Origin: Planctomycetota bacterium
GTDB taxonomy: Bacteria > Planctomycetota > Planctomycetia > Pirellulales > UBA1268
DNA length: 64,000 nt
Direction of reading: 5' to 3'
Assembly (NCBI GenBank): GCA_016872555.1
Contig: VGZO01000013.1
Coordinates: 1 to 64,000 of the forward strand
The notes under the pieces are model-generated. The model did not search any database. It was not told the origin of the DNA and saw only the letters and a list, made by a program, of their open reading frames with translations. Both the position numbers and the translations under genes were made by a program. This document shows, one piece after another, positions 1 through 64,000 of the stretch (position 1 is the stretch's first letter; the number at the start of each line of letters is the position of its first letter).

Positions 1-157
1 GGTCCGGTGCAGATCCTCGTCGATTCAGTCGGTTTGGCCGAGCAGACGGTGGTTTTGGAGGGGGCGGGAGCGTACGGTCGATAGGGTTCGGTAACGGGTG
101 GGGAAGCGGTTCCGGTGGCCGGGCAAGGGCCTGCCGGGCAGCGCGAAGGCGACAGTC

Positions 158-3100
158 ATGATCACGACAGCCGGATCGACGGGCGACCACGGCCGGGGGC
201 GCCCGCGCCGCGGCGTCCTCCTGCTGATCGTCCTCAGCATGCTGACGCTGTTCATGATGCTCGGGACGGCGTATCTCGTCGTCGCGACCCGGGCCAAGGA
301 AACCGCCCGGGCGTTTTCCCGGATGGCGCTGGAGTCGGATTCGCGGCGTGTCCAGCCGGCCGACATGCTCGACCGGGTGATGCTCACGGTCGTCGCCGGC
401 GGCACCAACGTCGTCCTCCGTTGGCCGGGCGACACGTTCGCGTCGGGGTCGGCCAACTATCCGCCAAACCCGGTCGGCAGCGGCACCGTGTTTCCCTTCG
501 AATCGCTGCTCGCCGACAAGTATGGCGTCGGCCGGACAAGCCTCGAGCTGCAAGACGGCACGGGAAACCCGACGACCGTCCAGGTCGCGACCACGGTCAC
601 CGGCACCGCTTGGCCGGCGGCACTCACCAGCAGCAATACCACCGCCTGCGTCGCGGCGGTCCCCAACGTGCCGCTGCTCGAGATCCCCGACTTCCGCACC
701 TACGACCTGATCCTCGGCGGCTCGGGCTCGCCGCAGGCCCCGGATAACACCGCCTGGCAGGACCTGCCGGGGCGCGTGATCACCCTGCTGGGCGCCGGCC
801 GGGCGGCAACGAGCCACCGGATCGTGAAGGCGATCCACACCGGCCAGCATCCGCAGACGAATGAATACCGCTACTCGCTCGTCGTTGACAATACATCGCG
901 GGCCCGTCCATTCGTCGCCCCGACCGGTACCGTGCCGCTGCCCGCGGTGATCAATGGCCGCGAATTCGCCGGCGACGCGAATTTTGGCAACGATCTCCAC
1001 GAGGCCTGGGACGGGTTCGACGACCGCAATCCGTTTTTGGCCCGGGTCGAACCGCAGTCGGCCGACAACGTCGGCAACGGGAAGACTCCGTCGGTCGCCG
1101 GCTCGGTGGTGTTCAAGCCGTCGTATGTGCCGCTCGCCAGCGGCAGCACCGCCCGCATGTCCCTCGACGCCACCGGGAATTGGCTCCAGACGCAGATCTC
1201 GTCGTTCGGCGTGTCCCCCGCGGCAGACAACGACAACGACGGGATCAACGACGGCTTCTTCCTCGACTTCGGCCTGCCGCGGATGACCACCGCCGACGGC
1301 AACGTCATCCGCCTCGATGCCTCGGTGCTCGTCGTCGATCTCGACGGCCGGTTCAACGTCAATGCCCACGGCTCGCTGATGGAGCTGACCTATTCCGGGT
1401 CGCACGCCTACTGGCCCAATCCCCCGGCCGGCGCCCAGCCGACACAGCTCAACCGCATGGGCACGCCCAAGGAGGCGATCCCGATGGGCCTCGGGTTCGG
1501 CCCGGCGGAGATCAATCACCGGGCGCTGTTCGATGCCGCCTCCGCGAAGAACGGCAACGGCTACGGCAACGGGCGCAAACAGCAAAACGAAAACCCGGCC
1601 CTCCAGCTCCTCACCGGGATCAACTGGACGCTGCTCAAGACCAACGGCGTCGGCGGCCAGCGCCCCGGCAACAGCGGCAGCCGCTACTCGGCCAACGCCC
1701 CGACGCCGCGGCTGCCCAACTGCGAGGGGCGCTACGGTCAGCCGCCGAAGCAGGGGGGCGCGCTCGACCCGACGATCGCGTTTTCCACCCAGGGGCAGAT
1801 CGCCGACCAGACGCCTGGTCAAAACGGCACGCTGTCGTTTCCGTTCGCCCGCAGCGGCCAGCCGTTCACCGACGACACGATCAGCAGGGTCAACGACCGC
1901 AAGGTCGACGCGGCCACGATGCAGTCGAGCGCGAAGACCAGCTACGGCATCCCGCCGTTGTGGTGGGACGGTGATCCGAACTTCGACTGGAAGCCCGACC
2001 CCAACGGCCAAAAGCCCGCGTATCGAGGCGTCTACAACTCGCCCCCCGATCTCCACGGGCGGATGAAGTTCACTACTGGAAGTGCAAACGTCTTTGTGCC
2101 GCAAAGTAATCCCGCCAGGTCCGTGGTGCCGGGGCTGATCTTCACGAAAGCCGAGTGGATCGCCCGCGACGCGTCGCGAAACCCGGTCGACTACGACGTC
2201 GAGACGACCGACGACCCCTACGAGATCCCACTGACATCGCGCGCCGGCTGGCTGGACAACACCGGCACGAGCATCACGTCGGCCAATCCGTTCTCGACGG
2301 CGGAGCTCGAGAAGCTGCTCCGCCCCTACGACCTCGACGCTGCCCGGCTCCCCTCGCGCTTGGAGGCGATGCTCGGCAGCCTCTCCGAGGAGGCGCGGCT
2401 GCGGCTCACGACCGCCAGTTGGGACACGACGGCGATCACCGGCGAAGCCGCGCGGCGGATCGTCGGCTTCTTCGCCGCCTTCCCCGACAGCGGCCAGATC
2501 GGCGGCAGCGGCACGCTCGTCAATCAACTCCTCGGCGGCGAGGCGGCGCGCGGCGAGCGCTTCGATCTCAACCGCGCCCTGTCGGGAATCCAGCCCGACG
2601 GCTACCAGGCCGGCAACGCCTACTACGTCCAGCGGCAGGTGTGGTGCAAGGACCTGTTCGTGATCCTCGTCGCCCTCGATCCCGGCGCCGACGACGCCAC
2701 CCGCGAGCGCTACGCCCAGTGGGTCGCCAACGCCTGCGACTTCCGCGACGGCGATTCGACGATGACGCCGTTCGAGGTCGATCTCCGACCTGAAGACGGC
2801 TGGGACGTGGACGGCGACGCGACGAGCGTGGAGCCCGCCGCGGCGACGAGGCGGCTGGTGTGGGGAGCGGAGCGGCCGGAGATCGTGATCACGGAAGTCA
2901 GTGCCTGGGAGGACGACCAAAACCAAGCCGAACTGTTCGTGATGCTCCACCGGCCCTGGAACGCCCGTGCTTACGGCACCGACGACAATTCGATCGCCGC
3001 CGAGCCGTGCGACGTGGCCCTCGACGCCTTTGCCAACGGCAAGCCGAGCAACCGCATCGAGCTGGCGAAGAAGTCGGAGAAGGCGGCGGTCGATCCGACC

Positions 3101-4564
3101 GATGCCTCGGTCAAGCCGGTGTGGCGGCTGCGGATCGTCGATAACGCCACCAAGCAGACGACCTACGCGCGGCTCGACGTCGGCTCGAGCGCGATGGGGC
3201 TCGGCTCCAATGAAGTCGGCGTGTCGGGGTTCACCACGCCCGCGGCGAGCCCGAAGATCGGCGTTGACGCCTGGTTGCTGCTCCAGGGCACCAACACGCA
3301 AAACAACACGATCACCGCCACCGGGACCGTGACGCTCAAAGACTTCAAGGTGCCCGGCACCGTCGGCCAGATCGGCACCGACCGCGACGCGACGATCTAC
3401 CTCGAGCGGCTCACCGACCCGACGGCGACGGTCACCGGCCAGGCGTGGCAGGACGATCCCGAGGGGATCGAGCCGAAGGACCTGAAAGTGCCCTGCTACA
3501 GGGTCGTCGACAAGGTCGAGGTGAAGGTCGTCAACCGCTCGACGGGTGGCGGCCTGATCCCGCCGCCGCCGCAGCAGAAGAAGAGCCGGATCGCGACCGG
3601 CCCGACCGCCTTCTGGCGCAACAAGGCCGGTGACTTCGCCCCCGGCGTCGGCACCACGCTCACGTTCCGGCCGCTCGATCCGGTCGGCTCGGGCTCCAAC
3701 GCCCCGGCCTGGTTCCACTGGCCGAACCGGCCGTTCATCTCGGCGACGGAACTGTTTTTCGTGCCCGGTGACAGGATCCACGACAAGGGGCCATGGCAAG
3801 TGCTCGATTCATATCGGCGACTTGATGCCGCGGCGACCGATCTTCCCTCGCTGCTGCTCCTCGACGCCGTCCATGTGCCGACCCGGTTCGCTGCCATCCA
3901 CACGAGCCTGCCGGTGGCGACGACCGCGACGAACCTCTGGTCGCAGGCGGGGATCGGCACAGTGACCACGCCTGTCAACCAGCTCTCGGCGTTCCGCGAG
4001 CCCGGGCGGGTGAATCTCAACACGGTCACCGCCGACGACGTGTGGGACGCCGTCGTCGCCGGGCCGTTGGTCACGAAGGTCAACGGCAACCAGACGCCCG
4101 CCCCGACGCCACTCCGCAAGCGTGTGGCGGCGCAAGGCATCTCGGCCGCCGAGGTCGCCGACTTCGCCTCCGGCCAACCGGCCCGGTCGATGGCGCAACT
4201 TCTCGCCCTCGACAAGAACCCGAACCTCGATCCCACCCTGCCCGACACGCAGGGCAACGCCGCCAACCGGCCCAAGCCGGCGACTGACGACTACAAGAAC
4301 CAGGAGCCCGGGCTCAAGGAGTCGATCGACTTGAATCCGGTCCACGGCCTCTACACCGCCACGCGGCTGGCCAACACCACCACCACGCGGTCGCACCTGT
4401 TCGGCGTCTGGATCACGCTCCGCGAGATGATCGAGGGGAACCCCGACAGCGTCCGGACGCACCGGGCGTTTTACGTGATCGACCGGTCGATCCCGGTGGC
4501 CTTCGAGCCGGGCAAGCCCCACAACGTGCGCGACGCCGTCGTCCTGCGGAGGATCATCGAATGA
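158..4564 (+). CDS. Very large GspK-like minor pseudopilin
   Basis: About 1468 residues. A short basic N-terminus (RPRRG) is followed by one hydrophobic helix (about residues 19-41, LLLIVLSMLTLFMMLGTAYL), the layout of GspK/PilX-type minor pseudopilins, although the usual Phe+1/Glu+5 prepilin signature is not evident. Near residue 1285 the stretch PGRVNLNT recalls the 'NINTA' helix-hairpin region of GspK. An Asp/Asn-rich loop near residue 360 (DNDNDGINDGF) looks like a calcium-binding motif. The ATG at 158 was chosen over the GTG at 98 because it places a short basic n-region directly before the helix. It overlaps the next pseudopilin gene by ATGA, so the two are co-translated. GspK proteins are normally about 300-350 residues, so this one is over four times longer. 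The role is probably in a type II secretion or type IV pilus-like tip complex; the substrate is unknown. Confidence 0.75.
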   Translation: MITTAGSTGDHGRGRPRRGVLLLIVLSMLTLFMMLGTAYLVVATRAKETARAFSRMALESDSRRVQPADMLDRVMLTVVAGGTNVVLRWPGDTFASGSANYPPNPVGSGTVFPFESLLADKYGVGRTSLELQDGTGNPTTVQVATTVTGTAWPAALTSSNTTACVAAVPNVPLLEIPDFRTYDLILGGSGSPQAPDNTAWQDLPGRVITLLGAGRAATSHRIVKAIHTGQHPQTNEYRYSLVVDNTSRARPFVAPTGTVPLPAVINGREFAGDANFGNDLHEAWDGFDDRNPFLARVEPQSADNVGNGKTPSVAGSVVFKPSYVPLASGSTARMSLDATGNWLQTQISSFGVSPAADNDNDGINDGFFLDFGLPRMTTADGNVIRLDASVLVVDLDGRFNVNAHGSLMELTYSGSHAYWPNPPAGAQPTQLNRMGTPKEAIPMGLGFGPAEINHRALFDAASAKNGNGYGNGRKQQNENPALQLLTGINWTLLKTNGVGGQRPGNSGSRYSANAPTPRLPNCEGRYGQPPKQGGALDPTIAFSTQGQIADQTPGQNGTLSFPFARSGQPFTDDTISRVNDRKVDAATMQSSAKTSYGIPPLWWDGDPNFDWKPDPNGQKPAYRGVYNSPPDLHGRMKFTTGSANVFVPQSNPARSVVPGLIFTKAEWIARDASRNPVDYDVETTDDPYEIPLTSRAGWLDNTGTSITSANPFSTAELEKLLRPYDLDAARLPSRLEAMLGSLSEEARLRLTTASWDTTAITGEAARRIVGFFAAFPDSGQIGGSGTLVNQLLGGEAARGERFDLNRALSGIQPDGYQAGNAYYVQRQVWCKDLFVILVALDPGADDATRERYAQWVANACDFRDGDSTMTPFEVDLRPEDGWDVDGDATSVEPAAATRRLVWGAERPEIVITEVSAWEDDQNQAELFVMLHRPWNARAYGTDDNSIAAEPCDVALDAFANGKPSNRIELAKKSEKAAVDPTDASVKPVWRLRIVDNATKQTTYARLDVGSSAMGLGSNEVGVSGFTTPAASPKIGVDAWLLLQGTNTQNNTITATGTVTLKDFKVPGTVGQIGTDRDATIYLERLTDPTATVTGQAWQDDPEGIEPKDLKVPCYRVVDKVEVKVVNRSTGGGLIPPPPQQKKSRIATGPTAFWRNKAGDFAPGVGTTLTFRPLDPVGSGSNAPAWFHWPNRPFISATELFFVPGDRIHDKGPWQVLDSYRRLDAAATDLPSLLLLDAVHVPTRFAAIHTSLPVATTATNLWSQAGIGTVTTPVNQLSAFREPGRVNLNTVTADDVWDAVVAGPLVTKVNGNQTPAPTPLRKRVAAQGISAAEVADFASGQPARSMAQLLALDKNPNLDPTLPDTQGNAANRPKPATDDYKNQEPGLKESIDLNPVHGLYTATRLANTTTTRSHLFGVWITLREMIEGNPDSVRTHRAFYVIDRSIPVAFEPGKPHNVRDAVVLRRIIE

Positions 4565-6288
4565 CCCGCAGGCAGGGCCGCCGCTCCGGCATGACGCTCG
4601 TCGAGATGCTCGTCGCCACCGCGGCGACGCTGCTGTTGATGGCGGCGATCGCGCAGGTGTTCGGCGCGTTCGGCACGGCCGTGTCCGACAGCCGGGCGAT
4701 GATCGAGCTCGACGGCCGGATGCGCTCGGCGGCGTGGCGCCTCCGCGGCGACCTCGCCGGCGCGACTGCCCGCACGCTCCCGCCGCTCGATCCCGACTCC
4801 GGCGACGGCTATTTCGAGGTCATCGAGGGGCCCGAGTCCGACACGGTCAGCGCCGGCGGTGTCGCCAAGGGGGGCAACGCCGCCTACAGCCTGATCGCGG
4901 GCAGCGGCAGCGACGACCGGATCGTCGGCGACATCGACGACGTGCTCCTGTTCACGACGCGGAGCACCGATCCGCCGTTTCAGGGGAGGTTCACGACCAG
5001 CGCCGGCGTGCGCACGCTCGAGAGCCCGGTGGCCGAGGTCGGCTGGTTCCTGCGCCGCACGGTCAGCGGCTCGACCGGCTCTGCGGGTCCGACCGACCCG
5101 GTGACGTTCACGCTGTACCGCAAGCAGCTCCTCGTCCTCGGCTACGTCGGCATCGATCCATTTTACAGCGGCACGAGCCTGCCGTCGCCCCCGGCGGTTC
5201 CGCCAATGACGACCAATGCCCAAAACGTGTCGATCCCGTCGAACACGGCGGCGATGCGCCAGGGGTATTACCCGTGGTCGCAGTTTTTCGACCTGTACGA
5301 CGTCTCGGCCCGGTTCGAGCGCAACGCCGGCATGACGCTCCCCAATCAGGACCCCACCAGCACGATCTCCCCCGGCCGGCTCGTTCCCAACACGCTGGCC
5401 GACCTGACGCGGCGCGAGGCGCGGTTCATGCACAACGTCGTCGGCAACACCGACGGCAGCGGGTTTCCCTTCGGCTTCTGCGTCAACTGGGAGGACCACA
5501 ACTACGACGGGATCCTGCAACAGCCGGAGGAGTCGCAGCGTCCCGGACACCCGGGATACGTCGGCACGTACGGCGCCGGATCCCTGCCCGACAGCGGTCA
5601 CCAGAGCCGCGACGCCATCGGTGAGATCGTCCCGGACGGCCTCGTGTTTCGCGGGAGCCGCGAAGGGGAGGACGTGATCCTCACCAACGTCATCGCGTTC
5701 GACGTCCGCGTCTTCGACCCCGAGGCCCCGATCCCCCTGCGCCCTGGCCAGACGACGCCCCTGGTACCCGGTGACCCTGGCTACGGGGCCGCCTACCTGA
5801 CCGCTGCCGGGCTCACGCCCCCGGCGTTCGCTTTCGGTGGCTACGTCGATCTCGGCAACGGCACGATGAAGCCCGGGAATCCACCGAATAACCAGGTGCC
5901 GGTGTCGCGGTTTTCCGGGTTCGGCCAGCCGCGGAGCGGCCTGCGTGGCTCGGCGGCCCCGTTTCCGAATCCGAGGGCCCGCGTCTGGGACACCTGGAGC
6001 ACGCACTACGAGACCAACGGGCGCGACGAAGACGGCGACAACACCGTCGACGAGGGAGCCGACGGCCTCGATAACAATGGCGATGGCCGGGTCGACGAGA
6101 CCGATCCCTCGGCCGACCTCAATGGCGACGGCGACTTTGCCGACGCCGGCGAGGATCCCGGCGAGACGGAAACCCAGCCCCCCTACCAGTATCCGCTGCG
6201 CGGTATCGAAGTCCGGATCCGCTGCTACGAACCCTCCAGCCGGCAGATCCGGCAGATCACCGTGCGGCACTCGTTCGTCAGTCCCTGA
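4561..6288 (+). CDS. GspJ-like prepilin-type protein with Asp-rich Ca-binding-like repeats
   Basis: 575 residues. A canonical prepilin N-terminus (G followed by MTLVEMLVATAATLLLM, residues 10-27) carries the Glu+5 and predicts processing by a prepilin peptidase before assembly in the inner membrane. The pattern 'SDSRAMIELDGRMRSAAWRL' after the helix resembles GspJ/PilW minor pseudopilins. Residues about 488-535 form an acidic run (repeats such as DEDGDNTVDEG and DNNGDGRVDE) typical of EF-hand-like or thrombospondin type 3 calcium sites. The start ATG overlaps the stop of the upstream gene by four bases, so translational coupling is expected. Much longer than ordinary GspJ (about 200 residues). 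I infer that it pairs with the preceding GspK-like protein; no ATPase, secretin or platform gene is visible here. Confidence 0.8.
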   Translation: MTRRQGRRSGMTLVEMLVATAATLLLMAAIAQVFGAFGTAVSDSRAMIELDGRMRSAAWRLRGDLAGATARTLPPLDPDSGDGYFEVIEGPESDTVSAGGVAKGGNAAYSLIAGSGSDDRIVGDIDDVLLFTTRSTDPPFQGRFTTSAGVRTLESPVAEVGWFLRRTVSGSTGSAGPTDPVTFTLYRKQLLVLGYVGIDPFYSGTSLPSPPAVPPMTTNAQNVSIPSNTAAMRQGYYPWSQFFDLYDVSARFERNAGMTLPNQDPTSTISPGRLVPNTLADLTRREARFMHNVVGNTDGSGFPFGFCVNWEDHNYDGILQQPEESQRPGHPGYVGTYGAGSLPDSGHQSRDAIGEIVPDGLVFRGSREGEDVILTNVIAFDVRVFDPEAPIPLRPGQTTPLVPGDPGYGAAYLTAAGLTPPAFAFGGYVDLGNGTMKPGNPPNNQVPVSRFSGFGQPRSGLRGSAAPFPNPRARVWDTWSTHYETNGRDEDGDNTVDEGADGLDNNGDGRVDETDPSADLNGDGDFADAGEDPGETETQPPYQYPLRGIEVRIRCYEPSSRQIRQITVRHSFVSP

Positions 6289-6583
6289 CACCTTGCCCGA
6301 CCTGCATCGCCGAGGGGGCACCACCCGAGCCCCTGCGCTGGACAAAGCCGGTTCTGGACCCGAAACTATTTGTAGGGGCAAGGTCTGCGATCCGTCCTCA
6401 TGAGGGGGCGGTCAATGTGGTGTGGGGGGTTGGCCACCGGGCCACCCTTCCGGTTTCGCCGTCGCTTTGAACAGTCCACCCGTCCCGTCCGTACGTCCTT
6501 CACGCTGCGTCGCCTCCATCCTCCCGCTCGTCACCGCTCCGCTCCCGCTCTCCAGCGGCCAGGCGGCATCAAGGAACCTTCCC

Positions 6584-7693
6584 ATGAAACGGCACGCCCC
6601 CCGCGGCTTCACGCTCGTGGAGCTCCTCGTGGTCATCGCGATCATCGCCACGCTCGTCGGCCTTCTCCTCCCGGCCGTCCAAGCGGCCCGTGAGTCTGGC
6701 CGGCGCAACACCTGCCTCAACAACATCAAGCAAATCGGACTGGCGGCGGTGTCGTTCGACAGCCAGAAGCAGTTCATCCCTGGCTGGCGCAACAAGCACC
6801 CGGCGACGACGGCCTTCGGGAGCGCCGCCCTGACGTCGGCCCAGCAGCAGGATCAGCTCGCGTTCGGTGCCGTGAGCTGGCCTGTGCTCCTCCTTCCCAA
6901 TCTCGAGCGGCGTGACCTGTACAAGCTGTGGGAGGACTGTGGGCTTGCCCCGCCCCCGATGGCCGGCCGTCCGCTCAACAACGGCACTCAGGTCCAGGTG
7001 CCGGCGATCGAGATCTTCATCTGCCCGTCGAGCAGCCCCGATCCCGAGGGCACGCCGACGATCGCCTACGCCGGCAACATCGGCATGGGCGTGATCGCCG
7101 GGCGGCAGTTCCGCGACGACGGCGTGATGATGGACACGTTCGGCCGCGCCGGTTCGAGTGGTGTCTATGCCTCGGCCAAGACGAGCATCGACTACATCAG
7201 TGGTGGCGACGGCGCGACGATGACGCTGTTGGCGATGGAGCGCAACGGGGCGATGTTCTCCCCGCAAGCCGCTTACGACGCTGCCCCGCGGTCGGCGTCG
7301 CAGCAATACTCGTTCTCTCCGCGGGCCTGGGATGCGACCCAGCCGTTCAGCGGCACGGGCATGCCGATCGTCGGCATCGGCCTGATTCTGGCCGACATTT
7401 CCAGCTTCCCGTCGTCTCCCGTCGTGACCACGCCGTTCAAGGTCATCAACCAGCCGGCCACCGCCACGGCCGCGTCGATCGGCGTCCGCCCCGAGGCCCT
7501 GCCCTCGTCGCGGCACCCGGGAGGCGTGATGGCGGTGTTCTGCGACGGCCACGCCAAGTTCGTCAGCGACGGCCTCGACGCGGCCGTGTATTCCCAACTC
7601 CTCACCGGCAACACGGTCGGCGGGGCGGGCTTCATGCCCGGAATCGTCTCCGGCTTTAACACCCTCAAGCCGCTCTCGGAAAACTCCTACTGA
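6584..7693 (+). CDS. DUF1559 pseudopilin-like protein
   Basis: 369 residues. The N-terminus has the classical prepilin signal [21 protein letters not shown] (Glu at +5) followed by [12 protein letters not shown], the hallmark start of the planctomycete DUF1559 (SBP_bac_10-like) family. The family's C-terminal H-x(9)-DG type signature is present around residue 309 ([17 protein letters not shown]). The ATG at 6584 is preceded by AAGGAA at 6571-6576 (spacing 7) and places the prepilin signal at residue 7, so longer in-frame starts were rejected. These proteins are thought to be pseudopilin-like envelope proteins; the function is not established. A strong intrinsic terminator lies 45 bp after the stop, so this is the last gene of its transcript. 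Confidence 0.9.
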
Positions 7694-7737
7694 TCGCGGG
7701 CTGCCGGCTCCAGCCGCGTGACGGCGACGAAATCATC

Positions 7738-7770
7738 AAACCGGCGGGCCTTCGGGTTCGCCGGTTTTTT
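7738..7770 (+). terminator. Rho-independent terminator after the DUF1559 gene
   Basis: The 12-base arms 7739-7750 and 7755-7766 pair (two G-U pairs included) around a TTCG tetraloop at 7751-7754, and the 3' arm runs into a block of six T (7765-7770). It lies 45 bp after the DUF1559 stop codon and before the next promoter, which is the expected place. Confidence 0.88.
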
Positions 7771-7789
7771 GTTGCCGCGTGAGCGCCGG

Positions 7790-7817
7790 TTGATCACCCG
7801 ATGGACACGGGTACACT
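7790..7817 (+). promoter_or_regulatory. Candidate sigma70-type promoter
   Basis: TTGATC at 7790-7795 and TACACT at 7812-7817 are separated by 16 bases and lie just after the terminator of the previous unit. A start point near 7824 would give a leader of about 30 nt to the ATG at 7855, and would exclude the upstream in-frame ATG at 7801. The match is by eye only. Confidence 0.5.
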
Positions 7818-7854
7818 CTTTCCAGGTCAAGCAACCTCCGGCGAGGCCGACACG

Positions 7855-8112
7855 ATGACCGTCGAGCGATTCCGCGACGCCCTCCGGGCGCAGCCCTTCC
7901 GTCCGTTCACACTCCACCTTGCTGACGGTCGGGAGATCCCGGTCCGTCATCCGGAATGGGCGCTCGCCAGCCCGTCGGGGCGTACGACGGTCGTCATGCA
8001 ACCTGACGACTCGTTCAACATCATCGACCTGCTGTTGGTCACCGACCTGGAGTTCAGCCAGCCGGGTGTACCGTCCACCGGCACCGAGCCCCCGGAAAAG
8101 CTGGCCGGGTGA
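7855..8112 (+). CDS. Small conserved planctomycete hypothetical protein
   Basis: 85 residues, soluble, no signal or membrane segment. It begins MTVERFRDALRAQPFRPF and continues with a HLADGREIPVRHPEW-type beta-rich segment and a C-terminal FNIIDLLLVTDLE stretch. I recognise this as a small single-domain family found repeatedly in planctomycete genomes, but know of no assigned function. The ATG at 7855 is preceded by GGCGAGG (7840-7846). It is monocistronic, lying between a terminator and the convergent 3' end of fusA. The two genes end 6 bp apart. Confidence 0.75.
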   Translation: MTVERFRDALRAQPFRPFTLHLADGREIPVRHPEWALASPSGRTTVVMQPDDSFNIIDLLLVTDLEFSQPGVPSTGTEPPEKLAG

Positions 8113-8118
8113 CGGGCG

Positions 8119-10212
8119 TCACTTCGACGCCGCCACCAGATCCTGCTTCTTCTTGAGCTCGATGATTTCCTTCTGGATGTTCCCCGGAGTCGGCCGGTAC
8201 TTGGCGAACTCCATCGTGAACACCCCCTGCCCCTGCGTCATGCTGCGCAGGTCGGTCGAGTAGCCGAACGTCTCGGCGAGCGGCACCTCGGCGACGATCG
8301 TCGAGGTGTTGCCGACCGTCTCGGTCGAGATGATCAGCCCGCGGCGCTTGTTGAGCTCGCCGGTGACCGGCCCCTGGAAGTCGGCCGGGACCTCGACCTC
8401 CATCTTCATGATCGGCTCGAGGAGCACCGGCTTGGTGGCGAGGAACGCCTCGCGGAAGCCGGCCCGGGCACAGATCTGGAACGCCATGTCCGACGAATCG
8501 ACGTCGTGGTACGAGCCGTCCTCGAGCGTCGCCTTCACGCCGACGATCGGGAACCCGGCGATCGGCCCCTTGTCGAGCACCGCCCGGAAGCCCTTCTCGA
8601 CCGACGGGATGTATTCGCGCGGCACACGGCCGCCGACGACTGCATCCTCGAAGATGAAGTTCTCGGGAGTGTCCTCGGGGAGCGGCTCGAGGTGGCCGAT
8701 GATGTGGGCGTATTGGCCCGAACCACCGGTCTGCTTCTTGTGCTTGTAGTCGTAGGCCGTGCCCTTGGTGGGGGCCTCGCGGTAGCTGACCTTGGGGGCG
8801 CCGACCTCGACCTCGACCTTGAACTCGCGCTTGATCCGCTCGACGTAGATGTCGAGGTGGAGCTCACCCATCCCGGCGATCAGCGTCTCGCCGGTCTCCT
8901 CGTCGGTGCTCATCCGGAACGTCGGATCCTCGCGCGTGAAGCGCTGCAGCGCCTTGCCGAGCTTGTCGAGGCCGTCGCGGTTGGTCGGCGTGATCGCCAT
9001 CTTGATGACCGGCTCGGGCACGAACATGCTCTCGAGCGTGCAGTACTTCTGCTCCGAGGCGTAGGTGTCGCCGCTGGCCGCATCGACACCCATCACCGCG
9101 ACGATGTCGCCGGCCTCGGCGGTATCGATTTCCTCGCGCTTGTCGGCGTGCATCCGCACGATCCGGCTGAATCGCTGCTTCTGGCTCGTGCGCTGGTTGA
9201 TGTAGGCCTCGCCCTTGGAGATCGAGCCCTGGTAGATCCGCATGAACGTCAACTGGCCGTAGGGGTCGTCGACGATCTTGAAGGCCATGGCCACCAGCGG
9301 CTTCTTCGGATCGGGCACGAGGTCGAACGCCTCGTCGGGCTTGTCCCACTTCTTGGCGATCACCTTCCGCTCGACCGGGTTGGGGAGGTAGCGGACGACT
9401 GCGTCGAGCAGCGGCTGGACGCCCTTGTTCTTGTAGGCCGAGCCGCAGAACACCGGCGTGATGCTCTGGTTTTGCAGCGCCTGCTTGACGACCGCATGGA
9501 TCTCGTCTTCGGAGACCGGCTCCTCGGAGAGGAGCTTCTCCATCAGCGTGTCGGAATACATCGCCAGGCTCTCGAGCATCGCGTGGCGGGCGTCCTTCGC
9601 CGCCGCGGTGAGGTCGGCGGGGATCGGCTCGACGCGGACGGTTTCGCCGTTGTCGCCGTCGAAGTGGATCGCCTTCATCGCCACCAGGTCGATCACCCCC
9701 TGGAGCTTGTCTTCCTTGCCGATCGGGATCTGCATCGGGACGGCGTCGCAGCCGAGCTTCTCGCGGAGCTGCTTGACGACGCGCTCGAAATTGGCGCCGG
9801 TCCGGTCCATCTTGTTGACGAACGCCAGCCGCGGCACCTTGTAGCGCTTCATCTGCCGGTCGACGGTCATCGACTGGCTCTGGACACCGCCGACGGCGCA
9901 GAGCACGAGGATCGCGCCGTCGAGGACGCGCAGGCTACGCTCGACCTCGACGGTGAAATCGACGTGGCCGGGGGTGTCGATGAGGTTGATGTCGCAGTCG
10001 CCCCACTTCACGCTCGTGGCGGCGCTGGTGATCGTGATCCCGCGCTCACGCTCGAGATCCATGTAGTCCATCGTCGCCCCGTCGCCCCCGCCCTTGACCT
10101 CCTGGATGCGGTGGATGCGGCCGGCGTAGTAGAGAATCCGCTCCGAGAGGGTCGTCTTGCCGGAGTCGATGTGGGCGGAGATGCCCATGTTGCGGAGCTT
10201 GGAAAGATCCAT
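8119..10212 (-). CDS. fusA: Elongation factor G, mitochondrial/spirochaete-like (EF-G1 type)
   Basis: 697 residues. GTPase that drives ribosomal translocation. The G1 P-loop AHIDSGKTT (13-21), G3 DTPGH (79-83) and G4 NKMD (133-136) are intact, and the switch region reads ERERGITITSAAT. Several stretches (LRVLDGAILVLCAVGGVQSQ, NKGVQPLLDAVVRYLPNP) look closer to mitochondrial EF-G1 than to E. coli FusA; that is the EF-G1 subtype described for spirochaetes, planctomycetes and deltaproteobacteria. The ATG at 10212 begins MDLSKLRNMGISAHIDSG, the usual family start; a 21-residue in-frame extension upstream lacks family similarity. It is not in a str operon: no rpsL, rpsG or tuf is adjacent. A second EF-G (recycling type) would be expected elsewhere in the genome. 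Confidence 0.95.
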   Translation of the reverse strand: MDLSKLRNMGISAHIDSGKTTLSERILYYAGRIHRIQEVKGGGDGATMDYMDLERERGITITSAATSVKWGDCDINLIDTPGHVDFTVEVERSLRVLDGAILVLCAVGGVQSQSMTVDRQMKRYKVPRLAFVNKMDRTGANFERVVKQLREKLGCDAVPMQIPIGKEDKLQGVIDLVAMKAIHFDGDNGETVRVEPIPADLTAAAKDARHAMLESLAMYSDTLMEKLLSEEPVSEDEIHAVVKQALQNQSITPVFCGSAYKNKGVQPLLDAVVRYLPNPVERKVIAKKWDKPDEAFDLVPDPKKPLVAMAFKIVDDPYGQLTFMRIYQGSISKGEAYINQRTSQKQRFSRIVRMHADKREEIDTAEAGDIVAVMGVDAASGDTYASEQKYCTLESMFVPEPVIKMAITPTNRDGLDKLGKALQRFTREDPTFRMSTDEETGETLIAGMGELHLDIYVERIKREFKVEVEVGAPKVSYREAPTKGTAYDYKHKKQTGGSGQYAHIIGHLEPLPEDTPENFIFEDAVVGGRVPREYIPSVEKGFRAVLDKGPIAGFPIVGVKATLEDGSYHDVDSSDMAFQICARAGFREAFLATKPVLLEPIMKMEVEVPADFQGPVTGELNKRRGLIISTETVGNTSTIVAEVPLAETFGYSTDLRSMTQGQGVFTMEFAKYRPTPGNIQKEIIELKKKQDLVAASK

Positions 10213-10293
10213 GGAGAGCTCGATCCACCTGCGGCGGGGAAAAGGGGGGAACCGCGGAGAATCCCGCGGTTTCAAGGAGGGAAAGACTCCGGG

Positions 10294-10301
10294 AATATAC
10301 T
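10294..10301. promoter_or_regulatory. Back-to-back -10-like element between fusA and the CPBP gene
   Basis: TATACT on the + strand (10296-10301) overlaps TATATT on the - strand (10299-10294) inside the divergent fusA / CPBP intergenic region, about 110 bp before the CPBP ATG and 80 bp before the fusA ATG. No convincing -35 is visible on either side, so this is only a candidate. Confidence 0.35.
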
Positions 10302-10409
10302 CGGCTCTCTCCCCGCCGGACAGGCGGAGGCAGCGCCCCCGCCGTTACGACCCGCCCGGCCAACCGGCCGGGGGGAGTCTTCCGCCCATTCCGGCCCCAC
10401 GAGACGCTG

Positions 10410-11201
10410 ATGACCCCGTCTGTTCCCGCCCCCGGTGATCCGCCCCGTCCCGGCGCCGGGGCACCGCCTCCGGCCGACGGCGCCACGGCGCTGCCCGATC
10501 ACGGCCCCCGGGCGCCATGGGTGACCTGCCTGGCGCCGCTCGTGACATACATGGTCGCCGGCTCGTTTCTCCCCTCGGCGGAGGGCGGCGGGCTCGCCGC
10601 CACGCTCGGCATCCCGTGGGCGGCCTACCCCTGGGCCTACGCCCTCCAGGTCGCGGCGACGCTCGCCGCGATCGGCTGGTGCGGCCGCGACCTGGTGCGG
10701 TGGCTCGGCCGGCCGACGTGGTGGACGGCGCTGGCGGGCGTGGCGTTGGTCGTGCCGTGGGTGATCCTGGCCACGCTCCAGCGCGGGAGCGGCTGGGATC
10801 TCGGCTTCGGGGCCCGGGAGGGGTTCGATCCGTTCACCGCGTTCGGCGCGGGAAGCGCGGCGACCTGGCCGTTTCTCGCGGTGCGCGCCCTCGGGCTGGT
10901 CGTCGCGGTGCCGATCGCCGAGGAGCTGTTCGTGCGCGGGTTCCTCACGCGCTACGTCGTCAACGAGGAGTTCTGGCGGGTGCCGTTCGGCACGCTGTCG
11001 GCGGTCGTCCTCGCGGCCGCGGCCGTGTATGGCGTCGCTACGCATCCGCCCGAGGCGCTCGCCGCCGCAGTGTGGTTTCCCGCGGTGAGCTGGATCGCCT
11101 CCCGGACGCGCCAGCCGATCGACTGCATCCTCGCCCACGCCGGCACGAACCTGGCGCTGGGGGCCTACGTCCTCGCGACCGGATCGTGGTGGTTGATGTG
11201 A
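10410..11201 (+). CDS. CPBP intramembrane protease, exosortase-associated (TIGR03008-like)
   Basis: 263 residues with about seven or eight hydrophobic helices. All CPBP/CAAX-protease motifs are visible: EExxxR (E171, E172, R176 in EELFVR), a lone conserved His (H212 in VATHP) and HxxxN (H243, N247 in HAGTN). The overall sequence resembles the 'CAAX prenyl protease-related' family that accompanies exosortase/PEP-CTERM systems. Such proteins are membrane-embedded glutamic-type proteases; a role in processing PEP-CTERM cargo is inferred, and two PEP-CTERM proteins follow within 5 kb, although the exosortase itself is not in the window. The stop overlaps the GTG start of gluQ (GTGA), so the two genes are translationally coupled. 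Confidence 0.85.
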   Translation: MTPSVPAPGDPPRPGAGAPPPADGATALPDHGPRAPWVTCLAPLVTYMVAGSFLPSAEGGGLAATLGIPWAAYPWAYALQVAATLAAIGWCGRDLVRWLGRPTWWTALAGVALVVPWVILATLQRGSGWDLGFGAREGFDPFTAFGAGSAATWPFLAVRALGLVVAVPIAEELFVRGFLTRYVVNEEFWRVPFGTLSAVVLAAAAVYGVATHPPEALAAAVWFPAVSWIASRTRQPIDCILAHAGTNLALGAYVLATGSWWLM

Positions 11202-12067
11202 ACGCCACGGCAGGCGCCGTCGCACCGCTCCGCGGCCGGCTCGCCCCGACGCCGACCGGGCTGCTCCACGTCGGCCACGCCCGGACCTTCGCGCTGGCCG
11301 CGGCCCGGTCCCGGGGAGCGGGGCTCGTGATGCGGATCGAGGACCTCGACGCCCCGCGCTGCCGCGAGGAATACGTCACCGCCGCGCTCGACGACCTCCG
11401 CTGGCTCGGCCTCGGGTGGACCGAGGGCCCCGACGTCGGCGGGCCGCACGCCCCCTACCGGCAAAGCGGGCGGACGGCGTGGTTTCTCGACGTCTGGCGG
11501 CGGCTCGAGGCGGCGGGGGCGATCTACCCCAGCCCCCACTCGCGGCGCGACGTCGAGGAGGCGGCCACCGCGCCCCACGACTCCCCCGACGGAGGCGAGC
11601 CGATCTTTCCCCCGGCCCTGCGGCCGACGGAGCGGACGCGGGCAACTGCTCCCGGCGGCGTGCCGTGGCGCTTCCGCGTGCCCGACGGCCGGGTGGTGGC
11701 GTTTTCCGACGCCCTTCAGGGCACCGTGACCCGCGTCGCCGGCGTCGACTTCGGCGACTTCATCGTCTGGCGGCGCGACGACCTGGCCGCCTACGAATTG
11801 GCGGTCGTCGCCGACGACCATGCGATGGGGATCGCCGAGGTGGTGAGGGGGGCCGACCTGCTCTCGAGCACCGCGCGGCAGATCCTGCTCGCCGAGGCGC
11901 TCGGCTGGCCGTCGCCGGCGTGGTGCCACGCGGATCTGGTCTGCGATCCCGCAGGCAAGCGGCTCGCGAAGCGCAGCGGCGGCCTGGCGATCCGCGAGCT
12001 CCGCGTTCGCGGGTTCACCCCCGCCGACGTCCTCACCCGTCCGCTGGCCGAGTTGGCCGGCGGCTGA
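11198..12067 (+). CDS. gluQ: Glutamyl-Q tRNA(Asp) synthetase
   Basis: 289 residues. A truncated GluRS-like enzyme that lacks the anticodon-binding domain and glutamylates queuosine-34 of tRNA(Asp). The class I signature is HVGH (24-27), with the fold start RLAPTPTGLLHVGHA, and the KMSKS-like loop is KRLAKRSG (about 252-259). Length and domain content fit GluQRS rather than full GluRS (about 470 residues). The start is a GTG at 11198 overlapping the upstream stop. The Cys ligands of the zinc site found in E. coli GluQRS are absent: the region reads YPSPHSRRDVEEA, with no CxC and no later Cys. The 3' end overlaps the convergent PEP-CTERM gene by 35 bp. Confidence 0.92.
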   Translation: MNATAGAVAPLRGRLAPTPTGLLHVGHARTFALAAARSRGAGLVMRIEDLDAPRCREEYVTAALDDLRWLGLGWTEGPDVGGPHAPYRQSGRTAWFLDVWRRLEAAGAIYPSPHSRRDVEEAATAPHDSPDGGEPIFPPALRPTERTRATAPGGVPWRFRVPDGRVVAFSDALQGTVTRVAGVDFGDFIVWRRDDLAAYELAVVADDHAMGIAEVVRGADLLSSTARQILLAEALGWPSPAWCHADLVCDPAGKRLAKRSGGLAIRELRVRGFTPADVLTRPLAELAGG

Positions 12068-14354
12068 AGCGCCCCGGCGGCCCGCGGCCCTGCCGACCGG
12101 CCGCCGGCGAATCGCGACGCCGGCGCGCGATCCTCCACGCCGCGAGCGCCGCCCCGGCCGCGGCGAGCGTGATCGCCCCCGGCTCCGGGACGGCAGTGAT
12201 CGTGACGAACCCTCCGGCACGCTGGTCGGTGGCGAAGTTCGCCGCGCCGGTCGAGTCGTCGTAGTCGATCTGCCACTGCCGGGTGCCGGACGTGAACCAG
12301 GCACCGTCGGCTAGCGTGCTACTCCCGAAGGTGAACAGGCCGCCGTTCCAGGTGCCGGTGTAGTTGATCAGGGCGAGGCGAGTGCCGATGGCCAGATCGG
12401 TCGCCGGGGCGAGGTCGGCGAGGAACAGCCCCACCGTGCCCGACAGCGTCAGGTTGCCGTCGACGACGATGAGGTCGGCGCGCGCGGCGGCCGCCGCGGC
12501 GGCGTCGATCTCGAGGGAGACCAATGCGCCGCTGCCCAGCGACAGCGATCGGGTGGAGAGCGATTCGATCCCGTCACCGGGGGCGATCACGCCGCCGGCA
12601 CCGACCGTCACGCTCCCGCCGAGGATCCCCGTGCCGCCCAGCGTGCCCCCGATCACACTCACGGCGCCGGTCGCGCCGCCGGCATCGCCATTGACCAGCA
12701 GCCGTCCGCCGCTGACCGCCGCACCGCCGGCAAAGGAGTGGCTGCCGCTGAGGACGAGCGTGCCCGCCTCGACGGCGAGCCCCCCGGCCACGCCACTCGA
12801 AGCACCAGCCGACAGGACGAGCGTCCCCGATCCCGACTTCGTCAGGCCGGCGCTGCCGACGAGCCGGCTGGCGACGGTCGCCGTCCCCGTGCCCTCGACG
12901 GCGATCCGGTTGAGCGACCGCGACAGCCCACCGAGCGCCAGCGTCCCACCGGTCACCAGATAGCCGCCGGTGGCGAACTGCAGCCCCCCCTCGACGCGCT
13001 GGCTCCCGGACACGGTGACCGTGCCCCCCGTCCCGTCGAAGATCCCGCGCGCCGTCGGCAACCACACGGTCGAGCGCGCGGTCCAGGTGGCGTCGAGTGT
13101 GCCCCACGTGCCGGCGCCGCCTCCTCCTCCCGCCCCCGCCCAGCGGATCGACTGGAAGAGTGGATTGGCCGCCGGCCCGGTCGCGGCGACGTCGTAGTAG
13201 GCGGTGAGCTCGGGGAGGTAGCCGCCGGTGCCGCTGCGCGTCACCCCTTCGCTGTACCACAGCGAGTGGCCGGTGGCATCTTGCCGCGTCCGGTCGATCA
13301 TCTGGCGGAGATCGTTCCACGGCGTGGCGGAGCCGGTGCCGAGGATCCGCAGCCCGCCGGCGAGGTCGCCGGTGCGGCTTCCCATCCCCGTGACCTGCGC
13401 GGGCCAGTCGGCGTTGAACGAGGCGATCGTGGTCCGGTAGACCTGCGGCACCACCTCGTCATACAGCCCGGCGGCGACCCAGTCGGACCACTTGGCGTTG
13501 AGGTTCGCGGAGCTGACGTTGAGCACGGCCGGCGCCAGCGAGATCACGACATCGGGTTTGGCGGCGCGGATCGCGTCGTGGAGCTCGGTCGCGAAGGCCT
13601 GCATCTTCCCCTGCCGCCAGGCGACGAACTGCGCGTCGGTCGCGCTGGTGGGGAGGTTGCGGCCGGTCTCCTGGAGGTAGGCCGCGCGGGTCACCGAGTC
13701 GTAGCCGAATTGCACCGGCCAGGCGAGCCGGTCGTCGAACTGGATCACCTGCAGGTCGAATTGCTGCACCGCTTCGACGGCGATCCCCTTGATGAGGTTC
13801 CGCACCTGCGGCACGAGCGGATTCATCCAGGAGAAGCCGTTGCTCGCGTTGGTGTAGTTGCCGGCGCTGTCCTGGAGGAGCCAGCCGTTGTCGCGGGCCT
13901 TGATCGCCAGGGGGTTGCTCGGGTTGCCGAACCCGGCGGCGAGGCCGTATTCGAACCAGGCGCCGTGCACCAGGCCGTTGGCGGCGGCGGCGGAGCGCGT
14001 CTCGGAGAGGAGATTCCGCCCGGCGAGGCTCGGATTGAGCGATGTCGTCCCGGTGACCGCCGTGAGCGTCGGCGAGGTGAAGTTGGTGTAGCCGTTCTTC
14101 CAGGCCTCGACGTAGACGGTGTTGAGGCCGACTCCGCGGAGCGTCGCCATGGTGGTCGAGACGTTGCCCTGCGCGAGGTCGTCGGAGGAGGTCGTGGTCA
14201 GCCACGTGCCGCGCAGCTCGGGGGACGCAGCGTGGCCGGTGACCGGCGGGGCAAGCGCGAACGCTGCCAAGGCGAGCAGCCACGCCGTCGGTGTCGGTCG
14301 GCTCGGGCCGCGTGCGCGGCGCGTTCGGAAGGGGAAGTCTTCAGCTTCGGGCAT
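12033..14354 (-). CDS. PEP-CTERM protein with GHL10 glycoside-hydrolase-like domain
   Basis: 773 residues. Signal peptide (basic RTRRAR region, then hydrophobic WLLALAAFALAPP, ending near GHAAS, about residue 43). Residues about 45-350 match the GHL10 (DUF187) glycoside hydrolase-like barrel: ELRGTWLTTTSSD at its start and LNTVYVEAWKNGY soon after, a family proposed to act on polysaccharide or peptidoglycan. Residues about 380-700 are Gly/Thr/Val-rich beta-strand repeats of the autotransporter-associated kind. The C-terminus is a PEP-CTERM sorting signal: VPEPG, a hydrophobic helix and IARRRR, then an unusual basic tail of about 25 residues. The start ATG is preceded by GGAG (spacing about 9). 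The protein is probably exported, cleaved by an exosortase and surface-associated. The substrate cannot be told from the sequence. Confidence 0.88.
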   Translation of the reverse strand: MPEAEDFPFRTRRARGPSRPTPTAWLLALAAFALAPPVTGHAASPELRGTWLTTTSSDDLAQGNVSTTMATLRGVGLNTVYVEAWKNGYTNFTSPTLTAVTGTTSLNPSLAGRNLLSETRSAAAANGLVHGAWFEYGLAAGFGNPSNPLAIKARDNGWLLQDSAGNYTNASNGFSWMNPLVPQVRNLIKGIAVEAVQQFDLQVIQFDDRLAWPVQFGYDSVTRAAYLQETGRNLPTSATDAQFVAWRQGKMQAFATELHDAIRAAKPDVVISLAPAVLNVSSANLNAKWSDWVAAGLYDEVVPQVYRTTIASFNADWPAQVTGMGSRTGDLAGGLRILGTGSATPWNDLRQMIDRTRQDATGHSLWYSEGVTRSGTGGYLPELTAYYDVAATGPAANPLFQSIRWAGAGGGGGAGTWGTLDATWTARSTVWLPTARGIFDGTGGTVTVSGSQRVEGGLQFATGGYLVTGGTLALGGLSRSLNRIAVEGTGTATVASRLVGSAGLTKSGSGTLVLSAGASSGVAGGLAVEAGTLVLSGSHSFAGGAAVSGGRLLVNGDAGGATGAVSVIGGTLGGTGILGGSVTVGAGGVIAPGDGIESLSTRSLSLGSGALVSLEIDAAAAAAARADLIVVDGNLTLSGTVGLFLADLAPATDLAIGTRLALINYTGTWNGGLFTFGSSTLADGAWFTSGTRQWQIDYDDSTGAANFATDQRAGGFVTITAVPEPGAITLAAAGAALAAWRIARRRRDSPAAGRQGRGPPGRFSRRPTRPADG

Positions 14355-15315
14355 CCGGATCACTCCGTGGGGTACGTGGGGCCGACGGCGCGGGGCTTCG
14401 CGGGTCCTGTGCGCGGACGGGTAACAGTTGACTTGCCGATTCGTCTCCCCCTTGACCCCGCGGGCAGCGCAGCGAATCGCCGCGTTTGGCGGTGGCCTTC
14501 GGTGCCAGGCGCTTTTGGACGCGTCGGGGCACTGCTGGCTCAGCAATCGCCGTACCGTAAGCGGGGGGACACTCGAAGCCGGCGCAGGTCGCGTGAACAC
14601 CGCGATTCGATCGCTGAACGATCTGTCAGGTCCCTCGCGAGAGGCCCCGCCGTCTGGGGTGAATCGCCTCGCGCGGCAAGGTCGATGCGGAGTGATTCGC
14701 TCCACAGAGGCAATCGAGCCCCGCTCGATCCGACACGCGACCTCGGACGAGCGTGAGCCATAAGTCGCTTCCTGCACGGCGACTTGGCTCGGCTGTTCGG
14801 ATTACCCAGCTTCCGGGCACGCCGTTTGCCTATCGCTCCTCGGGATCTTCGTCTGCCCGGCGCGTCATCGCGCGGGGGACGGCCGGAGATGTCCTGAACC
14901 GTGGTCCCACCGGCTTGAACCGGTGGGCGACGGTTGGCCAACCGTCCTAGGAGGCACTGCGCAGCACCGATACGACGTTCCACCGAGTTTTCCACGTTTT
15001 TCCGGCACCCTCGCCCGTGAGCGTTGCCGCGCCGCCGTCGTGCGGCCGGACCACGCCCGCGGGCAAGGCTCCGGTGATTACAGTCGCGCCGTCGGCCGCC
15101 TGAAAGCCGGCTGCGCGCCATGAGCCGGCGATCGTCTCGCGCGGAAGGCATCCGGGCGGGCGCGCCGCCGTGGAATCCGCGCGGCCGATGACCGCGCTGC
15201 ACAGATCAACCGCTTTTGAAAACCGACCAGGCATCGGTCCGGGAGATCATCCGGACCGTGCTTCGGCGACCGTCCATGAGAGGTTTCTACCCGCCACGTT
15301 TCCAAGGAGATGGAG
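14355..15315. other. Long intergenic region without a supportable gene
   Basis: 961 bp between the divergent starts of the two PEP-CTERM genes. Open frames on both strands here are Arg-rich, lack family similarity and lack ribosome binding sites, so none was called. The only clear structure is a pair of adjacent palindromes at 14906-14946 (listed separately). The length suggests divergent promoters or decayed DNA, but no convincing -35/-10 pair was found. Confidence 0.6.
14906..14946. repeat. Two adjacent palindromes (REP-like)
   Basis: CCCACCGG (14906-14913), a six-base loop CTTGAA, and CCGGTGGG (14920-14927) form a perfect 8-bp hairpin. Two bases later lies a perfect 18-bp palindrome GACGGTTGGCCAACCGTC (14929-14946). 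Neither is followed by a T-run, so they are not intrinsic terminators. The form recalls extragenic palindromic (REP) elements; whether copies exist elsewhere cannot be seen in this window. Confidence 0.6.
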
Positions 15316-16716
15316 ATGACGGACCGTCATGTCAGGAAGGTTTCGGGGGCTCAAACGCGCGGCCGCGTTTTCACGATGCTCAATGCAACTGTCGGCCGGT
15401 TCCACGCGGCGCCGATCACGATCGCCGTGCTCTCGCTGGCCCTGGCCGGGGCGCCCGTCCATGCCCAGATCGGCCTCTACGAGATCGCCCGGTTCGATCT
15501 CGGGGCGACGAGCGGAGCCGCCAATCCGTCGTTCATCGGCAGTAATCCGGCAGCCGTCGCCTGGAACGGCTCGCGGCTGTGGGTTGCCGGGTTCAACGGC
15601 AGCGCGACGGTGACCACCACATCGCTCGTCGAGATCACCAACGCCACCCAGCAAGGTGTGCTCACGGCGGCGTACTCGACCCCATTCGGCACGATCAGTA
15701 GTGTGGGAAGCTCGCGCGGCTACACAGGTCTGTCGATCAGCGGCTCCATCCTCGGCGCGTCGTTCGACTCGGGAGCCAACACCGCCACCGGCATCCAGGC
15801 GTTTTCCACCACCAACCAGAAGATGTGGGACCTCTCGGCTTCGGGAACGACCACCGCCAATATCGGCACGACGCGCGGCATGGCCGGGCCGGCATTCGAT
15901 CCCGGCTTTCAGGGAAATCCTGCCCAGGGCGGTGGGCTGGCCTGGGTGACGCAGGGGCAGGGACGCCGTTTCCTCAACGATTCAGTCTCCGGGTCATCAA
16001 TCTACACAACGACCGCAAACGTCCCACCTGGTGCCCAGCAGGGCATGATCATCAACACCAATCCGACGTCGACGACCTGGCGCGACATCGCGTTCGATCC
16101 CACGACCGGGGACCTCTACACACGGGTCAACAACAGCGTCAGCCGCGCCAACCGGACCGGCGCGAACACCGTCAGGGGGCCGACGAGCAATGTCAACGGC
16201 CAATCGGACGTCATCGTCGCGTTGACGGCGACCAATGCGATCGTCACGAATCTCGGGTTCATGAACGCGGTCGTCTCGAGCACGTTCGGCAACTTCGTCA
16301 ACAACTACTCGGGTGACTTGCTGATCTTCAACGATCGGACCATCCAGGGGCAGTCCCCGACCAACGTGGTCAAGTTCACGACCACCAGCGGTTCGACGAT
16401 CACGCCGACGTGGACGTTTCTCAACGGCACCGCGCCGCCGTCGAGCGCCACCGGGGCCTACGATTTCGCGTGGGACCCCGGTACACAGACGCTCGCCGTA
16501 CTCGACTACTCCAACCGTGGCGTCTCGATCTTCAGCACCGCCGTCCCGGAGCCCTCGACCTGGGCGATGGCCGGCATCGCCGGCAGTGCCCTTGCCGGTC
16601 AGGCCGTATGGCGGGCGCGGCGGAAGAAACGCCACAGCGCCGCCGGCAGCGGCGACGCCGCCGAGCCGTCCCTCACGGACGAGCAAAGCAGAACAGGTGC
16701 CCCTCGCCACGGATGA
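15316..16716 (+). CDS. PEP-CTERM sorting-domain protein, beta-rich, unknown function
   Basis: 466 residues. Cleavable signal peptide (hydrophobic ITIAVLSLALAGAPVHA, ending near residue 54), a Ser/Thr/Gly/Asn-rich beta-type body with propeller-like pieces (LWVAGFNGS, DIAFDPTTGDLYTR), then VPEPSTW (about residue 410), a short hydrophobic helix and RARRKKRH. The sorting signal is followed by a further tail of about 33 residues that reaches into the convergent neighbour; PEP-CTERM proteins normally stop at the basic cluster. AAGGAG at 15304-15309 sits six bases before the ATG at 15316 and immediately before an ATG at 15310, so 15316 is preferred. It is probably exported and anchored or secreted through an exosortase. 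No enzymatic motif was recognised. Confidence 0.85.
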   Translation: MTDRHVRKVSGAQTRGRVFTMLNATVGRFHAAPITIAVLSLALAGAPVHAQIGLYEIARFDLGATSGAANPSFIGSNPAAVAWNGSRLWVAGFNGSATVTTTSLVEITNATQQGVLTAAYSTPFGTISSVGSSRGYTGLSISGSILGASFDSGANTATGIQAFSTTNQKMWDLSASGTTTANIGTTRGMAGPAFDPGFQGNPAQGGGLAWVTQGQGRRFLNDSVSGSSIYTTTANVPPGAQQGMIINTNPTSTTWRDIAFDPTTGDLYTRVNNSVSRANRTGANTVRGPTSNVNGQSDVIVALTATNAIVTNLGFMNAVVSSTFGNFVNNYSGDLLIFNDRTIQGQSPTNVVKFTTTSGSTITPTWTFLNGTAPPSSATGAYDFAWDPGTQTLAVLDYSNRGVSIFSTAVPEPSTWAMAGIAGSALAGQAVWRARRKKRHSAAGSGDAAEPSLTDEQSRTGAPRHG

Positions 16717-18001
16717 AAACTTCGCGGCCGGCCAGGGCGGCCGTGGCATCGACTCCCTCGCCAATGTCGTTGGTGGCGACGACTTCGAGCGCGGGAGCGT
16801 CGCGGATCACGGTGATCGCGCCGCCGCGATCGGTGAGGTAAACGTGCCCGCCGGCGGCGACCGGCGAGGCATAGGTCCGTCCCACGCCAGGGATCCGCGC
16901 CGCCTCGTAGTGCGGCGCCCCGGTCCGGGCGTCGATGCAGGTCAGCAGGCCGGTTTTCTCCTTGTAGTAATAGACGCGGTCCCCCGAGAGCAGCGGTGAG
17001 CCGACATCAGGGGTGTTGCTCGAACGGGTCCAGAGCACGCCGCTCCCGGCCGCCAGCTCGCCGCGGCCAGAGAGATCGAAAGCGCCGATGAACGCCCCAC
17101 GGAACCCGCTGGCGACGATCGCCACGCCGTCGGCGGCGACTGCCGACGCGCAGGGGCGCTCCGTCTGCCCACCGCAGCGCCACAGTTCCTTGCCGGTAGC
17201 GAGGTCGTAGCCGCGCGCGGCGCGCTGGCCGTTCATCACCACCTGCTTGCCCCCCGCGCGGTCGGTCGCGACCAGAGGCGTCGCCCACGCAGTCGGTTCG
17301 TCGCGGGGCGTTTCCCACACCGTTCGGCCGGTCGTGGCATCCAGCGCGTGGAGCGCCGAGGGCCCCTCGTGATCCCAGGGCACGAGGATCATCCCATCGA
17401 CGAGCGTCGGCGAGCTCCCCTCGCCGAACCCGTTGCGGATTCGCATGTCGCCGAAGTCGCGCTGCCACAGCGCCTCGCCGTCGCGCGAGAAGCAGTGCAG
17501 CCCGCGCGAGCCGAAGTGGGCGTAGACGCGCTGGCCATCGGTGCACGGCGATGCGGAGGCGAAGCCGTGTGTCTGGTGGGTGCCCTCGTGCGGCACGGCG
17601 GCGACAGCGGTCCGCGACCAGCGCACCTGCCCGGTGGCGCGGTCGAGGCAGAACAGGCGGAAGTCGAGCTCCCCCTGCTTCCCCGCGACGGGCACGGCGC
17701 TGGTCACGAACACGTCGGGCCCGAGGACCACCGGCGACGACGAGCCGCGCCCGGGGATCGCCGTCTTCCAGCGGAGGTTGTTGTCGGGGCCGAGCTCGAC
17801 CGGCGGCGTGGCGTCGGGCGACACGCCGTTACCAGTCGGCCCGCGCCAGTGGGGCCAGTCGCTCATCGCGGTGTCGCCGGCATGGGCCGACGCGGCCATC
17901 GCGGCGATGGCGATGGCGGTCAGGCTCCGTCGCGGCAGCCGCCCCCACACGTGCCGCCTCGGGGAACCGCCGGACTCGGAGATCAATTCCCCAACGCTCA
18001 T
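16673..18001 (-). CDS. PQQ-like beta-propeller protein (BamB-like), exported
   Basis: 442 residues. Signal peptide (RLPRRSLTAIAIAAMAASAHA, about residues 20-40), then WPHWRGPTGNGVSP, the typical opening of planctomycete 'PQQ-binding-like beta-propeller repeat' proteins. Tryptophan-docking blades recur, for example LDRATGQVRWSR, LDATTGRTVWETP, LATGKELWRC and IDARTGAPHYEA. This is a structural propeller resembling BamB; no dehydrogenase residues were identified, so PQQ binding is not claimed. The ATG at 18001 is preceded by GGAG (spacing about 9). Its 3' end overlaps the convergent PEP-CTERM gene by 44 bp. Likely periplasmic. Confidence 0.85.
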   Translation of the reverse strand: MSVGELISESGGSPRRHVWGRLPRRSLTAIAIAAMAASAHAGDTAMSDWPHWRGPTGNGVSPDATPPVELGPDNNLRWKTAIPGRGSSSPVVLGPDVFVTSAVPVAGKQGELDFRLFCLDRATGQVRWSRTAVAAVPHEGTHQTHGFASASPCTDGQRVYAHFGSRGLHCFSRDGEALWQRDFGDMRIRNGFGEGSSPTLVDGMILVPWDHEGPSALHALDATTGRTVWETPRDEPTAWATPLVATDRAGGKQVVMNGQRAARGYDLATGKELWRCGGQTERPCASAVAADGVAIVASGFRGAFIGAFDLSGRGELAAGSGVLWTRSSNTPDVGSPLLSGDRVYYYKEKTGLLTCIDARTGAPHYEAARIPGVGRTYASPVAAGGHVYLTDRGGAITVIRDAPALEVVATNDIGEGVDATAALAGREVFIRGEGHLFCFARP

Positions 18002-18067
18002 GACTGCTCTCCGCCAAGGACGGCCTGCAACTTTGCCTGTCGACGGTCGCTGAAATACCAAGTTGGC

Positions 18068-18281
18068 ATGAAAATTACCATCGACAAGGCCGGCCGGATC
18101 GTCGTCCCCAAGCCGCTGCGTGATCGCCTCGGGATGACGCCGGGTACGGAATTGGTCGTCGAGGCCGATGGCGAGCGGCCTCGTGGCCGCCGGGCGGCGC
18201 GGTTGCCAGCGATTGCTGTCGTTCAACGAAAGGGATTTCACCCGACTGGGGTCGAGCCGCGTCTCGATCAAGATCCCCTGA
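18068..18281 (+). pseudogene. VapBC-type toxin-antitoxin scar: AbrB N-terminus joined out of frame to a PIN C-terminus
   Basis: The ATG at 18068 opens a perfect SpoVT/AbrB (VapB-type) DNA-binding start, MKITIDKAGRIVVPKPLRDR, continuing to about codon 35 (VVEADGE). From 18171 the +1 frame reads GLVAAGRRGCQRLLSFNERD and then FTRLG, ending at TGA 18279-18281. That is the usual C-terminal helix/strand of a PIN (VapC) toxin. In the antitoxin frame the same bases give an arbitrary Arg-rich tail up to 18328. The simplest reading is a deletion, I estimate of about 400-500 bp, that removed the antitoxin C-terminus and most of the toxin, including its first catalytic acids. Neither product should function as a toxin. 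An alternative is a tiny stand-alone AbrB-like protein of 86 residues. Confidence 0.75.
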
Positions 18282-18371
18282 CCGCCACGGGTGCCGACCG
18301 TGGCGGGAGATCACCGGACCGGCGATGATGACGGTGCCGTTGGCCACTGCCGATCCTCGGTCACGCCCCCG

Positions 18372-19829
18372 ATGCGCACCCCCCGCCGCCACGCCCTCCG
18401 CATCGCGATCGCCGGACCGGTGCTGGCCGGTTGCCCGATTCACTCGAGCGCCGCCCCCTCCGCCACGGCACTCGACTCGGAGCGGTATGCCGACTGCCAC
18501 CGGGTCCGCGACGGCGCCGCATTCCCCCGACCAAGCCGGTGGCGCGACGCCGACCTCGTGATCCTCGGCGGCGGCATCAGTGGCCTTTCCGCGGCCCGGC
18601 TGTGCCGCGATCACGACGTCGTCGTTCTCGAAAAGGAGCTGCTCCCCGGTGGCCACGCGCAGTCGACGACGCTCGGCGGGATCCCCTGTTCGGTCGGCAC
18701 GGCGTATGTCGGCAGAGGTGATGCCGCCGGCCTGCTCGCCGCCGAGCTCGGCCTGCCGCTGCTGCCGGTGGCGAGCTGGGATGGCACCGCCGACCAGGGG
18801 ACGTTCACGCCCGACACCTGGGGCGACGGGCTCGACCACCTGCCCTACCCGCGCGCGGTGCGCGAGGACTTCGCCGCCTGCCGGCGCGACCTCCTCGCCC
18901 TCGCTCCCGACGACGAGCGCCACGACGCGACGCCGCTCGCCGCGCTCCTGGCCCCGTATGGCGACCACGTGCGGCGCTGGTGGGATGCCTACTGCCCGTC
19001 GAACTGGGGCGGCTCGTCAGCCGACGTCGCCGCGTCGCTGGCGATCGACACGCTCCATTGGTGGGCCGGGCCCGACCGCTCCGACAGCCGCGTCACTTGG
19101 CCCGGCGGCGTCGGGGCACTGGCGCGACGGCTGGCGGCCGATATCGCCACGGCGCCGTCGGTCGGCGTGGTGACCGGGGCGACGGTGCTGTCGCTGTCGC
19201 GCGCGGGGCATGGCGTCGAGGTCACCTACGTCGCCGGCGAGCAGGTCACCGGGATCCGCGCCAAAGCGGCGATCGTCGCCCTCCCCAAATTCGTGACCAC
19301 GCGGATCGTCGCCGGGCTGCCGGCCGACCAGCGCGGGGCGATGGAGCGGATCCATTACGCCCCCTACTGCGTCGTCAACGTCCGCTGCGACCGCCCCGTG
19401 CCGCGCCTCGGCTACGACACTTGGTGTCCGGGCCGACGGTTCACCGACTGCATCGTGGCCGATTGGGTCGGCACGGCGTCAGGGGATGCTCGAGGCGACG
19501 TCCTCACCTGCTATGTCCCGCTTGCCGAGGACGCGCGCGAGTCGCTCCTCGACGACGATCATTGCCGGGCGCTTGCCGCCGCGGTGGCCGACGATCTTCA
19601 CGCCGCTTTCCCGGAGGGGGCGATCACGCCGGTCGAGGCCCATCTCTACCGCCGCGGCCATGCGATCCACTGCTCGGCACCGGGGTTGAGGAACCACCAA
19701 CTGCGCGCGCGGCGGCCGTTCGGCCCGATCGCGTTCGCCCACGGCGACGTGGGGAGCCTGGTGGCGTCGAGCGCGGGGGCGATCCGTGCGGCGCGGCGTG
19801 CCGTCGACGACGTGGCGGCGTTTCTTTGA
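18372..19829 (+). CDS. FAD-dependent amine oxidase-like lipoprotein
   Basis: 485 residues. The N-terminus RTPRRHALRIAIAGPVLAGC combines a twin-arginine-like start with a lipobox (LAGC, Cys about residue 20), so it may be exported folded with its cofactor and then lipidated. A dinucleotide-binding motif VILGGGISGLSAARL (from about residue 63) followed by VVVLEKE is the FAD ADP-binding fold of the amine oxidase/protoporphyrinogen oxidase superfamily. The C-terminal half has the expected substrate-domain pattern and a terminal GDVGSLVASSAGAIRAA segment resembling the closing FAD contact. The substrate is unknown. The ATG at 18372 was chosen because it starts the signal directly; in-frame upstream sequence overlaps the VapBC scar region. 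Confidence 0.8.
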   Translation: MRTPRRHALRIAIAGPVLAGCPIHSSAAPSATALDSERYADCHRVRDGAAFPRPSRWRDADLVILGGGISGLSAARLCRDHDVVVLEKELLPGGHAQSTTLGGIPCSVGTAYVGRGDAAGLLAAELGLPLLPVASWDGTADQGTFTPDTWGDGLDHLPYPRAVREDFAACRRDLLALAPDDERHDATPLAALLAPYGDHVRRWWDAYCPSNWGGSSADVAASLAIDTLHWWAGPDRSDSRVTWPGGVGALARRLAADIATAPSVGVVTGATVLSLSRAGHGVEVTYVAGEQVTGIRAKAAIVALPKFVTTRIVAGLPADQRGAMERIHYAPYCVVNVRCDRPVPRLGYDTWCPGRRFTDCIVADWVGTASGDARGDVLTCYVPLAEDARESLLDDDHCRALAAAVADDLHAAFPEGAITPVEAHLYRRGHAIHCSAPGLRNHQLRARRPFGPIAFAHGDVGSLVASSAGAIRAARRAVDDVAAFL

Positions 19830-19878
19830 ATCTTCCGCCGGGGTGTCGGCACGGGCGCGTCGCGGATAGTCTTCATCG

Positions 19879-20523
19879 ATGCCCGTCACCATCCCCCCGC
19901 GACCGACGTCGCCGTGTGCCGAGGCGACGCTGCCCTCGCCCCTCGGCGAATTGACGCTCGTCGCCACCGAAGCCGGGTTGCGGAGCGTGTCGTGGGGAGT
20001 GAGGGGGGTGAACGGCCGGCAGCGGCCTGTGGCGTTCGACGGCGATCCCCACGGGGAGCGCGAGCGAGCGATGGCGATTCTCCGCGCTGCCGCCGAGCAG
20101 CTCACGGCCTACTTCGCCGGTGAGCGGACGGAGTTCGACATCCCGCTCGATCCCGGGGGCACGCCGTTTCAACGGCGCGCCTGGGCCGTGCTCCGCGCGA
20201 TCCCCTTCGGCACCACGATCAGCTACGCCGACCAGGCCCGGCGCCTCGGTGATGCCCGCAAGGCCCGCGCGGTCGGCGGTGCCAATGGAAAAAACCCGCT
20301 GCCGATCGTCGTCCCCTGCCACAGGGTGATCGGCAGCAGCGGAGCCCTCGTCGGCTTCGCGGCCGGCACGGGCTCGAAGGCCTGGCTCCTCGACCACGAG
20401 CGGTGCCTCGCGATGGGCGGACGCCGGCGAGGAGACGTCAGACCCGGCAGGCGGCGCCGCTTCCCGACGCCTGGTTCCACGGCATCCGCGCCAGGAGCAT
20501 CGCCATCCCGCAGGTGTCGGTGA
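19879..20523 (+). CDS. ogt: Methylated-DNA--protein-cysteine S-methyltransferase
   Basis: 214 residues. Suicide repair protein that moves the alkyl group of O6-alkylguanine to its own cysteine. The active site PCHRV is present (C147), preceded by the helix-turn-helix and Asn hinge region (FQRRAWAVLRAIPFGTTISY, then GGANGKNPLPIVVPCHR) and followed by GSSGALVGFAAGTGSKAWLL. The N-terminal ribonuclease-H-like domain is short, as in Ogt/MGMT rather than Ada. The family domain ends near residue 175; the remaining Arg-rich tail of about 40 residues overlaps the convergent rhodanese gene by 86 bp and has no recognisable domain, which suggests loss of an earlier stop codon. The symbol is assigned by family, not by orthology. 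Confidence 0.92.
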   Translation: MPVTIPPRPTSPCAEATLPSPLGELTLVATEAGLRSVSWGVRGVNGRQRPVAFDGDPHGERERAMAILRAAAEQLTAYFAGERTEFDIPLDPGGTPFQRRAWAVLRAIPFGTTISYADQARRLGDARKARAVGGANGKNPLPIVVPCHRVIGSSGALVGFAAGTGSKAWLLDHERCLAMGGRRRGDVRPGRRRRFPTPGSTASAPGASPSRRCR

Positions 20524-20998
20524 CTCCGGCGAAGACGAGGCCGCAGCCGACGAACCCCGCCAGCCCGGCGCCGATCGCACGCCAGGTCGCGTCCGGTCCG
20601 AAGGCCGCCAGGGCCGCTCCGCTGGCGACCAGCGACCCGGCGGCGATCCGCACCTGCCGCTCGAGCGACATCGCCTTGCGGCCGCGCACCACCGGCACCC
20701 CGGCTGCTTCACAGGCGGCGGTGCCCCCCTCGACGCTGAACACGTTGCCAAGTCCGGCAGCGAGCAACTGCTCACAGGCCTTCTGGCTGCGCCCGCCCGA
20801 CTTGCAGATCACGTACACCGGCCGCGTGCCGGCCAAGCTCGCGATGGCACGCGGATCGAGCCGGTCGAGCGGCATGTTGCGGGCGTCCGTGACGTGGACC
20901 TCGCCATATTCGGCGGGCGTCCGCACGTCGATGAGTGTCACCGGCTCGTGCCGGCGACGGAGATCGGCGAGCACCGCGGGGGTGATCGTGGCGACCAT
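20438..20998 (-). CDS. Rhodanese with C-terminal DUF2892-like membrane hairpin (YgaP-like)
   Basis: 186 residues. Residues 1-105 form a single rhodanese domain with the active-site loop CKSGGRS (C65), which should carry a persulfide. Residues about 117-180 (SLERQVRIAAGSL onward) contain two hydrophobic helices and resemble the DUF2892 membrane part of E. coli YgaP, an inner-membrane sulfurtransferase. The ATG at 20998 has GAGG eight bases upstream; an ATG five codons earlier has no Shine-Dalgarno. The 3' end overlaps the convergent methyltransferase gene. It probably acts in sulfide or cyanide handling at the cytoplasmic membrane; the partner is not visible. Confidence 0.88.
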   Translation of the reverse strand: MVATITPAVLADLRRRHEPVTLIDVRTPAEYGEVHVTDARNMPLDRLDPRAIASLAGTRPVYVICKSGGRSQKACEQLLAAGLGNVFSVEGGTAACEAAGVPVVRGRKAMSLERQVRIAAGSLVASGAALAAFGPDATWRAIGAGLAGFVGCGLVFAGVTDTCGMAMLLARMPWNQASGSGAACRV

Positions 20999-21117
20999 CG
21001 CGACGTCCTCCATGGAAGGGCGGGAATCGGGGAGCTTCCGTTTCCCCGATCATGAACCGATCGTGCGGCCCGGTCGAGACGAAAAGCCGACCGGCCGCGC
21101 CCGATCGAGCCGCCGAA

Positions 21118-21190
21118 TGAGGCTGCAGGGGCTCGAACCCTGGACCGACGGATTAAAAGTCCGCTGCTCTACCGACTGAGCTACAGCCTC
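21118..21190 (-). tRNA. tRNA-Lys (anticodon TTT)
   Basis: 73 nt, transcribed leftwards. The acceptor arms GAGGCTG and CAGCCTC pair, the D arm contains AGCTCAGTCGGTAGAGC, the anticodon loop CTTTTAA gives TTT, and the T loop TTCGAGC is standard. CCA is not encoded. It lies downstream of a tRNA-Leu gene on the same strand. Confidence 0.95.
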
Positions 21191-21305
21191 GAGAGCCATC
21201 CTACAAGCAGACTGAGGCCGGACAACGGGCCGGTGATGGACCCGGCCTTCGGGGCGGGGAGAGACCCGGGCCCTGGAATCACGGTGCGCGAAGCGGCCGC
21301 GGAAG

Positions 21306-21389
21306 TGCCCGAGAGAGGACTTGAACCTCCACCCAGTTACCTGGACAAGAACCTGAATCTTGCGCGTCTGCCAATTCCGCCACTCGGGC
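21306..21389 (-). tRNA. tRNA-Leu (anticodon CAG)
   Basis: 84 nt with the long variable arm of a class II tRNA. The acceptor arms GCCCGAG and CTCGGGC pair, the anticodon stem CAAGA/TCTTG encloses loop TTCAGGT (anticodon CAG), and the T loop TTCAAGT is present. CCA is not encoded. It is 115 bp upstream of the tRNA-Lys gene and may be co-transcribed with it. Confidence 0.95.
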
Positions 21390-21542
21390 AAGTGGCCGTC
21401 TGCAACGGCACCTGTGATGCTAGCAGCCGGTGAATCCCGTGCAAGGCGACCCCGGCACCGGCCGGTCTGCCACAATCGACCAGCCGCGGGAGTCTGTCCG
21501 CCACTCGTCGCCGCCACTCCCAGCGCCCCCGGACACCCACTG

Positions 21543-23129
21543 ATGCCGCCGTCCCTTCACAGCCCGTGGACAACGCCCTCCGTGGCCTTTTCCCACTCAG
21601 GCGACCGCGGGAAACACGAAGGGTTGCCCGGATCGCCGGCGGCCGCACCCGGCGGCAGCTCGACTCGTCCACAACCTGCTACGCCGCCGTCGGCGACGCT
21701 GCACCGCGTGCTGGGGCCGTTCACCCTGTGGGGCCTGGGTGTCGGCTACGTCATCTCGGGTGAGTATTTCGGCTGGAACCTCGGGCTACCGGTCGCCGGC
21801 TCGCTGGGGATGCTCGCGGCATTCGCACTGGTCACCGCGATGTATGCGGCGTTCGTGTTCAGCTACCTGGAGCTCGCCTGCGCCCTGCCGCGGGCGGGTG
21901 GGGCGTTCGTGTATGCGGTGCGTGGTCTCGGGCCGGGGGCCGGGTTCCTCGCCGGCATCGCCCAGGCGGTGGAGTTCGTCCTCGCCCCGCCGGCGATCGC
22001 GATGGCGATCGGCAGCTACGTCGCCACCCTCGCACCCGCCGTCGGTCAGCGCCCCGCGGCGCTGGTGGTCCTGGCATTGTTCACGGTGGTCAATGTCGTC
22101 GGCGTCCGACAGGCGGCGCTGTTGGAATTCGCCGTCACGCTCCTGGCAGTCGGCGAGCTGGTGCTGTTTGCCGGGCTGGCGCTGCCGCACTTCCGCTGGG
22201 AGGCGTTCGCCGCCAACGGCTTGCCGCACGGCGTGGGAGGCGTGTTCGCCGGGATCCCGTTCGCGATCTGGTTCTATCTGGCGATCGAGGGGGTCGCCAA
22301 CGCGGCCGAGGAGACGCGCGACCCGCACCGCGACATCCCGCGCGGCTTCGGCGCGGCCCTGGTCACGCTCGTGGTGTTGTCGGTCGTCGTGCTGTTCGGT
22401 GCCGTCGGGGTCGGCGGCTGGGAACGGGTCGTGTACGCGCCGGCCGACCTCGTCGCCGGCGTGGAGGGCGGCGTCGTGCCGCGCGCCGGCGCACCGCTGT
22501 CCGACAACCCGCTACCGCTGGCACTGGGGCAGTTCGTCGCGGCGGGGCATCCGCTGTTTTCGCTGCTGGTCGGGATGGGGGTGCTCGGCCTGGTCGCCTC
22601 GCTCAACGGGATCATCCTCGCCGCCGGACGGGGTCTGCTCGAGATGGGGAGGGCCGGATACCTGCCCCGCGTTCTGGGATGGATCGCCCCGGCGACCGGC
22701 ACGCCCGTCGTGGCCCTGCTGACGACGTTCGTGATCGGCGCCGCGGCGGTCGTCGCCCTCGACACGACGCTGTTGATCACGCTGTCGGCGTTCGGCGCGG
22801 TGACGCTGATGATCGTCTCGATGGTGGCGCTCCTCCGCCTGCGGGTGACGGAGCCCGACCTGCCGCGGCCCTGGCGTGCGCCGGGCGCGCCGTGGGTGCC
22901 GCTGGCGGCACTCGGCCTGGCGACGATGTCGCTGGTGGCGATGGGATGGTCCAATCGGGGCGATGCGGCCACCTGGTGGCGCTCGGGCACGGCGCAGTAC
23001 ACGCTGGTGATGACGGTGGCGGGCATCGCCTGGTGGACAGTGCTACGGCGCCGGATCGATCCCCACGCCGTCGCCGACGCCCACCACGTCGATCCTCACG
23101 TCCCCCACACCCCGCCCCCGCGTCCATGA
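21543..23129 (+). CDS. eat: Ethanolamine permease
   Basis: 528 residues, APC-superfamily transporter with about 12 hydrophobic helices. The segment LWGLGVGYVISGEYFGWNLG (residues about 62-81) matches the ethanolamine permease (Eat) signature, and the context settles it: the stop codon overlaps the eutB start (ATGA) and eutC follows with the same kind of overlap. It would import ethanolamine across the inner membrane. The first 50 or so residues are Pro/Ser/Gly-rich and have no counterpart in the family (about 450 residues), so the true start may lie further in; no better Shine-Dalgarno was seen. First gene of a three-gene operon. Confidence 0.88.
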   Translation: MPPSLHSPWTTPSVAFSHSGDRGKHEGLPGSPAAAPGGSSTRPQPATPPSATLHRVLGPFTLWGLGVGYVISGEYFGWNLGLPVAGSLGMLAAFALVTAMYAAFVFSYLELACALPRAGGAFVYAVRGLGPGAGFLAGIAQAVEFVLAPPAIAMAIGSYVATLAPAVGQRPAALVVLALFTVVNVVGVRQAALLEFAVTLLAVGELVLFAGLALPHFRWEAFAANGLPHGVGGVFAGIPFAIWFYLAIEGVANAAEETRDPHRDIPRGFGAALVTLVVLSVVVLFGAVGVGGWERVVYAPADLVAGVEGGVVPRAGAPLSDNPLPLALGQFVAAGHPLFSLLVGMGVLGLVASLNGIILAAGRGLLEMGRAGYLPRVLGWIAPATGTPVVALLTTFVIGAAAVVALDTTLLITLSAFGAVTLMIVSMVALLRLRVTEPDLPRPWRAPGAPWVPLAALGLATMSLVAMGWSNRGDAATWWRSGTAQYTLVMTVAGIAWWTVLRRRIDPHAVADAHHVDPHVPHTPPPRP

Positions 23130-24541
23130 GCCGTTACGCGACCACCCTCGGCGGCGTGACCCACGCCTTCGGCGACCTGAAGACGCTGCTGGCGCGCGCC
23201 AGCCCCCCGCGCAGCGGCGACGAACTGGCAGGGATCGCCGCCGGCGCCGAAGAGGAGCGGATCGCCGCCCGGTTCGTCCTCGCCGACGTGCCCCTCGCGC
23301 GATTCCTCGCCGAACCGCTGATCCCCGCCGAGGACGACGACGTCACGCGGATGCTCCTCGACACCCACGACAACGCGGCTTTCGCGCCGCTGTCGCATCT
23401 CACCGTCGGTGGATTTCGCGAGTGGCTCCTCGACCCGTACACCGACGGCACGGTACTGGCCGCCGTCGCCGCCGGCATCACGCCGGAGATGGCGGCCGCG
23501 GTCAGCAAGCTGATGCGCGCCCAGGACCTGATCCTGGTGGCGCGGAAATGCCGGGTCGTGACCCGATTCCGCGACACGGTCGGCCTGCCCGGGCGGCTCG
23601 CCGTCCGCATCCAGCCCAACCACCCCACCGACGACCCGCTGCCGATCGCCGCCGCGATCCTCGACGGCCTGGCGCACGGCTGCGGCGACGCCGTGATCGG
23701 CATCAATCCCGCCACCGACAGCGTCGATCGCGTGGTCACGCTCCTGCGCCTGCTCGACGAATGGATCGCCGCCTGGCGGATCCCGACGCAGTCGTGCGTC
23801 CTCGCCCACGTGACCACGCAGCTCGAGGCGCTCGAGCGTGGTGCCCCGGTGGATCTGGTGTTCCAGTCGATCGCCGGCACCGAGGCGGCCAACCGCTCGT
23901 TCGGGATCACGCTGGCGATGCTCGCCGAAGCGGAGGAGGCGGCGCGGGCGCTGGGCCGCGGCACGGTCGGTGACCATGTGATGTACTTCGAGACCGGGCA
24001 GGGGTCGTGCCTCTCGGCCGGTGCCCACCACGGCGTCGACCAGCAGACGCTCGAGGCCCGTGCCCACGGCGTGGCCCGGCGCTTCCGGCCGTTGCTGGTC
24101 AACACGGTCGTCGGGTTCATCGGCCCGGAGTACCTCGCCGACGGCCGGCAGATCACCCGGGCCGGGCTCGAAGACCACTTCTGCGGCAAGCTGCTCGGCC
24201 TGCCGATGGGCTGCGACGTCTGCCACACCGTCCATGCCGACGCCGGCCCCGACGACCTCGACGGGCTGCTGTTCCTCCTCGGCACGGCGGGGTGCAGCTA
24301 CGTGATGGGTGTCCCTGGCGGCGACGACATCATGCTCAACTACGTCTCGACCTCGTACCACGACGCCGCGGCGCTGCGGCAGGCACTCGGCCTCCGCCCG
24401 GCGCCGGAGTTCGAAGCCTGGGCGACGGAGGTCGGCATCCTCGACGGCGCCGGGCGCCTCGCCCCCGAGCCGGCCCATCGCCTCGCCGCGAGGCTACCGG
24501 CGCTTCCCGGGCTGGCCAGCACCGCGGTGATTCCCCGATGA
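23126..24541 (+). CDS. eutB: Ethanolamine ammonia-lyase, large subunit
   Basis: 471 residues, a little longer than E. coli EutB (about 453). With EutC it converts ethanolamine to acetaldehyde and ammonia using adenosylcobalamin. Family landmarks include HAFGDLKTLLARASP at the start, PLSHLTVGGFREWLL, RIQPNHPTDDPLPIAAAILD, FETGQGSCLSAGAHHGVDQQ and GLPMGCDVCHTVHAD, covering the whole TIM-barrel catalytic chain without gaps. It starts at ATG 23126 overlapping the permease stop, and ends overlapping the eutC start, so the three proteins are probably made in coupled fashion. No AdoCbl riboswitch was recognised upstream of the operon, and no eutA reactivase or microcompartment shell gene is in the window. 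Confidence 0.96.
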   Translation: MSRYATTLGGVTHAFGDLKTLLARASPPRSGDELAGIAAGAEEERIAARFVLADVPLARFLAEPLIPAEDDDVTRMLLDTHDNAAFAPLSHLTVGGFREWLLDPYTDGTVLAAVAAGITPEMAAAVSKLMRAQDLILVARKCRVVTRFRDTVGLPGRLAVRIQPNHPTDDPLPIAAAILDGLAHGCGDAVIGINPATDSVDRVVTLLRLLDEWIAAWRIPTQSCVLAHVTTQLEALERGAPVDLVFQSIAGTEAANRSFGITLAMLAEAEEAARALGRGTVGDHVMYFETGQGSCLSAGAHHGVDQQTLEARAHGVARRFRPLLVNTVVGFIGPEYLADGRQITRAGLEDHFCGKLLGLPMGCDVCHTVHADAGPDDLDGLLFLLGTAGCSYVMGVPGGDDIMLNYVSTSYHDAAALRQALGLRPAPEFEAWATEVGILDGAGRLAPEPAHRLAARLPALPGLASTAVIPR

Positions 24542-25344
24542 GCGACGACGCCGGCCCCGGCGGCGCGGTGACCCAGCCGGGCAGCCGGCCGTGGCCGCCA
24601 CTGGCGGGACTGACGCCGGCGCGAGTCGCCCTCGGGCGCGCGGGGGACAGTCTCACCACTGCGGCGCTGTTGGCCCTGTCGCTCGACCATGCCCGGGCCC
24701 GCGACGCGGTGCTCGCCCCGTTCGACGCCGTCGCCGTCGCCGAGCGGATCACCGCATCCGGCTGGCCGGCGGTCGTGGCCGAGTCGCAGGCCACCGACCG
24801 CCGGACCCATCTCCTCCGCCCCGATCTGGGCCGGCGTCTCGCCCCCGCCGCCCGTGCCCGGCTCGTCGCTGACCACGACACTTCCCGCCGCGCGCACGAC
24901 ATCGTCTGCATCGTCTCCGACGGCCTGTCGGCCCCGGCGGCGGAAGCCCACGCTCCGGCGCTCGCTCGCGCGCTGTTGCCGTCGCTGGCGGCTGACGGCT
25001 GGCGGATCGCGCCGGTGGTCGTCGTGCCCCGTGGGCGGGTCGCGCTGGGGGACGAGATCGGCGAGCTGTTCGCCGCGCGGCTGGCGCTGGTGCTGCTCGG
25101 GGAGCGCCCCGGCCTCACCGCCCCGGCGAGCCTCGGCGCCTATTTCGTCCACGACCCACGCCCCGGCCGGACCGACGCCGAGCGCAACTGTGTCTCCAAT
25201 ATCCACCCCGGCGGCCTGCCCCCCGCGGCTGCGGCGGCCACGCTCCTCTGGCTGCTCCGCGAGGCCCGGGCGCGTGGAATCAGCGGCGTCGCACTCAAGG
25301 ACGACCGCGAACCGCCCCGCCTGCCGCCGCCGGCGCCAGGCTGA
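24538..25344 (+). CDS. eutC: Ethanolamine ammonia-lyase, small subunit
   Basis: 268 residues, close to the usual EutC size (about 270-295). This subunit binds cobalamin together with EutB. Recognisable stretches are LTPARVALGRAGDSLTTAAL near the start, ATDRRTHLLRPDLGRRL, DIVCIVSDGLSAPAAEAHAP, and the C-terminal NCVSNIHPGGLPPAAAAATL. ATG 24538 overlaps the eutB stop. Last gene of the permease-eutB-eutC operon; the next gene (kdsB) has its own Shine-Dalgarno 70 bp downstream and could be read through. Confidence 0.95.
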   Translation: MSDDAGPGGAVTQPGSRPWPPLAGLTPARVALGRAGDSLTTAALLALSLDHARARDAVLAPFDAVAVAERITASGWPAVVAESQATDRRTHLLRPDLGRRLAPAARARLVADHDTSRRAHDIVCIVSDGLSAPAAEAHAPALARALLPSLAADGWRIAPVVVVPRGRVALGDEIGELFAARLALVLLGERPGLTAPASLGAYFVHDPRPGRTDAERNCVSNIHPGGLPPAAAAATLLWLLREARARGISGVALKDDREPPRLPPPAPG

Positions 25345-25414
25345 CGCGCTGACCAGCGCGTTGCCCGCCACGGCCGGGCGAGGCTACGTTGCCGCGGTCA
25401 CAAGGAGCGCACGG

Positions 25415-26227
25415 ATGCCGGAACTCAGAACGCTCGTCGTCATCCCTGCCCGTCTCGCCAGCCAGCGGCTGCCACGGAAGATGCTCCTGGCCGACACCGG
25501 CCTCCCGCTGGTGGTCCACACGTTCCGCGCCGCCGCCGCGGCCGTCCCGGGCGCGACGGTCGTCGTGGTCACCGACGATGCCGAGATCGCCGGCGCGATC
25601 CGCGCCGCGGGCGGACGCGCCGAGATGACCTCCCCCGACGCGCCGAGCGGCACCGCGCGGATCGTCGAGGCGCTGCCACGACTGCCAGAGGCCGATATCG
25701 TCGTCAATCTCCAGGGTGACGAGCCCGAGATCTCCCCCGCCGCCGTCGGCGCCGCGATCGCGCTGCTCGGGCGTTGCCATTCTGCCGGGATGGCGACGCT
25801 CGTGACGCCGCTGCGCTCGGCCGCCGATCTGGCGAAGCCGTCGGTCGTCAAGGCGGTGTTGACGCCGTGGCGCGATCCGCCGCCGGCCGGCCTTGTGCCC
25901 GGAGCGGCGCTCCCCGACGCCTGGCGCGCGATCACGTTCAGCCGGGCCCCGGTCCCCGCGGCGCGCGACTGGACCGACGACCTGCTGAGCGCGTCGCCGC
26001 CGCTCTACTGGCAGCATGTCGGCCTCTATGCCTACCGCCGGGCGGTGCTCGAGGCCTGGGACGATCTTCCCCCGTCGCGGCTGGCGGGGCTCGAGAGCCT
26101 CGAGCAGCTCCGCGTCGTCGAGGCCGGCATCCCGATCGCCGCCGCCGCGGTCGACCATCCGACGCGCGGGATCGACACCGCCGCCGACTACGCCGCGTTC
26201 GTGGCCCGGCTCCAGGGCGCGGCCTGA
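25415..26227 (+). CDS. kdsB: 3-deoxy-manno-octulosonate cytidylyltransferase
   Basis: 270 residues. Activates Kdo to CMP-Kdo for lipopolysaccharide core synthesis, in the cytoplasm. The nucleotide-binding start VVIPARLASQRLPRKML (about 8-24) and the metal/nucleotide segment NLQGDEPEI (about 99-107) are diagnostic; HVGLYAYRRAVLEAW and LESLEQLRVVEAG are the usual C-terminal landmarks. AAGGAG at 25402-25407 is seven bases before the ATG at 25415. Length is slightly above E. coli KdsB (248) owing to a loop around residues 145-180. Its presence argues for a Kdo-containing outer membrane. Confidence 0.94.
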   Translation: MPELRTLVVIPARLASQRLPRKMLLADTGLPLVVHTFRAAAAAVPGATVVVVTDDAEIAGAIRAAGGRAEMTSPDAPSGTARIVEALPRLPEADIVVNLQGDEPEISPAAVGAAIALLGRCHSAGMATLVTPLRSAADLAKPSVVKAVLTPWRDPPPAGLVPGAALPDAWRAITFSRAPVPAARDWTDDLLSASPPLYWQHVGLYAYRRAVLEAWDDLPPSRLAGLESLEQLRVVEAGIPIAAAAVDHPTRGIDTAADYAAFVARLQGAA

Positions 26228-26258
26228 CGGCCGTCGCCGGCCAGCGGCCGCCGCCTGG

Positions 26259-27152
26259 TCAGGTCGCCGCCTTGTAGACCGGGACCAGCAGCACGCTCGC
26301 CGGACTACCCGAGAGGACCGCCTCCGACGTGCTTCCCAGGAGCCACCGCGACAGCGTGTCGGCCGGGGTTCGGCCGACCACGACCAGGTCGATCCCTTCG
26401 CTGCGCGTGTAGGCGTTGATCCGATCCCCGGGATTGCCCTCGAGCACCACCGGCTCCCCGCCCCCCAGCGCCGCGGGCAGCGTGGCGGCGAATGCGCGTG
26501 CCCGGCCGGTGATGCCCGCCACCTCGGAATCGTGCTCCGCCTCCCACGCGCGGGCGATCGCGGCCGTGTCGGGATCGCGGACGCGTTGCTGGACCCACGG
26601 CGGCAGCGGTGCGGCGAGGAGCGACTCGGCGACGGCGATCGTCCGCCCGGTGGTGCCGGTCGGCCAGTGGAGCCGGCCGAGCGCGGAGGCCAGCGCCGGG
26701 GCACTGGCGGGATGGTGGCAGACGAGCACCTTCAGCCCCGCCGCGGGGGCGGCACGGACCACGAGCACCGGCAACTGCGCGCCATGGACGACCGCACGCG
26801 ACACGCTCCCCAGCAGCAGCCGTTCGAGCGACCCGGTCCCGCGCGAGCCGACGACGATCAGATCGGCCTTCCAGCCCGAAGCCGATTCGAGGATCCCGAC
26901 CGCGGGGGACTTGACGCTCACGATCGCCTCCGGCTGGCGGGCCATCCCCGTGGGGAGCCTGCCACAGGCCTCGGTGAACAGCGCCGCCGTCGCCCCTTCG
27001 ACGAGCTGCGGCCCCCAGGGAAGCCGGCGGGTGAGCTCGGCCGGCGAGAAATAGATCGCCACCTCGTCGACGGCCGGATCGACCAGCGCCCCCGCCAGGG
27101 AGACCGCGTCGAGCGACGCCGGGGAACCGTCGACCGCCACCAGAACCTTCAT
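26259..27152 (-). CDS. Tandem universal stress protein (two UspA domains)
   Basis: 297 residues made of two UspA folds (about 1-145 and 150-297). The first domain has the nucleotide-binding pattern G-2x-G-9x-G-S in VGSRGTGSLERLLLGSVSRA, so ATP binding is likely. The second domain keeps LLGSTSEAVL but replaces the G-2x-G turn with GRTPAD, suggesting a degenerate pocket. Soluble, cytoplasmic. The Shine-Dalgarno GGAGGAGG lies just before the ATG at 27152. It is convergent with kdsB and lies downstream of epmB on the same strand, 38 bp after its stop, so the two may share a transcript. The stress signal is unknown. Confidence 0.9.
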   Translation of the reverse strand: MKVLVAVDGSPASLDAVSLAGALVDPAVDEVAIYFSPAELTRRLPWGPQLVEGATAALFTEACGRLPTGMARQPEAIVSVKSPAVGILESASGWKADLIVVGSRGTGSLERLLLGSVSRAVVHGAQLPVLVVRAAPAAGLKVLVCHHPASAPALASALGRLHWPTGTTGRTIAVAESLLAAPLPPWVQQRVRDPDTAAIARAWEAEHDSEVAGITGRARAFAATLPAALGGGEPVVLEGNPGDRINAYTRSEGIDLVVVGRTPADTLSRWLLGSTSEAVLSGSPASVLLVPVYKAAT

Positions 27153-27190
27153 CAGCCACCTCCTCCGCCCGTGTCCGGGCTGGCACCGTT

Positions 27191-28225
27191 CTACCCGCCG
27201 GGCGGCTCCGATCCACTCCCGCCCTCGGCAGCGGCTGGGATCCACCGTTTGCCTGCCTCTCCGGGAACCTCGCGCACCAGACGCGGCACGAGGTAGCCGG
27301 GAAGCGCGGCCTGCAGCTCCGCGAGCAGGCGCCGGGCGTCGTCGTCGGCGACGGCGAAATGGGCCGCCCCGGCGACACGGTCGAGGAGATGCAGGTAGTA
27401 GGGAACGACACCGATCGACAGCAGACGCTTCGACAGCGCGGCAAGCGTGCCGACGTCGTCGTTGACGCCGGCCAGCAGCACCGCCTGGTTGAGCAGCACG
27501 CACCCTGCCCCGGCGAGGCGCGCGGCGGCGGCGGCGACCGTGTCGTCGAGCTCGGCGGGGTGATTGACGTGGAGGACCACGACCGTGGTCAATCGCGTGG
27601 CCCGCAGCAGCCCGACGAGACCGTCGGTCACCCGTTCCGGAAGGACGACCGGCAGACGGGTGTGGATCCGGAGGCGGCGGAGGTGGGCGATGGTGTCGAG
27701 GTCCCGGACGACGGCCGCCAGACGGTCGTCGTCGACGAGAAGCGGATCACCCCCGGAGAGGATCACCTCGTCGAGCGAGGCGTCGGCGGCGATCGCCGCG
27801 AGGGCCGCCGTCGGATACCCGGCGACGCCCTGGTCGGCGTAGGGGAACTCGCGGCGGAAGCAGTAGCGGCAGTTGACCGCACAGCCGCCGGTGAGCAGCA
27901 CGAGGGCGCGCCCGGCGTATTTCCGCACCAGCCCCGGTGCGGCCAGCGCCGCCGCCTCGTTCAACGGGTCGGCGCCGAAGCCGGCCACCACCCGCTCCTC
28001 TTCCACCACCGGCAACACCTGCCGGAGGAGCGGATCCTCGGGATCGCCCCGGCGCATCCGGGCGACGAACGCGCGCGGGACGAGCAGCGGGAATCCGCCG
28101 CCGCGCCCCGCCACTGCCGGATCGAGCCCGAGGACCCGGCACAATTCGGCCGGGTCACGGATCGCGTCGGCCAGGAGCCTCTGCCAGCGCGGCGGCGCGG
28201 TGGAAACAGGGGTCGAGACGGCCAT
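27191..28225 (-). CDS. epmB: EF-P beta-lysylation protein EpmB (lysine 2,3-aminomutase-like radical SAM)
   Basis: 344 residues. Radical-SAM and PLP enzyme that turns (S)-alpha-lysine into (R)-beta-lysine for attachment to EF-P. The cluster motif CxxxCxxC is intact (C115, C119, C122 in GGCAVNCRYCFRREF), followed by EVILSGGDPLLVDD and IHTRLPVVLPERV, all typical of the KamA/EpmB family. The protein lacks the long C-terminal extension of true KamA (about 415 residues), and divergently next to it lies efp, so EpmB is preferred over a catabolic lysine aminomutase. The PLP lysine is probably that in GEAGKRWIP near the C-terminus. The ligase EpmA is not in this window. ATG 28225 begins MAVSTPVST. Confidence 0.9.
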   Translation of the reverse strand: MAVSTPVSTAPPRWQRLLADAIRDPAELCRVLGLDPAVAGRGGGFPLLVPRAFVARMRRGDPEDPLLRQVLPVVEEERVVAGFGADPLNEAAALAAPGLVRKYAGRALVLLTGGCAVNCRYCFRREFPYADQGVAGYPTAALAAIAADASLDEVILSGGDPLLVDDDRLAAVVRDLDTIAHLRRLRIHTRLPVVLPERVTDGLVGLLRATRLTTVVVLHVNHPAELDDTVAAAAARLAGAGCVLLNQAVLLAGVNDDVGTLAALSKRLLSIGVVPYYLHLLDRVAGAAHFAVADDDARRLLAELQAALPGYLVPRLVREVPGEAGKRWIPAAAEGGSGSEPPGG

Positions 28226-28270
28226 GGCAGCCACGCGGCGGACGGGAACGGGCAGGGGTGGGGGCCGACG

Positions 28271-28299
28271 TTGACATCCGCCCCGACCGCGGCGACGCT
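28271..28299 (+). promoter_or_regulatory. Possible efp promoter
   Basis: A perfect -35 hexamer TTGACA lies at 28271-28276 in the efp/epmB divergent gap, with a weak -10 (GACGCT, 28294-28299) after a 17-base spacer. The efp GTG is at 28403, which would leave a leader of about 95 nt. The weak -10 makes this tentative. Confidence 0.35.
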
Positions 28300-28402
28300 T
28301 GTCGCTTCCCGACGCCGCCGGACAGCGCGGCGGACGCCCCGCACCGCCAAAGCATACGCGCGGCAGCCGGGGGAGAAAAACGCCCTGGAGGTGACTGCCG
28401 CC

Positions 28403-28972
28403 GTGCCAGCCTACAACACCAGCGAATTCAAGAAGGGTCTCAAGGTCCAGATCGACGGCGACCCGTACATCATGATCGAGTGCAACTTCGTCAAGCCGGG
28501 CAAGGGCCAGGCGTTGTACAAGTGCAAGCTGCGGAACCTCCTCCGCAACACCGTCCTCGATCGGACCTACAAGAGCGGCGATTCGCTCGATGCCGCCGAC
28601 ATCGCCACGATCGACGCCCAGTTCCTCTACAAGCAAGGGGAGCAGTTCGTCTTCATGGACAATGCCAACTACGAGCAGTACGAGCTTTCCAAGGAGCAGG
28701 TCGACGACTCCTGGAAGTGGATCAAGGAGGGGACCGTCTGCTCGATGCTGTTGTACAACGGCAATCCGATCTCGATGGAGCCCCCCAATCACATGATGCT
28801 CAAGGTCGAATACGCCGAACCGGCGATCCGCGGCAACACCGCGACCAACCTCACCAAACCGGTGAAGCTCGAGACCGGGGCCGAGGTCGTGGTGCCGGCG
28901 TTCATCGAGCAGGGTGACACGATCAAGATCGACACCCGGACCGGCGAGTACCTCGAGCGCGTCAAGGTCTGA
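28403..28972 (+). CDS. efp: Elongation factor P
   Basis: 189 residues, the standard EF-P length, in three OB-like beta domains. EF-P rescues ribosomes stalled at polyproline. The modification loop reads FVKPGKGQA with Lys at position 34, exactly where E. coli EF-P carries beta-lysine, and the divergent neighbour is the EpmB aminomutase, so a beta-lysylated EF-P is expected. The C-terminal domain motif (PAFIEQGDTIKIDTRTGEYL) is intact. The start is a GTG at 28403 giving MPAYNTSEFKKGLK, the family's usual beginning, with GGAGGT at 28387-28392; another in-frame GTG four codons earlier overlaps that Shine-Dalgarno and was rejected. Confidence 0.96.
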   Translation: MPAYNTSEFKKGLKVQIDGDPYIMIECNFVKPGKGQALYKCKLRNLLRNTVLDRTYKSGDSLDAADIATIDAQFLYKQGEQFVFMDNANYEQYELSKEQVDDSWKWIKEGTVCSMLLYNGNPISMEPPNHMMLKVEYAEPAIRGNTATNLTKPVKLETGAEVVVPAFIEQGDTIKIDTRTGEYLERVKV

Positions 28973-29184
28973 GCGACCGGGGATCGAGGGCGGGGACGTT
29001 TGGCACGCCCCGCGTCTCTGGGCGCCGGTATCGACCCGGGATCGTCAAGGAGTCGACGTCGACAGACCTCAGCTCGGGCTCGACAGAGGAGAGACGCCCC
29101 TCGCGCCTTTCCCCTCGCACCGACGGCTGTGGCTCCGGCAGCGCGAGGCGGCGGAGGCCATGGAGCGCTCCGCAGCCGCGACAA

Positions 29185-30762
29185 TCAGTCCCACCACCAG
29201 CGGCCGGCGGGCAGGACGTTGGCGTCGGCATGGGCCCGACCGACCGTGCCCTGTTCGTCCATGAGGAGATTCGGCGGGTCGAGGGCACGCCGCGGCTCGA
29301 GCGTCACGCCACCGCCGATCGGCGTCAGCAGCCGGCTCCCCTTCCAGACGGCGTGCACCGCCGGCTCAACCGCGGCGGGGGCCACGAGCCCGTCGACCGG
29401 GCAGGTCTTCTCGTCGCGGAGCCCCGCGGCCGACCAGCCGGTGAGGCCGTAGGCATCGTGCTGCTGGAGGTACGCGGCGGCCACGGCGAGGTCGAAGAGG
29501 TTGCGGAGCTGGGCGTAGACCGGCGTCCGGGCGGCGATCTCCGGATACTTCTTGGTGAACGTGTCGGTGAACGTCTTGCTCGCCCGGTCGGCACGATCGG
29601 CTGACATCCGCCGGCCGTCGGGGAGGACGACCTCGTCGGCCCCGACGAGCTTGAGGCCCCGGCCGACCAATTCGATCGCCATGTCGTCCTCGGAGACGCG
29701 GACGCACTGGTAGTCGGGGACGAAGTACCAGCGCCGGAGGGCGTTGGCGGCGATGCTCGACGAGCTCGCCAGCTCGATCCAGGTGCTCATCTTCACCGGA
29801 GGCCGCTCCATCCCGATGCCGATCAGCTTCATCCGATAGTCAGCCTCGACCATCACCTGGGCGAAGTGTGAAGCCGGGCTGACGCCGTCGATGCGGATCA
29901 CCTGCGGCCCGAGCGCCTGCTGCATCCCGGTCACGATCTGGTCGACGCTGGCCTGCGGGTTGACGCGCCCGAGGCGGCGGAGGTGGGACTGGAGCGCGGC
30001 GAGCCCTTCCTGGGTCGGATCGATCGAGCAGCCGACGAGCCGGTCGCTCGGCTGCCCCGGCTCGAAGGCCCGCAGGGCGACGGCCAGATCCTCGAGGAGC
30101 AGCACTGGGCTGCCCGTCTCGACACCGACGACGCGGCCGGTGGCGTCGGTGATCCACGCCTCGGCCGGGCCGGCGATCACGACCTCGCCCGGAGCATCGC
30201 CCGTCGCCGGGTAGACGAAGACGTATTGCAGCCGGGTCAGACCGGCGAGTTTCGCGACGTCGTCGGGGAGCTCGCGCCCTTCGGACGCGGCGCGCGCCAC
30301 TTCCGCCTCGAGGCGCGAGAGGGCGACCTTGCGGAACTGCGAGCGGGTCCGGAGATCGGCGGGGAGGCTCGCCGCCGCGGCGCGGCGCTTCTGCAGCGAC
30401 AGGCCGGAATCGGAGACCCGCTGCGTGCGGAGGACGCCGTTGGCATCGATGACGACACCGGCGGCGCTCCCGAGGCCGCCACCACCCCCCATGCCACCGC
30501 CCATGCCGCCCATCCCGCCGCCGCCCATCCCACCCATGCCACCGCCGCCCATCCCACCGCCACCCATGCCACCGCCGCCCATGCCACCGCCGCCCATGCC
30601 ACCGCCGCCCATCCCACCGCCACCCATCCCCATGCCGCCACCACCGACCCCCATCTGTGCGACGGCCCGCGAGACGGGAGCGAGGAACAGCGCTGCGGTG
30701 ATCGCCAGGAGTCCGAGACGGCCGCAACCGGCGGACCGGCAGAACAGTTGGAACCGACGCAT
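29185..30762 (-). CDS. DUF1598 family exported protein with Gly/Met repeats
   Basis: 525 residues. Signal peptide (LGLLAITAALFLAPVSRAVA, cleaved near residue 36), then about 60 residues built almost entirely of MGGGG units (residues about 37-95), then a folded part. The stretches LVGCSIDPTQEGLAALQSHL and MGIERPPVKMSTW-like segments fit the planctomycete DUF1598 family, whose function is unknown. There are no membrane helices after the signal, so a periplasmic or surface location is likely. The repeats are encoded by near-identical 15-18 bp units (30481-30650). It lies 237 bp downstream of dnaE on the same strand; no shared function is implied. Confidence 0.82.
   Translation of the reverse strand: MRRFQLFCRSAGCGRLGLLAITAALFLAPVSRAVAQMGVGGGGMGMGGGGMGGGGMGGGGMGGGGMGGGGMGGGGMGGMGGGGMGGMGGGMGGGGGLGSAAGVVIDANGVLRTQRVSDSGLSLQKRRAAAASLPADLRTRSQFRKVALSRLEAEVARAASEGRELPDDVAKLAGLTRLQYVFVYPATGDAPGEVVIAGPAEAWITDATGRVVGVETGSPVLLLEDLAVALRAFEPGQPSDRLVGCSIDPTQEGLAALQSHLRRLGRVNPQASVDQIVTGMQQALGPQVIRIDGVSPASHFAQVMVEADYRMKLIGIGMERPPVKMSTWIELASSSSIAANALRRWYFVPDYQCVRVSEDDMAIELVGRGLKLVGADEVVLPDGRRMSADRADRASKTFTDTFTKKYPEIAARTPVYAQLRNLFDLAVAAAYLQQHDAYGLTGWSAAGLRDEKTCPVDGLVAPAAVEPAVHAVWKGSRLLTPIGGGVTLEPRRALDPPNLLMDEQGTVGRAHADANVLPAGRWWWD
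30481..30650 (-). repeat. Gly/Met-coding minisatellite inside the DUF1598 gene
   Basis: On the + strand this stretch is a run of imperfect 15- and 18-bp units of the form CCACCGCCGCCCATG or CCACCCATGCCACCG. In the reading frame each unit encodes MGGGG or a shortened MGG. Such arrays change length by slippage, so the number of units may vary between strains. Confidence 0.8.
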
Positions 30763-30999
30763 GGACTCACCCGGGAACGTGGGGGGATTGGGGCTCGGCA
30801 GGTTCGCACGTCAGCCTATTCCCGCCCCGGAGGGCGGGCAACGTGGCCGCCGACGGACCACAAGGACTCCGGTCGTTCTTCGGCCCGGCGTCGAGCGGCG
30901 ATTGACCCGGTTTTTCCCCGACTCCCCGACCGGAACGACCGGACCATTTCCCCACCATGCCGGCGCGGCGACAGCCATCGTCCATCCCCGCACGTGGGG

Positions 31000-33900
31000 T
31001 CACGCGGAGCGGGCAGGAGCGCGACCGGACGCCTGACGTCGGGGGCCGTCGCCGTCGCGTCGCTGCACGACCGGGGTCGCCCGCACCGACCCCGGTCCGA
31101 GGAGCGCGACCAGATCGGCATGCAGCGCCTCGGACCAGGCGACGGCGTGGCGGTCGCAGTCGACGTGCACGCGCCGGCCGTCGGCCAATTCGATCACCAG
31201 CCGCAGCGGGACCGCGCCCGGGTGGCGGTGGACCACGGTGGCGAGGCGGTCGAGGAGGTCGGAGCCGTGCCGGGACTCGTCGAACCGCACCGTCACGCTC
31301 GACACCGGACGGCTCCAGACCGCGGCGACCGGGACCAGATCGTTGACGATCAGGTTCGTTTCGTCGCTCCCGGCCCGGCGGTCGATCGATCCGGTCACGA
31401 TGACGACCTCGTCGGTGCGGATCCGCTCGCCGACGCGGGCGAATTCCTCGGGCCAGCAGATCGTGCGGACCAGCCCCTCCATGTCTTCGAGGTCGAACAT
31501 CGCGTAGCGCGTGTGCGTCGAGCCGTTCCGCGGCTGCTTGACCGCCGAATGCTTGACCGCGGCGACGAGCCCGCCGATCACGACTTCGCGGCGCGCGGGC
31601 ACGCCGGTGAGCCCGGTCGTGCCGTGGGTCGTGACCGCGTCGAGCACGGCCGCATGCTCGGCGAGGGGATGGCTGTGGACGTAGTAGCCGAGCACCTCCT
31701 TCTCCCCGAGGCGCATCTGCGCGTCGGACAGTGGCGGCACGTCGGTGCCGCCGCCGCGCACGGCGGCCGGTGCCGCCGGCGCCGGCGCGGCATCGAGCGC
31801 GTCGAACAGGCTCTTCTGGCCGCTGCGCCGATCGGCAAGCCGCGCGGCGCCGGCGGCCATCGCCCGCTCGATGCCCGCCAGCACGGCGCCCCGGTGGCGC
31901 CCGAGGGCGTCGAGCGCCCCGGCCTTGCCGAGGCTTTCGATCGCCGTCCGATTGACGACCGCCGGGTCGAGGCGCCCGCAGAAGTCGTCGAGGTCGCCGT
32001 AGGGCCCGCCGCGCTGCCGCTCGGTGGCGATCGCCTCGGCGGCCTGGAGGCCGCAGCCCTTGATCGCCGCCAGCCCGAAGGCGATCCGACCGTCGCGGAC
32101 CGAGAAGTCGGGCATCGAGACGTTGACGTCGGGGGGGGCGACCTCGATCCCCATCCGCCGGCAGTCCTCGACGTGCTCGACCAGGGCGTCCTTCTTCTTG
32201 AAATTCCGGCCGGTGATATCGCCGGACAGCAGTGCCGCCATGAACTCGACCGGCCAGTGGGTCTTGAGGTAGGCGGTCTGCCAGGCGAGCAGGGCGTAGG
32301 CGGTGGAGTGGCTCTTGTTGAAGCCGTACCCGGCGAACTTCTCGATCAACCCGAACAGGTCGGCCGCCTCGCCGGCCGCGAGACCCCGCGCCTTGGCCCC
32401 GGCCACGAAGCGCTCGCGAAACTGTGAGATCGTCTCCAGCTTCTTCCTGCTGATCGCCTTGATGCACGTGTAGGCGCTCGACAACTCGATGCCACCGAGG
32501 CGCTCGAGGATCCGCATCACCTGCTCCTGGTAGACCATCACCCCGTGCGTCTCCTCGAGCACCTCCTTCATCACCGGATGGAGGTACTCGGCACGCTGGC
32601 GCCCGTGCTTGACGGCGACGTAGTCGTCGACCATTCCCCCCTCGAGCGGACCGGGGCGGTAGAGGGCGTTGACGGCGACGATGTCGAGGAACTGATCGGG
32701 TTTCATCCGCTGGAGCAGGTCGCGGATCCCGCCGCTCTCGAGCTGGAAGATCCCCTTCGTCTCGCCGCGGCACAGGAGCTCGAACGTCGGCCGGTCGTCG
32801 AGCGGGAAGGCAAACGGGTCGGGGCGCGGCTGGCCAGTGGCGGCGATGATCTCGAGCGTCTTGGCGACCACCGTGAGGTAGCGGAGCCCGAGGAAGTCCA
32901 TCTTCATCAGGCCGGCGCGCTCGACGTCGCCCATCGCCCACTGCGTGATGACTTCATCCTTGCCGGTGACCCGCTGCAGCGGCACGTATTCGACGAGCGG
33001 CCGGTCGGCGATCACGACGGCGGCGGCGTGCGTGCCGACGTTGCGGGCGAGCCCCTCGATCCGGCCGGCGAGATCGACCAACTCGCGGATCTCCTGGTCG
33101 GTGTCGCAGGCCTCGGCGAGCCGGGAGCCCGGCGCGGCGGCCTCGGCCAGCGTGATCCCGAGCTGGTCGGGCACGAGGGCGACGATCGAGTCGACCCGCG
33201 GCACCGGCATCCCCAGCGCCCGGCCGACGTCGCGGATCGCGGCCCGCGCCGCCAGCGTGCCGAACGTGCCGATCTGGGCGACGTTCTCGGCGCCGTACTT
33301 CCGCTTCACGTAGTCGATGACCTCGCCGCGCCGCTCCTTGCAGAAGTCGATGTCGATGTCGGGGGCTTCCTTGCGGTTCTCGTCGAGGAATCGCTCGAAC
33401 AGCAGGTCATATTCCAGCGGGCAGACGTGCGACAGGTGCAGCGCGTAGGCGACCAGCGCACCCACGCCCGAGCCACGGGCCGCGGCGGGGATCCCCTGCT
33501 CGCGGGCGTGGCGGACGAAGTCGTGGACGATGAGGAAATAGCTGGAGAACCCAAGTTTCTCGATCACGGCCAATTCGCGGTCGAGCCGGGCGACGACGTC
33601 GGCGTGGAGATTGCCCGCGTCGCGCGCGGCGGCGGGGTCACGCCACCGTTTCGCGACGTCGGCATAGCGGTCGCAGAGGCCGGCGACGCACAGCCGGCGG
33701 AGCTCGCTGCCCGACGTGCATCCCGTCGGCACCTCGAACCCGGGGAAATGCCGGCGCCCGAGCTCGAGATCGATCGACACGCCGTCGGCGATCTGCTGGC
33801 TGCGGGCCACGGCGGCGAGCGTCTCCTCGCCACGCAGCGCTCCGACCATCGCCGCCATCTCGGCCGGGCTCTTGAGGTAGTACTCGGTGGCCTCCATCCG

Positions 33901-34632
33901 CAGGCGACCGGGGTCGTTGCGGAACCGGCCGGTGTTGACGCACAGGAGGATGTCCTGGGCCTCGGCGTCCTCGCGGTTGACGTAGTGGCAATCGCAGGTC
34001 GCGACCGTCGGGATCCCGGCGTGGCGGGCCACGTCGAGCGCGGCGAGCGTCACCTGCCGCTGCAGGTCGAGGCCGTTGTCCTGGATCTCGATGAAGTACC
34101 GATCGCCGAACACCGACGCGAACCAGCCCACGATCTCCGCCGAGGCGACCAGGGCGTCGGCCTGCCCGCTCCCGCTGCCGACCAGCGACCGGCTGAACTC
34201 GCTCGCCAGACAGCCCGACAGGCAGATGATGCCGGCCGAATGGGCGGCGAGCAGCTCCCGGTCGATGCGCGGCTTGAAGTAGAAGCCCTCCAAATACGCC
34301 TTGGTGGCCAGTTGGAGGAGGTTGCCGAAACCCTCCCGGTCCTTCGCCAGGAGCGTGAGGTGGTAGCTCGATTCCCGCTGGCTGCCGGCATCCTTCTGAA
34401 ACCGGCTCCCGGGTGCGATGTAGGCCTCGTACCCGATGATCGGATTGATGCCCGCCGCCTTGGCAGCCTCGTAGAACTCCAGCGCCCCGTGGAGATTGCC
34501 GTGGTCGGTGATCGCCAGGGCGTTCATCCCCAGCTCGGCCGTGCGGGCCACGAGCCGGTCGATCGAGCTGGCGCCGTCGAGCAGGCTGTAGTGGCTGTGG
34601 CAGTGGAGATGGACGAACGGGGGTGGGGTCAC
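31000..34632 (-). CDS. dnaE: DNA polymerase III alpha subunit
   Basis: 1210 residues, the replicative C-family polymerase (E. coli 1160). An N-terminal PHP domain opens with HLHCHSHYSLLDGASS and keeps metal-binding-type residues (AITDHGNLHG). The palm aspartates are in PDIDIDF (about 424-430). The finger and tandem HhH region, and a C-terminal OB-fold (VIGGLVAAVKHS, then SIDRRAGSDETNLIV) are all present in DnaE1 order. The start is a GTG at 34632 with a GGAGGGAG Shine-Dalgarno about 9 bases upstream. It acts in the replisome with clamp and proofreading subunits that are not in the window. It appears monocistronic; no SOS box was recognised. Confidence 0.96.
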   Translation of the reverse strand: MTPPPFVHLHCHSHYSLLDGASSIDRLVARTAELGMNALAITDHGNLHGALEFYEAAKAAGINPIIGYEAYIAPGSRFQKDAGSQRESSYHLTLLAKDREGFGNLLQLATKAYLEGFYFKPRIDRELLAAHSAGIICLSGCLASEFSRSLVGSGSGQADALVASAEIVGWFASVFGDRYFIEIQDNGLDLQRQVTLAALDVARHAGIPTVATCDCHYVNREDAEAQDILLCVNTGRFRNDPGRLRMEATEYYLKSPAEMAAMVGALRGEETLAAVARSQQIADGVSIDLELGRRHFPGFEVPTGCTSGSELRRLCVAGLCDRYADVAKRWRDPAAARDAGNLHADVVARLDRELAVIEKLGFSSYFLIVHDFVRHAREQGIPAAARGSGVGALVAYALHLSHVCPLEYDLLFERFLDENRKEAPDIDIDFCKERRGEVIDYVKRKYGAENVAQIGTFGTLAARAAIRDVGRALGMPVPRVDSIVALVPDQLGITLAEAAAPGSRLAEACDTDQEIRELVDLAGRIEGLARNVGTHAAAVVIADRPLVEYVPLQRVTGKDEVITQWAMGDVERAGLMKMDFLGLRYLTVVAKTLEIIAATGQPRPDPFAFPLDDRPTFELLCRGETKGIFQLESGGIRDLLQRMKPDQFLDIVAVNALYRPGPLEGGMVDDYVAVKHGRQRAEYLHPVMKEVLEETHGVMVYQEQVMRILERLGGIELSSAYTCIKAISRKKLETISQFRERFVAGAKARGLAAGEAADLFGLIEKFAGYGFNKSHSTAYALLAWQTAYLKTHWPVEFMAALLSGDITGRNFKKKDALVEHVEDCRRMGIEVAPPDVNVSMPDFSVRDGRIAFGLAAIKGCGLQAAEAIATERQRGGPYGDLDDFCGRLDPAVVNRTAIESLGKAGALDALGRHRGAVLAGIERAMAAGAARLADRRSGQKSLFDALDAAPAPAAPAAVRGGGTDVPPLSDAQMRLGEKEVLGYYVHSHPLAEHAAVLDAVTTHGTTGLTGVPARREVVIGGLVAAVKHSAVKQPRNGSTHTRYAMFDLEDMEGLVRTICWPEEFARVGERIRTDEVVIVTGSIDRRAGSDETNLIVNDLVPVAAVWSRPVSSVTVRFDESRHGSDLLDRLATVVHRHPGAVPLRLVIELADGRRVHVDCDRHAVAWSEALHADLVALLGPGSVRATPVVQRRDGDGPRRQASGRAPARSA

Positions 34633-34721
34633 GGGCGGCTCCCTCCGGTGGTGACGGCCAGGATTCTACCGCGCGGAAGGCAGGGTTCACCCGCCGCCAC
34701 GAGACTCGGACGCGGCACGCC

Positions 34722-35387
34722 TCAGGAGGGCTCGCCGATCCGCCGCAGGAGGTTCGCCAGACGGGCCTGGAGGTCGAGCAGCATCTGCCAGTGGAGGAAG
34801 TCGATCTCGACGCGCTCGTGTCCGGGGCGCATTTGCATCCCGATCGTCGCCTCGCGGAGCACGGCCTGGATGTAGTCGAGGAGCTCGGCGAGCTCGGCCG
34901 ACTGCGCCGGGCTGAGCCGCGTGGGCAACGGCGGCGGCGTGCCCGGCAGCAGCGACGGCACGTCGGGCACCTCGAGATCGTGGTCGCTCGCCGAGTGGAC
35001 GATCCGCCGCAGCCGCTCCCCCACCTGGCGCGCCTGCGCTTCCTCGGCGGGCGGCAGTCGCGCGGCGATCGCCGCGATCCGGCGGTCGATGTCGCTGTGG
35101 GAGCCGACGAGCAGCAAGGAGCGGCCCAGGGCGATCATGTCGCCGTCGCGCACGATCCGAACCTGGATGTCCTCGCCGTTGACGCGGGTGCCGTTGGTGC
35201 TCTCCAGGTCGGTGAGCACGAGCTTGTCGTTGTCGTCCTGGAGCTTGAGGTGGAAGCGGCTGATCCGCTCGTCGTTGAGCTGGATCGAGTTCCCCTCCTC
35301 GCGGCCGATCGTCACCGGCGTCGGCACACGCTCGAAGACCTTGCCGCGATCGGCACCGTGCAGGACCCGCAGCGTCACCTGTGCCAT
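34722..35387 (-). CDS. FHA-domain protein
   Basis: 221 residues. Residues about 1-95 are a forkhead-associated phosphothreonine-binding domain: GREEGNSIQLNDERISRFHL supplies the conserved Gly-Arg, Ser-Arg and His, and LTDLESTNGTRVNG the Asn-Gly. The C-terminal 120 residues are predicted helical (PAEEAQARQVGERLRR, and LLDLQARLANLLRRI at the end) with no recognised domain. It presumably binds phosphothreonine on a Ser/Thr-kinase substrate; planctomycetes have many such kinases but none is adjacent. ATG 35387 gives MAQVTLRVLHG, directly before the first FHA strand; upstream in-frame ATGs are also possible, as no start has a good Shine-Dalgarno. Confidence 0.87.
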   Translation of the reverse strand: MAQVTLRVLHGADRGKVFERVPTPVTIGREEGNSIQLNDERISRFHLKLQDDNDKLVLTDLESTNGTRVNGEDIQVRIVRDGDMIALGRSLLLVGSHSDIDRRIAAIAARLPPAEEAQARQVGERLRRIVHSASDHDLEVPDVPSLLPGTPPPLPTRLSPAQSAELAELLDYIQAVLREATIGMQMRPGHERVEIDFLHWQMLLDLQARLANLLRRIGEPS

Positions 35388-35731
35388 CGGCCCACCCGCA
35401 GCCATCGGTACCGCCCCGGTCTCGCGCGAAAGCACCGCGCCCGGGCCCCCGACCCGGCATTCCCGGGCACGTGGAGCGCAGGCGCTTGTGCGCAGCCCCC
35501 GACGAGTGTCATGGATATGGTCTGGAATCGGTCGAAGTCAAAGACTTTTCCCGGTTTTTCGGTTGGCGCCGCTCCTGCCGTCACCACCCGACCGGGCCGG
35601 GACGGGGAATGACGGACGGAGCCGCGGGTCGCGGCGACTATACTCCGCCGAATCCCCGATCCGTGGCACCATGCGAACGCCCCCCGGCGTTTCCACCATC
35701 CGCCCGGACCCTTCCCGCCGGGCGTGTCGCG
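35388..35731. other. Divergent intergenic region, FHA gene / dedA-like gene
   Basis: 344 bp with no supportable gene. It holds one -10-like TATACT at 35639-35644 (listed separately) and a pyrimidine-rich stretch (ACTTTTCCCGGTTTTTCGG) around 35545-35565 without an adjacent stem. Nothing else was seen. Confidence 0.5.
35639..35644 (+). promoter_or_regulatory. Candidate -10 element for the DedA-family gene
   Basis: TATACT about 88 bp before the ATG at 35732, in the context GCGACTATACTCCGCC. The same hexamer precedes the tRNA-Arg gene (37826). No -35 match is present at the expected distance. Confidence 0.35.
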
Positions 35732-36406
35732 ATGGCATGGCTGCAACCGGTCCTCGACCTGTTCTTCAAACTCGACGAGCGGCTCCACACGGTCATCGAG
35801 CAGTGGGGGCCGTGGACGCTTGTCCTCCTGTTCGTGATCGTGTTCTGCGAGACCGGACTGGTCGTCACGCCGTTCCTGCCCGGTGATTCGCTGCTGTTCG
35901 CCGCCGGGGCGATGGCGGCGTTGTTCCCCGACCTGCTCGGCCTGCCCGCACTGCTGATCACGCTCACCGTGGCCGCGATCCTCGGCGACACCGTCAACTA
36001 CGCCCTCGGGAGGGCCGTCGGGCCGCGTGCCTTCGCCCTCGACACGTGGTTCCTCCGCCACCACAACCTCGTCAAGGCACAGGAGTTCTACGAGCGCCAC
36101 GGGGGCAAGACGATCGTCCTGGCGAGGTTCGTGCCGATCGTCCGCACCTTCGCGCCGTTCGTGGCCGGAATCGGGAGAATGAACTACCCGCAGTTCCTGT
36201 TCTACAACGTCGTCGGCGGGATCGCGTGGGTGCTGATCTGCACGCTCGCCGGGTACCACTTCGGCAACATCCCCGTGGTCAAGGAGAACTTCGAGCTCGT
36301 CGTCGTGGGCATCGTCCTCCTCTCGGTCTTGCCGGTGGCCTGGGAATGGTGGCGTCACTCCCGATCGACCGCGGGTGGGTCGTCTTCGGATCGCCGGTCG
36401 GGTTGA
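35732..36406 (+). CDS. DedA/SNARE-associated family membrane protein
   Basis: 224 residues with about five to six hydrophobic segments. The DedA signatures are clear: ETGLVVTPFLPGDSLLFAAG near residue 43, a central LGDTVNYALGRAVG, and FYERHGGKTIVLARFVPIVR followed by APFVAGIGRMNY. DedA proteins are inner-membrane lipid scramblase/transport-type proteins acting in undecaprenyl-phosphate recycling and proton-motive-force homeostasis. The essential acidic and arginine residues of the family (E and D in the first loop, R in ARFVPIVR) are present. The start ATG at 35732 has only a weak Shine-Dalgarno. Convergent with the coiled-coil gene downstream. Confidence 0.9.
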   Translation: MAWLQPVLDLFFKLDERLHTVIEQWGPWTLVLLFVIVFCETGLVVTPFLPGDSLLFAAGAMAALFPDLLGLPALLITLTVAAILGDTVNYALGRAVGPRAFALDTWFLRHHNLVKAQEFYERHGGKTIVLARFVPIVRTFAPFVAGIGRMNYPQFLFYNVVGGIAWVLICTLAGYHFGNIPVVKENFELVVVGIVLLSVLPVAWEWWRHSRSTAGGSSSDRRSG

Positions 36407-36424
36407 CCGGCCCCCGAAACGCCG

Positions 36425-36463
36425 CGGATCCCCCGGCCCCGGGGGGTGGGGCCGAGGGATCCG
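36425..36463. other. GC-rich stem-loop between convergent genes
   Basis: CGGATCCC (36425-36432) and GGGATCCG (36456-36463) are perfect complements and enclose an inner CCCC/GGGG stem. It lies in the 108-bp gap between the DedA-family stop and the convergent coiled-coil gene. There is no T-run on either strand, so it could be a weak or factor-assisted terminator for both genes; tentative. Confidence 0.35.
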
Positions 36464-36514
36464 GTCGCCGGCTCTGCGGCGCCGCCCCGGGGGTGGGGAC
36501 GGCCGCGGCGGCGA

Positions 36515-37633
36515 TCACTGCGGCACGTCGCCCGGGGAGCGGGCGACATCGACCACGGGCGTCGGGCTGGCGGGAGCCGGGGCGGCGGCGACCGGCCGCG
36601 GCGCGGCCTCCACGGCGCGGGCAGCACGCGTGAGCTCGATGACCGGGAGGATCGTCTCCGCAGCCCGATCGACCGCCGGCCGCAGCAGCATGACGTCGAC
36701 GATCATGTGCTGGATGTCGCCGAGCGTGCCCGTCGCCTCCGTCAATCCCGCGCCCAACTCCCGCAGCCGCTCGAGGGCCAGAGCCGCCTCCCCGACCCGG
36801 ACGGCACCGGCGACGACGGCCTCCTTCAGCCGCGTCAGCTCGGCGAGCCGCTCCGCGGCGGGGGCCGTTCCGGCGCCGGCGGCCTCGACCGCGTCGATCA
36901 GCCCTTCCATCCGGTCGACCGCGCCGTGGGCAGCGGCGATCCCGGCCTGCTGACCGGCGATCCGCGTTCCGAGCCGCTCCGTCTCCACCGCCACCTCGGT
37001 GGCCCGGGCGACCGCGGGGCCGGTCCCGGCGAGCCGGTCGCACAGTCCGGCGACGTCGGCGAGCACGGGGGAAGCATCGACGAGCCGCTCCAGGCCCGTG
37101 GTCAGGTCGCCGTGGACACGCTCGACCACCAGCAGCCCTTCGCGGGCCTCCTCGGCACGCCGCCGTGTCGCTTCGGCCCGGGCGACAAGGCCGTCGGCCG
37201 CCTCGAGGGTCGCCGTGACGCCGTCGAGCGCCCGCCCCGTGGCGATGATTCCGGCGTGCACCCCGCCGATCCGCTCGACGGCCGCGGCGGCTGCCGCCAC
37301 CTGCTCGGTCTGGGCGACGAGGCGCTCGCCAAGCGTGCGGAAGCGGTCGAGCGCCGCCTCGGCCTCACCCAGCTGGCTCCCCTGGATCTGCAGCTGCGCG
37401 AAGAGCCGGTTGGCGGTGTTCACGCTCCCGGTCGTCCCGGCCAGTTCGGTGACCGTCCGCGACAGCTGCCCGACCTGCCGCTCCAATGCCGCCACCTGCT
37501 GGGCCGCCGGGCGGATGAGCACCAGCTGGGCGGTGAGCAGCACCGCCGCGCCACCGGCGACAAACGCCTTCCAATCGAACCGCTGGCCTTCCTTCGGGGC
37601 AGCAGCCATCGTCTGCTCGGTACCGATCGCCAT
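36515..37633 (-). CDS. Membrane-anchored coiled-coil protein, unknown function
   Basis: 372 residues. A short cytoplasmic N-terminus (KEGQRFDWK), one membrane helix (about residues 25-42, AFVAGGAAVLLTAQLVLI), then about 280 residues of nearly continuous Ala/Glu/Leu/Arg-rich helix with heptad-like spacing (for example QVAALERQVGQLSRTVTEL), and a Pro/Ala-rich C-terminus ending SPGDVPQ. There are no catalytic motifs. The architecture resembles membrane-tethered coiled coils of envelope or division proteins. The ATG at 37633 has AAAGGAGA about eight bases upstream, which rules out longer in-frame starts. Convergent with the DedA-family gene. I do not recognise a named family. Confidence 0.8.
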   Translation of the reverse strand: MAIGTEQTMAAAPKEGQRFDWKAFVAGGAAVLLTAQLVLIRPAAQQVAALERQVGQLSRTVTELAGTTGSVNTANRLFAQLQIQGSQLGEAEAALDRFRTLGERLVAQTEQVAAAAAAVERIGGVHAGIIATGRALDGVTATLEAADGLVARAEATRRRAEEAREGLLVVERVHGDLTTGLERLVDASPVLADVAGLCDRLAGTGPAVARATEVAVETERLGTRIAGQQAGIAAAHGAVDRMEGLIDAVEAAGAGTAPAAERLAELTRLKEAVVAGAVRVGEAALALERLRELGAGLTEATGTLGDIQHMIVDVMLLRPAVDRAAETILPVIELTRAARAVEAAPRPVAAAPAPASPTPVVDVARSPGDVPQ

Positions 37634-37825
37634 GGCGGGATCTCCTTTGCCTGCCGGAAGCTGAGACCGGACGACCGTCGAGCCTTCGCCGATCGTCCCC
37701 TGCTTCTTGGATCGGCAGGTCACGCCGACCGGTAGAGTCGCCGCCCGACCACGAACGGTTGGTGCGGCGGAACCGGTTGTGCCGTGATCGGCAGGCACGC
37801 CGCAGGGGAGCGGCGCGGCGGCGGC

Positions 37826-37831
37826 TATACT
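37826..37831 (+). promoter_or_regulatory. -10 element of the tRNA-Arg promoter
   Basis: TATACT ends 10 bases before the first base of tRNA-Arg, a good position for transcription starting at or near the mature 5' end. No clear -35 is visible 17 bases upstream. Confidence 0.5.
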
Positions 37832-37841
37832 CGCCACCGTC

Positions 37842-37915
<74 letters not shown>

Positions 37916-38009
37916 GTGGGGCGGCACGCCGCCGCGGATCGATTCGTCCGTCCCCGGCCGCTGTCGCCGGACGCTTGCCGGCGATCCGGCCTGCGGCCAG
38001 GACCAACGC

Positions 38010-39962
38010 TCAGCTCCGCGCCTGCCCGTGGAGGCTGGCCAGCATGCCGGGACGCGTGCAGAGATGCCGCTTGCCGCGCGACGAGCGGCTCGTCCAGAAC
38101 GTCTTGAGTGGCCCCCGGATCGCCTTCATCTGCCGGGCGAGGCGGTCGCGTGACGTGACCCGCTTGCCGATCGTGTAGCGGACGACGCCGTCCTGGTTGA
38201 TGACGATCGTGCACCCGCCGATCAGGTCGACCAGCCCGTCCACGGTCGTCGCGGTGCAGGATTGTGTCACCTCGGCGATCGTGTCGAAGAGGATCCTGCC
38301 GTCGGGGGCGACACGCCGGGCGATGCGGATCGAGTCGATGAGCGCCGGCGCGACCTGCGTGAAGCCCGTCGGCGGCTTGTCGTCGACGGGGAGGAGCATG
38401 AACAGGTGGGCCCGCTCCGGGGCCGTCACGAAACGCCCCAGCGCGTCGGCCTGCCGGGTGAGCTCGTTCTCGTCGGCGGGGCGACCGGGATCCCCGTCGA
38501 AACGCAGGTCGCCGAATGCCAGCCCCGGGACCTTCAAGCGCGTTTCGGGTGGCGCGTCCGGCGGCTGCCAGCGGAGCGCGTCTTCCGTCATGAACGGCAC
38601 GCCGGCTGGGAAGATCCGGCGGCGCCGAAAGGAACGCATCAAGGCCTCCCGGTAGCCCCACTTGTCGACCGGCTCGACCTCGAGGTCGGCCGTGACCAGG
38701 GCCCGGAGGTACTCCCCGAGCAGCATGTCCACCGGCGGGCAGTAGTCGATCGCCCGGATGCACATCGTGAGGAACTGCCCCGCCACGGCGCACGTCTCGC
38801 GGCCGATGGCCGCGAGGAGGGCGTCGGCGAGCGGCTTCGTGCCGAGGTCCTGCGGATCGACCCCGGCGATGGCCGTCAGCCGCGCCGTCTTCCTCCGGGC
38901 GATCGTCACGAACGCCTCGAATACGGCCGAGACGAGGACGGTTCCCAGGGCATGGGGCTCGACGGTCGGGTCGTAGCACACCGGCGCGCCGCGGCCGTCC
39001 GGTGGCTCGTCGGAGTCGAAGGCGTGGATCCCCTCGACGTCGATCCCCGAGCGCAGCGCCCGCCTGACCAGGACCGCGCCGTCATCGGCCGACCGCGCGT
39101 AGCCGAACTCGCGGGCGATGTCCGTGAGCAGCGATCCGTGCCCGACGACGCCGCGCGACCGACGCAGTGACTGCTCGACGACGCCTGGATAGGTGAAGTG
39201 GAGGAACAGGGCGACGAGGTCGGCGAAGCCTTCGTGGAACGCCAGGACGTCGGGATTGGTCGGCTCCTGGAAATTCGCACGGAGGCCGTCGAGGAGGGCA
39301 TGGGTCGTCTCGTGGGCGATGATGTCGTGCGACAGCACGGTGAACACCAATCCCCCGGGGATCGTGAAACCTGCCGGCCTCGCTCCCGCCCGGAACCAAC
39401 CGAAAGCCAGATCACCGGACTCACGGCTGTAGTGGGCGTTTTGCTCCTCGAACGCGAACGGACGGATCCGCAGCCGGACGGTGCGGTCGCGGTCGGTGGC
39501 GGTCGGCATGCCGGGCGGGATCGCCCAGGCGATGTCGCGTCCCAGGGCGCGGCGAAAGGCCGCGTAGGTGAGACTGCAGACGGCGTAGGCCATCTGCAGG
39601 TGGAACCGGGGATCGGACGGCGACGGGGGCACGCCATCGGTGACGAGCAGCTCCGGGTCGTCGAGGTCGAGCGGCTCGGTTACCGCGGCGAGCGGCTCCG
39701 GCGGCTGGCCGGCCACCACCTCGAACAGTTGCCCCTTCGGTCCCGGATCGAGCTCCTCCCACGGGACCTCGACCTTCGTCACCCCCCCCTCCCGATCCGA
39801 CACCGAGGGATCGAGGGTGTAGATCCAGAGCTGCCGGCCCACCGGCTTGCGCTGCTCCCGCCGCCAGCGATACGCCCGGGTCGAGGCCTGCCGGGTCACG
39901 CGTTCGCTGATCTGGTAGCGGACGGTCGACGCCCGCTTCCGCTCCCTCGACGCTTTCGCCAT
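38010..39962 (-). CDS. Thermolysin-like HExxH metallopeptidase, no signal peptide
   Basis: 650 residues. The zinc site is HETTH (H217, E218, H221), with the third ligand very likely E244 in LAFHEGFADLVALF, giving the HExxH-x(22)-E spacing of gluzincins. A region around residues 275-330 follows (GHGSLLTDIAREFGYA). The C-terminus is basic and Cys-poor. Despite the peptidase core, the N-terminus is strongly basic (KASRERKRAS) with no signal peptide or membrane helix, so the protein is cytoplasmic or leaves by a non-Sec route. The ATG at 39962 has GGGGAG about 9 bases upstream; a longer in-frame start lacks one. It begins 19 bp after the M43 protease gene, so the two form an operon. I do not recognise the family by name, and the substrate is unknown. 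Confidence 0.8.
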   Translation of the reverse strand: MAKASRERKRASTVRYQISERVTRQASTRAYRWRREQRKPVGRQLWIYTLDPSVSDREGGVTKVEVPWEELDPGPKGQLFEVVAGQPPEPLAAVTEPLDLDDPELLVTDGVPPSPSDPRFHLQMAYAVCSLTYAAFRRALGRDIAWAIPPGMPTATDRDRTVRLRIRPFAFEEQNAHYSRESGDLAFGWFRAGARPAGFTIPGGLVFTVLSHDIIAHETTHALLDGLRANFQEPTNPDVLAFHEGFADLVALFLHFTYPGVVEQSLRRSRGVVGHGSLLTDIAREFGYARSADDGAVLVRRALRSGIDVEGIHAFDSDEPPDGRGAPVCYDPTVEPHALGTVLVSAVFEAFVTIARRKTARLTAIAGVDPQDLGTKPLADALLAAIGRETCAVAGQFLTMCIRAIDYCPPVDMLLGEYLRALVTADLEVEPVDKWGYREALMRSFRRRRIFPAGVPFMTEDALRWQPPDAPPETRLKVPGLAFGDLRFDGDPGRPADENELTRQADALGRFVTAPERAHLFMLLPVDDKPPTGFTQVAPALIDSIRIARRVAPDGRILFDTIAEVTQSCTATTVDGLVDLIGGCTIVINQDGVVRYTIGKRVTSRDRLARQMKAIRGPLKTFWTSRSSRGKRHLCTRPGMLASLHGQARS

Positions 39963-39981
39963 CGCGCCGCTCCCCAAAGGC

Positions 39982-40914
39982 TCAGCGCTTGCGCCGGGCC
40001 GCGGCCGCCGTGGCCATCAGGCCCGGGCGCGCCGTCTCCAGCGCCGTCCGCATCCGCAGCACCTGCTGGGAAGTGAACATGAACATCGCCCGGTCGTCGA
40101 CATAGTCCATGTAGTTGACGAACATGTCGCCGGCCGGGCCGTTGTTGCAGGTCACCGACGGCCAGACCGGCGTACCGAAGTTGGGACCCTCGCAGTTCGG
40201 CGTGTCGGCGACCCCGTCGCCGCCGCTGCAATCGGGTGTGTCGCCCCAGATGTGGCGGAGATTGAGATAGTGCCCCACCTCGTGGGTCGCAGTGCGGCCG
40301 AGGTTGAACGGCGCCTGTGCCTTCCCGACGGTGCCGAACGCCGAGAAGTTGATCACGACGCCGTCGGTCGCCGGCGGGCCACCGGGAAACTGGGCGTAGC
40401 CCAGGACGCCGTCCCGCAGGGCGCAGACCCACAGGTTGAGTCGCGAGCGTGTGTCGATCGGCGCGATTCCTCCCGTCGCCGCGTTCTTCACGCCATCGTC
40501 GGTACCGAAGCCGCGGACGGTGGTCGGCGTGCGCGTCACCTCGACCAGACGGAAGGAAATCCGGGCGTCGGTGACCAGGCCTGCCCACGGGGCGGGCACC
40601 TTGGAGCGATCGGTGTTGGTGGCCCGGAAATCACGGTTGAGCACGTCGAGTTGGCTGGCGATCTGGTCATCGCCGACGTTCCCGGCGTCGGTCGCGTAGA
40701 CGACGTGGACGACGGTGTCGACCGTGACGATCGGCATCTGGGCCAGGTCGACGGGGGCCTGGCGCTGCTTGGCGGTCGCCCCCTCGAGTTTCATGAGATT
40801 CATGCGGAACGCAGGGTATTTTTCCAGCAGCATCATGTGGGCCGCCATCGCCCCACAGACACGCCGCGGCACCCGCCCGCGCGCCATTCCGGTCTTTTTC
40901 GTGCGCTTCGCCAT
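39982..40914 (-). CDS. M43 (pappalysin-like) zinc metalloprotease
   Basis: 310 residues. The metzincin zinc motif HExxHxxxxxH is complete (H211, E212, H215, H221 in HEVGHYLNLRHIWGD), and the Met-turn VNYMDYVDD follows about 50 residues later. The spacing and the Cys-containing inserts (TPDCSGGDGVADTPNCEGP) are those of the M43 pappalysin/cytophagalysin family. As in its operon partner, the N-terminus is basic (MAKRTKKTGMARGRVPRR) with no signal peptide, which is unusual because characterised M43 enzymes are secreted. The Shine-Dalgarno AAAGGAAGG precedes the ATG at 40914. The promoter-proximal side carries a structured leader with a terminator (41056-41251), so expression may be controlled by attenuation. 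Confidence 0.88.
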   Translation of the reverse strand: MAKRTKKTGMARGRVPRRVCGAMAAHMMLLEKYPAFRMNLMKLEGATAKQRQAPVDLAQMPIVTVDTVVHVVYATDAGNVGDDQIASQLDVLNRDFRATNTDRSKVPAPWAGLVTDARISFRLVEVTRTPTTVRGFGTDDGVKNAATGGIAPIDTRSRLNLWVCALRDGVLGYAQFPGGPPATDGVVINFSAFGTVGKAQAPFNLGRTATHEVGHYLNLRHIWGDTPDCSGGDGVADTPNCEGPNFGTPVWPSVTCNNGPAGDMFVNYMDYVDDRAMFMFTSQQVLRMRTALETARPGLMATAAAARRKR

Positions 40915-41055
40915 CGCCGTTCCTTCCTTTCGCCCCCGAGGTCACGCCCCACGCAGCGACCGATCCCGCTGCCCACTGTGATCGGCGTGACAGCCAGCCG
41001 CAACCGGACACGGCCACAAAAAACTGCCGGCCGGGGGCGCGAAGAACGTGGGCGC

Positions 41056-41094
41056 AAAAAAACCACCGGCCCCCGGGGATCTCCCGGAGGCCGG
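41056..41094 (-). terminator. Strong intrinsic terminator or attenuator upstream of the M43 protease gene
   Basis: On the - strand the sequence CCGGCCTCCGGG, a short AGAT loop and the complementary CCCCGGGGGCCGG arm form a GC-rich stem (41094 to 41066), followed by TGG and a run of seven T (41062-41056). It ends 142 bp before the protease start, in a position where it would stop transcripts coming from the leader. Confidence 0.8.
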
Positions 41095-41198
41095 CAGCCG
41101 TGGGACCGGCACGCCACGCGTGCGAAGCGGCGGCAATCACCGCTCGGCCACGCACCGTGCATTGGGCTGCGTCAACGGCGAGCCCGTCGACTGGCCGC

Positions 41199-41251
41199 TT
41201 ACCGGCGCAGCCCCTTAGTACAGTCACATTGCGTCACTGAATCACCTCCTT
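41199..41251 (-). promoter_or_regulatory. Leader with perfect Shine-Dalgarno and 12-codon ORF
   Basis: AAGGAGGTGAT (41251-41241) is an uninterrupted complement of the 16S rRNA 3' end. With seven bases' spacing after GGAGG, a GTG at 41237 opens a 12-codon frame, MTQCDCTKGLRR, closed by TAA at 41201-41199. About 100 nt later comes the terminator at 41056-41094. This is the layout of a leader peptide with attenuator, or of a very small protein gene. The two Cys codons flanking Asp are notable, but no codon run typical of amino-acid attenuation is present. No promoter was identified. Confidence 0.45.
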
Positions 41252-41505
41252 CTGCTACGAGGACCCCAGCCGTCGCGGCCTCTGCACTGGCCGCCGCCGG
41301 GCGATTCACCCCCCGGCCGTCACCGGGGACGCTTCATCCGCCGTCTCCCCCGGCGGACCGGAAGCCGACGGAAAGACGGGCCGGAAAGGAGTGCGGCTTG
41401 CCGCCGCACAGACCCTTCCGACCTTCCACACTGTAGCCCCAAACGCACCAACTGGACAGCTTTCGTCTCGGCTGCCCCGATCGTGATTGCCACCCCGGCG
41501 CCGGC

Positions 41506-41865
41506 TCACTTCTCGGCACTGATCCCGAGTTGTCCGAGCAGCGCCTTCGCTTTCGCCTTGATGTCGGCTCCGGGCTTCTGGATCTCGGCCAGCCCCTTCT
41601 CGAGGATCGCGGCCTTCTCCGCGCTGACCCCTTTCACCGTCGCGACCATCTGCTCGAAGCCGGTGACCTCGCTCCCGAGCGCCTGCCCGGTGGCATACGC
41701 GCGCAGGGTGTTGGCCACCTGGACCATCGGATCGACGTTGATGGTGATCACTTTCGGTTTGACCGTCGGCTGACTGCAGCCCGCCAGCCCGCCGGCCAGC
41801 ATCGCCAGCCCGATACCCCCCGCGATCACGGGCAGCCGCCCGTCAAACCCCGATCGACCCGCCAT
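41506..41865 (-). CDS. Small lipoprotein, unknown function
   Basis: 119 residues. A lipoprotein signal (LPVIAGGIGLAMLAGGLAGC, Cys about residue 30) predicts lipidation and anchoring. The mature part is short, Lys/Ala/Val-rich and probably helical (ATVKGVSAEKAAILEKGLAE). It follows the DUF1559 gene on the same strand by 101 bp, and such small lipoproteins are common next to DUF1559 genes, so a shared transcript and envelope role is inferred. No family name is recognised. The ATG at 41865 was chosen because it starts the signal; its Shine-Dalgarno is weak. Confidence 0.75.
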   Translation of the reverse strand: MAGRSGFDGRLPVIAGGIGLAMLAGGLAGCSQPTVKPKVITINVDPMVQVANTLRAYATGQALGSEVTGFEQMVATVKGVSAEKAAILEKGLAEIQKPGADIKAKAKALLGQLGISAEK

Positions 41866-41966
41866 GGAAAGCTCGCTTTCAGTGAGGTGAATATGGTCCG
41901 GCCGGCCGCTTCCAGCCGGCCGGGTCCACTCGGACGTCGCCCCGGCCGTGCCGGGCCGGCCGCTCG

Positions 41967-43001
<1,035 letters not shown>

Positions 43002-43133
43002 GGATTGTCCCCCCGGAAACGAATGAAGAACGGAACCGATCTGCGTATTGAAGTCTCACCCGTCGATGGGGTCAAGGACGGCGACGCGACCGCGCCAGCG
43101 GCGGCCCTGGCCAGCCCGAGACGGTCGCACCGT

Positions 43134-43502
43134 TCAGCGGCGGCGGGGTGACGGACCGGGGGGCGGCAGCAGCGCCCCGGCGGGTGCGAGGCGATCGACC
43201 TCGCGCTCCTGGGAGTCGAAGAATCGGATCGAGGCATCCTCGGCGACGGCGCCAGACCCGATCACCACCGCCAGCCGGCGCCCGGAATCGAAGAGTTCGA
43301 TGCGTCCGCCGCCGTCAGCGGAATCGCGCTCCGTCCTGACGAACGGGTGGCCCCGGTCGTCGACCACCACCAATTCCCGGCAGGTGAGCCGGGTGACGTC
43401 GAGGTCGCCGACCTGCTCGGGGGGAAGCACGTTGGCGCGGAGCGCCAGTCCGATCGCCAAAAACAGCAACGGATACACCGTCCAGCGCTCGCGGGAGGTC
43501 AT
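43134..43502 (-). CDS. Small exported or membrane-anchored hypothetical protein
   Basis: 122 residues. The N-terminus MTSRERWTVYPLLFLAIGLA is a signal anchor. It is followed by a compact beta-rich domain (LTCRELVVVDDRGHPFVR, then RIELFDSGRRLAVVIGSG) and a Pro/Arg-rich end. I have the impression of a small family common in planctomycetes, but no function is known. It begins 31 bp after the thioredoxin-like gene on the same strand, so co-transcription is likely. Confidence 0.75.
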   Translation of the reverse strand: MTSRERWTVYPLLFLAIGLALRANVLPPEQVGDLDVTRLTCRELVVVDDRGHPFVRTERDSADGGGRIELFDSGRRLAVVIGSGAVAEDASIRFFDSQEREVDRLAPAGALLPPPGPSPRRR

Positions 43503-43533
43503 GGTGCCCCTCGGTTTTCGGATCGTGGTGACG

Positions 43534-44151
43534 TCAGTCGCCGTGGAGCTGGCGGAGCCGCGCCGACAGCCGGAGGATCAGTTGCACGCGTTCGAACTGC
43601 TCGAGCCACTCGGCCGTGACCGTGGCCAGCGCGTCGGCGGCCGGCGGCACGATTCCGGTGGCGCAGCCGATCCCCGATTGCCGGGCCGCGGCCCGGTAGG
43701 CCGACAGCGTCCGGTCGCCGTAGCTGGCGACGAGCGTGTAGTCCTCGCTGAAGAAGGCCGCCACGGGCACCCGCTGGCCACCGCAGACACGCAAATGGCC
43801 GGCGATCTCGGGGAGGATGTCACGATCGAGAAAACGCAGGACGATCGCGGGGCAGGCGGCCGCGAACCTTTCCAACGCCGGGCACTGCGACACGCAATCA
43901 CCGCACCACGCGCCGGCGACCACGAGCACCGGCATCCTCCTCACGAACGAGCCGAGCAGGGCACGCTGCGGCTCGGTGAGCACGACCCGCTCGTGGACCG
44001 CCTGCCACCGCGCCCGCTGATCGCCGGTGCCGTGCTGCTCGAGGAATGCCGCGTAGGGCAGCGCCCGGTCGAAGGCCGCCTCCCACGCCGCCGCCGTTGG
44101 CGGTATTCCCGCCCCCTCGATCCGCACGGGTCGTTCGCTCCCCATCGCCAT
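43534..44151 (-). CDS. Thioredoxin-like protein (Thioredoxin_9-type)
   Basis: 205 residues. The redox motif is CGDC in VLVVAGAWCGDCVSQCPALE, followed by VLRFLDRDILPEIAGHL and a cis-Pro-type turn (GGQRVPVAAFFSED), which is the thioredoxin fold of the 'Thioredoxin_9' family rather than classical TrxA (WCGPC). No signal peptide, so cytoplasmic. The start is uncertain: in-frame ATGs at 44193, 44151 and 44145 all have poor Shine-Dalgarno sequences, and 44151 was chosen because upstream residues are Pro/Gly-rich. The following gene is a small signal-anchored protein. Likely a thiol reductase; partner unknown. Confidence 0.82.
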   Translation of the reverse strand: MAMGSERPVRIEGAGIPPTAAAWEAAFDRALPYAAFLEQHGTGDQRARWQAVHERVVLTEPQRALLGSFVRRMPVLVVAGAWCGDCVSQCPALERFAAACPAIVLRFLDRDILPEIAGHLRVCGGQRVPVAAFFSEDYTLVASYGDRTLSAYRAAARQSGIGCATGIVPPAADALATVTAEWLEQFERVQLILRLSARLRQLHGD

Positions 44152-44259
44152 CACCCCGGGATTCGGCCCCGGTCCTGGAAAGCTGGGGAGCATACCAGGG
44201 CCCGGGGAGGAACCGTTCCCTTCCGCCCGCGGAACGGATTCGAAAAACCGAGCGAGACG

Positions 44260-44288
44260 CTGACAAAACGGCCTTGATTCATTATGCC
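44260..44288 (+). promoter_or_regulatory. Possible promoter of an intergenic transcript
   Basis: CTGACA (44260-44265) is five of six to the -35 consensus; TATGCC (44283-44288) follows after 17 bases as a weak -10. Together with the strong terminator ending at 44473 it would define a transcript of roughly 180 nt. The weak -10 makes it tentative. Confidence 0.35.
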
Positions 44289-44409
44289 ACGACTCGTACT
44301 GTCCGCCCGCTCGAAGGCCACACGGGGCGACCGACAGCCCTGGCCAGGAAGGCGACAGGCACGGATGCCGTCGCCGTCCCGGTGACGTGCCCGTGATGAT
44401 CCAATCGCT
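44289..44409 (+). ncRNA. Candidate intergenic small RNA or 5' leader
   Basis: About 120 bp between the thioredoxin-like gene (transcribed leftwards) and the small membrane protein gene, with a possible promoter before it and a strong terminator after it. There is no supportable ORF on the + strand. It could be an independent small RNA, or an attenuated leader for the gene at 44524, whose ATG lies 51 bp past the terminator. No known RNA family was recognised. The whole gene-free gap is 44152-44523. Confidence 0.35.
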
Positions 44410-44473
44410 CCCGGAAACGGTTCAGGTTCTCCGCCCCCCTGGGACCTGGACCGTTCCGGGGGCCTTTGTTTTT
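44409..44473 (+). terminator. Strong intrinsic terminator in the gene-free gap
   Basis: A long near-perfect inverted repeat, about 44410-44430 (CCCGGAAACGGTTCAGGTTC) against about 44441-44460 (GGGACCTGGACCGTTCCGGG), gives a stem of around 19 bp with one bulge and G-U pairs. It is followed by GGCC and a T-rich stretch TTTGTTTTT (44465-44473). No protein gene is upstream on this strand. Confidence 0.75.
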
Positions 44474-44523
44474 CAGGGCCCCCGCGGGGCAGCCGATCCG
44501 CTGCCGCCGGCTACCATGCGGGT

Positions 44524-44739
44524 ATGGCAATCGCCACGACCCCGCCGGGCGCAGAACGCTTGATCCGTTGGATCATGGTGGCGCTGGTCGTCTGGGCGGT
44601 CGTCCACGCGCTCGGCGCCTGGACGCTCAACCACGATGCCCGGCGTCCGGTTGTGGTGATCACCTGCATGGCCGCGTTTCTCGGTTTCTGGTCCGCGTTG
44701 CTCGCCGCCCGGCGACGGCGGCTGGCCCGGGGGCGCTGA
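44524..44739 (+). CDS. Small two-helix membrane protein
   Basis: 71 residues. Two hydrophobic helices (about 15-31, WIMVALVVWAVVHALGAW, and 42-61, VVVITCMAAFLGFWSALLAA) with a short polar loop and a basic end (RRRRLARGR), predicting both termini in the cytoplasm. The hydrophobic periodicity makes it more likely coding than chance, but the Shine-Dalgarno (GCGGGT) is poor. It starts 51 bp downstream of a strong terminator, so it may be under attenuation. No family recognised. Confidence 0.6.
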   Translation: MAIATTPPGAERLIRWIMVALVVWAVVHALGAWTLNHDARRPVVVITCMAAFLGFWSALLAARRRRLARGR

Positions 44740-44774
44740 GAGCCTCCTCGCGCCGAGCGACAAGCCGACCGCCG

Positions 44775-46040
44775 TCAGCGCGACAGCGCCGGCAGCGCGA
44801 GTGCTCCGGCGTAGGCGGTGAGCAGGCCGTCGAGCGACAGGTTGAACGACGCCGACAGACTGTCTTCGACGGTCGCCCCCTCCTTGATTTCGCGGACGAA
44901 GCTTCTGAACCGCCGCCGGTCGCGCCCGGCCATGAAACGCACCAGCCCCGAGGCGATCCCGTACTGCTCGCCGGCGATGTTCCTGGCGGTGAAAAAATCG
45001 GCGCCGACCGATCCAGTGGTTGCCATCAGCGCGCGGGCCTTCGCCTCCTTGGCGGCCACCTGCCGGCAGGCGGGGACCACCTGGCAGGCGATCCACTCGG
45101 CGATCCCCTCGTTGAGCCAATTCGGCAGCTTCACCGGCGACAGCCAGCGGTGGCTGAATCCGTGGCTCGTCTCGTGGACGATCATGTGCTCGAAGACGAG
45201 CTGATCGGAGCCCTTGTGGCAGGTCACGAAGACGCGCCCGTCGGGCGACTGGTGACAGGCCCCGTGGACCCCCGCCGGGATCTCCCCCATGATGCGCTTG
45301 CCGAAGGCGTGGAAGTCTTCCTCGCGGAGGAACGCGATGACGAGGCATTTTCCGAGCCACACCGGCTCCCCGGCGGGGATGTCGTAGAGGTCGCACAGCA
45401 GGTCGTGCATCCGGTCGAGGCTGGCGACCACCCCGGCGACCTCACCGGCCGGGATGTCGGTCGCGAAGATGAACTCGTGCGTCGTCTCGACGCGCATCCC
45501 GGGAAAGTCGCGCTGCACGAGGGCGACGAGCTGCTCGAGCTTTTGCACCTCCGCGGCGTGGTCGGCGGCGGTTTTCGCCGGCCACGGCTCGATGCCGTTG
45601 GCCCGCATCCGCGCGGCGCTGGCGGCCGCCTCCTTGCCGCCGGCGTCGCGGCCGCGCGCCCCACCCGGCCGCAGTGCGTCGCCGGTCGGCCCGGTGTCGT
45701 AGACCACCTCGCGGTCGATGACGATCCGCGTCACCCCCGACAGCTGCACCGTCCGTGGCGGTGCCGCCGGATCGGTGAGCAGGCGGAGGGCGGTCACCTC
45801 GCCGCGCTGCCGTGTCACCCCGTCGAGAACCGGACGCACGAGCCGACGACCGCCCGTGAGCTCCACGGCGTCGAGCTGCCGGCCGACGCTCCGCTGGAGG
45901 CGTTGGAACAGTCCGTCCGACGCCACCGGCCGGTCGGCGCGTGCCACGACTGCCACCGCTGCCCCGGCGATGAGCAGCAGTGCCGCGCCCCTCAGGACGC
46001 TGCCCCGGCACGGCGGAGTTGGGTGCTGGAGAGATCGCAA
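44775..46040 (-). CDS. Exported HExxH peptidase-like protein (DUF1570-like)
   Basis: 421 residues. An N-terminal hydrophobic segment (LRGAALLLIAGAAVAVVARA, about 16-35) serves as signal peptide or anchor. The zinc motif HETSH (H289, E290, H293) is followed by LPNWLNEGIAEWIA, where E311 or E315 is the probable third ligand, an arrangement seen in peptidase-MA/DUF1570-type proteins of planctomycetes. The region 130-280 is a mixed domain without a recognised name. The 5' end overlaps the upstream fusion gene by 49 bp, so the two are coupled. Its role may be in envelope proteolysis; the substrate is unknown. Confidence 0.8.
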   Translation of the reverse strand: MRSLQHPTPPCRGSVLRGAALLLIAGAAVAVVARADRPVASDGLFQRLQRSVGRQLDAVELTGGRRLVRPVLDGVTRQRGEVTALRLLTDPAAPPRTVQLSGVTRIVIDREVVYDTGPTGDALRPGGARGRDAGGKEAAASAARMRANGIEPWPAKTAADHAAEVQKLEQLVALVQRDFPGMRVETTHEFIFATDIPAGEVAGVVASLDRMHDLLCDLYDIPAGEPVWLGKCLVIAFLREEDFHAFGKRIMGEIPAGVHGACHQSPDGRVFVTCHKGSDQLVFEHMIVHETSHGFSHRWLSPVKLPNWLNEGIAEWIACQVVPACRQVAAKEAKARALMATTGSVGADFFTARNIAGEQYGIASGLVRFMAGRDRRRFRSFVREIKEGATVEDSLSASFNLSLDGLLTAYAGALALPALSR

Positions 46041-47155
46041 CGAAACTCCTTCTCAGTGACGAACCGAGCGACCGCCCGGAGAGGGGCAGGCGTGTCGGGC
46101 CGGTCCGCGGACACGAAGGCTCCGTCCTGGAGCCGACCGAAAACGATCAGTCCCGCCACGCTCGCCGCGATCCACCGCACCGCGTCGTCGGCGGCGGCAG
46201 CCGATCCACCGTAGTATCGCCGATCCCAGAGGCGCGTGAAGGTGTCGGCCCCGAGGACGAAAAACGCCCCCGGAAACAGCGCCGTCTTCTCGACGAAGGT
46301 CGCCGCGCGCGTGAGCCACAGGGTCGCGCCCACGAACCGCGCCTGCCGTGCGGCGATCTCCACGTAGTCGAGCGCGGGCTTGTCGACGTTTTCGATCGAC
46401 AGTTCGTATTCGACCTCCCGTCCGACGATCCGGGCCGCCACCGTCGCCATCCCCCGATGGCCGTCGTGGAGCGGATCGAACGAGCCGGGGAACAGCAACC
46501 TTCCCGGCGTGCCCCCGGGAGCGTCGCCGTCGATGGCCGACACGCCCCGCCGGTCTCCGGCCAGAAGCGCCCGCCACGGCGCCGGCGCCACGACGCGCTG
46601 CACGACGATCTCCTCGTCGGGCTGCAGCGCGGGGCGCCCGGGCAGCGGCACCGGCGTACCACACTCGGCCGCGACCGCGGCGAGGAGGAGCCACGCCGCC
46701 ACATCCTCTTCCGCGGACCGTGTCCGGAGCCCCTTGGAGAACGTGAGGGAGTGAACCGCCGTGGCGGCGAGCGACTGGACCGCGACGACCGCCCGGTGGT
46801 CGCCCTGCTTGGGACGCACCGTTGCGAGACTCGCGGTCACGGCAGCGCCGAGGGCCCCGCCGGCGGGGGCGCCGAGAGCCCGGGCCCGGGCCCACGCCGC
46901 CATCGCCAGCCGGCGTGACGCGCGCGACGAGCAGTAGCTTTCCTGCTTTCCCCCCAGCAGCCGATCGACAGCCGCGCGCGCGTGGGGAACGAGCCCCTCG
47001 AGCAGCACCCGACTGGCCCCTGGCGTACGTGCCAGCGCTGCCACGGCGCCCGCTCCTCCGCCGGCTGCCGTGGCCACCAGACTTGCCCCGTCTGCCGCCG
47101 TCCGGCCGATGACAGTGGCGGCGGAGGCGGCGAGAAGATCGCGGCTGAGATCCAC
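45992..47155 (-). CDS. Fusion of CinA-C-like (NMN amidase-type) and NadD-like nucleotidyltransferase domains
   Basis: 387 residues. Residues about 1-165 resemble the CinA C-terminal/PncC-type domain (GASRVLLEGLVPHARAAVDR, then AAVTASLATVRPKQGDHR), a variant in which the usual ES-C-T-GG is replaced by QESYCSSRAS. Residues about 219-387 are a nucleotidyltransferase of the NadD/NadM fold: FPGSFDPLHDGH (222-233) supplies the HxGH-type motif, and SSTQLRR near the C-terminus matches the ISSTxIR nucleotide-binding motif. Both halves handle nicotinamide/nicotinate mononucleotide in known relatives, so an NAD-salvage role is inferred. The GTG at 47155 has GGAG eight bases upstream; the ATG 22 codons earlier has none and overlaps the divergent gene's start. 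Cytoplasmic. Confidence 0.78.
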   Translation of the reverse strand: MDLSRDLLAASAATVIGRTAADGASLVATAAGGGAGAVAALARTPGASRVLLEGLVPHARAAVDRLLGGKQESYCSSRASRRLAMAAWARARALGAPAGGALGAAVTASLATVRPKQGDHRAVVAVQSLAATAVHSLTFSKGLRTRSAEEDVAAWLLLAAVAAECGTPVPLPGRPALQPDEEIVVQRVVAPAPWRALLAGDRRGVSAIDGDAPGGTPGRLLFPGSFDPLHDGHRGMATVAARIVGREVEYELSIENVDKPALDYVEIAARQARFVGATLWLTRAATFVEKTALFPGAFFVLGADTFTRLWDRRYYGGSAAAADDAVRWIAASVAGLIVFGRLQDGAFVSADRPDTPAPLRAVARFVTEKEFRCDLSSTQLRRAGAAS

Positions 47156-47219
47156 GAAAACCGCTCCAGCACGCCTCCCCGGCGGGCCGATGCTGACACG
47201 GTCACCGAGGGGGGAATGC

Positions 47220-47795
47220 ATGATGATAGCCGGCTCGCCGCCGCGCCCCGCGCAAGCGCGCTACCGGGCGGCCCTGGTCCTGGTGGCCACGCTCGGCCAG
47301 GCCATGGGGACCGAGCCGCCGGCCGTCACGGCCGCGGACGTCGACCGAATCGCGACTCACGACCGGACCAGCGCGGAGAGGCGGACCGATCGTCCTCCCA
47401 CCGCGGCACAGCCACCCGCCCGGGCCAGCGGCGACGCGGGAGCGAGCAGCGGCGGAGCCCTCGACGCGGCGCGCGTGGAGCGGGAAACCGAAGCCATCCT
47501 CGCGCGACTGTTGCCGCCGCGGCGCGACGCCGTCGCCGATTGGACCGCGGGGTCGTCATGCCTGCACGCCCCCGGGGATCCGCGCTGGCTCACGCCGTGC
47601 GTGCCCGGCCCCCCGTGCGACCCGTCGCTGCCTCCTCGCCCTTTCGACCTGATCGGGATCCGCGGGGCGCCGACCGGGGGACCGATCTATGCCGGTCCCT
47701 GCGCGCCGCGCACGGGGAGCCACGAGTGTGGCCCGGCCCCGCGGCTCCACCGTGCGCACGACTGGATGTTCGACCGCTTTTACCGGGCGAAGTAG
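47220..47795 (+). CDS. Hypothetical protein with Cys/Pro-rich C-terminal half
   Basis: 191 residues. A hydrophobic stretch YRAALVLVATLGQAMG after an Arg-containing start could be a signal peptide (about residues 15-32). The middle is Ala/Arg/Asp-rich and low in complexity; the C-terminal 70 residues contain several Cys and Pro in patterns such as CVPGPPCDPSLPPRP and GPCAPRTGSHECGP. A GAGGGGGG Shine-Dalgarno precedes the ATG at 47220. The start is divergent with the CinA-NadD gene (65 bp from its preferred start). The 3' end overlaps the convergent gene by 16 bp. No family recognised; coding status is moderately supported. Confidence 0.55.
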   Translation: MMIAGSPPRPAQARYRAALVLVATLGQAMGTEPPAVTAADVDRIATHDRTSAERRTDRPPTAAQPPARASGDAGASSGGALDAARVERETEAILARLLPPRRDAVADWTAGSSCLHAPGDPRWLTPCVPGPPCDPSLPPRPFDLIGIRGAPTGGPIYAGPCAPRTGSHECGPAPRLHRAHDWMFDRFYRAK

Positions 47796-48463
47796 AGCTC
47801 GCGGACGATGAGCGCGACCAGCGCGGCGCCGACCACCCCGAGGCCGCCGATCAGCGCCCACATCCCACCCGACAGGCACCCCAGCCCCAGCCAGCCGCAG
47901 TCGCCCGTGAGGGCGGGATCTGGCGTGTCCTCGGGGCTCGCCACCGCAGCACCGGGCCCGGGTGCCGGTCGGGAATCGCCCGCCGAAGCCAGCGGCGGTC
48001 GATCCGCGCGCCGGCGCTGCGGCTGACCGGAGACGGGCCCGTCGCGGCGAGCCGGTGGCGCGGCCGACACCCCCTCGAACTCGGTGCCCGAAAGGGCGTC
48101 GAAGGTTGCCGTGCCACCGCTCGCTCCGCGCCGCGAGGTCGAGGCATCGAGGTCGATCAGCCCACCGACATTCCATCCCTGCCGGAGCTTCGGATCGAAA
48201 TCGGCCGCGGGCACGGGCGACTCGAGAACCGATGCCGCTCCCACGCTGCCCGGGCCGGGCGTGAACAGCGGAGTCAGGTCGATCGGCGGTGTGTCGGCAG
48301 ACCGCCCGACGGTCTGACCAGCCGCGGGCGGCACATCGCCCCCGGCCAGCCAGGCGAGGCCGGCGGTCGTCGCCATCACGAGCACACCGCCCCGTCGGCA
48401 CCGCGAGACGACGGGGTGTGCCCGGTGGGAACGCGCCCCGGGGGGAGCGCCTTCGTGGCTCAT
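47780..48463 (-). CDS. Hypothetical protein with two hydrophobic ends
   Basis: 227 residues. A hydrophobic segment near the N-terminus (VLVMATTAGLAWLAGGDVPP, about 38-57) followed by a low-complexity Pro/Ala/Arg/Asp-rich middle, and a C-terminal membrane helix (MWALIGGLGVVGAALVALIV) ending ELYFAR. The C-terminal helix followed by a basic tail could be a tail anchor or sorting signal. The ATG at 48463 was used because the longer frame starts with TTG; neither has a Shine-Dalgarno. No homologous family recognised; judged real mainly from the hydrophobic ends. Confidence 0.5.
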   Translation of the reverse strand: MSHEGAPPGARSHRAHPVVSRCRRGGVLVMATTAGLAWLAGGDVPPAAGQTVGRSADTPPIDLTPLFTPGPGSVGAASVLESPVPAADFDPKLRQGWNVGGLIDLDASTSRRGASGGTATFDALSGTEFEGVSAAPPARRDGPVSGQPQRRRADRPPLASAGDSRPAPGPGAAVASPEDTPDPALTGDCGWLGLGCLSGGMWALIGGLGVVGAALVALIVRELYFAR

Positions 48464-48738
48464 CGGGCGGCGGAGGATCGGGGCACGCCGGGTCAATCCG
48501 GGACTCCTCGCGTGGAGTGGGTACCCGCGCGATCGGGATTATCGTTGCCACCGCAGTGCCGTCAACGACGGTCCGCGCCGATCCCGGCGGCTTGTCCCGC
48601 TGCCGGCCGCGCCCCACACTGTCGGCCGGGCGACGGCCGGAAAGGTTTCGGGGTTCCGCGGCCCGAAGGATCGGCGCGGGCGCCTGTGGCGGGCTCACCC
48701 GCCCCCCGAGCGGGTAGCCAGTGAATGGAGAGGGATCG

Positions 48739-49842
48739 ATGCGGGCTGCGATCATCGGCATCGGTGCCATCGCCCGGATGCACGCCCGGGCACTGGCCGA
48801 CCTCGACGGCGTCGAACTGGTCGCCGCGACCTGCCGCACCGAGGAGAAGGGGCGGGCCTTCGCCCGCGACCACGGCTGCCGCTGGTACGCCGACACCGGC
48901 ACGATGCTGCGGCGCGAGAAGCCCGATTTCGTCACCATCGCGACTCCCTCGGGAGCCCATCTGGAAGCCGTGCTCGCCGCGGCCCGCCGGGGCATCCACG
49001 TGATCTGCGAGAAGCCGCTGGAGATCACGCTGCCGCGCGTCGACCGGATGATCGCCGCGGCGCGGCGGGGCGGAGTCGTCCTCGGGGCGATCTTTCCGCA
49101 GCGCTTCAATCCGGTGGTCCAGGCCGTCCATGCCGCCGCCGCGGCGGGGCGCTTCGGCGACCTCGCCGTGGCCTCGTGCCACGTCCCCTGGTGGCGCGAC
49201 GACGCCTACTACGGCCCGGGCCGTTGGCAGGGGACGAAGCGGCTCGACGGCGGCGGCGCGCTGATGAACCAGTCGATCCACGGCGTCGACGCCCTGCAGT
49301 GGATCGCGGGGGCGATGACGCCGGGGCTGGCGCCCCACGAGAACCCGGTCGAGAGCGTGGTGGCGCTGACCGCCGTGAGGTCCCACGACCGGGAGCGTCT
49401 CGAGGTCGAGGACACCTGCGTGGCGATCCTCCGGTTCAAGAACGGCGGGCTCGGGCAGATCCTCGCCGCCACCAGTCTCTATCCCGGACAGCTCCGCCGG
49501 ATCCTCGTCGGCGGCCGCGACGGCACCGCCGAGATCCTCGAGGAACAGCTCGTCGACTGGCGCTTCCGCACCGCCACCGCCGCCGACGACGCGACCCGCG
49601 CGCGGCTCGGCCACGCCAGCTCGACCAGCGGCGGCGCCGCCGACCCGATGGCGATCAACGAGGCCTGCCACACCCGCAACTTCGCCGCCTTTCTCGACGC
49701 CCTCCGTGCCGGTCGGGCACCCGAGCTCAACGACCTCGAGGGGCGCAAAGCTGTGGCGATCGTCGATGCCTGCTACCGCTCGGCCCGGACCGGCCGAACA
49801 GCCCGTGTCGGAGACCCGGCACCGCCGGCGGAGGACCGATGA
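48739..49842 (+). CDS. Gfo/Idh/MocA family oxidoreductase
   Basis: 367 residues. NAD(P)-binding Rossmann start AAIIGIGAIARMHARALADL (GxGxxA-type), the family's CEKPLEI loop (near residue 94), and a C-terminal beta-sheet domain containing GGGALMNQSIHGVDALQWIA, where the His is the usual catalytic-region residue. Such enzymes act on sugars, inositols or related polyols. No signal peptide, so cytoplasmic. The ATG at 48739 follows GGAGAGGGA; a GTG six codons earlier is less well placed. It overlaps the next gene (isomerase) by ATGA and begins a cluster with a transporter, which supports a sugar or polyol catabolic role. Confidence 0.9.
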   Translation: MRAAIIGIGAIARMHARALADLDGVELVAATCRTEEKGRAFARDHGCRWYADTGTMLRREKPDFVTIATPSGAHLEAVLAAARRGIHVICEKPLEITLPRVDRMIAAARRGGVVLGAIFPQRFNPVVQAVHAAAAAGRFGDLAVASCHVPWWRDDAYYGPGRWQGTKRLDGGGALMNQSIHGVDALQWIAGAMTPGLAPHENPVESVVALTAVRSHDRERLEVEDTCVAILRFKNGGLGQILAATSLYPGQLRRILVGGRDGTAEILEEQLVDWRFRTATAADDATRARLGHASSTSGGAADPMAINEACHTRNFAAFLDALRAGRAPELNDLEGRKAVAIVDACYRSARTGRTARVGDPAPPAEDR

Positions 49843-50672
49843 ACAGCCCGTTCCGGTACGCGATCTGCAACGAGACGTTCGCCGACTGGCCGCTGGAGAA
49901 AGCCTGCGACCTCGCGGCCGCGTGCGGCTACACCGGCCTCGAGATCGCGCCGTTCACGCTCGCCCCGCTGGCCGGAGAGATCTCCGCACGGCAGCGCGGC
50001 GAAATCGTGCGGACGATCGCCCGGGCGGGGCTCGAGTGTGTCGGCCTCCACTGGCTGCTGGCGAAGACCGAGGGGTTCCACGTCACCCACCCCGATCCGG
50101 CGGTGCGCCTGGCGACGGTCGAGTACCTCGGCGACCTGGCGCGCCTCTGCCACGAGCTCGGCGGAAGGGTGCTCGTGTTCGGCTCGCCACGGCAGCGGAG
50201 CCTCGTTCCGGGCGTCACCCGGGCGCTGGCCTTCGACCACCTCCACGAGGTGTTTTCGCGGCTCGTCCCGGCCCTCGAGGCGACCGACACGGTGCTGGCG
50301 GTCGAGCCCCTCGCCCCCACCGAGACCGACGTCCTCACCACCGCCGCCGAGACCTGCCGGCTCCTCGAGCGGATCGGTTCCCCCCACGTCCGCCTCCACC
50401 TCGACGTCAAGGCGATGTCGGCCGAGGCCGAGCCGATCCCCGATCTGATCCACGCCTCGGCTGCGTGGCTGGAGCATTTCCACGCCAACGACGTCAACCT
50501 TCAGGGGCCGGGGTTCGGCGCGGTCGAGTTCACTCCGATCCTCCAAGCCCTCGCCGACATCCGCTACGCCGGGTGGGTGAGCGTCGAGGTGTTCGACTAT
50601 GCTCCGGGCCCGGAGCGGCTGGCGCGCGAGAGCATCGCCTCCATGCAGGGGATCGAGGCGGCGCTCGACTGA
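49839..50672 (+). CDS. Sugar phosphate isomerase/epimerase (TIM barrel)
   Basis: 277 residues. AP-endonuclease-2-like TIM barrel of the xylose-isomerase-like family: YAICNETFADWPLEKACDL, GYTGLEIAPFTL, LHWLLAKTEGFHV, VRLHLDVKAM and FHANDVNLQGPG carry metal- and substrate-binding type His, Glu and Asp residues. The start ATG overlaps the upstream dehydrogenase stop (ATGA). The combination with a Gfo/Idh dehydrogenase is typical of sugar-alcohol or inositol pathways; the actual substrate cannot be read off. Cytoplasmic. Confidence 0.9.
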   Translation: MNSPFRYAICNETFADWPLEKACDLAAACGYTGLEIAPFTLAPLAGEISARQRGEIVRTIARAGLECVGLHWLLAKTEGFHVTHPDPAVRLATVEYLGDLARLCHELGGRVLVFGSPRQRSLVPGVTRALAFDHLHEVFSRLVPALEATDTVLAVEPLAPTETDVLTTAAETCRLLERIGSPHVRLHLDVKAMSAEAEPIPDLIHASAAWLEHFHANDVNLQGPGFGAVEFTPILQALADIRYAGWVSVEVFDYAPGPERLARESIASMQGIEAALD

Positions 50673-50709
50673 GCCTTCCCGGCCGCGCCGCACGGCACGG
50701 AGACCGACC

Positions 50710-52152
50710 ATGGCCGACCTCGCCCACGTCTCCCCGCCCGGCCGCCGGCCGGCCGACGACGGCACGCCATGGTGGACGGGGCTGACGCGCTACCACTGGT
50801 TCGTGCTCACGGTGGCGGCGCTCGGCTGGCTGTTCGACTGCCTCGACCAGCAGCTGTTCAATCTCGCGCGCAAGCCGGCGATGGAGAGCCTGCTGGCGAC
50901 GGCGCCGCTCGACCCGGGCCAGGTTCAACCGAGCGAGGAGGAGCGCAAGGCGCTGGCGAAGAAGGTCGACTTCTACGGCGGCCTGTCGACCTGCATCTTC
51001 CTTGCCGGCTGGGCCACCGGGGGGCTGATCTTCGGCGTCGTCGGCGACCGCTTCGGCCGGGCGCGGACGATGCTGATCACGATCCTCATCTATTCGCTGT
51101 GCACCGGGTTGTCGGCGTTGTCGCGCGGGTTCTGGGATTTCGCCTTCTACAGGTTCATCACCGGGCTCGGCGTCGGCGGGGAATTCGCCGTCGGCGTGGC
51201 GCTGGTCGCCGAGGTGATGCCCGACCGGGCCCGGCCCCACGCGCTCGGCCTCCTCCAGGCGTTCTCGGCGCTCGGCAACTTCGGCGCCGCGGCGATCGGC
51301 ATCGCGCTGGGGCTGTGGCAATTGTCGACGGCGGAGGGATTGATCTACGGCTGGGAGCCATGGCGCTGGAAGTTCGTCATCGGCGCCCTGCCGGCCGTGC
51401 TGGCGCTGGTGATCCGCTCCGGCCTCGAGGAGCCGGAGCGGTGGAAGGCGATGAAGGCCAAGGCCGCGGAGACCGGCGACGTGCTCGGTGGCTACAACGC
51501 GCTGTTCGCCCATCCGCGCTGGAGGCGCAACGCCCTTCTCGGCATGCTGCTGGCCTGCGCCGGCGTGATCGGGCTGTGGGGGATCGGGTTCTTCTCGATC
51601 GACCTGCAGATGAGCGTGTTGCGGAAGACGTTCCAGGCCCAGGGCCTCGAGGGGGCGGCGCTCAAGGGGCGGCTGACGATCGCCTCGGGGGTGGCCTCGA
51701 TGCTGATCCAGGTCGGCGCCTTCACAGGGATGATGCTCTCGGCACGGATCTGCAACCGGATCGGCCGGCGGCCGTTCTTCGCGATCTTCCTCGTGCTGGC
51801 GCTGTTGTCGACGATGATGGTCTTCCAGTTCCTCGACGACGTCACCGACTTCTGGATGCTGCCGGTGATGGGGTTCTGCCAACTGTCGTTGTTCGCCGGC
51901 TACGCGATCTACTTTCCCGAGTTGTTCCCGACCCGGTTGCGCAGCACGGGGACGAGCTTCTGCTACAACGTCGGCCGGTTCGTCGCCGCCAGCGGGCCGT
52001 TCCTGCTCGGCCAGCTCTCGTCCGGCGTGTTTTCCGGCTGGGCGGAGCCGCTGCGGCCGTCGGGCACGCTGATGTGCCTGGTGTTTCTCGTCGGACTGGC
52101 AGTCCTCCCCCTGCTTCCGGAGACCGCCGGCCAGCCGCTGCCGGAGGACTGA
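50710..52152 (+). CDS. MFS transporter (sugar-porter-like)
   Basis: 480 residues, 12 predicted membrane segments. Motif A-like GVVGDRFGRARTML between TM2 and TM3, and the matching GRRPFF in the second half (NRIGRRPFF), identify the major facilitator superfamily. An inserted polar segment (about residues 57-78, between TM1 and TM2) is notable. The gene follows the dehydrogenase and isomerase genes on the same strand, 37 bp after the isomerase stop, so a three-gene catabolic transcript is likely and the transporter probably imports the substrate of that pathway. Confidence 0.88.
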   Translation: MADLAHVSPPGRRPADDGTPWWTGLTRYHWFVLTVAALGWLFDCLDQQLFNLARKPAMESLLATAPLDPGQVQPSEEERKALAKKVDFYGGLSTCIFLAGWATGGLIFGVVGDRFGRARTMLITILIYSLCTGLSALSRGFWDFAFYRFITGLGVGGEFAVGVALVAEVMPDRARPHALGLLQAFSALGNFGAAAIGIALGLWQLSTAEGLIYGWEPWRWKFVIGALPAVLALVIRSGLEEPERWKAMKAKAAETGDVLGGYNALFAHPRWRRNALLGMLLACAGVIGLWGIGFFSIDLQMSVLRKTFQAQGLEGAALKGRLTIASGVASMLIQVGAFTGMMLSARICNRIGRRPFFAIFLVLALLSTMMVFQFLDDVTDFWMLPVMGFCQLSLFAGYAIYFPELFPTRLRSTGTSFCYNVGRFVAASGPFLLGQLSSGVFSGWAEPLRPSGTLMCLVFLVGLAVLPLLPETAGQPLPED

Positions 52153-52311
52153 CGCCCGCGACTTCGGCCGGGGAATCGCCGCGCCGCCGATTGCTTCCGT
52201 CGCCACCCCCCCCGGCCGTAGACTCTGGCGCCAACGGGCCGGTGGCCACCGCCGCCGGCCGTTCGCCTCTTCCAGCCCCCCCCCAGCCCCCCTCCAGGAG
52301 TCCGTCCGACC

Positions 52312-53166
52312 ATGCGCTGGGAAGGTCGTCGTCAGAGCGAGAACGTCGAGGATCGCCGGAGCATGGCCGCGCCCGCTTTCGTCGGCGGCAGCCTGCTCAC
52401 GCTGCTGATCATGTTCACGATGCTGTTCTTCGGTGCCGATCCGCGGCAGGTCGCGGCGATCGCGCCCCAAGCCGGACCGCCGCGCGTCGCCAAGAGCCCG
52501 GCGGCGAAGAAGGCCGACGAGGAGATGACGAAGTTCGTCAAGACCGTCCTTGCCGACACCGAGGACGTGTGGGGGCAGTTGTTTCCCAAAGCGTTCGGCG
52601 CTCGCTACTCGCCCCCCACGCTCGTGATCTTCGAGAAGGCCGTCCAGAGCGCCTGTGGCATGGCGAGCGCCGCCGCCGGCCCCTTCTACTGCCCGCTCGA
52701 CAAGAAGGTGTACATCGACCTGGCGTTCTACGACGAGCTCAAACGCCGCTTCGGTGCCCCGGGTGACTTCGCCCAGGCCTACGTGGTCGCCCACGAGATC
52801 GGACACCACGTCCAGAACCAGCTCGGGATCAGTGCCAAGGTCCAGTCCCTCCAGGGCAGGGTGCCGCAGGCGGAATACAACAAGTACTCGGTGCGGATGG
52901 AGCTGCAGGCCGACTTCCTCGCCGGAGTCTGGGCCCATCACGTCGCCCGCTACGCGGGAATCCTCGACGAGGAGGACATCTACGAGGCGGTGAATGCCGC
53001 CCAGGCGATCGGCGACGACCGGATCCAGGCGAAGACGCAGGGTTACGTCGTCCAGGAAGCGTTCACGCACGGCACGAGCGAGCAGCGCGCCCGCTGGTTC
53101 CTCCACGGCCTCACGACCGGCGATCCGCGCCTCATGGACCGGGCCTTCGAGGTCGACGAACCGTGA
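52312..53166 (+). CDS. Neutral zinc metallopeptidase (YpfJ-like)
   Basis: 284 residues. Starts MRWEGRRQSENVEDRRS, the invariant opening of the PF04228/YpfJ family, then one membrane helix (about 24-42, VGGSLLTLLIMFTMLFFGAD). The zinc motif HEIGHH (H161, E162, H165) is intact, with a probable third ligand in ELQADFLAGVWAHH. The 160 bases between the MFS stop and its ATG are C-rich and hold no gene. It faces outward, by analogy with YpfJ; the natural substrate is not established. Confidence 0.9.
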   Translation: MRWEGRRQSENVEDRRSMAAPAFVGGSLLTLLIMFTMLFFGADPRQVAAIAPQAGPPRVAKSPAAKKADEEMTKFVKTVLADTEDVWGQLFPKAFGARYSPPTLVIFEKAVQSACGMASAAAGPFYCPLDKKVYIDLAFYDELKRRFGAPGDFAQAYVVAHEIGHHVQNQLGISAKVQSLQGRVPQAEYNKYSVRMELQADFLAGVWAHHVARYAGILDEEDIYEAVNAAQAIGDDRIQAKTQGYVVQEAFTHGTSEQRARWFLHGLTTGDPRLMDRAFEVDEP

Positions 53167-53170
53167 TCGC

Positions 53171-54604
53171 ATGCGGATCCTGCTGACGGGCGCCTCGGGA
53201 TACGTCGGCGGTTGCCTGCTCGACGCCCTCCAGGCGCGCGGCCACTCCGTCCGCTGCCTCGTGCGCCGGCCGGAGCGGCTCGCCGGCAGGACTGCCCCGA
53301 CGACCGAGATCGTCGCCGGCGACGCGACCGACCGCGCCGATCTCGACCGGGCGTGCGCCGGCATCGACCTCGCCTACTGGCTCGTCCACTCGATGGAGAG
53401 CGGCGTCGATTTCGAGCGCGCCGACCGGCTCGCGGCGGAGCACTTCGCCGCCGCGGCCCGGGCGGCCGGCGTGCGGCGGCTGGTCTACCTCGGGGGCCTC
53501 GGCGCCGACGGCGACCGGCTCTCGGCGCATCTCCGCAGCCGCCATGAGGTTGGAGCGATCCTCGCCGCCAGCGGCCTTGACGTCGTCGAGCTGCGGGCGT
53601 CGATCATCATCGGGGCGGGCAGTTTCTCGTTCGACCTGGTGCGGACGCTCGTCGAGCGGCTCCCGGTGATGATCTGCCCGGCGTGGCTGGCGACCCCGAC
53701 GCAGCCGATCGCGATCGCCGACGTCGTCGCGGCGTTGGTGGCGGCCATCGACCTGCCACCGGGGCAACCACGGATCATCGAGATCGGCGGGCCGGACAGG
53801 GTGTCGTATGGCGCTATCATGCGGGCGTAGGCCCGCGAACGCGGCCTGACCCGGCTGATGATTCCGGTACCGGTGCTCACACCGCGGCTGTCGAGCCTGT
53901 GGCTCAAGCTCGTCACCCCGCGCTATGCCAAGGTGGGCAGGAAATTGATCGACGGCCTCAAGAACCCCACCGTGGTCACCGATCCCGGGCCGATGCGTGA
54001 TCTGCCGCTGTCGCCCCGCGGCCTGGCCGACGCCGTCCGCGAGGCGATCCAGGACGAAGACCGCTCGTTCGCCGGTCGGCGCTGGGCCGAGACGGCCGAC
54101 GTCGACGAGCTTCCGGCCCGGTACGGCGGCCACCCCGAGGGGACGCGTCTCGTCGATCACCGCCACGCCACGGTGGCCGTCCCTCCGGCGCGGGCCTTCG
54201 CTGCCATCGAACGGATCGGCGGCGTCCACGGCTGGTACGCGCACGACTGGCTGTGGCAGTTGCGCGGCTGGATCGACCGGCTCTTCAGCGGGCCCGGGAT
54301 GGGGCGCGGGCGCCGCGACCCCGATCACCTTGCCTCCGGCGACACCCTCGACTGCTGGCGAGTCGAAGTCTGCGACCCGCCGCGGCGGCTGCGACTGGCC
54401 GCCGAGATGCGGCTCCCCGGCCGCGGCTGGTTGGAATTCGAGGTCGTGCCCCGGGACGATGCCGTGACGATCCACCAGACCGCGGTCTTCGATCCCAAGG
54501 GGCTGTTCGGCCTCGCCTACTGGTACGCGATCTGGCCGCTCCACGAGCTCGTCTTCAGGCAGATGCTCGCGGGGATCGTCCGGGCGGCGAGGCGCCGGCG
54601 CTGA
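53171..54604 (+). pseudogene. SDR/NAD(P)H-binding DUF2867 oxidoreductase split by an in-frame amber codon
   Basis: A gene of 478 codons with one internal stop. Codons 1-219 are an NAD(P)-binding atypical SDR (LLTGASGYVGGCLLDAL from residue 4, then LAYWLVHSMESGVDFERAD), and codons from 221 on continue the same family in the same frame (ARERGLTRLMIPVPVLTPRL, then a DUF2867 domain ending FRQMLAGIVRAARR). Codon 220 is TAG (53828-53830), in a place where relatives, as I recall them, have Tyr in a 'REYARxRG' type motif, so a single TAC-to-TAG change would explain it. The stop lies in the loop of a perfect 6-bp hairpin (GCGGGC-GTAG-GCCCGC). It is either a recent pseudogene, a sequencing artefact, or translated by readthrough or re-initiation at 53858. 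Confidence 0.82.
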
Positions 54605-54619
54605 CGGCCCGCGCTCCGG

Positions 54620-55642
54620 TCACAGCGTCTCGGCGGGGCGCTGGACGCACTCCCGGCCGGTGTCCTCCGACTCGATCTGGATCGTCGTGTGGGCGATCCC
54701 GAACAGGGAGCGGAGATCGGCCGACGCACGGCGCAGCACCGTGTCGTGACGGCCGGGTTCGGGCACCACCAGGTGGACGGTGAGCGAGATCTCCGACGTG
54801 CTCGCGTTCCAGACGTGGAGGTCGTGGACCTCCGCCACGCCGGGAATGGCGGCGAGGAGGTCGGTGAGTGCCTCCGGCTCGAGCCCGCGCGGCACCGCGT
54901 CGAGCGCCAGATCGACGCTCTCGCGGAACAGGTCCCAGGTGCCGACCATCACCGCCGCCGTCACGAGGATGCTCACCAGCGGATCGATCCACGATCGCCC
55001 GGTGAGCGCGATCAACGCGCCGGCGACGACCACCCCTGCCGACACGGCGGCATCGGCGGCCATGTGAAGAAAGGCCCCGCGGACGTTGGCGTCGCCCCGG
55101 GCTCCACGCGCCAGGAGCACGGCGGTGAGGGTGTTGATCGCGACCCCGACCGCGGCGACCAGAGCGACGGTCCACCCGGCCACGGGTGCGGGCTCGAAAA
55201 ACCGGCGCCACGCCTCCCAGAGGAGCACTCCGCAGGCCGTCAGCAGCAGCACCGCGTTGGCGAGCGCCGCGTAGATCGTCGAACGACGGAACCCCCACGT
55301 GTAGCGCCGTGTCGGCGGGCGCCGGGCGAGATGGCTCGCCCCCCACGCCAGGAGCAGGCCGAGGACGTCGCCGGCGTTGTGGCCGGCGTCGGCGACCAGC
55401 GCCAACGACCCAGCCCACAGTCCGGCCACGACCTCGACGATCACGAACAGGGTGTTGAGCGCCACGCCCAGGCCGAGGGCCCGGTCAAGTCCGCCCGAAG
55501 ACAGTGCGCCGAGATGGTGGTGCCCGTGGCCGTGATGACCGTGGCCGCAATGGTCGTGACCGTGATGGCCATGGCCAGCGGGGCCGTGGTCGTCCGCACG
55601 GGCCTTCGCCGTTGTGCCGCCGTGGGGCTGCGTCGCCGTCAT
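54620..55642 (-). CDS. Cation diffusion facilitator (Zn/Co exporter, ZitB/CzcD-like)
   Basis: 340 residues. A His-rich N-terminus (HGHHGHDHCGHGHHGHGHHH, about 24-43) is followed by six membrane helices. The metal site residues of the CDF family are present: ADAGHNAGDVLGL in TM2 and HMAADAAVSAGV in TM5 (HxxxD twice). The cytoplasmic C-terminal domain (HDLHVWNASTSEISLTVHLV) matches CDF regulators. It should export Zn2+ or similar divalent ions from the cytoplasm in exchange for protons. The ATG at 55642 begins MTATQPHGG. Divergent from the second Gfo/Idh gene. No MerR- or ArsR-type regulator gene is adjacent. Confidence 0.93.
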   Translation of the reverse strand: MTATQPHGGTTAKARADDHGPAGHGHHGHDHCGHGHHGHGHHHLGALSSGGLDRALGLGVALNTLFVIVEVVAGLWAGSLALVADAGHNAGDVLGLLLAWGASHLARRPPTRRYTWGFRRSTIYAALANAVLLLTACGVLLWEAWRRFFEPAPVAGWTVALVAAVGVAINTLTAVLLARGARGDANVRGAFLHMAADAAVSAGVVVAGALIALTGRSWIDPLVSILVTAAVMVGTWDLFRESVDLALDAVPRGLEPEALTDLLAAIPGVAEVHDLHVWNASTSEISLTVHLVVPEPGRHDTVLRRASADLRSLFGIAHTTIQIESEDTGRECVQRPAETL

Positions 55643-55742
55643 GGGGAACGATTCCGATCGGCCCTCGGCATCGGGTAGCATCTGCGGCCGGGGGCTTCGT
55701 CCGATCATACCGACGGATCGCCGATCCCTGCGGGAGGCGCAC

Positions 55743-56867
55743 ATGGAACCGATGCGGGTGGCGGTCATCGGCCGGACCGGCCGGGGGGATTACGGGCACG
55801 CGATCGACGAACTGTGGGCCGACATTCCCGGCACCAAGCTCGTCGCCGTCGCCGACGAGTCGGCCGACGGGTTGGCCAAGGCGGTCGCGCGTCTGAAGCT
55901 CCCCGCCGACGCCGGCCACCGCGACTGGCGGGCGATGCTCGCCGCGGTCAAGCCGGAGATCGTCGTCCTCTGCATGCGCCACATCGACTGCCACGCCGAG
56001 ATGGCGATCGCGGCGGCGAAGGGCGGGGCGCGCGGGATCTTCATGGAGAAGCCCTTCGTCCCCACCGCGGCCGATGCCGATGCGGTGATCGCCGCCTGCC
56101 GTACCGCCGACACCAAGCTCGGCCTCGCGTTCGTCAACCGGCACGGTCCGACCTACGGCGTCGTCCGCGACCTCGTCGAAGAGGGGCGGATCGGCCGCCT
56201 GCTGGAAATCCGCGCCCGCGGCAAGGAAGACCAACGCGGTGGCGGCGAGGATTTGTGGGTCCTCGGGTCGCACATGCTCGACATGATGGCCGACATCGGT
56301 GGCGGTCCGATCTGGTGCCAGGCGTCGGTCACCACGGGAGGACGGCCGATCACGAAAGCCGACGCGATCACCGGCCCGGAGGGGCTCGGTCTGATCGCCG
56401 GCGACGCGGTCCACGCGACGTTCGGTCTCGGCGACGGCCCGGTCGGCTTCTTCTCCAGCGTCCGCGAAGCCGGCCTCAAGCAGCCGCCGTTCGGGCTGAT
56501 GCTCGTCGGCACCAAGGGGGCGATCCACGTCCGCTCCGACCAGATCCCCCACGCCTACCTGCGCGAGGCGCCGTTGTGGCGCGTCGACAAGGAGTTTCCC
56601 TGGCGTCCGATCGGCCCCGGGGGGCTCGACGATCCGCCCCCCGCGGCGGATGCCGATCGCGCCAAGGAACGCGCCGGCTGGGCACGGCGTGCGGCACTCG
56701 ATCTGGTCGACGCGATCCAGTCCGACCGTGAGCCGACCACGGGGATGTATGCCGGCCTGACCACGGTCGAGATGACCGCGGCGATCTACGCGTCGGCCTT
56801 GGCGGGTAGGCGGATCGACTGGCCGCTCGAGAAGTCGCTGCCCGACCGTGGCAACCCGCTCGCCTGA
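55743..56867 (+). CDS. Gfo/Idh/MocA family oxidoreductase (second copy)
   Basis: 374 residues. Starts MRVAVIGRTGRGDYGHAIDE after three residues, with an atypical Rossmann loop (GRTGRGDYGH rather than GxGxxG), then MEKPFVPTAADADAVIAAC as the EKP loop and a C-terminal sheet domain. Gly-rich GGGEDLWVLGSHMLDMMADI supplies a catalytic-type His. GGGAGG lies before the ATG at 55743. Its sequence differs clearly from the first copy at 48739, so it is not a duplicate. It is followed on the same strand by an esterase and a sulfatase, suggesting a polysaccharide or sugar-derivative pathway, but the substrate is unknown. Confidence 0.88.
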   Translation: MEPMRVAVIGRTGRGDYGHAIDELWADIPGTKLVAVADESADGLAKAVARLKLPADAGHRDWRAMLAAVKPEIVVLCMRHIDCHAEMAIAAAKGGARGIFMEKPFVPTAADADAVIAACRTADTKLGLAFVNRHGPTYGVVRDLVEEGRIGRLLEIRARGKEDQRGGGEDLWVLGSHMLDMMADIGGGPIWCQASVTTGGRPITKADAITGPEGLGLIAGDAVHATFGLGDGPVGFFSSVREAGLKQPPFGLMLVGTKGAIHVRSDQIPHAYLREAPLWRVDKEFPWRPIGPGGLDDPPPAADADRAKERAGWARRAALDLVDAIQSDREPTTGMYAGLTTVEMTAAIYASALAGRRIDWPLEKSLPDRGNPLA

Positions 56868-56903
56868 CGACACCCGTTCGCCGCTCCCGCGAGGAACCCG
56901 CCG

Positions 56904-57770
56904 ATGTTTTGCCTGCTGCCCGCGCTCGTGGTCATCACCGCCGTAACCGCCCGTGCGGCCGATCCCGACGAGATCGTCCTCTGGCCCGACGGCGTGCCGG
57001 AGCCGCGCGTCGCCGGTGAACCGGCCGAGACGGTGGAGAAGGGCAAGGACGGGATCCAGCGCCGCACCAACGTCTCCGTCCCACGGTTGGTCGTCCACGG
57101 CCTGCCGCCGGCGGCCGACGGCGCGCCACGGCCGGCGGTGATCGTCGCCCCAGGGGGTGGTTACTCGATCCTCGCCGACGAGCACGAGGGAACGGACATC
57201 TGCCGGTGGTTCAACGAGCGGGGGATCGTCGCCTTCACGCTGCTGTACCGCGTCCCGACGGGCCGCGGCCCCGGTTCGGACGTCGGACCGGTGATGGACG
57301 CGCAGCGTGCCGTCTCCGAGGTCCGCCGCCGCGCGGCCGAGTTGCGGATCGATCCTGCCCGGATCGGCCTGATGGGATTCTCCGCCGGCGGCCACACGGC
57401 GCTGGTCGCGGCGACCACGAAGGCCGGCTTCCCCGGGGCGGACAGCGCACCCTCCGCCCGGCCCGACGTGACGATCCTCATCTATCCCTGGCGGGTCGTC
57501 GCCGACGACGGCCCCGGCCTCTGGCCCGGTGTGACGATCGACCAGGGCACCGCGCCGATGTTCATCGCGCAGACGGCCGACGACACCGCCTCGCCGGTGC
57601 GCGGGGCGCTGGCGCTGTATGGCGCCCTGACGACGGCGAAGGTGCCGGCGGAACTCCACGTCTACGAGAAGGGGGGCCACGGCTACGGGATGCGGCCGCG
57701 TGACGGCGCTCCGGGCACCGGTGACTGGCCGGCGCGGCTGGCCGACTGGATGAAGACCCATGGCTTCTGA
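56904..57770 (+). CDS. Exported alpha/beta hydrolase (acetylesterase-like)
   Basis: 288 residues. Signal peptide MFCLLPALVVITAVTARA, cleaved near residue 18. The fold is the alpha/beta hydrolase of the xylan/pectin acetylesterase kind: IVAPGGGYSILADEHEG (oxyanion loop HGGG-like, here APGGGY), nucleophile GFSAGG (S160), probable Asp in AQTADDTASPV and His in GGHGYGM. It is therefore predicted to remove acetyl or similar ester groups from polysaccharide in the periplasm. The neighbouring sulfatase fits a common carbohydrate target. Confidence 0.88.
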   Translation: MFCLLPALVVITAVTARAADPDEIVLWPDGVPEPRVAGEPAETVEKGKDGIQRRTNVSVPRLVVHGLPPAADGAPRPAVIVAPGGGYSILADEHEGTDICRWFNERGIVAFTLLYRVPTGRGPGSDVGPVMDAQRAVSEVRRRAAELRIDPARIGLMGFSAGGHTALVAATTKAGFPGADSAPSARPDVTILIYPWRVVADDGPGLWPGVTIDQGTAPMFIAQTADDTASPVRGALALYGALTTAKVPAELHVYEKGGHGYGMRPRDGAPGTGDWPARLADWMKTHGF

Positions 57771-57802
57771 GCGAGACCGACGGCACGTGCGAGGGGATTC
57801 CG

Positions 57803-59608
57803 ATGGGGATTGGTGTGGCCGCCGTCTGGCTCGTCGTGCTCCTGTCCGCCGTCCCGGCGATGGGCGCCCGCCCCCCCAACGTGATCGTGATCCTCGCCGA
57901 CGATGCCGGCCCCGGTGACTTCTCGTTCACCGGCAACACCAACCTCGCGACGCCGGTGATCGACGGCCTGGCGCGCGACGGCGCCCGGCTCGAGCGGTTC
58001 TTCGTACAGCCGGTCTGTGCGCCGTCGCGCGCCGAGTTGCTCACCGGCCGCTGGCACTGCCGCGGCGGCGTCCGTGGGGTCTCGCTGGGGCAGGAGCGTC
58101 TCGACCCCGGCGTGCGGACGATCGCCGAGGTGTTCCGCGACGCCGGCTACGCCACCGCCTGCTTCGGCAAGTGGCACCTCGGCACGCAGGGCCCCCACCA
58201 TCCCCGGGCACGGGGCTTCGAAACCTTCGTCGGCTTCACCGAGGGGCACTGGGGCGACGCCTTCGATCCGCTCCTCGAGGCCGACGGCGAGTTCGCCGAA
58301 CACCCGGGCTACCTCGCCGACGTGATCGCCGAGCGGACGGTGGCCTATCTCGACCGCTGCCGGGAGACCGCTCCCGACCGCCCGTTCTTCTGCCACGTCG
58401 CCTTCAACACCCCCCATTCCCCCTTCGACGTGCCCGACGCCGACTGGGAGCGGTTCCGCGACCGTCCGCTCCCGCTCCGCGGCAGCGACGGCGACGACGA
58501 GGACCTGCCGACGACCCGCGCGGCATTGGCGATGGTCGAGAACATGGACCGCAACGTCGGTCGGGTGCTCGCGGCGCTCGAGCGCCATGCGATCGCCGAC
58601 GACACGATCGTGGTCTTCTTCTCCGACAACGGCGCCAACGGCGCGCGGTGGAGCGGCGGCCTGCGCGGCCGCAAGGGGACGGTCGACGAGGGGGGCGTGC
58701 GCAGCGTCTGTTGCCTCCGCTATCCCAGGCGGATCGCCGCCGGCACAAGGATCGACGCCCTCGCCGGGGCGATCGACCTGTTGCCCACGCTCGCCGGCCT
58801 GGCGGGGATCGCTCTCGCCCCTCCGCAACCGCTCGACGGCATCGACCTGGCACCGCTGCTGGTCGGGGATGGCGGCGGCGATCTCGCCGCCCGGCTCGCG
58901 GGCCGGGCCCTGTACGCGGTGTGGGGGGGCAAGGTGAGCGTGCGCACCGCCGGGCACCGGCTCGACGGCCAGGGGCGGCTCTACGACATGCAGGTCGATC
59001 CCGGCCAGTCGCGCGACATCGCCGCCGCCGATCCCGACACGGCCGCCCGGCTCGGCGGGCTGGTGGCGGCGTTCCGCCGCGACGTCGTCGCGCTCCAACC
59101 GCGCCCCTTGCCCGAGCGCTTCTTCGTCGGCCATCCCGCCTGGCCGTGGACGGAGCTTCCCGCCCGCGACGGCATCGGGCACGGCGGCGTCGTGCGCAGC
59201 GCCCGCGCCCCCAACTCCTCCCACTTCACCCGGTGGACGACCGCCGCCGATTCGATCACCTGGACGGTGGAGGTGGTGACACCGGGGCGCTACGAGGCGG
59301 ACCTCTGGTACACCTGCCCGCCGGCCGATGCCGGGGCGACGGTGCGCCTCACGGCGCTGCCCGACGGCGCGGACCTGGCGGCACGGTCCGTCACGGCGAC
59401 GGTCACACCCGGCTGGGATCCCCCCGCCAACCGCGGCGACGACCGCGTCGGGCGCGATGCGGAAAGCTTCGAGAAGCCGTTCCGAACGCTCCCGCTCGGG
59501 ACGATCGACTTGGCCGCGGGCCCGCAGACGCTCCGCCTCGACGCCCCGGCCGTGCCGGGAGCCACCGTCGCCGACGTCCGCCGCCTTGTCCTCCGTCCCG
59601 TCCCCTGA
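57803..59608 (+). CDS. Exported formylglycine-dependent sulfatase
   Basis: 601 residues. Signal peptide ending near residue 21 (VLLSAVPAMGA). RPPNVIVILADDAGPGDF opens the alkaline-phosphatase-like fold with the metal aspartates, and CAPSRAELLTGR is the Cys-type sulfatase signature, so C72 should be converted to formylglycine by a maturation enzyme not in the window. Other active-site pieces are GKWHLG and SDNGANGARW. The C-terminal 150 residues (about 450-601) are an extra beta-rich domain with no catalytic motif, possibly carbohydrate-binding. Lies between an esterase and a propeller protein on the same strand. Predicted to desulfate polysaccharide in the periplasm. Confidence 0.93.
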   Translation: MGIGVAAVWLVVLLSAVPAMGARPPNVIVILADDAGPGDFSFTGNTNLATPVIDGLARDGARLERFFVQPVCAPSRAELLTGRWHCRGGVRGVSLGQERLDPGVRTIAEVFRDAGYATACFGKWHLGTQGPHHPRARGFETFVGFTEGHWGDAFDPLLEADGEFAEHPGYLADVIAERTVAYLDRCRETAPDRPFFCHVAFNTPHSPFDVPDADWERFRDRPLPLRGSDGDDEDLPTTRAALAMVENMDRNVGRVLAALERHAIADDTIVVFFSDNGANGARWSGGLRGRKGTVDEGGVRSVCCLRYPRRIAAGTRIDALAGAIDLLPTLAGLAGIALAPPQPLDGIDLAPLLVGDGGGDLAARLAGRALYAVWGGKVSVRTAGHRLDGQGRLYDMQVDPGQSRDIAAADPDTAARLGGLVAAFRRDVVALQPRPLPERFFVGHPAWPWTELPARDGIGHGGVVRSARAPNSSHFTRWTTAADSITWTVEVVTPGRYEADLWYTCPPADAGATVRLTALPDGADLAARSVTATVTPGWDPPANRGDDRVGRDAESFEKPFRTLPLGTIDLAAGPQTLRLDAPAVPGATVADVRRLVLRPVP

Positions 59609-59695
59609 CCGCGCGGACCCGTGGCCAACTGGCGGGCCGGAGCGGCCCGCGGTACCCTGCGCCGGTCGCCCTTCGCCCCGCGGGAGCTCTCGCCG

Positions 59696-60583
59696 ATGCC
59701 GACCGTCATCCAGCGCTGCCGCTTGGTCGCCCTGTCCGCCACGCTCCTCGCGGCCGCCCCCGGCTCGCTGCCGGCCCGTGCGCAGGGCGACGTTTCCCCG
59801 GACACCCCGGAGTATCCCCTGGCCGTCGCGCCGGCGGCCGATGGAGCGCTCCTCTGCGCCGACCGCGTGCTCCCCGGGTTGTGGCGGATCGCCGACGGCA
59901 CGGCGACGGTGTTGTTCCAAGGATCGAAGAAGTTCCGCACGCCGCTCAATGCCGTCCGCACCGTCGCCATCGCCCCCGACGGCACCGTCTGGGCCGGCGA
60001 CCCGGCGACGCGCGATGTCCACCGGATCGCCGCCGACGGCACGGCGACGCCGCTCACCGGCGGAAAGATCGGGATCCCGATCGACATCGCCATCGATTCG
60101 CGCGGCACGCTGTTCGTCTCCGACCTCGAGACCCAGCGCGTGTGGCGCGTCGCGGCAGGCGCGACCGAGCCGACGGAATTGGCCGTGCTGGCGGCGCCGC
60201 GCGGCCTGTTCGTCGACGCCCAAGACCGGCTCTGGGCGGTGGCCGCCTCGGGCGACGCGCCGCTGGTGCGGATCACGGCCGATGCCACGGTCGAACCGGT
60301 GGTCAAGTCGCGGGCGTTCCAGTTTCCCCACGACGTCGTCGTCACCGCCGACGGCACGGCCTACGTCAGCGACAACTACGCGGTGGCGGTGTGGAAGGTG
60401 GCCCCCGACGGGAGCGTGAGCACGTGGCTCTCCGGCGCGCCGCTGGCCGGCCCGGTCGGTCTCGCGATTCGCGGCGACCGGATCCTCGTCGCCGATCCGA
60501 AAGCGCGGAACGTGTTCGAGGTCGATGCCGACGGCAAGGCCGCGCCCCTCCTCCCCGCCCCCCGCGGTCCCGCCGGGTCGTGA
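59696..60583 (+). CDS. Exported SMP-30/NHL-like beta-propeller protein
   Basis: 295 residues. Signal peptide ending near ARAQG (about residue 29). The body is a six-bladed propeller with repeats such as AIAPDGTVWAGDPATRDVHR, AIDSRGTLFVSDLETQRVWR and VTADGTAYVSDNYAVAVWKV, as in SMP-30/gluconolactonase and NHL proteins. No lactonase metal ligands could be assigned with confidence, so catalysis is not claimed. GGGAG at 59682-59686 precedes the ATG at 59696. It ends 25 bp before the convergent CRTAC1-type gene and follows the sulfatase by 87 bp, so it probably shares its transcript. Confidence 0.85.
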   Translation: MPTVIQRCRLVALSATLLAAAPGSLPARAQGDVSPDTPEYPLAVAPAADGALLCADRVLPGLWRIADGTATVLFQGSKKFRTPLNAVRTVAIAPDGTVWAGDPATRDVHRIAADGTATPLTGGKIGIPIDIAIDSRGTLFVSDLETQRVWRVAAGATEPTELAVLAAPRGLFVDAQDRLWAVAASGDAPLVRITADATVEPVVKSRAFQFPHDVVVTADGTAYVSDNYAVAVWKVAPDGSVSTWLSGAPLAGPVGLAIRGDRILVADPKARNVFEVDADGKAAPLLPAPRGPAGS

Positions 60584-60608
60584 GGCGGACGGCCCGGCCC
60601 CTTGTCAC

Positions 60609-62327
60609 TCACTTGGCGTGGCGCACCGGCGCCGCGACGAACCACTGGCCGGTCTCGCGGATGACCAGCGAGCACCCGTGGGGCGGGTCGTCGATCACCG
60701 TCGTTTCCCCGCCAGGCCATCGGACGACGATCCGCTCGACGCCGTCGGCGGCGCCGATCCCGAACGACAGCCGCGTGCCGAAGTGCCCCTGGTAGCCGCG
60801 GCCGCAGACCACCTCGGCGACCTGCGACCGCCCCGCCGCGGTGACCGTGACGCGGGCTCCGACGGCGTCGCGGTTGCCCGTCGTGCCGCGGAGGAGGACG
60901 GCGACGTGGCCGTTCTCCGCCGGCGAGGCGTTGCGGAGGACGACGGCCGAGCGGCGCGAACTGGTGATCACGGCGTCGACCAGTCCGTCGCCGTCGAGAT
61001 CGTCGAGGACCGTCCCGCGGCCGACGACCGGGACAGACAGGCCGCTCCCGCAGGTCGCCGGCAGCCGCGTGAAGCGGCCGTCGCCGCGGTTGCGGAGGAC
61101 GACGGCGCGCCCCTCGTAGGAGGTCGTGCGGTCGAACTGCGCGACGTTGTCCTGGATGTGCCCCTCGACGTAGAGGATGTCGGGGTGGGCGTCGTTGTCG
61201 AAGTCGGCGAAGCCGCAGCCCCACTTGACGTTGGCCGTCGTCCCCTCGCCGACCCCGGTGAGTCGAGTGACGTCCTCGAAGTCGCCGCCACCGAGGTTGC
61301 GGAACAGCACGGGCCGCTCCCCCTGGTAGGTCGTCTCGAAGAAGTCGATCCTCCCGTCGCCGTCGACGTCGGCGGCGTCGACCCCCATGCTCGCCACCGG
61401 GGCGCCGTCACCGTTGAACTTGAGCCCCACCGCCAGCGCCCCCTCCGTGAACCGGCCGTGGCCGTCGTTGAGCCAGCAGAAGTTGCCGAACCCGTCGTTC
61501 ATCACGAACACGTCGGTGTCGCCGTCGTCGTCGACGTCGCCCGTGATCGTCCCCATCCCGGGCCCCGGAGTGGCGGCGATGCCGGAAGCGATCGAGACGT
61601 CGGTGAACCGGCCGTCGCCGTCGTTGCGGAACAGGGCATGGGGCAGCGGGTCGTAGGCCTTGGGGCTGGTGTAGACGGGGAATCCGTCGGAGAACTCCGG
61701 GACGTGCGTCGCGCAGGTGAAATCGACGTAGTTGGCGAAGTACACGTCGAGGTCGCCGTCGGCATCGGCGTCGAGGAGCGACACGCCGCCGCCGACCCGG
61801 CTCCCGTCGTCGATCCCCGAGCGCGCGGTGTCGTCGCGGAACGTGCCGTCGCCGTTGTTGTGGTAGACGACCTTCGGGCCGAACGTCGAAATCACGAGAT
61901 CGGGATGACCGTCGTCGTCGATGTCGCCGGCGGCGACACCGAGCCCGTAGCCGGGGTCGCCGATTCCCGCCGCGTCGGTGACGTCGGCGAACCGGAAACC
62001 ACCGAGGTTGCGGAACAGGCGGCTCCGTGGTGCCGGGTCGACCGGCGGCGTTCCCTCGAGCGGGACGCCCGACAACAGATACAGGTCGAACAGTCCGTCA
62101 CCGTCGTAGTCGAGCGTCGCCGCCCCCGAGGCCATCGACTCGACGATGTAGCGTTGCCCGCCGCTGCCGTCGGCATGGACGAACACGACCCTGCTCGACG
62201 CGGTGGCATCGTCGAGCCGGATCGGGCACCCGGTGGCCCCCGGGCGCGGGGCGGCGTCGCGCCGCGCGCAGCCCGCCACCACGAGCACGGCCACCGCCGT
62301 CAGGCCGAGGATGCCGCGCCGGTTCAT
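60609..62327 (-). CDS. CRTAC1-type lipoprotein (FG-GAP repeats plus ASPIC/UnbV domain)
   Basis: 572 residues. Lipoprotein signal LTAVAVLVVAGC (Cys about residue 20). Integrin-like FG-GAP/VCBS repeats occupy about residues 60-430, with many calcium-type loops (DYDGDGLFDLY, DIDDDGHPDLV, DADADGDLDVY, DVDGDGRIDFF), and the C-terminal about 100 residues form the ASPIC/UnbV domain (GARVTVTAAGRSQVAEV). Such proteins are very common in planctomycetes and are surface-exposed; their biological function is not established. The ATG at 62327 overlaps the upstream TPR stop by four bases (ATGA). Part of a three-gene operon with the TPR protein and a second CRTAC1-type protein. Confidence 0.9.
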   Translation of the reverse strand: MNRRGILGLTAVAVLVVAGCARRDAAPRPGATGCPIRLDDATASSRVVFVHADGSGGQRYIVESMASGAATLDYDGDGLFDLYLLSGVPLEGTPPVDPAPRSRLFRNLGGFRFADVTDAAGIGDPGYGLGVAAGDIDDDGHPDLVISTFGPKVVYHNNGDGTFRDDTARSGIDDGSRVGGGVSLLDADADGDLDVYFANYVDFTCATHVPEFSDGFPVYTSPKAYDPLPHALFRNDGDGRFTDVSIASGIAATPGPGMGTITGDVDDDGDTDVFVMNDGFGNFCWLNDGHGRFTEGALAVGLKFNGDGAPVASMGVDAADVDGDGRIDFFETTYQGERPVLFRNLGGGDFEDVTRLTGVGEGTTANVKWGCGFADFDNDAHPDILYVEGHIQDNVAQFDRTTSYEGRAVVLRNRGDGRFTRLPATCGSGLSVPVVGRGTVLDDLDGDGLVDAVITSSRRSAVVLRNASPAENGHVAVLLRGTTGNRDAVGARVTVTAAGRSQVAEVVCGRGYQGHFGTRLSFGIGAADGVERIVVRWPGGETTVIDDPPHGCSLVIRETGQWFVAAPVRHAK

Positions 62328-63298
62328 CGTCGATTCCCCCCGGCGGGCCCGGGCCGCGGCGCCCGGGCGGCGGCCGCGGCCGCGCGGGCACGGAAATCGG
62401 CCGCTTCGGTCATCCTGCCGTTGGCGGAATAGACCTTCGCAGCGAGGTCGGCGGCGGCGGCCAGCGCGCCTGCCGGTTCGCCGGCCGAGAGCCCCTCGCG
62501 GATCCGCCGCTGCCCGATCCCGCGATCCTCCGCCACGATCTCGAGATGCCGGCGCCGGTACTGCTCGGCGAGGTCGTGTTCGCCGAGCCGCTGGCAGGCC
62601 TGGGCGGCGCCGAAGCAGGCCGGCCCGCTGACCGGATCGAGACGCAGGGCTTCGAGGTGCGCGGCCTTGGCCCGCGCCGGCTCCCGGAGGGAGTTCCACG
62701 CCTGCCCGAGCTGGACGTGGGCGGCGGTCACCGCCGGATGGGCGGCGACGACGCGCTCGAGCACGGCGACGGCCTCGGGCAATCGACCGAGGTTGGCGAG
62801 CGACTCACCGAGCATGACGCCGGCGGCCTCCGATTCCGGATCGATCCGCCAGGCGCGCTCGAGGAGGGGCACGGCGGCAGCATGGTCGCCACGCGACATC
62901 GCCTCCATGCCGAGCAGTTCGTAGGCCGGAGCCAGTTCCGGCTCGACGGCCAGCGCCGCCCTCAGGCTGGCGACCGCCTCGTCACCGTATCCGTGACGGA
63001 GGAGGATCCGGCCGCGCGCGTAGAGCGCTTCGGGAGCGGCCGGGAGGTCGTGGAGCAGCCGATCGGCGATCTCGAGCGTCGCGCGCCGTTCCTCCTGATC
63101 CGGCGGCACCTCGGCGGCGACCGGCCGGAGGGCGGAAATGGCCCGGGTCCGTCGGGCGAGGCCGACCACCCGCCAGGCCACGACCGCGGTGGCGACGACG
63201 GCCACGGCGAGGCCGGCTGCGAGGATCGAACGCCGGGGCCTGACGCCTCCCGACGGTGGAGCCGCCGTCCGCGCCGCTCGCTCTCTCCTTCGTCCCAT
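62324..63298 (-). CDS. TPR-repeat protein, membrane-anchored
   Basis: 324 residues. An N-terminal membrane helix (about 25-45, ILAAGLAVAVVATAVVAW) follows a basic tail (RRRERAARTAAPPSG), then at least six tetratricopeptide-like repeats (for example ALYARGRILLRHGYGDEAVA, AYELLGMEAMSRGDHAAAVP, AAGVMLGESLANLGRLPEAV). TPRs mediate protein-protein contacts. It sits between two CRTAC1-type genes with overlaps of four bases on one side and a gap of two bases on the other, so the three products probably act together. Function unknown. The ATG at 63298 is followed by Arg-rich sequence. Confidence 0.88.
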   Translation of the reverse strand: MGRRRERAARTAAPPSGGVRPRRSILAAGLAVAVVATAVVAWRVVGLARRTRAISALRPVAAEVPPDQEERRATLEIADRLLHDLPAAPEALYARGRILLRHGYGDEAVASLRAALAVEPELAPAYELLGMEAMSRGDHAAAVPLLERAWRIDPESEAAGVMLGESLANLGRLPEAVAVLERVVAAHPAVTAAHVQLGQAWNSLREPARAKAAHLEALRLDPVSGPACFGAAQACQRLGEHDLAEQYRRRHLEIVAEDRGIGQRRIREGLSAGEPAGALAAAADLAAKVYSANGRMTEAADFRARAAAAAARAPRPGPAGGNRR

Positions 63299-63300
63299 GC

Positions 63301-64000
63301 TCACCCCGCGCCGAACGGTGCCGGTGCGGTGGCGGACCGCTCCGCCCCCTCGACGATCGTCACCGTGCGATCGGCGGCGACGTCCTCCACGACCGCGGTG
63401 GTTCCGTCCGGCCAGCGGACCTCGATCCGATCGACGCGCGGCCGGCTCCCGAGGCCGAAGTGGGGGCAGGAGCCGAAATGGCTCTGGTAACCGCGGCCTG
63501 AATGGATCTCCGCGACCTGGACGAGGTCGCCGGTGACCACCCGGACGCGGGCTCCGAGTGCGTCGCGATTGCCAGCGCGGCCGCGGAGCCGGACGCGGAG
63601 CCAGTGGTTGCCGGGCGGCGACTCGTTGCGGAGCACCACCGCGGCGCCGTCGCGGACGAGCATCACCACGTCGACCAACCCGTCGTCGTCGAAGTCGTCG
63701 AAGGCGACGCCGCGGACGACATGCCTGCCCGCCAGACCGTCGCCGGCCAGCGCCCCGACGTTGGCGAACCGCCCGCCGCCGAGATTGCGGAACAGCACCG
63801 GCGGCCAGCTCACCTCGCGCTCCGTGACACCCGGCTCGCGCTCGTAGATCTGCCCGCAACCGATGAACAGGTCCTTGAGCCCGTCGTTGTCGAAATCGAC
63901 GAGGCCGACCCCCCACTTGATCGCCGCCACCGCCCGGACGCCGATCCCCGCCTTTGCGGCCACGTCCTCGAACAGGCCGGAACCGAGACCGCGATGGAGG
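63301..64000 (-). CDS. CRTAC1-type protein, 5'-truncated by the window edge
   Basis: The frame runs off the right-hand window end without a start; at least 233 residues are visible. FG-GAP/VCBS repeats (LFEDVAAKAGIG, LVDFDNDGLKDLFIGC, AFDDFDDDGLVDVVML) lead into an ASPIC/UnbV domain (GARVRVVTGDLVQVAEIHSG, VEVRWPDGT-like) and a C-terminus ending APAPFGAG. It is the first visible gene of the operon and is a paralogue, not a copy, of the one at 60609-62327. The full gene should continue on the adjacent sequence with more repeats and a lipoprotein or secretion signal. Confidence 0.88.
   Translation of the reverse strand, partial: LHRGLGSGLFEDVAAKAGIGVRAVAAIKWGVGLVDFDNDGLKDLFIGCGQIYEREPGVTEREVSWPPVLFRNLGGGRFANVGALAGDGLAGRHVVRGVAFDDFDDDGLVDVVMLVRDGAAVVLRNESPPGNHWLRVRLRGRAGNRDALGARVRVVTGDLVQVAEIHSGRGYQSHFGSCPHFGLGSRPRVDRIEVRWPDGTTAVVEDVAADRTVTIVEGAERSATAPAPFGAG

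Follow-up and report, generated by a model that had tools for sequence, protein, structure and literature searches.

A conserved structured RNA with a short open reading frame in Planctomycetota appears to be a gene of its own

On the minus strand of the window (the whole 64,000-nucleotide stretch of contig VGZO01000013.1 analysed here), a strong Shine-Dalgarno (SD) sequence, a 12-codon open reading frame (micro-ORF) and a terminator precede a gene for an M43 metalloprotease. This arrangement raises the question of whether the locus is a leader-peptide attenuator of the protease operon, the gene of a very small protein, or an RNA that stands for itself, as a sequence-only reading had variously proposed. 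All particulars of that reading, namely the SD AAGGAGGTGAT, the GTG start, the 12-codon frame, about 100 nt between the TAA of the micro-ORF and the terminator, and a terminator with seven T, are borne out on the minus strand. Its interval, 41056-41251, has the correct terminator end at 41056 but is too short, as the conserved unit spans about 41330-41056 and its 5′ limit lies ~80 bases beyond the earlier one. Within the unit, the elements are ordered as hairpin H1, hairpin H2, SD, ORF, three-way junction and terminator:

41430-41459, minus strand: weak sigma70-like promoter candidate (CTGTCC at 41459-41454, an 18-base spacer, TACAGT at 41435-41430)
41379-41423, minus strand: extra 5′ hairpin before the conserved core, a predicted fold; G001 is the sole relative in which the full query, this part included, aligned
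41310-41329, minus strand: hairpin H1; 8 of 8 pairs changed on both sides among 37 distinct sequences
41265-41301, minus strand: hairpin H2 with an internal loop; 11 of 12 pairs (two helices) changed on both sides
41251-41241, minus strand: SD AAGGAGGTGAT, read off the sequence; complementary to the 3′ end of the genome's own 16S rRNA (GGATCACCTCCTTTCT)
41237-41199, minus strand: micro-ORF MTQCDCTKGLRR, 12 codons and a stop; start, spacing and stop kept in the family, frame kept class-wide
41164-41214, minus strand: three-way junction with outer helix GGGCTGC/GCAGCCC; 13 of 16 pairs changed on both sides
41099-41056, minus strand: Rho-independent terminator; its helix is paired in 99.6% of alignment cells in 25 sequences
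39982-40914, minus strand: M43 metalloprotease gene (Pfam PF05572), a neighbour outside the RNA unit

The distribution of the element

The GTG start codon occupies 41237-41235 and the TAA stop codon 41201-41199, and judged by eye on the alignment the first hairpin of the junction carries the stop codon in its loop. The terminator stem (41099-41061) has 17 pairs, is GC-rich and runs into the seven T that end at 41056; the M43 gene starts at 40914, 141 bases past it. A 655-codon ORF beyond the M43 gene (38010-39977, minus strand) contains HETTH, a zinc-protease-like motif, and a Pfam search with this ORF gave no match.

The SD stands out in its genome. The exact sequence AAGGAGGTGAT occurs once in the 64-kb window, and sites with at most one mismatch number four versus 0.22 expected; the 13-base SD match AAGGAGGTGATTC has a single occurrence in the 4.47 Mb assembly. 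The SD is fully complementary to the end of the genome's 16S rRNA (GGCTGGATCACCTCCTTTCT), and if one G-U pair is admitted the complementarity extends, by eye, through CA to the first G of the start codon. Most copies of the element likewise pair with the 16S tail beyond a usual SD (R-T-Y after GGTG, G-U allowed), with exceptions that include L095, L103-L106, L110 and L112. An upstream UUCCU, seen by eye in some copies, would allow sequestration of the SD; it is absent in L008, L009 and L011, and the idea was dropped uncounted.

Conservation in relatives had been named beforehand as the test of the locus, and SD, frame and terminator all proved to be conserved. With a 411-base query, the element is found in 27 of 35 same-family relatives at E ≤2e-14; a further weak match, in G030 (L029), is not the element on reading. 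A covariance model built from 25 family copies (R1) detects it in 54 of 66 family genomes including the window's own, within a sample of 296 genomes from the order, misses being counted from a kinship-sorted listing. Twelve other genomes of the order gave weak matches, with SD, start and short ORF present in 9 and not in 3; the matches at L092, L101 and L102 were read and rejected. A second covariance model (R2) was built from eight sequences of the weakly matching genomes. Across the phylum, R2 matches 60 of 392 genomes (E ≤0.01) and R1 matches 42 of 392 (E ≤0.001), giving 92 of 392 in union. When 20 of the 21 weakest R2 matches were fetched, 19 had an SD, a start codon and a short ORF, which puts false matches at about 1 in 20 at that level; the match at L311 is not the element on reading. 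These counts are perhaps also too low because the large scans used stricter filters. A simple sequence pattern recovered SD and ORF in 15 of 19 copies, missing L318, L323, L330 and L333, and in another set of 30 it missed L117 and L132, both of which were recovered in later analysis.

Nearly all matching genomes have a single copy; two full-length copies are present in G016 (contigs C34 and C91) and in G020 (C14 and C22). A scan of the window with Rfam 15 gave no match at threshold, and in the literature searched, as far as titles and abstract openings go, no planctomycete RNA of this kind was seen. The element thus adds to the known repertoire a conserved RNA gene without an Rfam 15 match at threshold.

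Fold, reading frame and genomic neighbourhood

The fold, as judged from alignments of relatives, is real. None of 100 shuffles folds as well as the stretch 41430-41055 (z -5.09). The covariation check that had been suggested for related genomes came out clearly: in the R1 alignment of 37 distinct sequences, 33 of 39 pairs show changes on both sides and 96.0% of cells are paired, versus at most 44.1% for slid structures, and 0 of 500 shuffles reach any of five measures. In the R2 alignment, 14 of 19 pairs in three helices changed on both sides. Both alignments were fitted to their models and hence lean towards them. For the same helices plus the terminator, a MAFFT alignment of 25 family copies gave 7 pairs versus 3.4 in shuffles, a value reached by 4 of 500. 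The three-way junction is nearly invariant within the family and is uninformative for covariation there. Two further readings of the structure were discarded. A start-codon hairpin (GUC with GAC), which by eye had seemed to covary, is paired in 59.7% of cells versus 60.6% in shuffles, with a covariation of 0.175 versus 0.203 (32 sequences), and a tRNA-like reading of GCAGCCC-ACCA fails as ACCA is absent in L001-L005 and others.

The reading frame is tied to this structure. In 31 of 32 class-wide copies the start is in phase with the junction, at distances of 24, 27, 30, 33 or 42 nt, the sole out-of-phase copy being L127 at 19 nt. Starts are GTG in 25, TTG in 6 and ATG in 1 of these copies, and stops are TAA in 12, TGA in 10 and TAG in 10. 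TGG at the stop position would be expected three times if bases were independent and was seen 0 times (P 0.010); as the sequences are related, such probabilities overstate independence. At codon 19 of the Rhodobacterales-like ORFs described below, which is always a stop (30 distinct ORFs; TAG 18, TGA 7, TAA 5), TGG was expected 4.2 times and again seen 0 times (P 0.0004).

The peptide itself is held much more loosely. Class-wide copies share a resemblance of roughly M-E/D-S/Y-x-C-S/T-S-Q-R-G-G-x-A. For pairs with at most 8 differences, the 25 distinct ORFs of the family give a pN/pS of 0.66 and the 23 from the rest of the phylum one of 0.42; across the planctomycete comparisons the ratio ranges over 0.42-0.74 versus 0.66-1.43 for the other frames, and the reading frame is lowest in 4 of 4. 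Myxococcota gave 0.48-0.73 (only 11 ORFs). In Alphaproteobacteria the range is 0.76-0.94 and the reading frame is lowest of the three in 0 of 4 comparisons; among the Rhodobacterales-like ORFs, the two codons before the stop vary and pN/pS is 0.76-0.88, not the lowest of the three frames. The sequence GAGGTGG near the ORF end is read as (R)-G-G in planctomycetes versus E-V in Myxococcota, and base pairing constrains the 3′ half of the ORF. Constraint on the peptide thus seems to be present but weak, and base pairing may supply part of it; those Alphaproteobacteria, too, appear to keep the open frame and hardly the peptide. The Cys-Asp-Cys motif of the window's peptide had been tentatively linked to metal or redox sensing, an idea that loses its footing within the family, where the first Cys is replaced by G, S, D, T or V, or its codon is missing. 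The ORFs of family f25 (L303, L305 and L315) encode MTNCDCTKGLHA, MKYDCTKGLRN and MTNCDCMRGLHA, and resemble the window's MTQCDCTKGLRR more than do the ORFs of other families in the window's own order; L304, also of f25, is identical in sequence to L145 (Phycisphaeraceae).

To compare neighbours, 5-13 kb around the copies of 29 relatives and around the window's copy were examined using mechanically called ORFs and BLAST. Neighbouring ORFs are common only to closely related groups and differ between genera (30 loci). The M43 gene and the 655-codon ORF adjoin the element in the window and in G001, which makes 2 of the 30 loci. Contig ends truncate several of the loci, but those of G002 and G003, of the same genus, reach at least 3 kb downstream. 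In L048, L050 and L051, a tRNA gene in the opposite orientation lies within ~300 bases downstream. The proposal that the RNA controls the two-protease operon is not sustained by this distribution, and the alternative of a short independent RNA fits it, given a conserved element with its own terminator among exchangeable neighbours.

Promoter and terminator predictions agree with such a unit. The best promoter-like site has its -10 element 14-15 bases before the H1 edge in 13 of 30 family loci. The window is not among these, and its own candidate agrees with the consensus at 7 of 12 positions and has its end 100 bases upstream of H1. Promoter-like scores average 7.40 of 12 in the family versus 5.66 in shuffles (30 loci), and 8.06 versus 6.61 class-wide (32 copies); among the 28 class-wide copies scoring ≥8, the -10 ends 6-14 bases before H1 in 21. 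By itself, one terminator-like site in 2 kb does not exceed chance (1.1 expected); the window's terminator is credible because it is conserved in relatives. Its 5′ arm (GGCTGCC) is nearly invariant across genera despite different downstream genes.

In 24 of 25 family copies, the terminator's 5′ arm (GGCTGC) is a possible pairing partner for the 3′ strand of the junction (GCAGCC); outside the family, such pairing was not seen by eye in L103 and L111. This pairing would be the logic of attenuation, yet no constant gene lies downstream. The sequence comparisons predict a discrete, terminated transcript, and the locus appears to be a stand-alone RNA gene, common in the phylum, rather than a protease leader.

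Similar RNAs outside the phylum

When about 85,000 genomes were scanned for AAAGGAGGTGATCCAGTG, at least 117 stretches were returned, versus an estimated ~7 expected at equal base frequencies, SD-like words being commoner than that. Among the matches listed, an ORF of at most 26 codons follows in 78 of 80 stretches, and the hosts, going by record titles, are mostly Alphaproteobacteria; four Phycisphaerae-type genomes, one Planctomycetaceae, two Myxococcota-type genomes and one Krumholzibacteriia bin are also among them. The looser pattern AAAGGAGGTGRTYNNGTG has one site in each of 7 whole genomes, which had been picked because they carry the longer motif, and 0 with the reversed control. It occurs in 29 of 289 genomes of one alphaproteobacterial genome's class versus 2 with the reversed control, and in 14 of 111 genomes of one myxobacterial genome's phylum versus 1. 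Of these pattern loci, 33 were read, and five have longer ORFs that are perhaps ordinary genes (L262, L268, L269, L287 and L288). In some Alphaproteobacteria (L161, L268 and L269), the same strong SD precedes an ORF of 54-57 codons with a signal-peptide-like start.

The alphaproteobacterial loci lead to a known RNA. The Rfam family CC2171 (RF01867), a Caulobacter sRNA, resembles the planctomycete element in that its RNA gene contains AAAGGAGGTGATCCAGTG and a short ORF and has a complex fold with a hairpin at its end; it differs in that its model begins ~ten bases before the SD and so has no H1/H2 domain, and in having another fold and another peptide. Its gathering threshold of 75 bits was reached by 4 of 18 loci scanned. 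The window scores 19.3 bits, below that gathering score, and the best planctomycete copy scanned is L300 (37.2); L097 scores 31.6 and L127 28.5. Four of nine SD-pattern controls without a clear element also match CC2171 (30.8 bits for L191, and 25.9, 23.1 and 22.2); L191, whose ORF has 24 codons, is perhaps a member itself, and without it the highest control is 25.9. Sub-threshold copies above the 30.8-bit control are L163 (43.2), L300 and, narrowly, L097. Most cross-matches with CC2171 therefore say little beyond the shared SD, and the homology that the first E-values had suggested was undone by these controls.

The second known RNA is the actinobacterial Ms_IGR-5 (RF02471), whose consensus has GGAAGGAGGUGGUC and UGUGAGGUGG before UAG, and which differs, on our own reading of the consensus, in a longer gap from the SD to the likely UUG start. 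The Myxococcota copy L289 scores 35.7 bits against it, below the gathering threshold of 45, and none of the nine SD-pattern controls matches. One of 95 Myxococcota genomes matched, below the cut-off, the genome of L289 lying outside these 95; the window stretch and 28 planctomycete loci gave no match at the E-value limits used. As stated in the parts of the sources consulted, Ms_IGR-5 has significant ribosomal reads in M. abscessus and M. smegmatis, where noncoding RNAs often carry ribosome footprints and coding is difficult to judge (PMC4974804); it is listed as validated by RNA-seq in S. lividans (PMC8079986) and is an expressed small RNA in two Streptomyces (PMC8079986, PMC8780764).

A similar architecture is thus found in Alphaproteobacteria (CC2171), Myxococcota, a Krumholzibacteriia bin and perhaps Actinobacteria (Ms_IGR-5). 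That the planctomycete RNA, CC2171 and Ms_IGR-5 descend from one family, a proposition compatible with the other readings, is conceivable at somewhat less than even odds. In its favour, CC2171-bearing Alphaproteobacteria and Myxococcota show the same architecture, L300 scores 37.2 bits against CC2171 and L289 35.7 against Ms_IGR-5, and R2 gives 25.6 bits for L150 of the Krumholzibacteriia bin, 21.8 for the Myxococcota locus L289 and 21.3 for the Myxococcota locus L279, above the 14.2 of the best SD-pattern control. However, R2 reaches at most 12.5 on 15 alphaproteobacterial loci, the window scores below the CC2171-matching controls with L097 hardly above them, and Ms_IGR-5 is met in just one Myxococcota genome of the 95, sub-cut-off.

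In Rhodobacterales-like loci such as L134 and L176, the CC2171-like RNA has a Vut_1-family transporter gene on one side and, on the other, an RF-1 domain gene that we take to be ArfB-like. Among the matches listed, the Vut_1-family gene is clustered in 28 of 80 loci and the RF-1 domain gene in 26 of 80. A link of the CC2171-like RNA to ribosome rescue is possible, or this may be mere gene order.

Readings of the conserved frame

Comparison between genomes establishes a predicted terminator of the unit's own, a conserved fold and a strong SD at a fixed distance from the start, together with a frame and a stop that are kept, neighbours that can be exchanged and, at the 5′ edge in many relatives, a promoter-like site. 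The account that we prefer, with a probability of about 0.5, is a stand-alone, normally single-copy structured RNA gene of ~220-370 nt, whose micro-ORF would be meant for translation and in which ribosome loading and termination would act as the switch. That start, frame and stop are under selection and the peptide hardly is points to the translation event as what counts; our best reading is that the conserved event would be the loading and termination of a ribosome on what is probably a regulatory RNA. The SD would capture a ribosome, which would read 10-18 codons and terminate at a stop codon placed within one of the junction's hairpins. With the stop codon there, a translating ribosome would have to open the three-way junction, and the RNA would accordingly have a ribosome-free and a ribosome-occupied fold. 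The cell would use the difference between the folds, most likely by switching the activity or lifetime of a trans-acting regulatory RNA; the signal would be the capacity to start translation, and the act of translation would outweigh the peptide. The RNA may be a new kind of ribosome-responsive RNA, and if the ribosome is the signal, it would embody the logic of a leader peptide detached from any downstream gene.

Three rivals have to be set against this reading, the first two of them still live. If the locus were instead a microprotein gene, the 10-18 residue peptide would be the product and the RNA structure would control only its synthesis. The peptide resemblance among class-wide copies, length changes that stay in frame and the lowest pN/pS in the planctomycete reading frame, which makes peptide constraint possible, speak for it, but pN/pS is still 0.42-0.74 in planctomycetes and 0.76-0.94 in Alphaproteobacteria, the Rhodobacterales-like stop is kept while the codons before it vary, GAGGTGG is read as different residues in planctomycetes and Myxococcota, and base pairing constrains the 3′ half of the ORF; we consider a microprotein unlikely. 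Rather unlikely, too, is a decoy whose extended SD would bind 30S subunits or mop up small RNAs with anti-SD seeds. The 16S-tail pairing that exceeds a usual SD in most copies and the single AAAGGAGGTGRTYNNGTG site per genome, in 7 genomes chosen for the longer motif, would suit it, and a sponge for anti-SD small RNAs is known in Caulobacter: CrfA acts on four small RNAs with an anti-SD motif, as far as the consulted part of the paper goes (PMC12559287). A decoy, however, has no need of the start codon, fixed spacing, open frame and stop that are kept. CrfA was set aside as a candidate for the same RNA, this part of the paper giving no link to CC2171 (PMC12559287).

The idea that the element regulates the M43 protease operon in cis, as a leader-peptide attenuator or otherwise, is largely refuted and very improbable. 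The order of SD, short ORF, structure, terminator and gene is that of an attenuator, a short ORF with a good SD does precede the terminator, and the alternative GCAGCC/GGCTGC pairing is available in nearly all family copies. Nevertheless, the M43 gene is beside the element in only 2 loci, no downstream gene in the same orientation is conserved among the varying neighbours, and three loci have opposite tRNA genes there.

Beyond this locus, the findings point to a wider pattern, in which a stand-alone RNA carries a genome-unique 13-base SD match and a micro-ORF that is itself better kept than the peptide it encodes. A bolder version of the preferred reading, which we put forward tentatively and would sooner bet against, is that stand-alone RNAs gated by the ribosome form an ancient class, as a rule with one gene per genome, that spans Planctomycetota, Myxococcota, Krumholzibacteriota, Alphaproteobacteria and Actinobacteria. 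In such RNAs, a near-perfect complement of the 16S tail would capture a ribosome on a disposable frame of ~10-25 codons, and a stop inside the fold would flip the RNA between two trans-acting states, reporting the capacity for translation start.

Two known systems invite comparison. According to the consulted part of its source, rnTrpL of Sinorhizobium meliloti is a small RNA with a translated 14-residue ORF (PMC10117765). This dual-function sRNA is like the planctomycete RNA in being a small RNA that carries a small ORF; it is, however, leaderless and the attenuator RNA of trpE, whereas the planctomycete RNA has an SD and is followed by no constant gene. tmRNA, too, is an RNA with an internal short ORF, as is the planctomycete element, and translation of its tag does not start from an SD. 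The window has no match to RF00023 (tmRNA) at gathering, and the genome's own tmRNA lies on another contig, C85.
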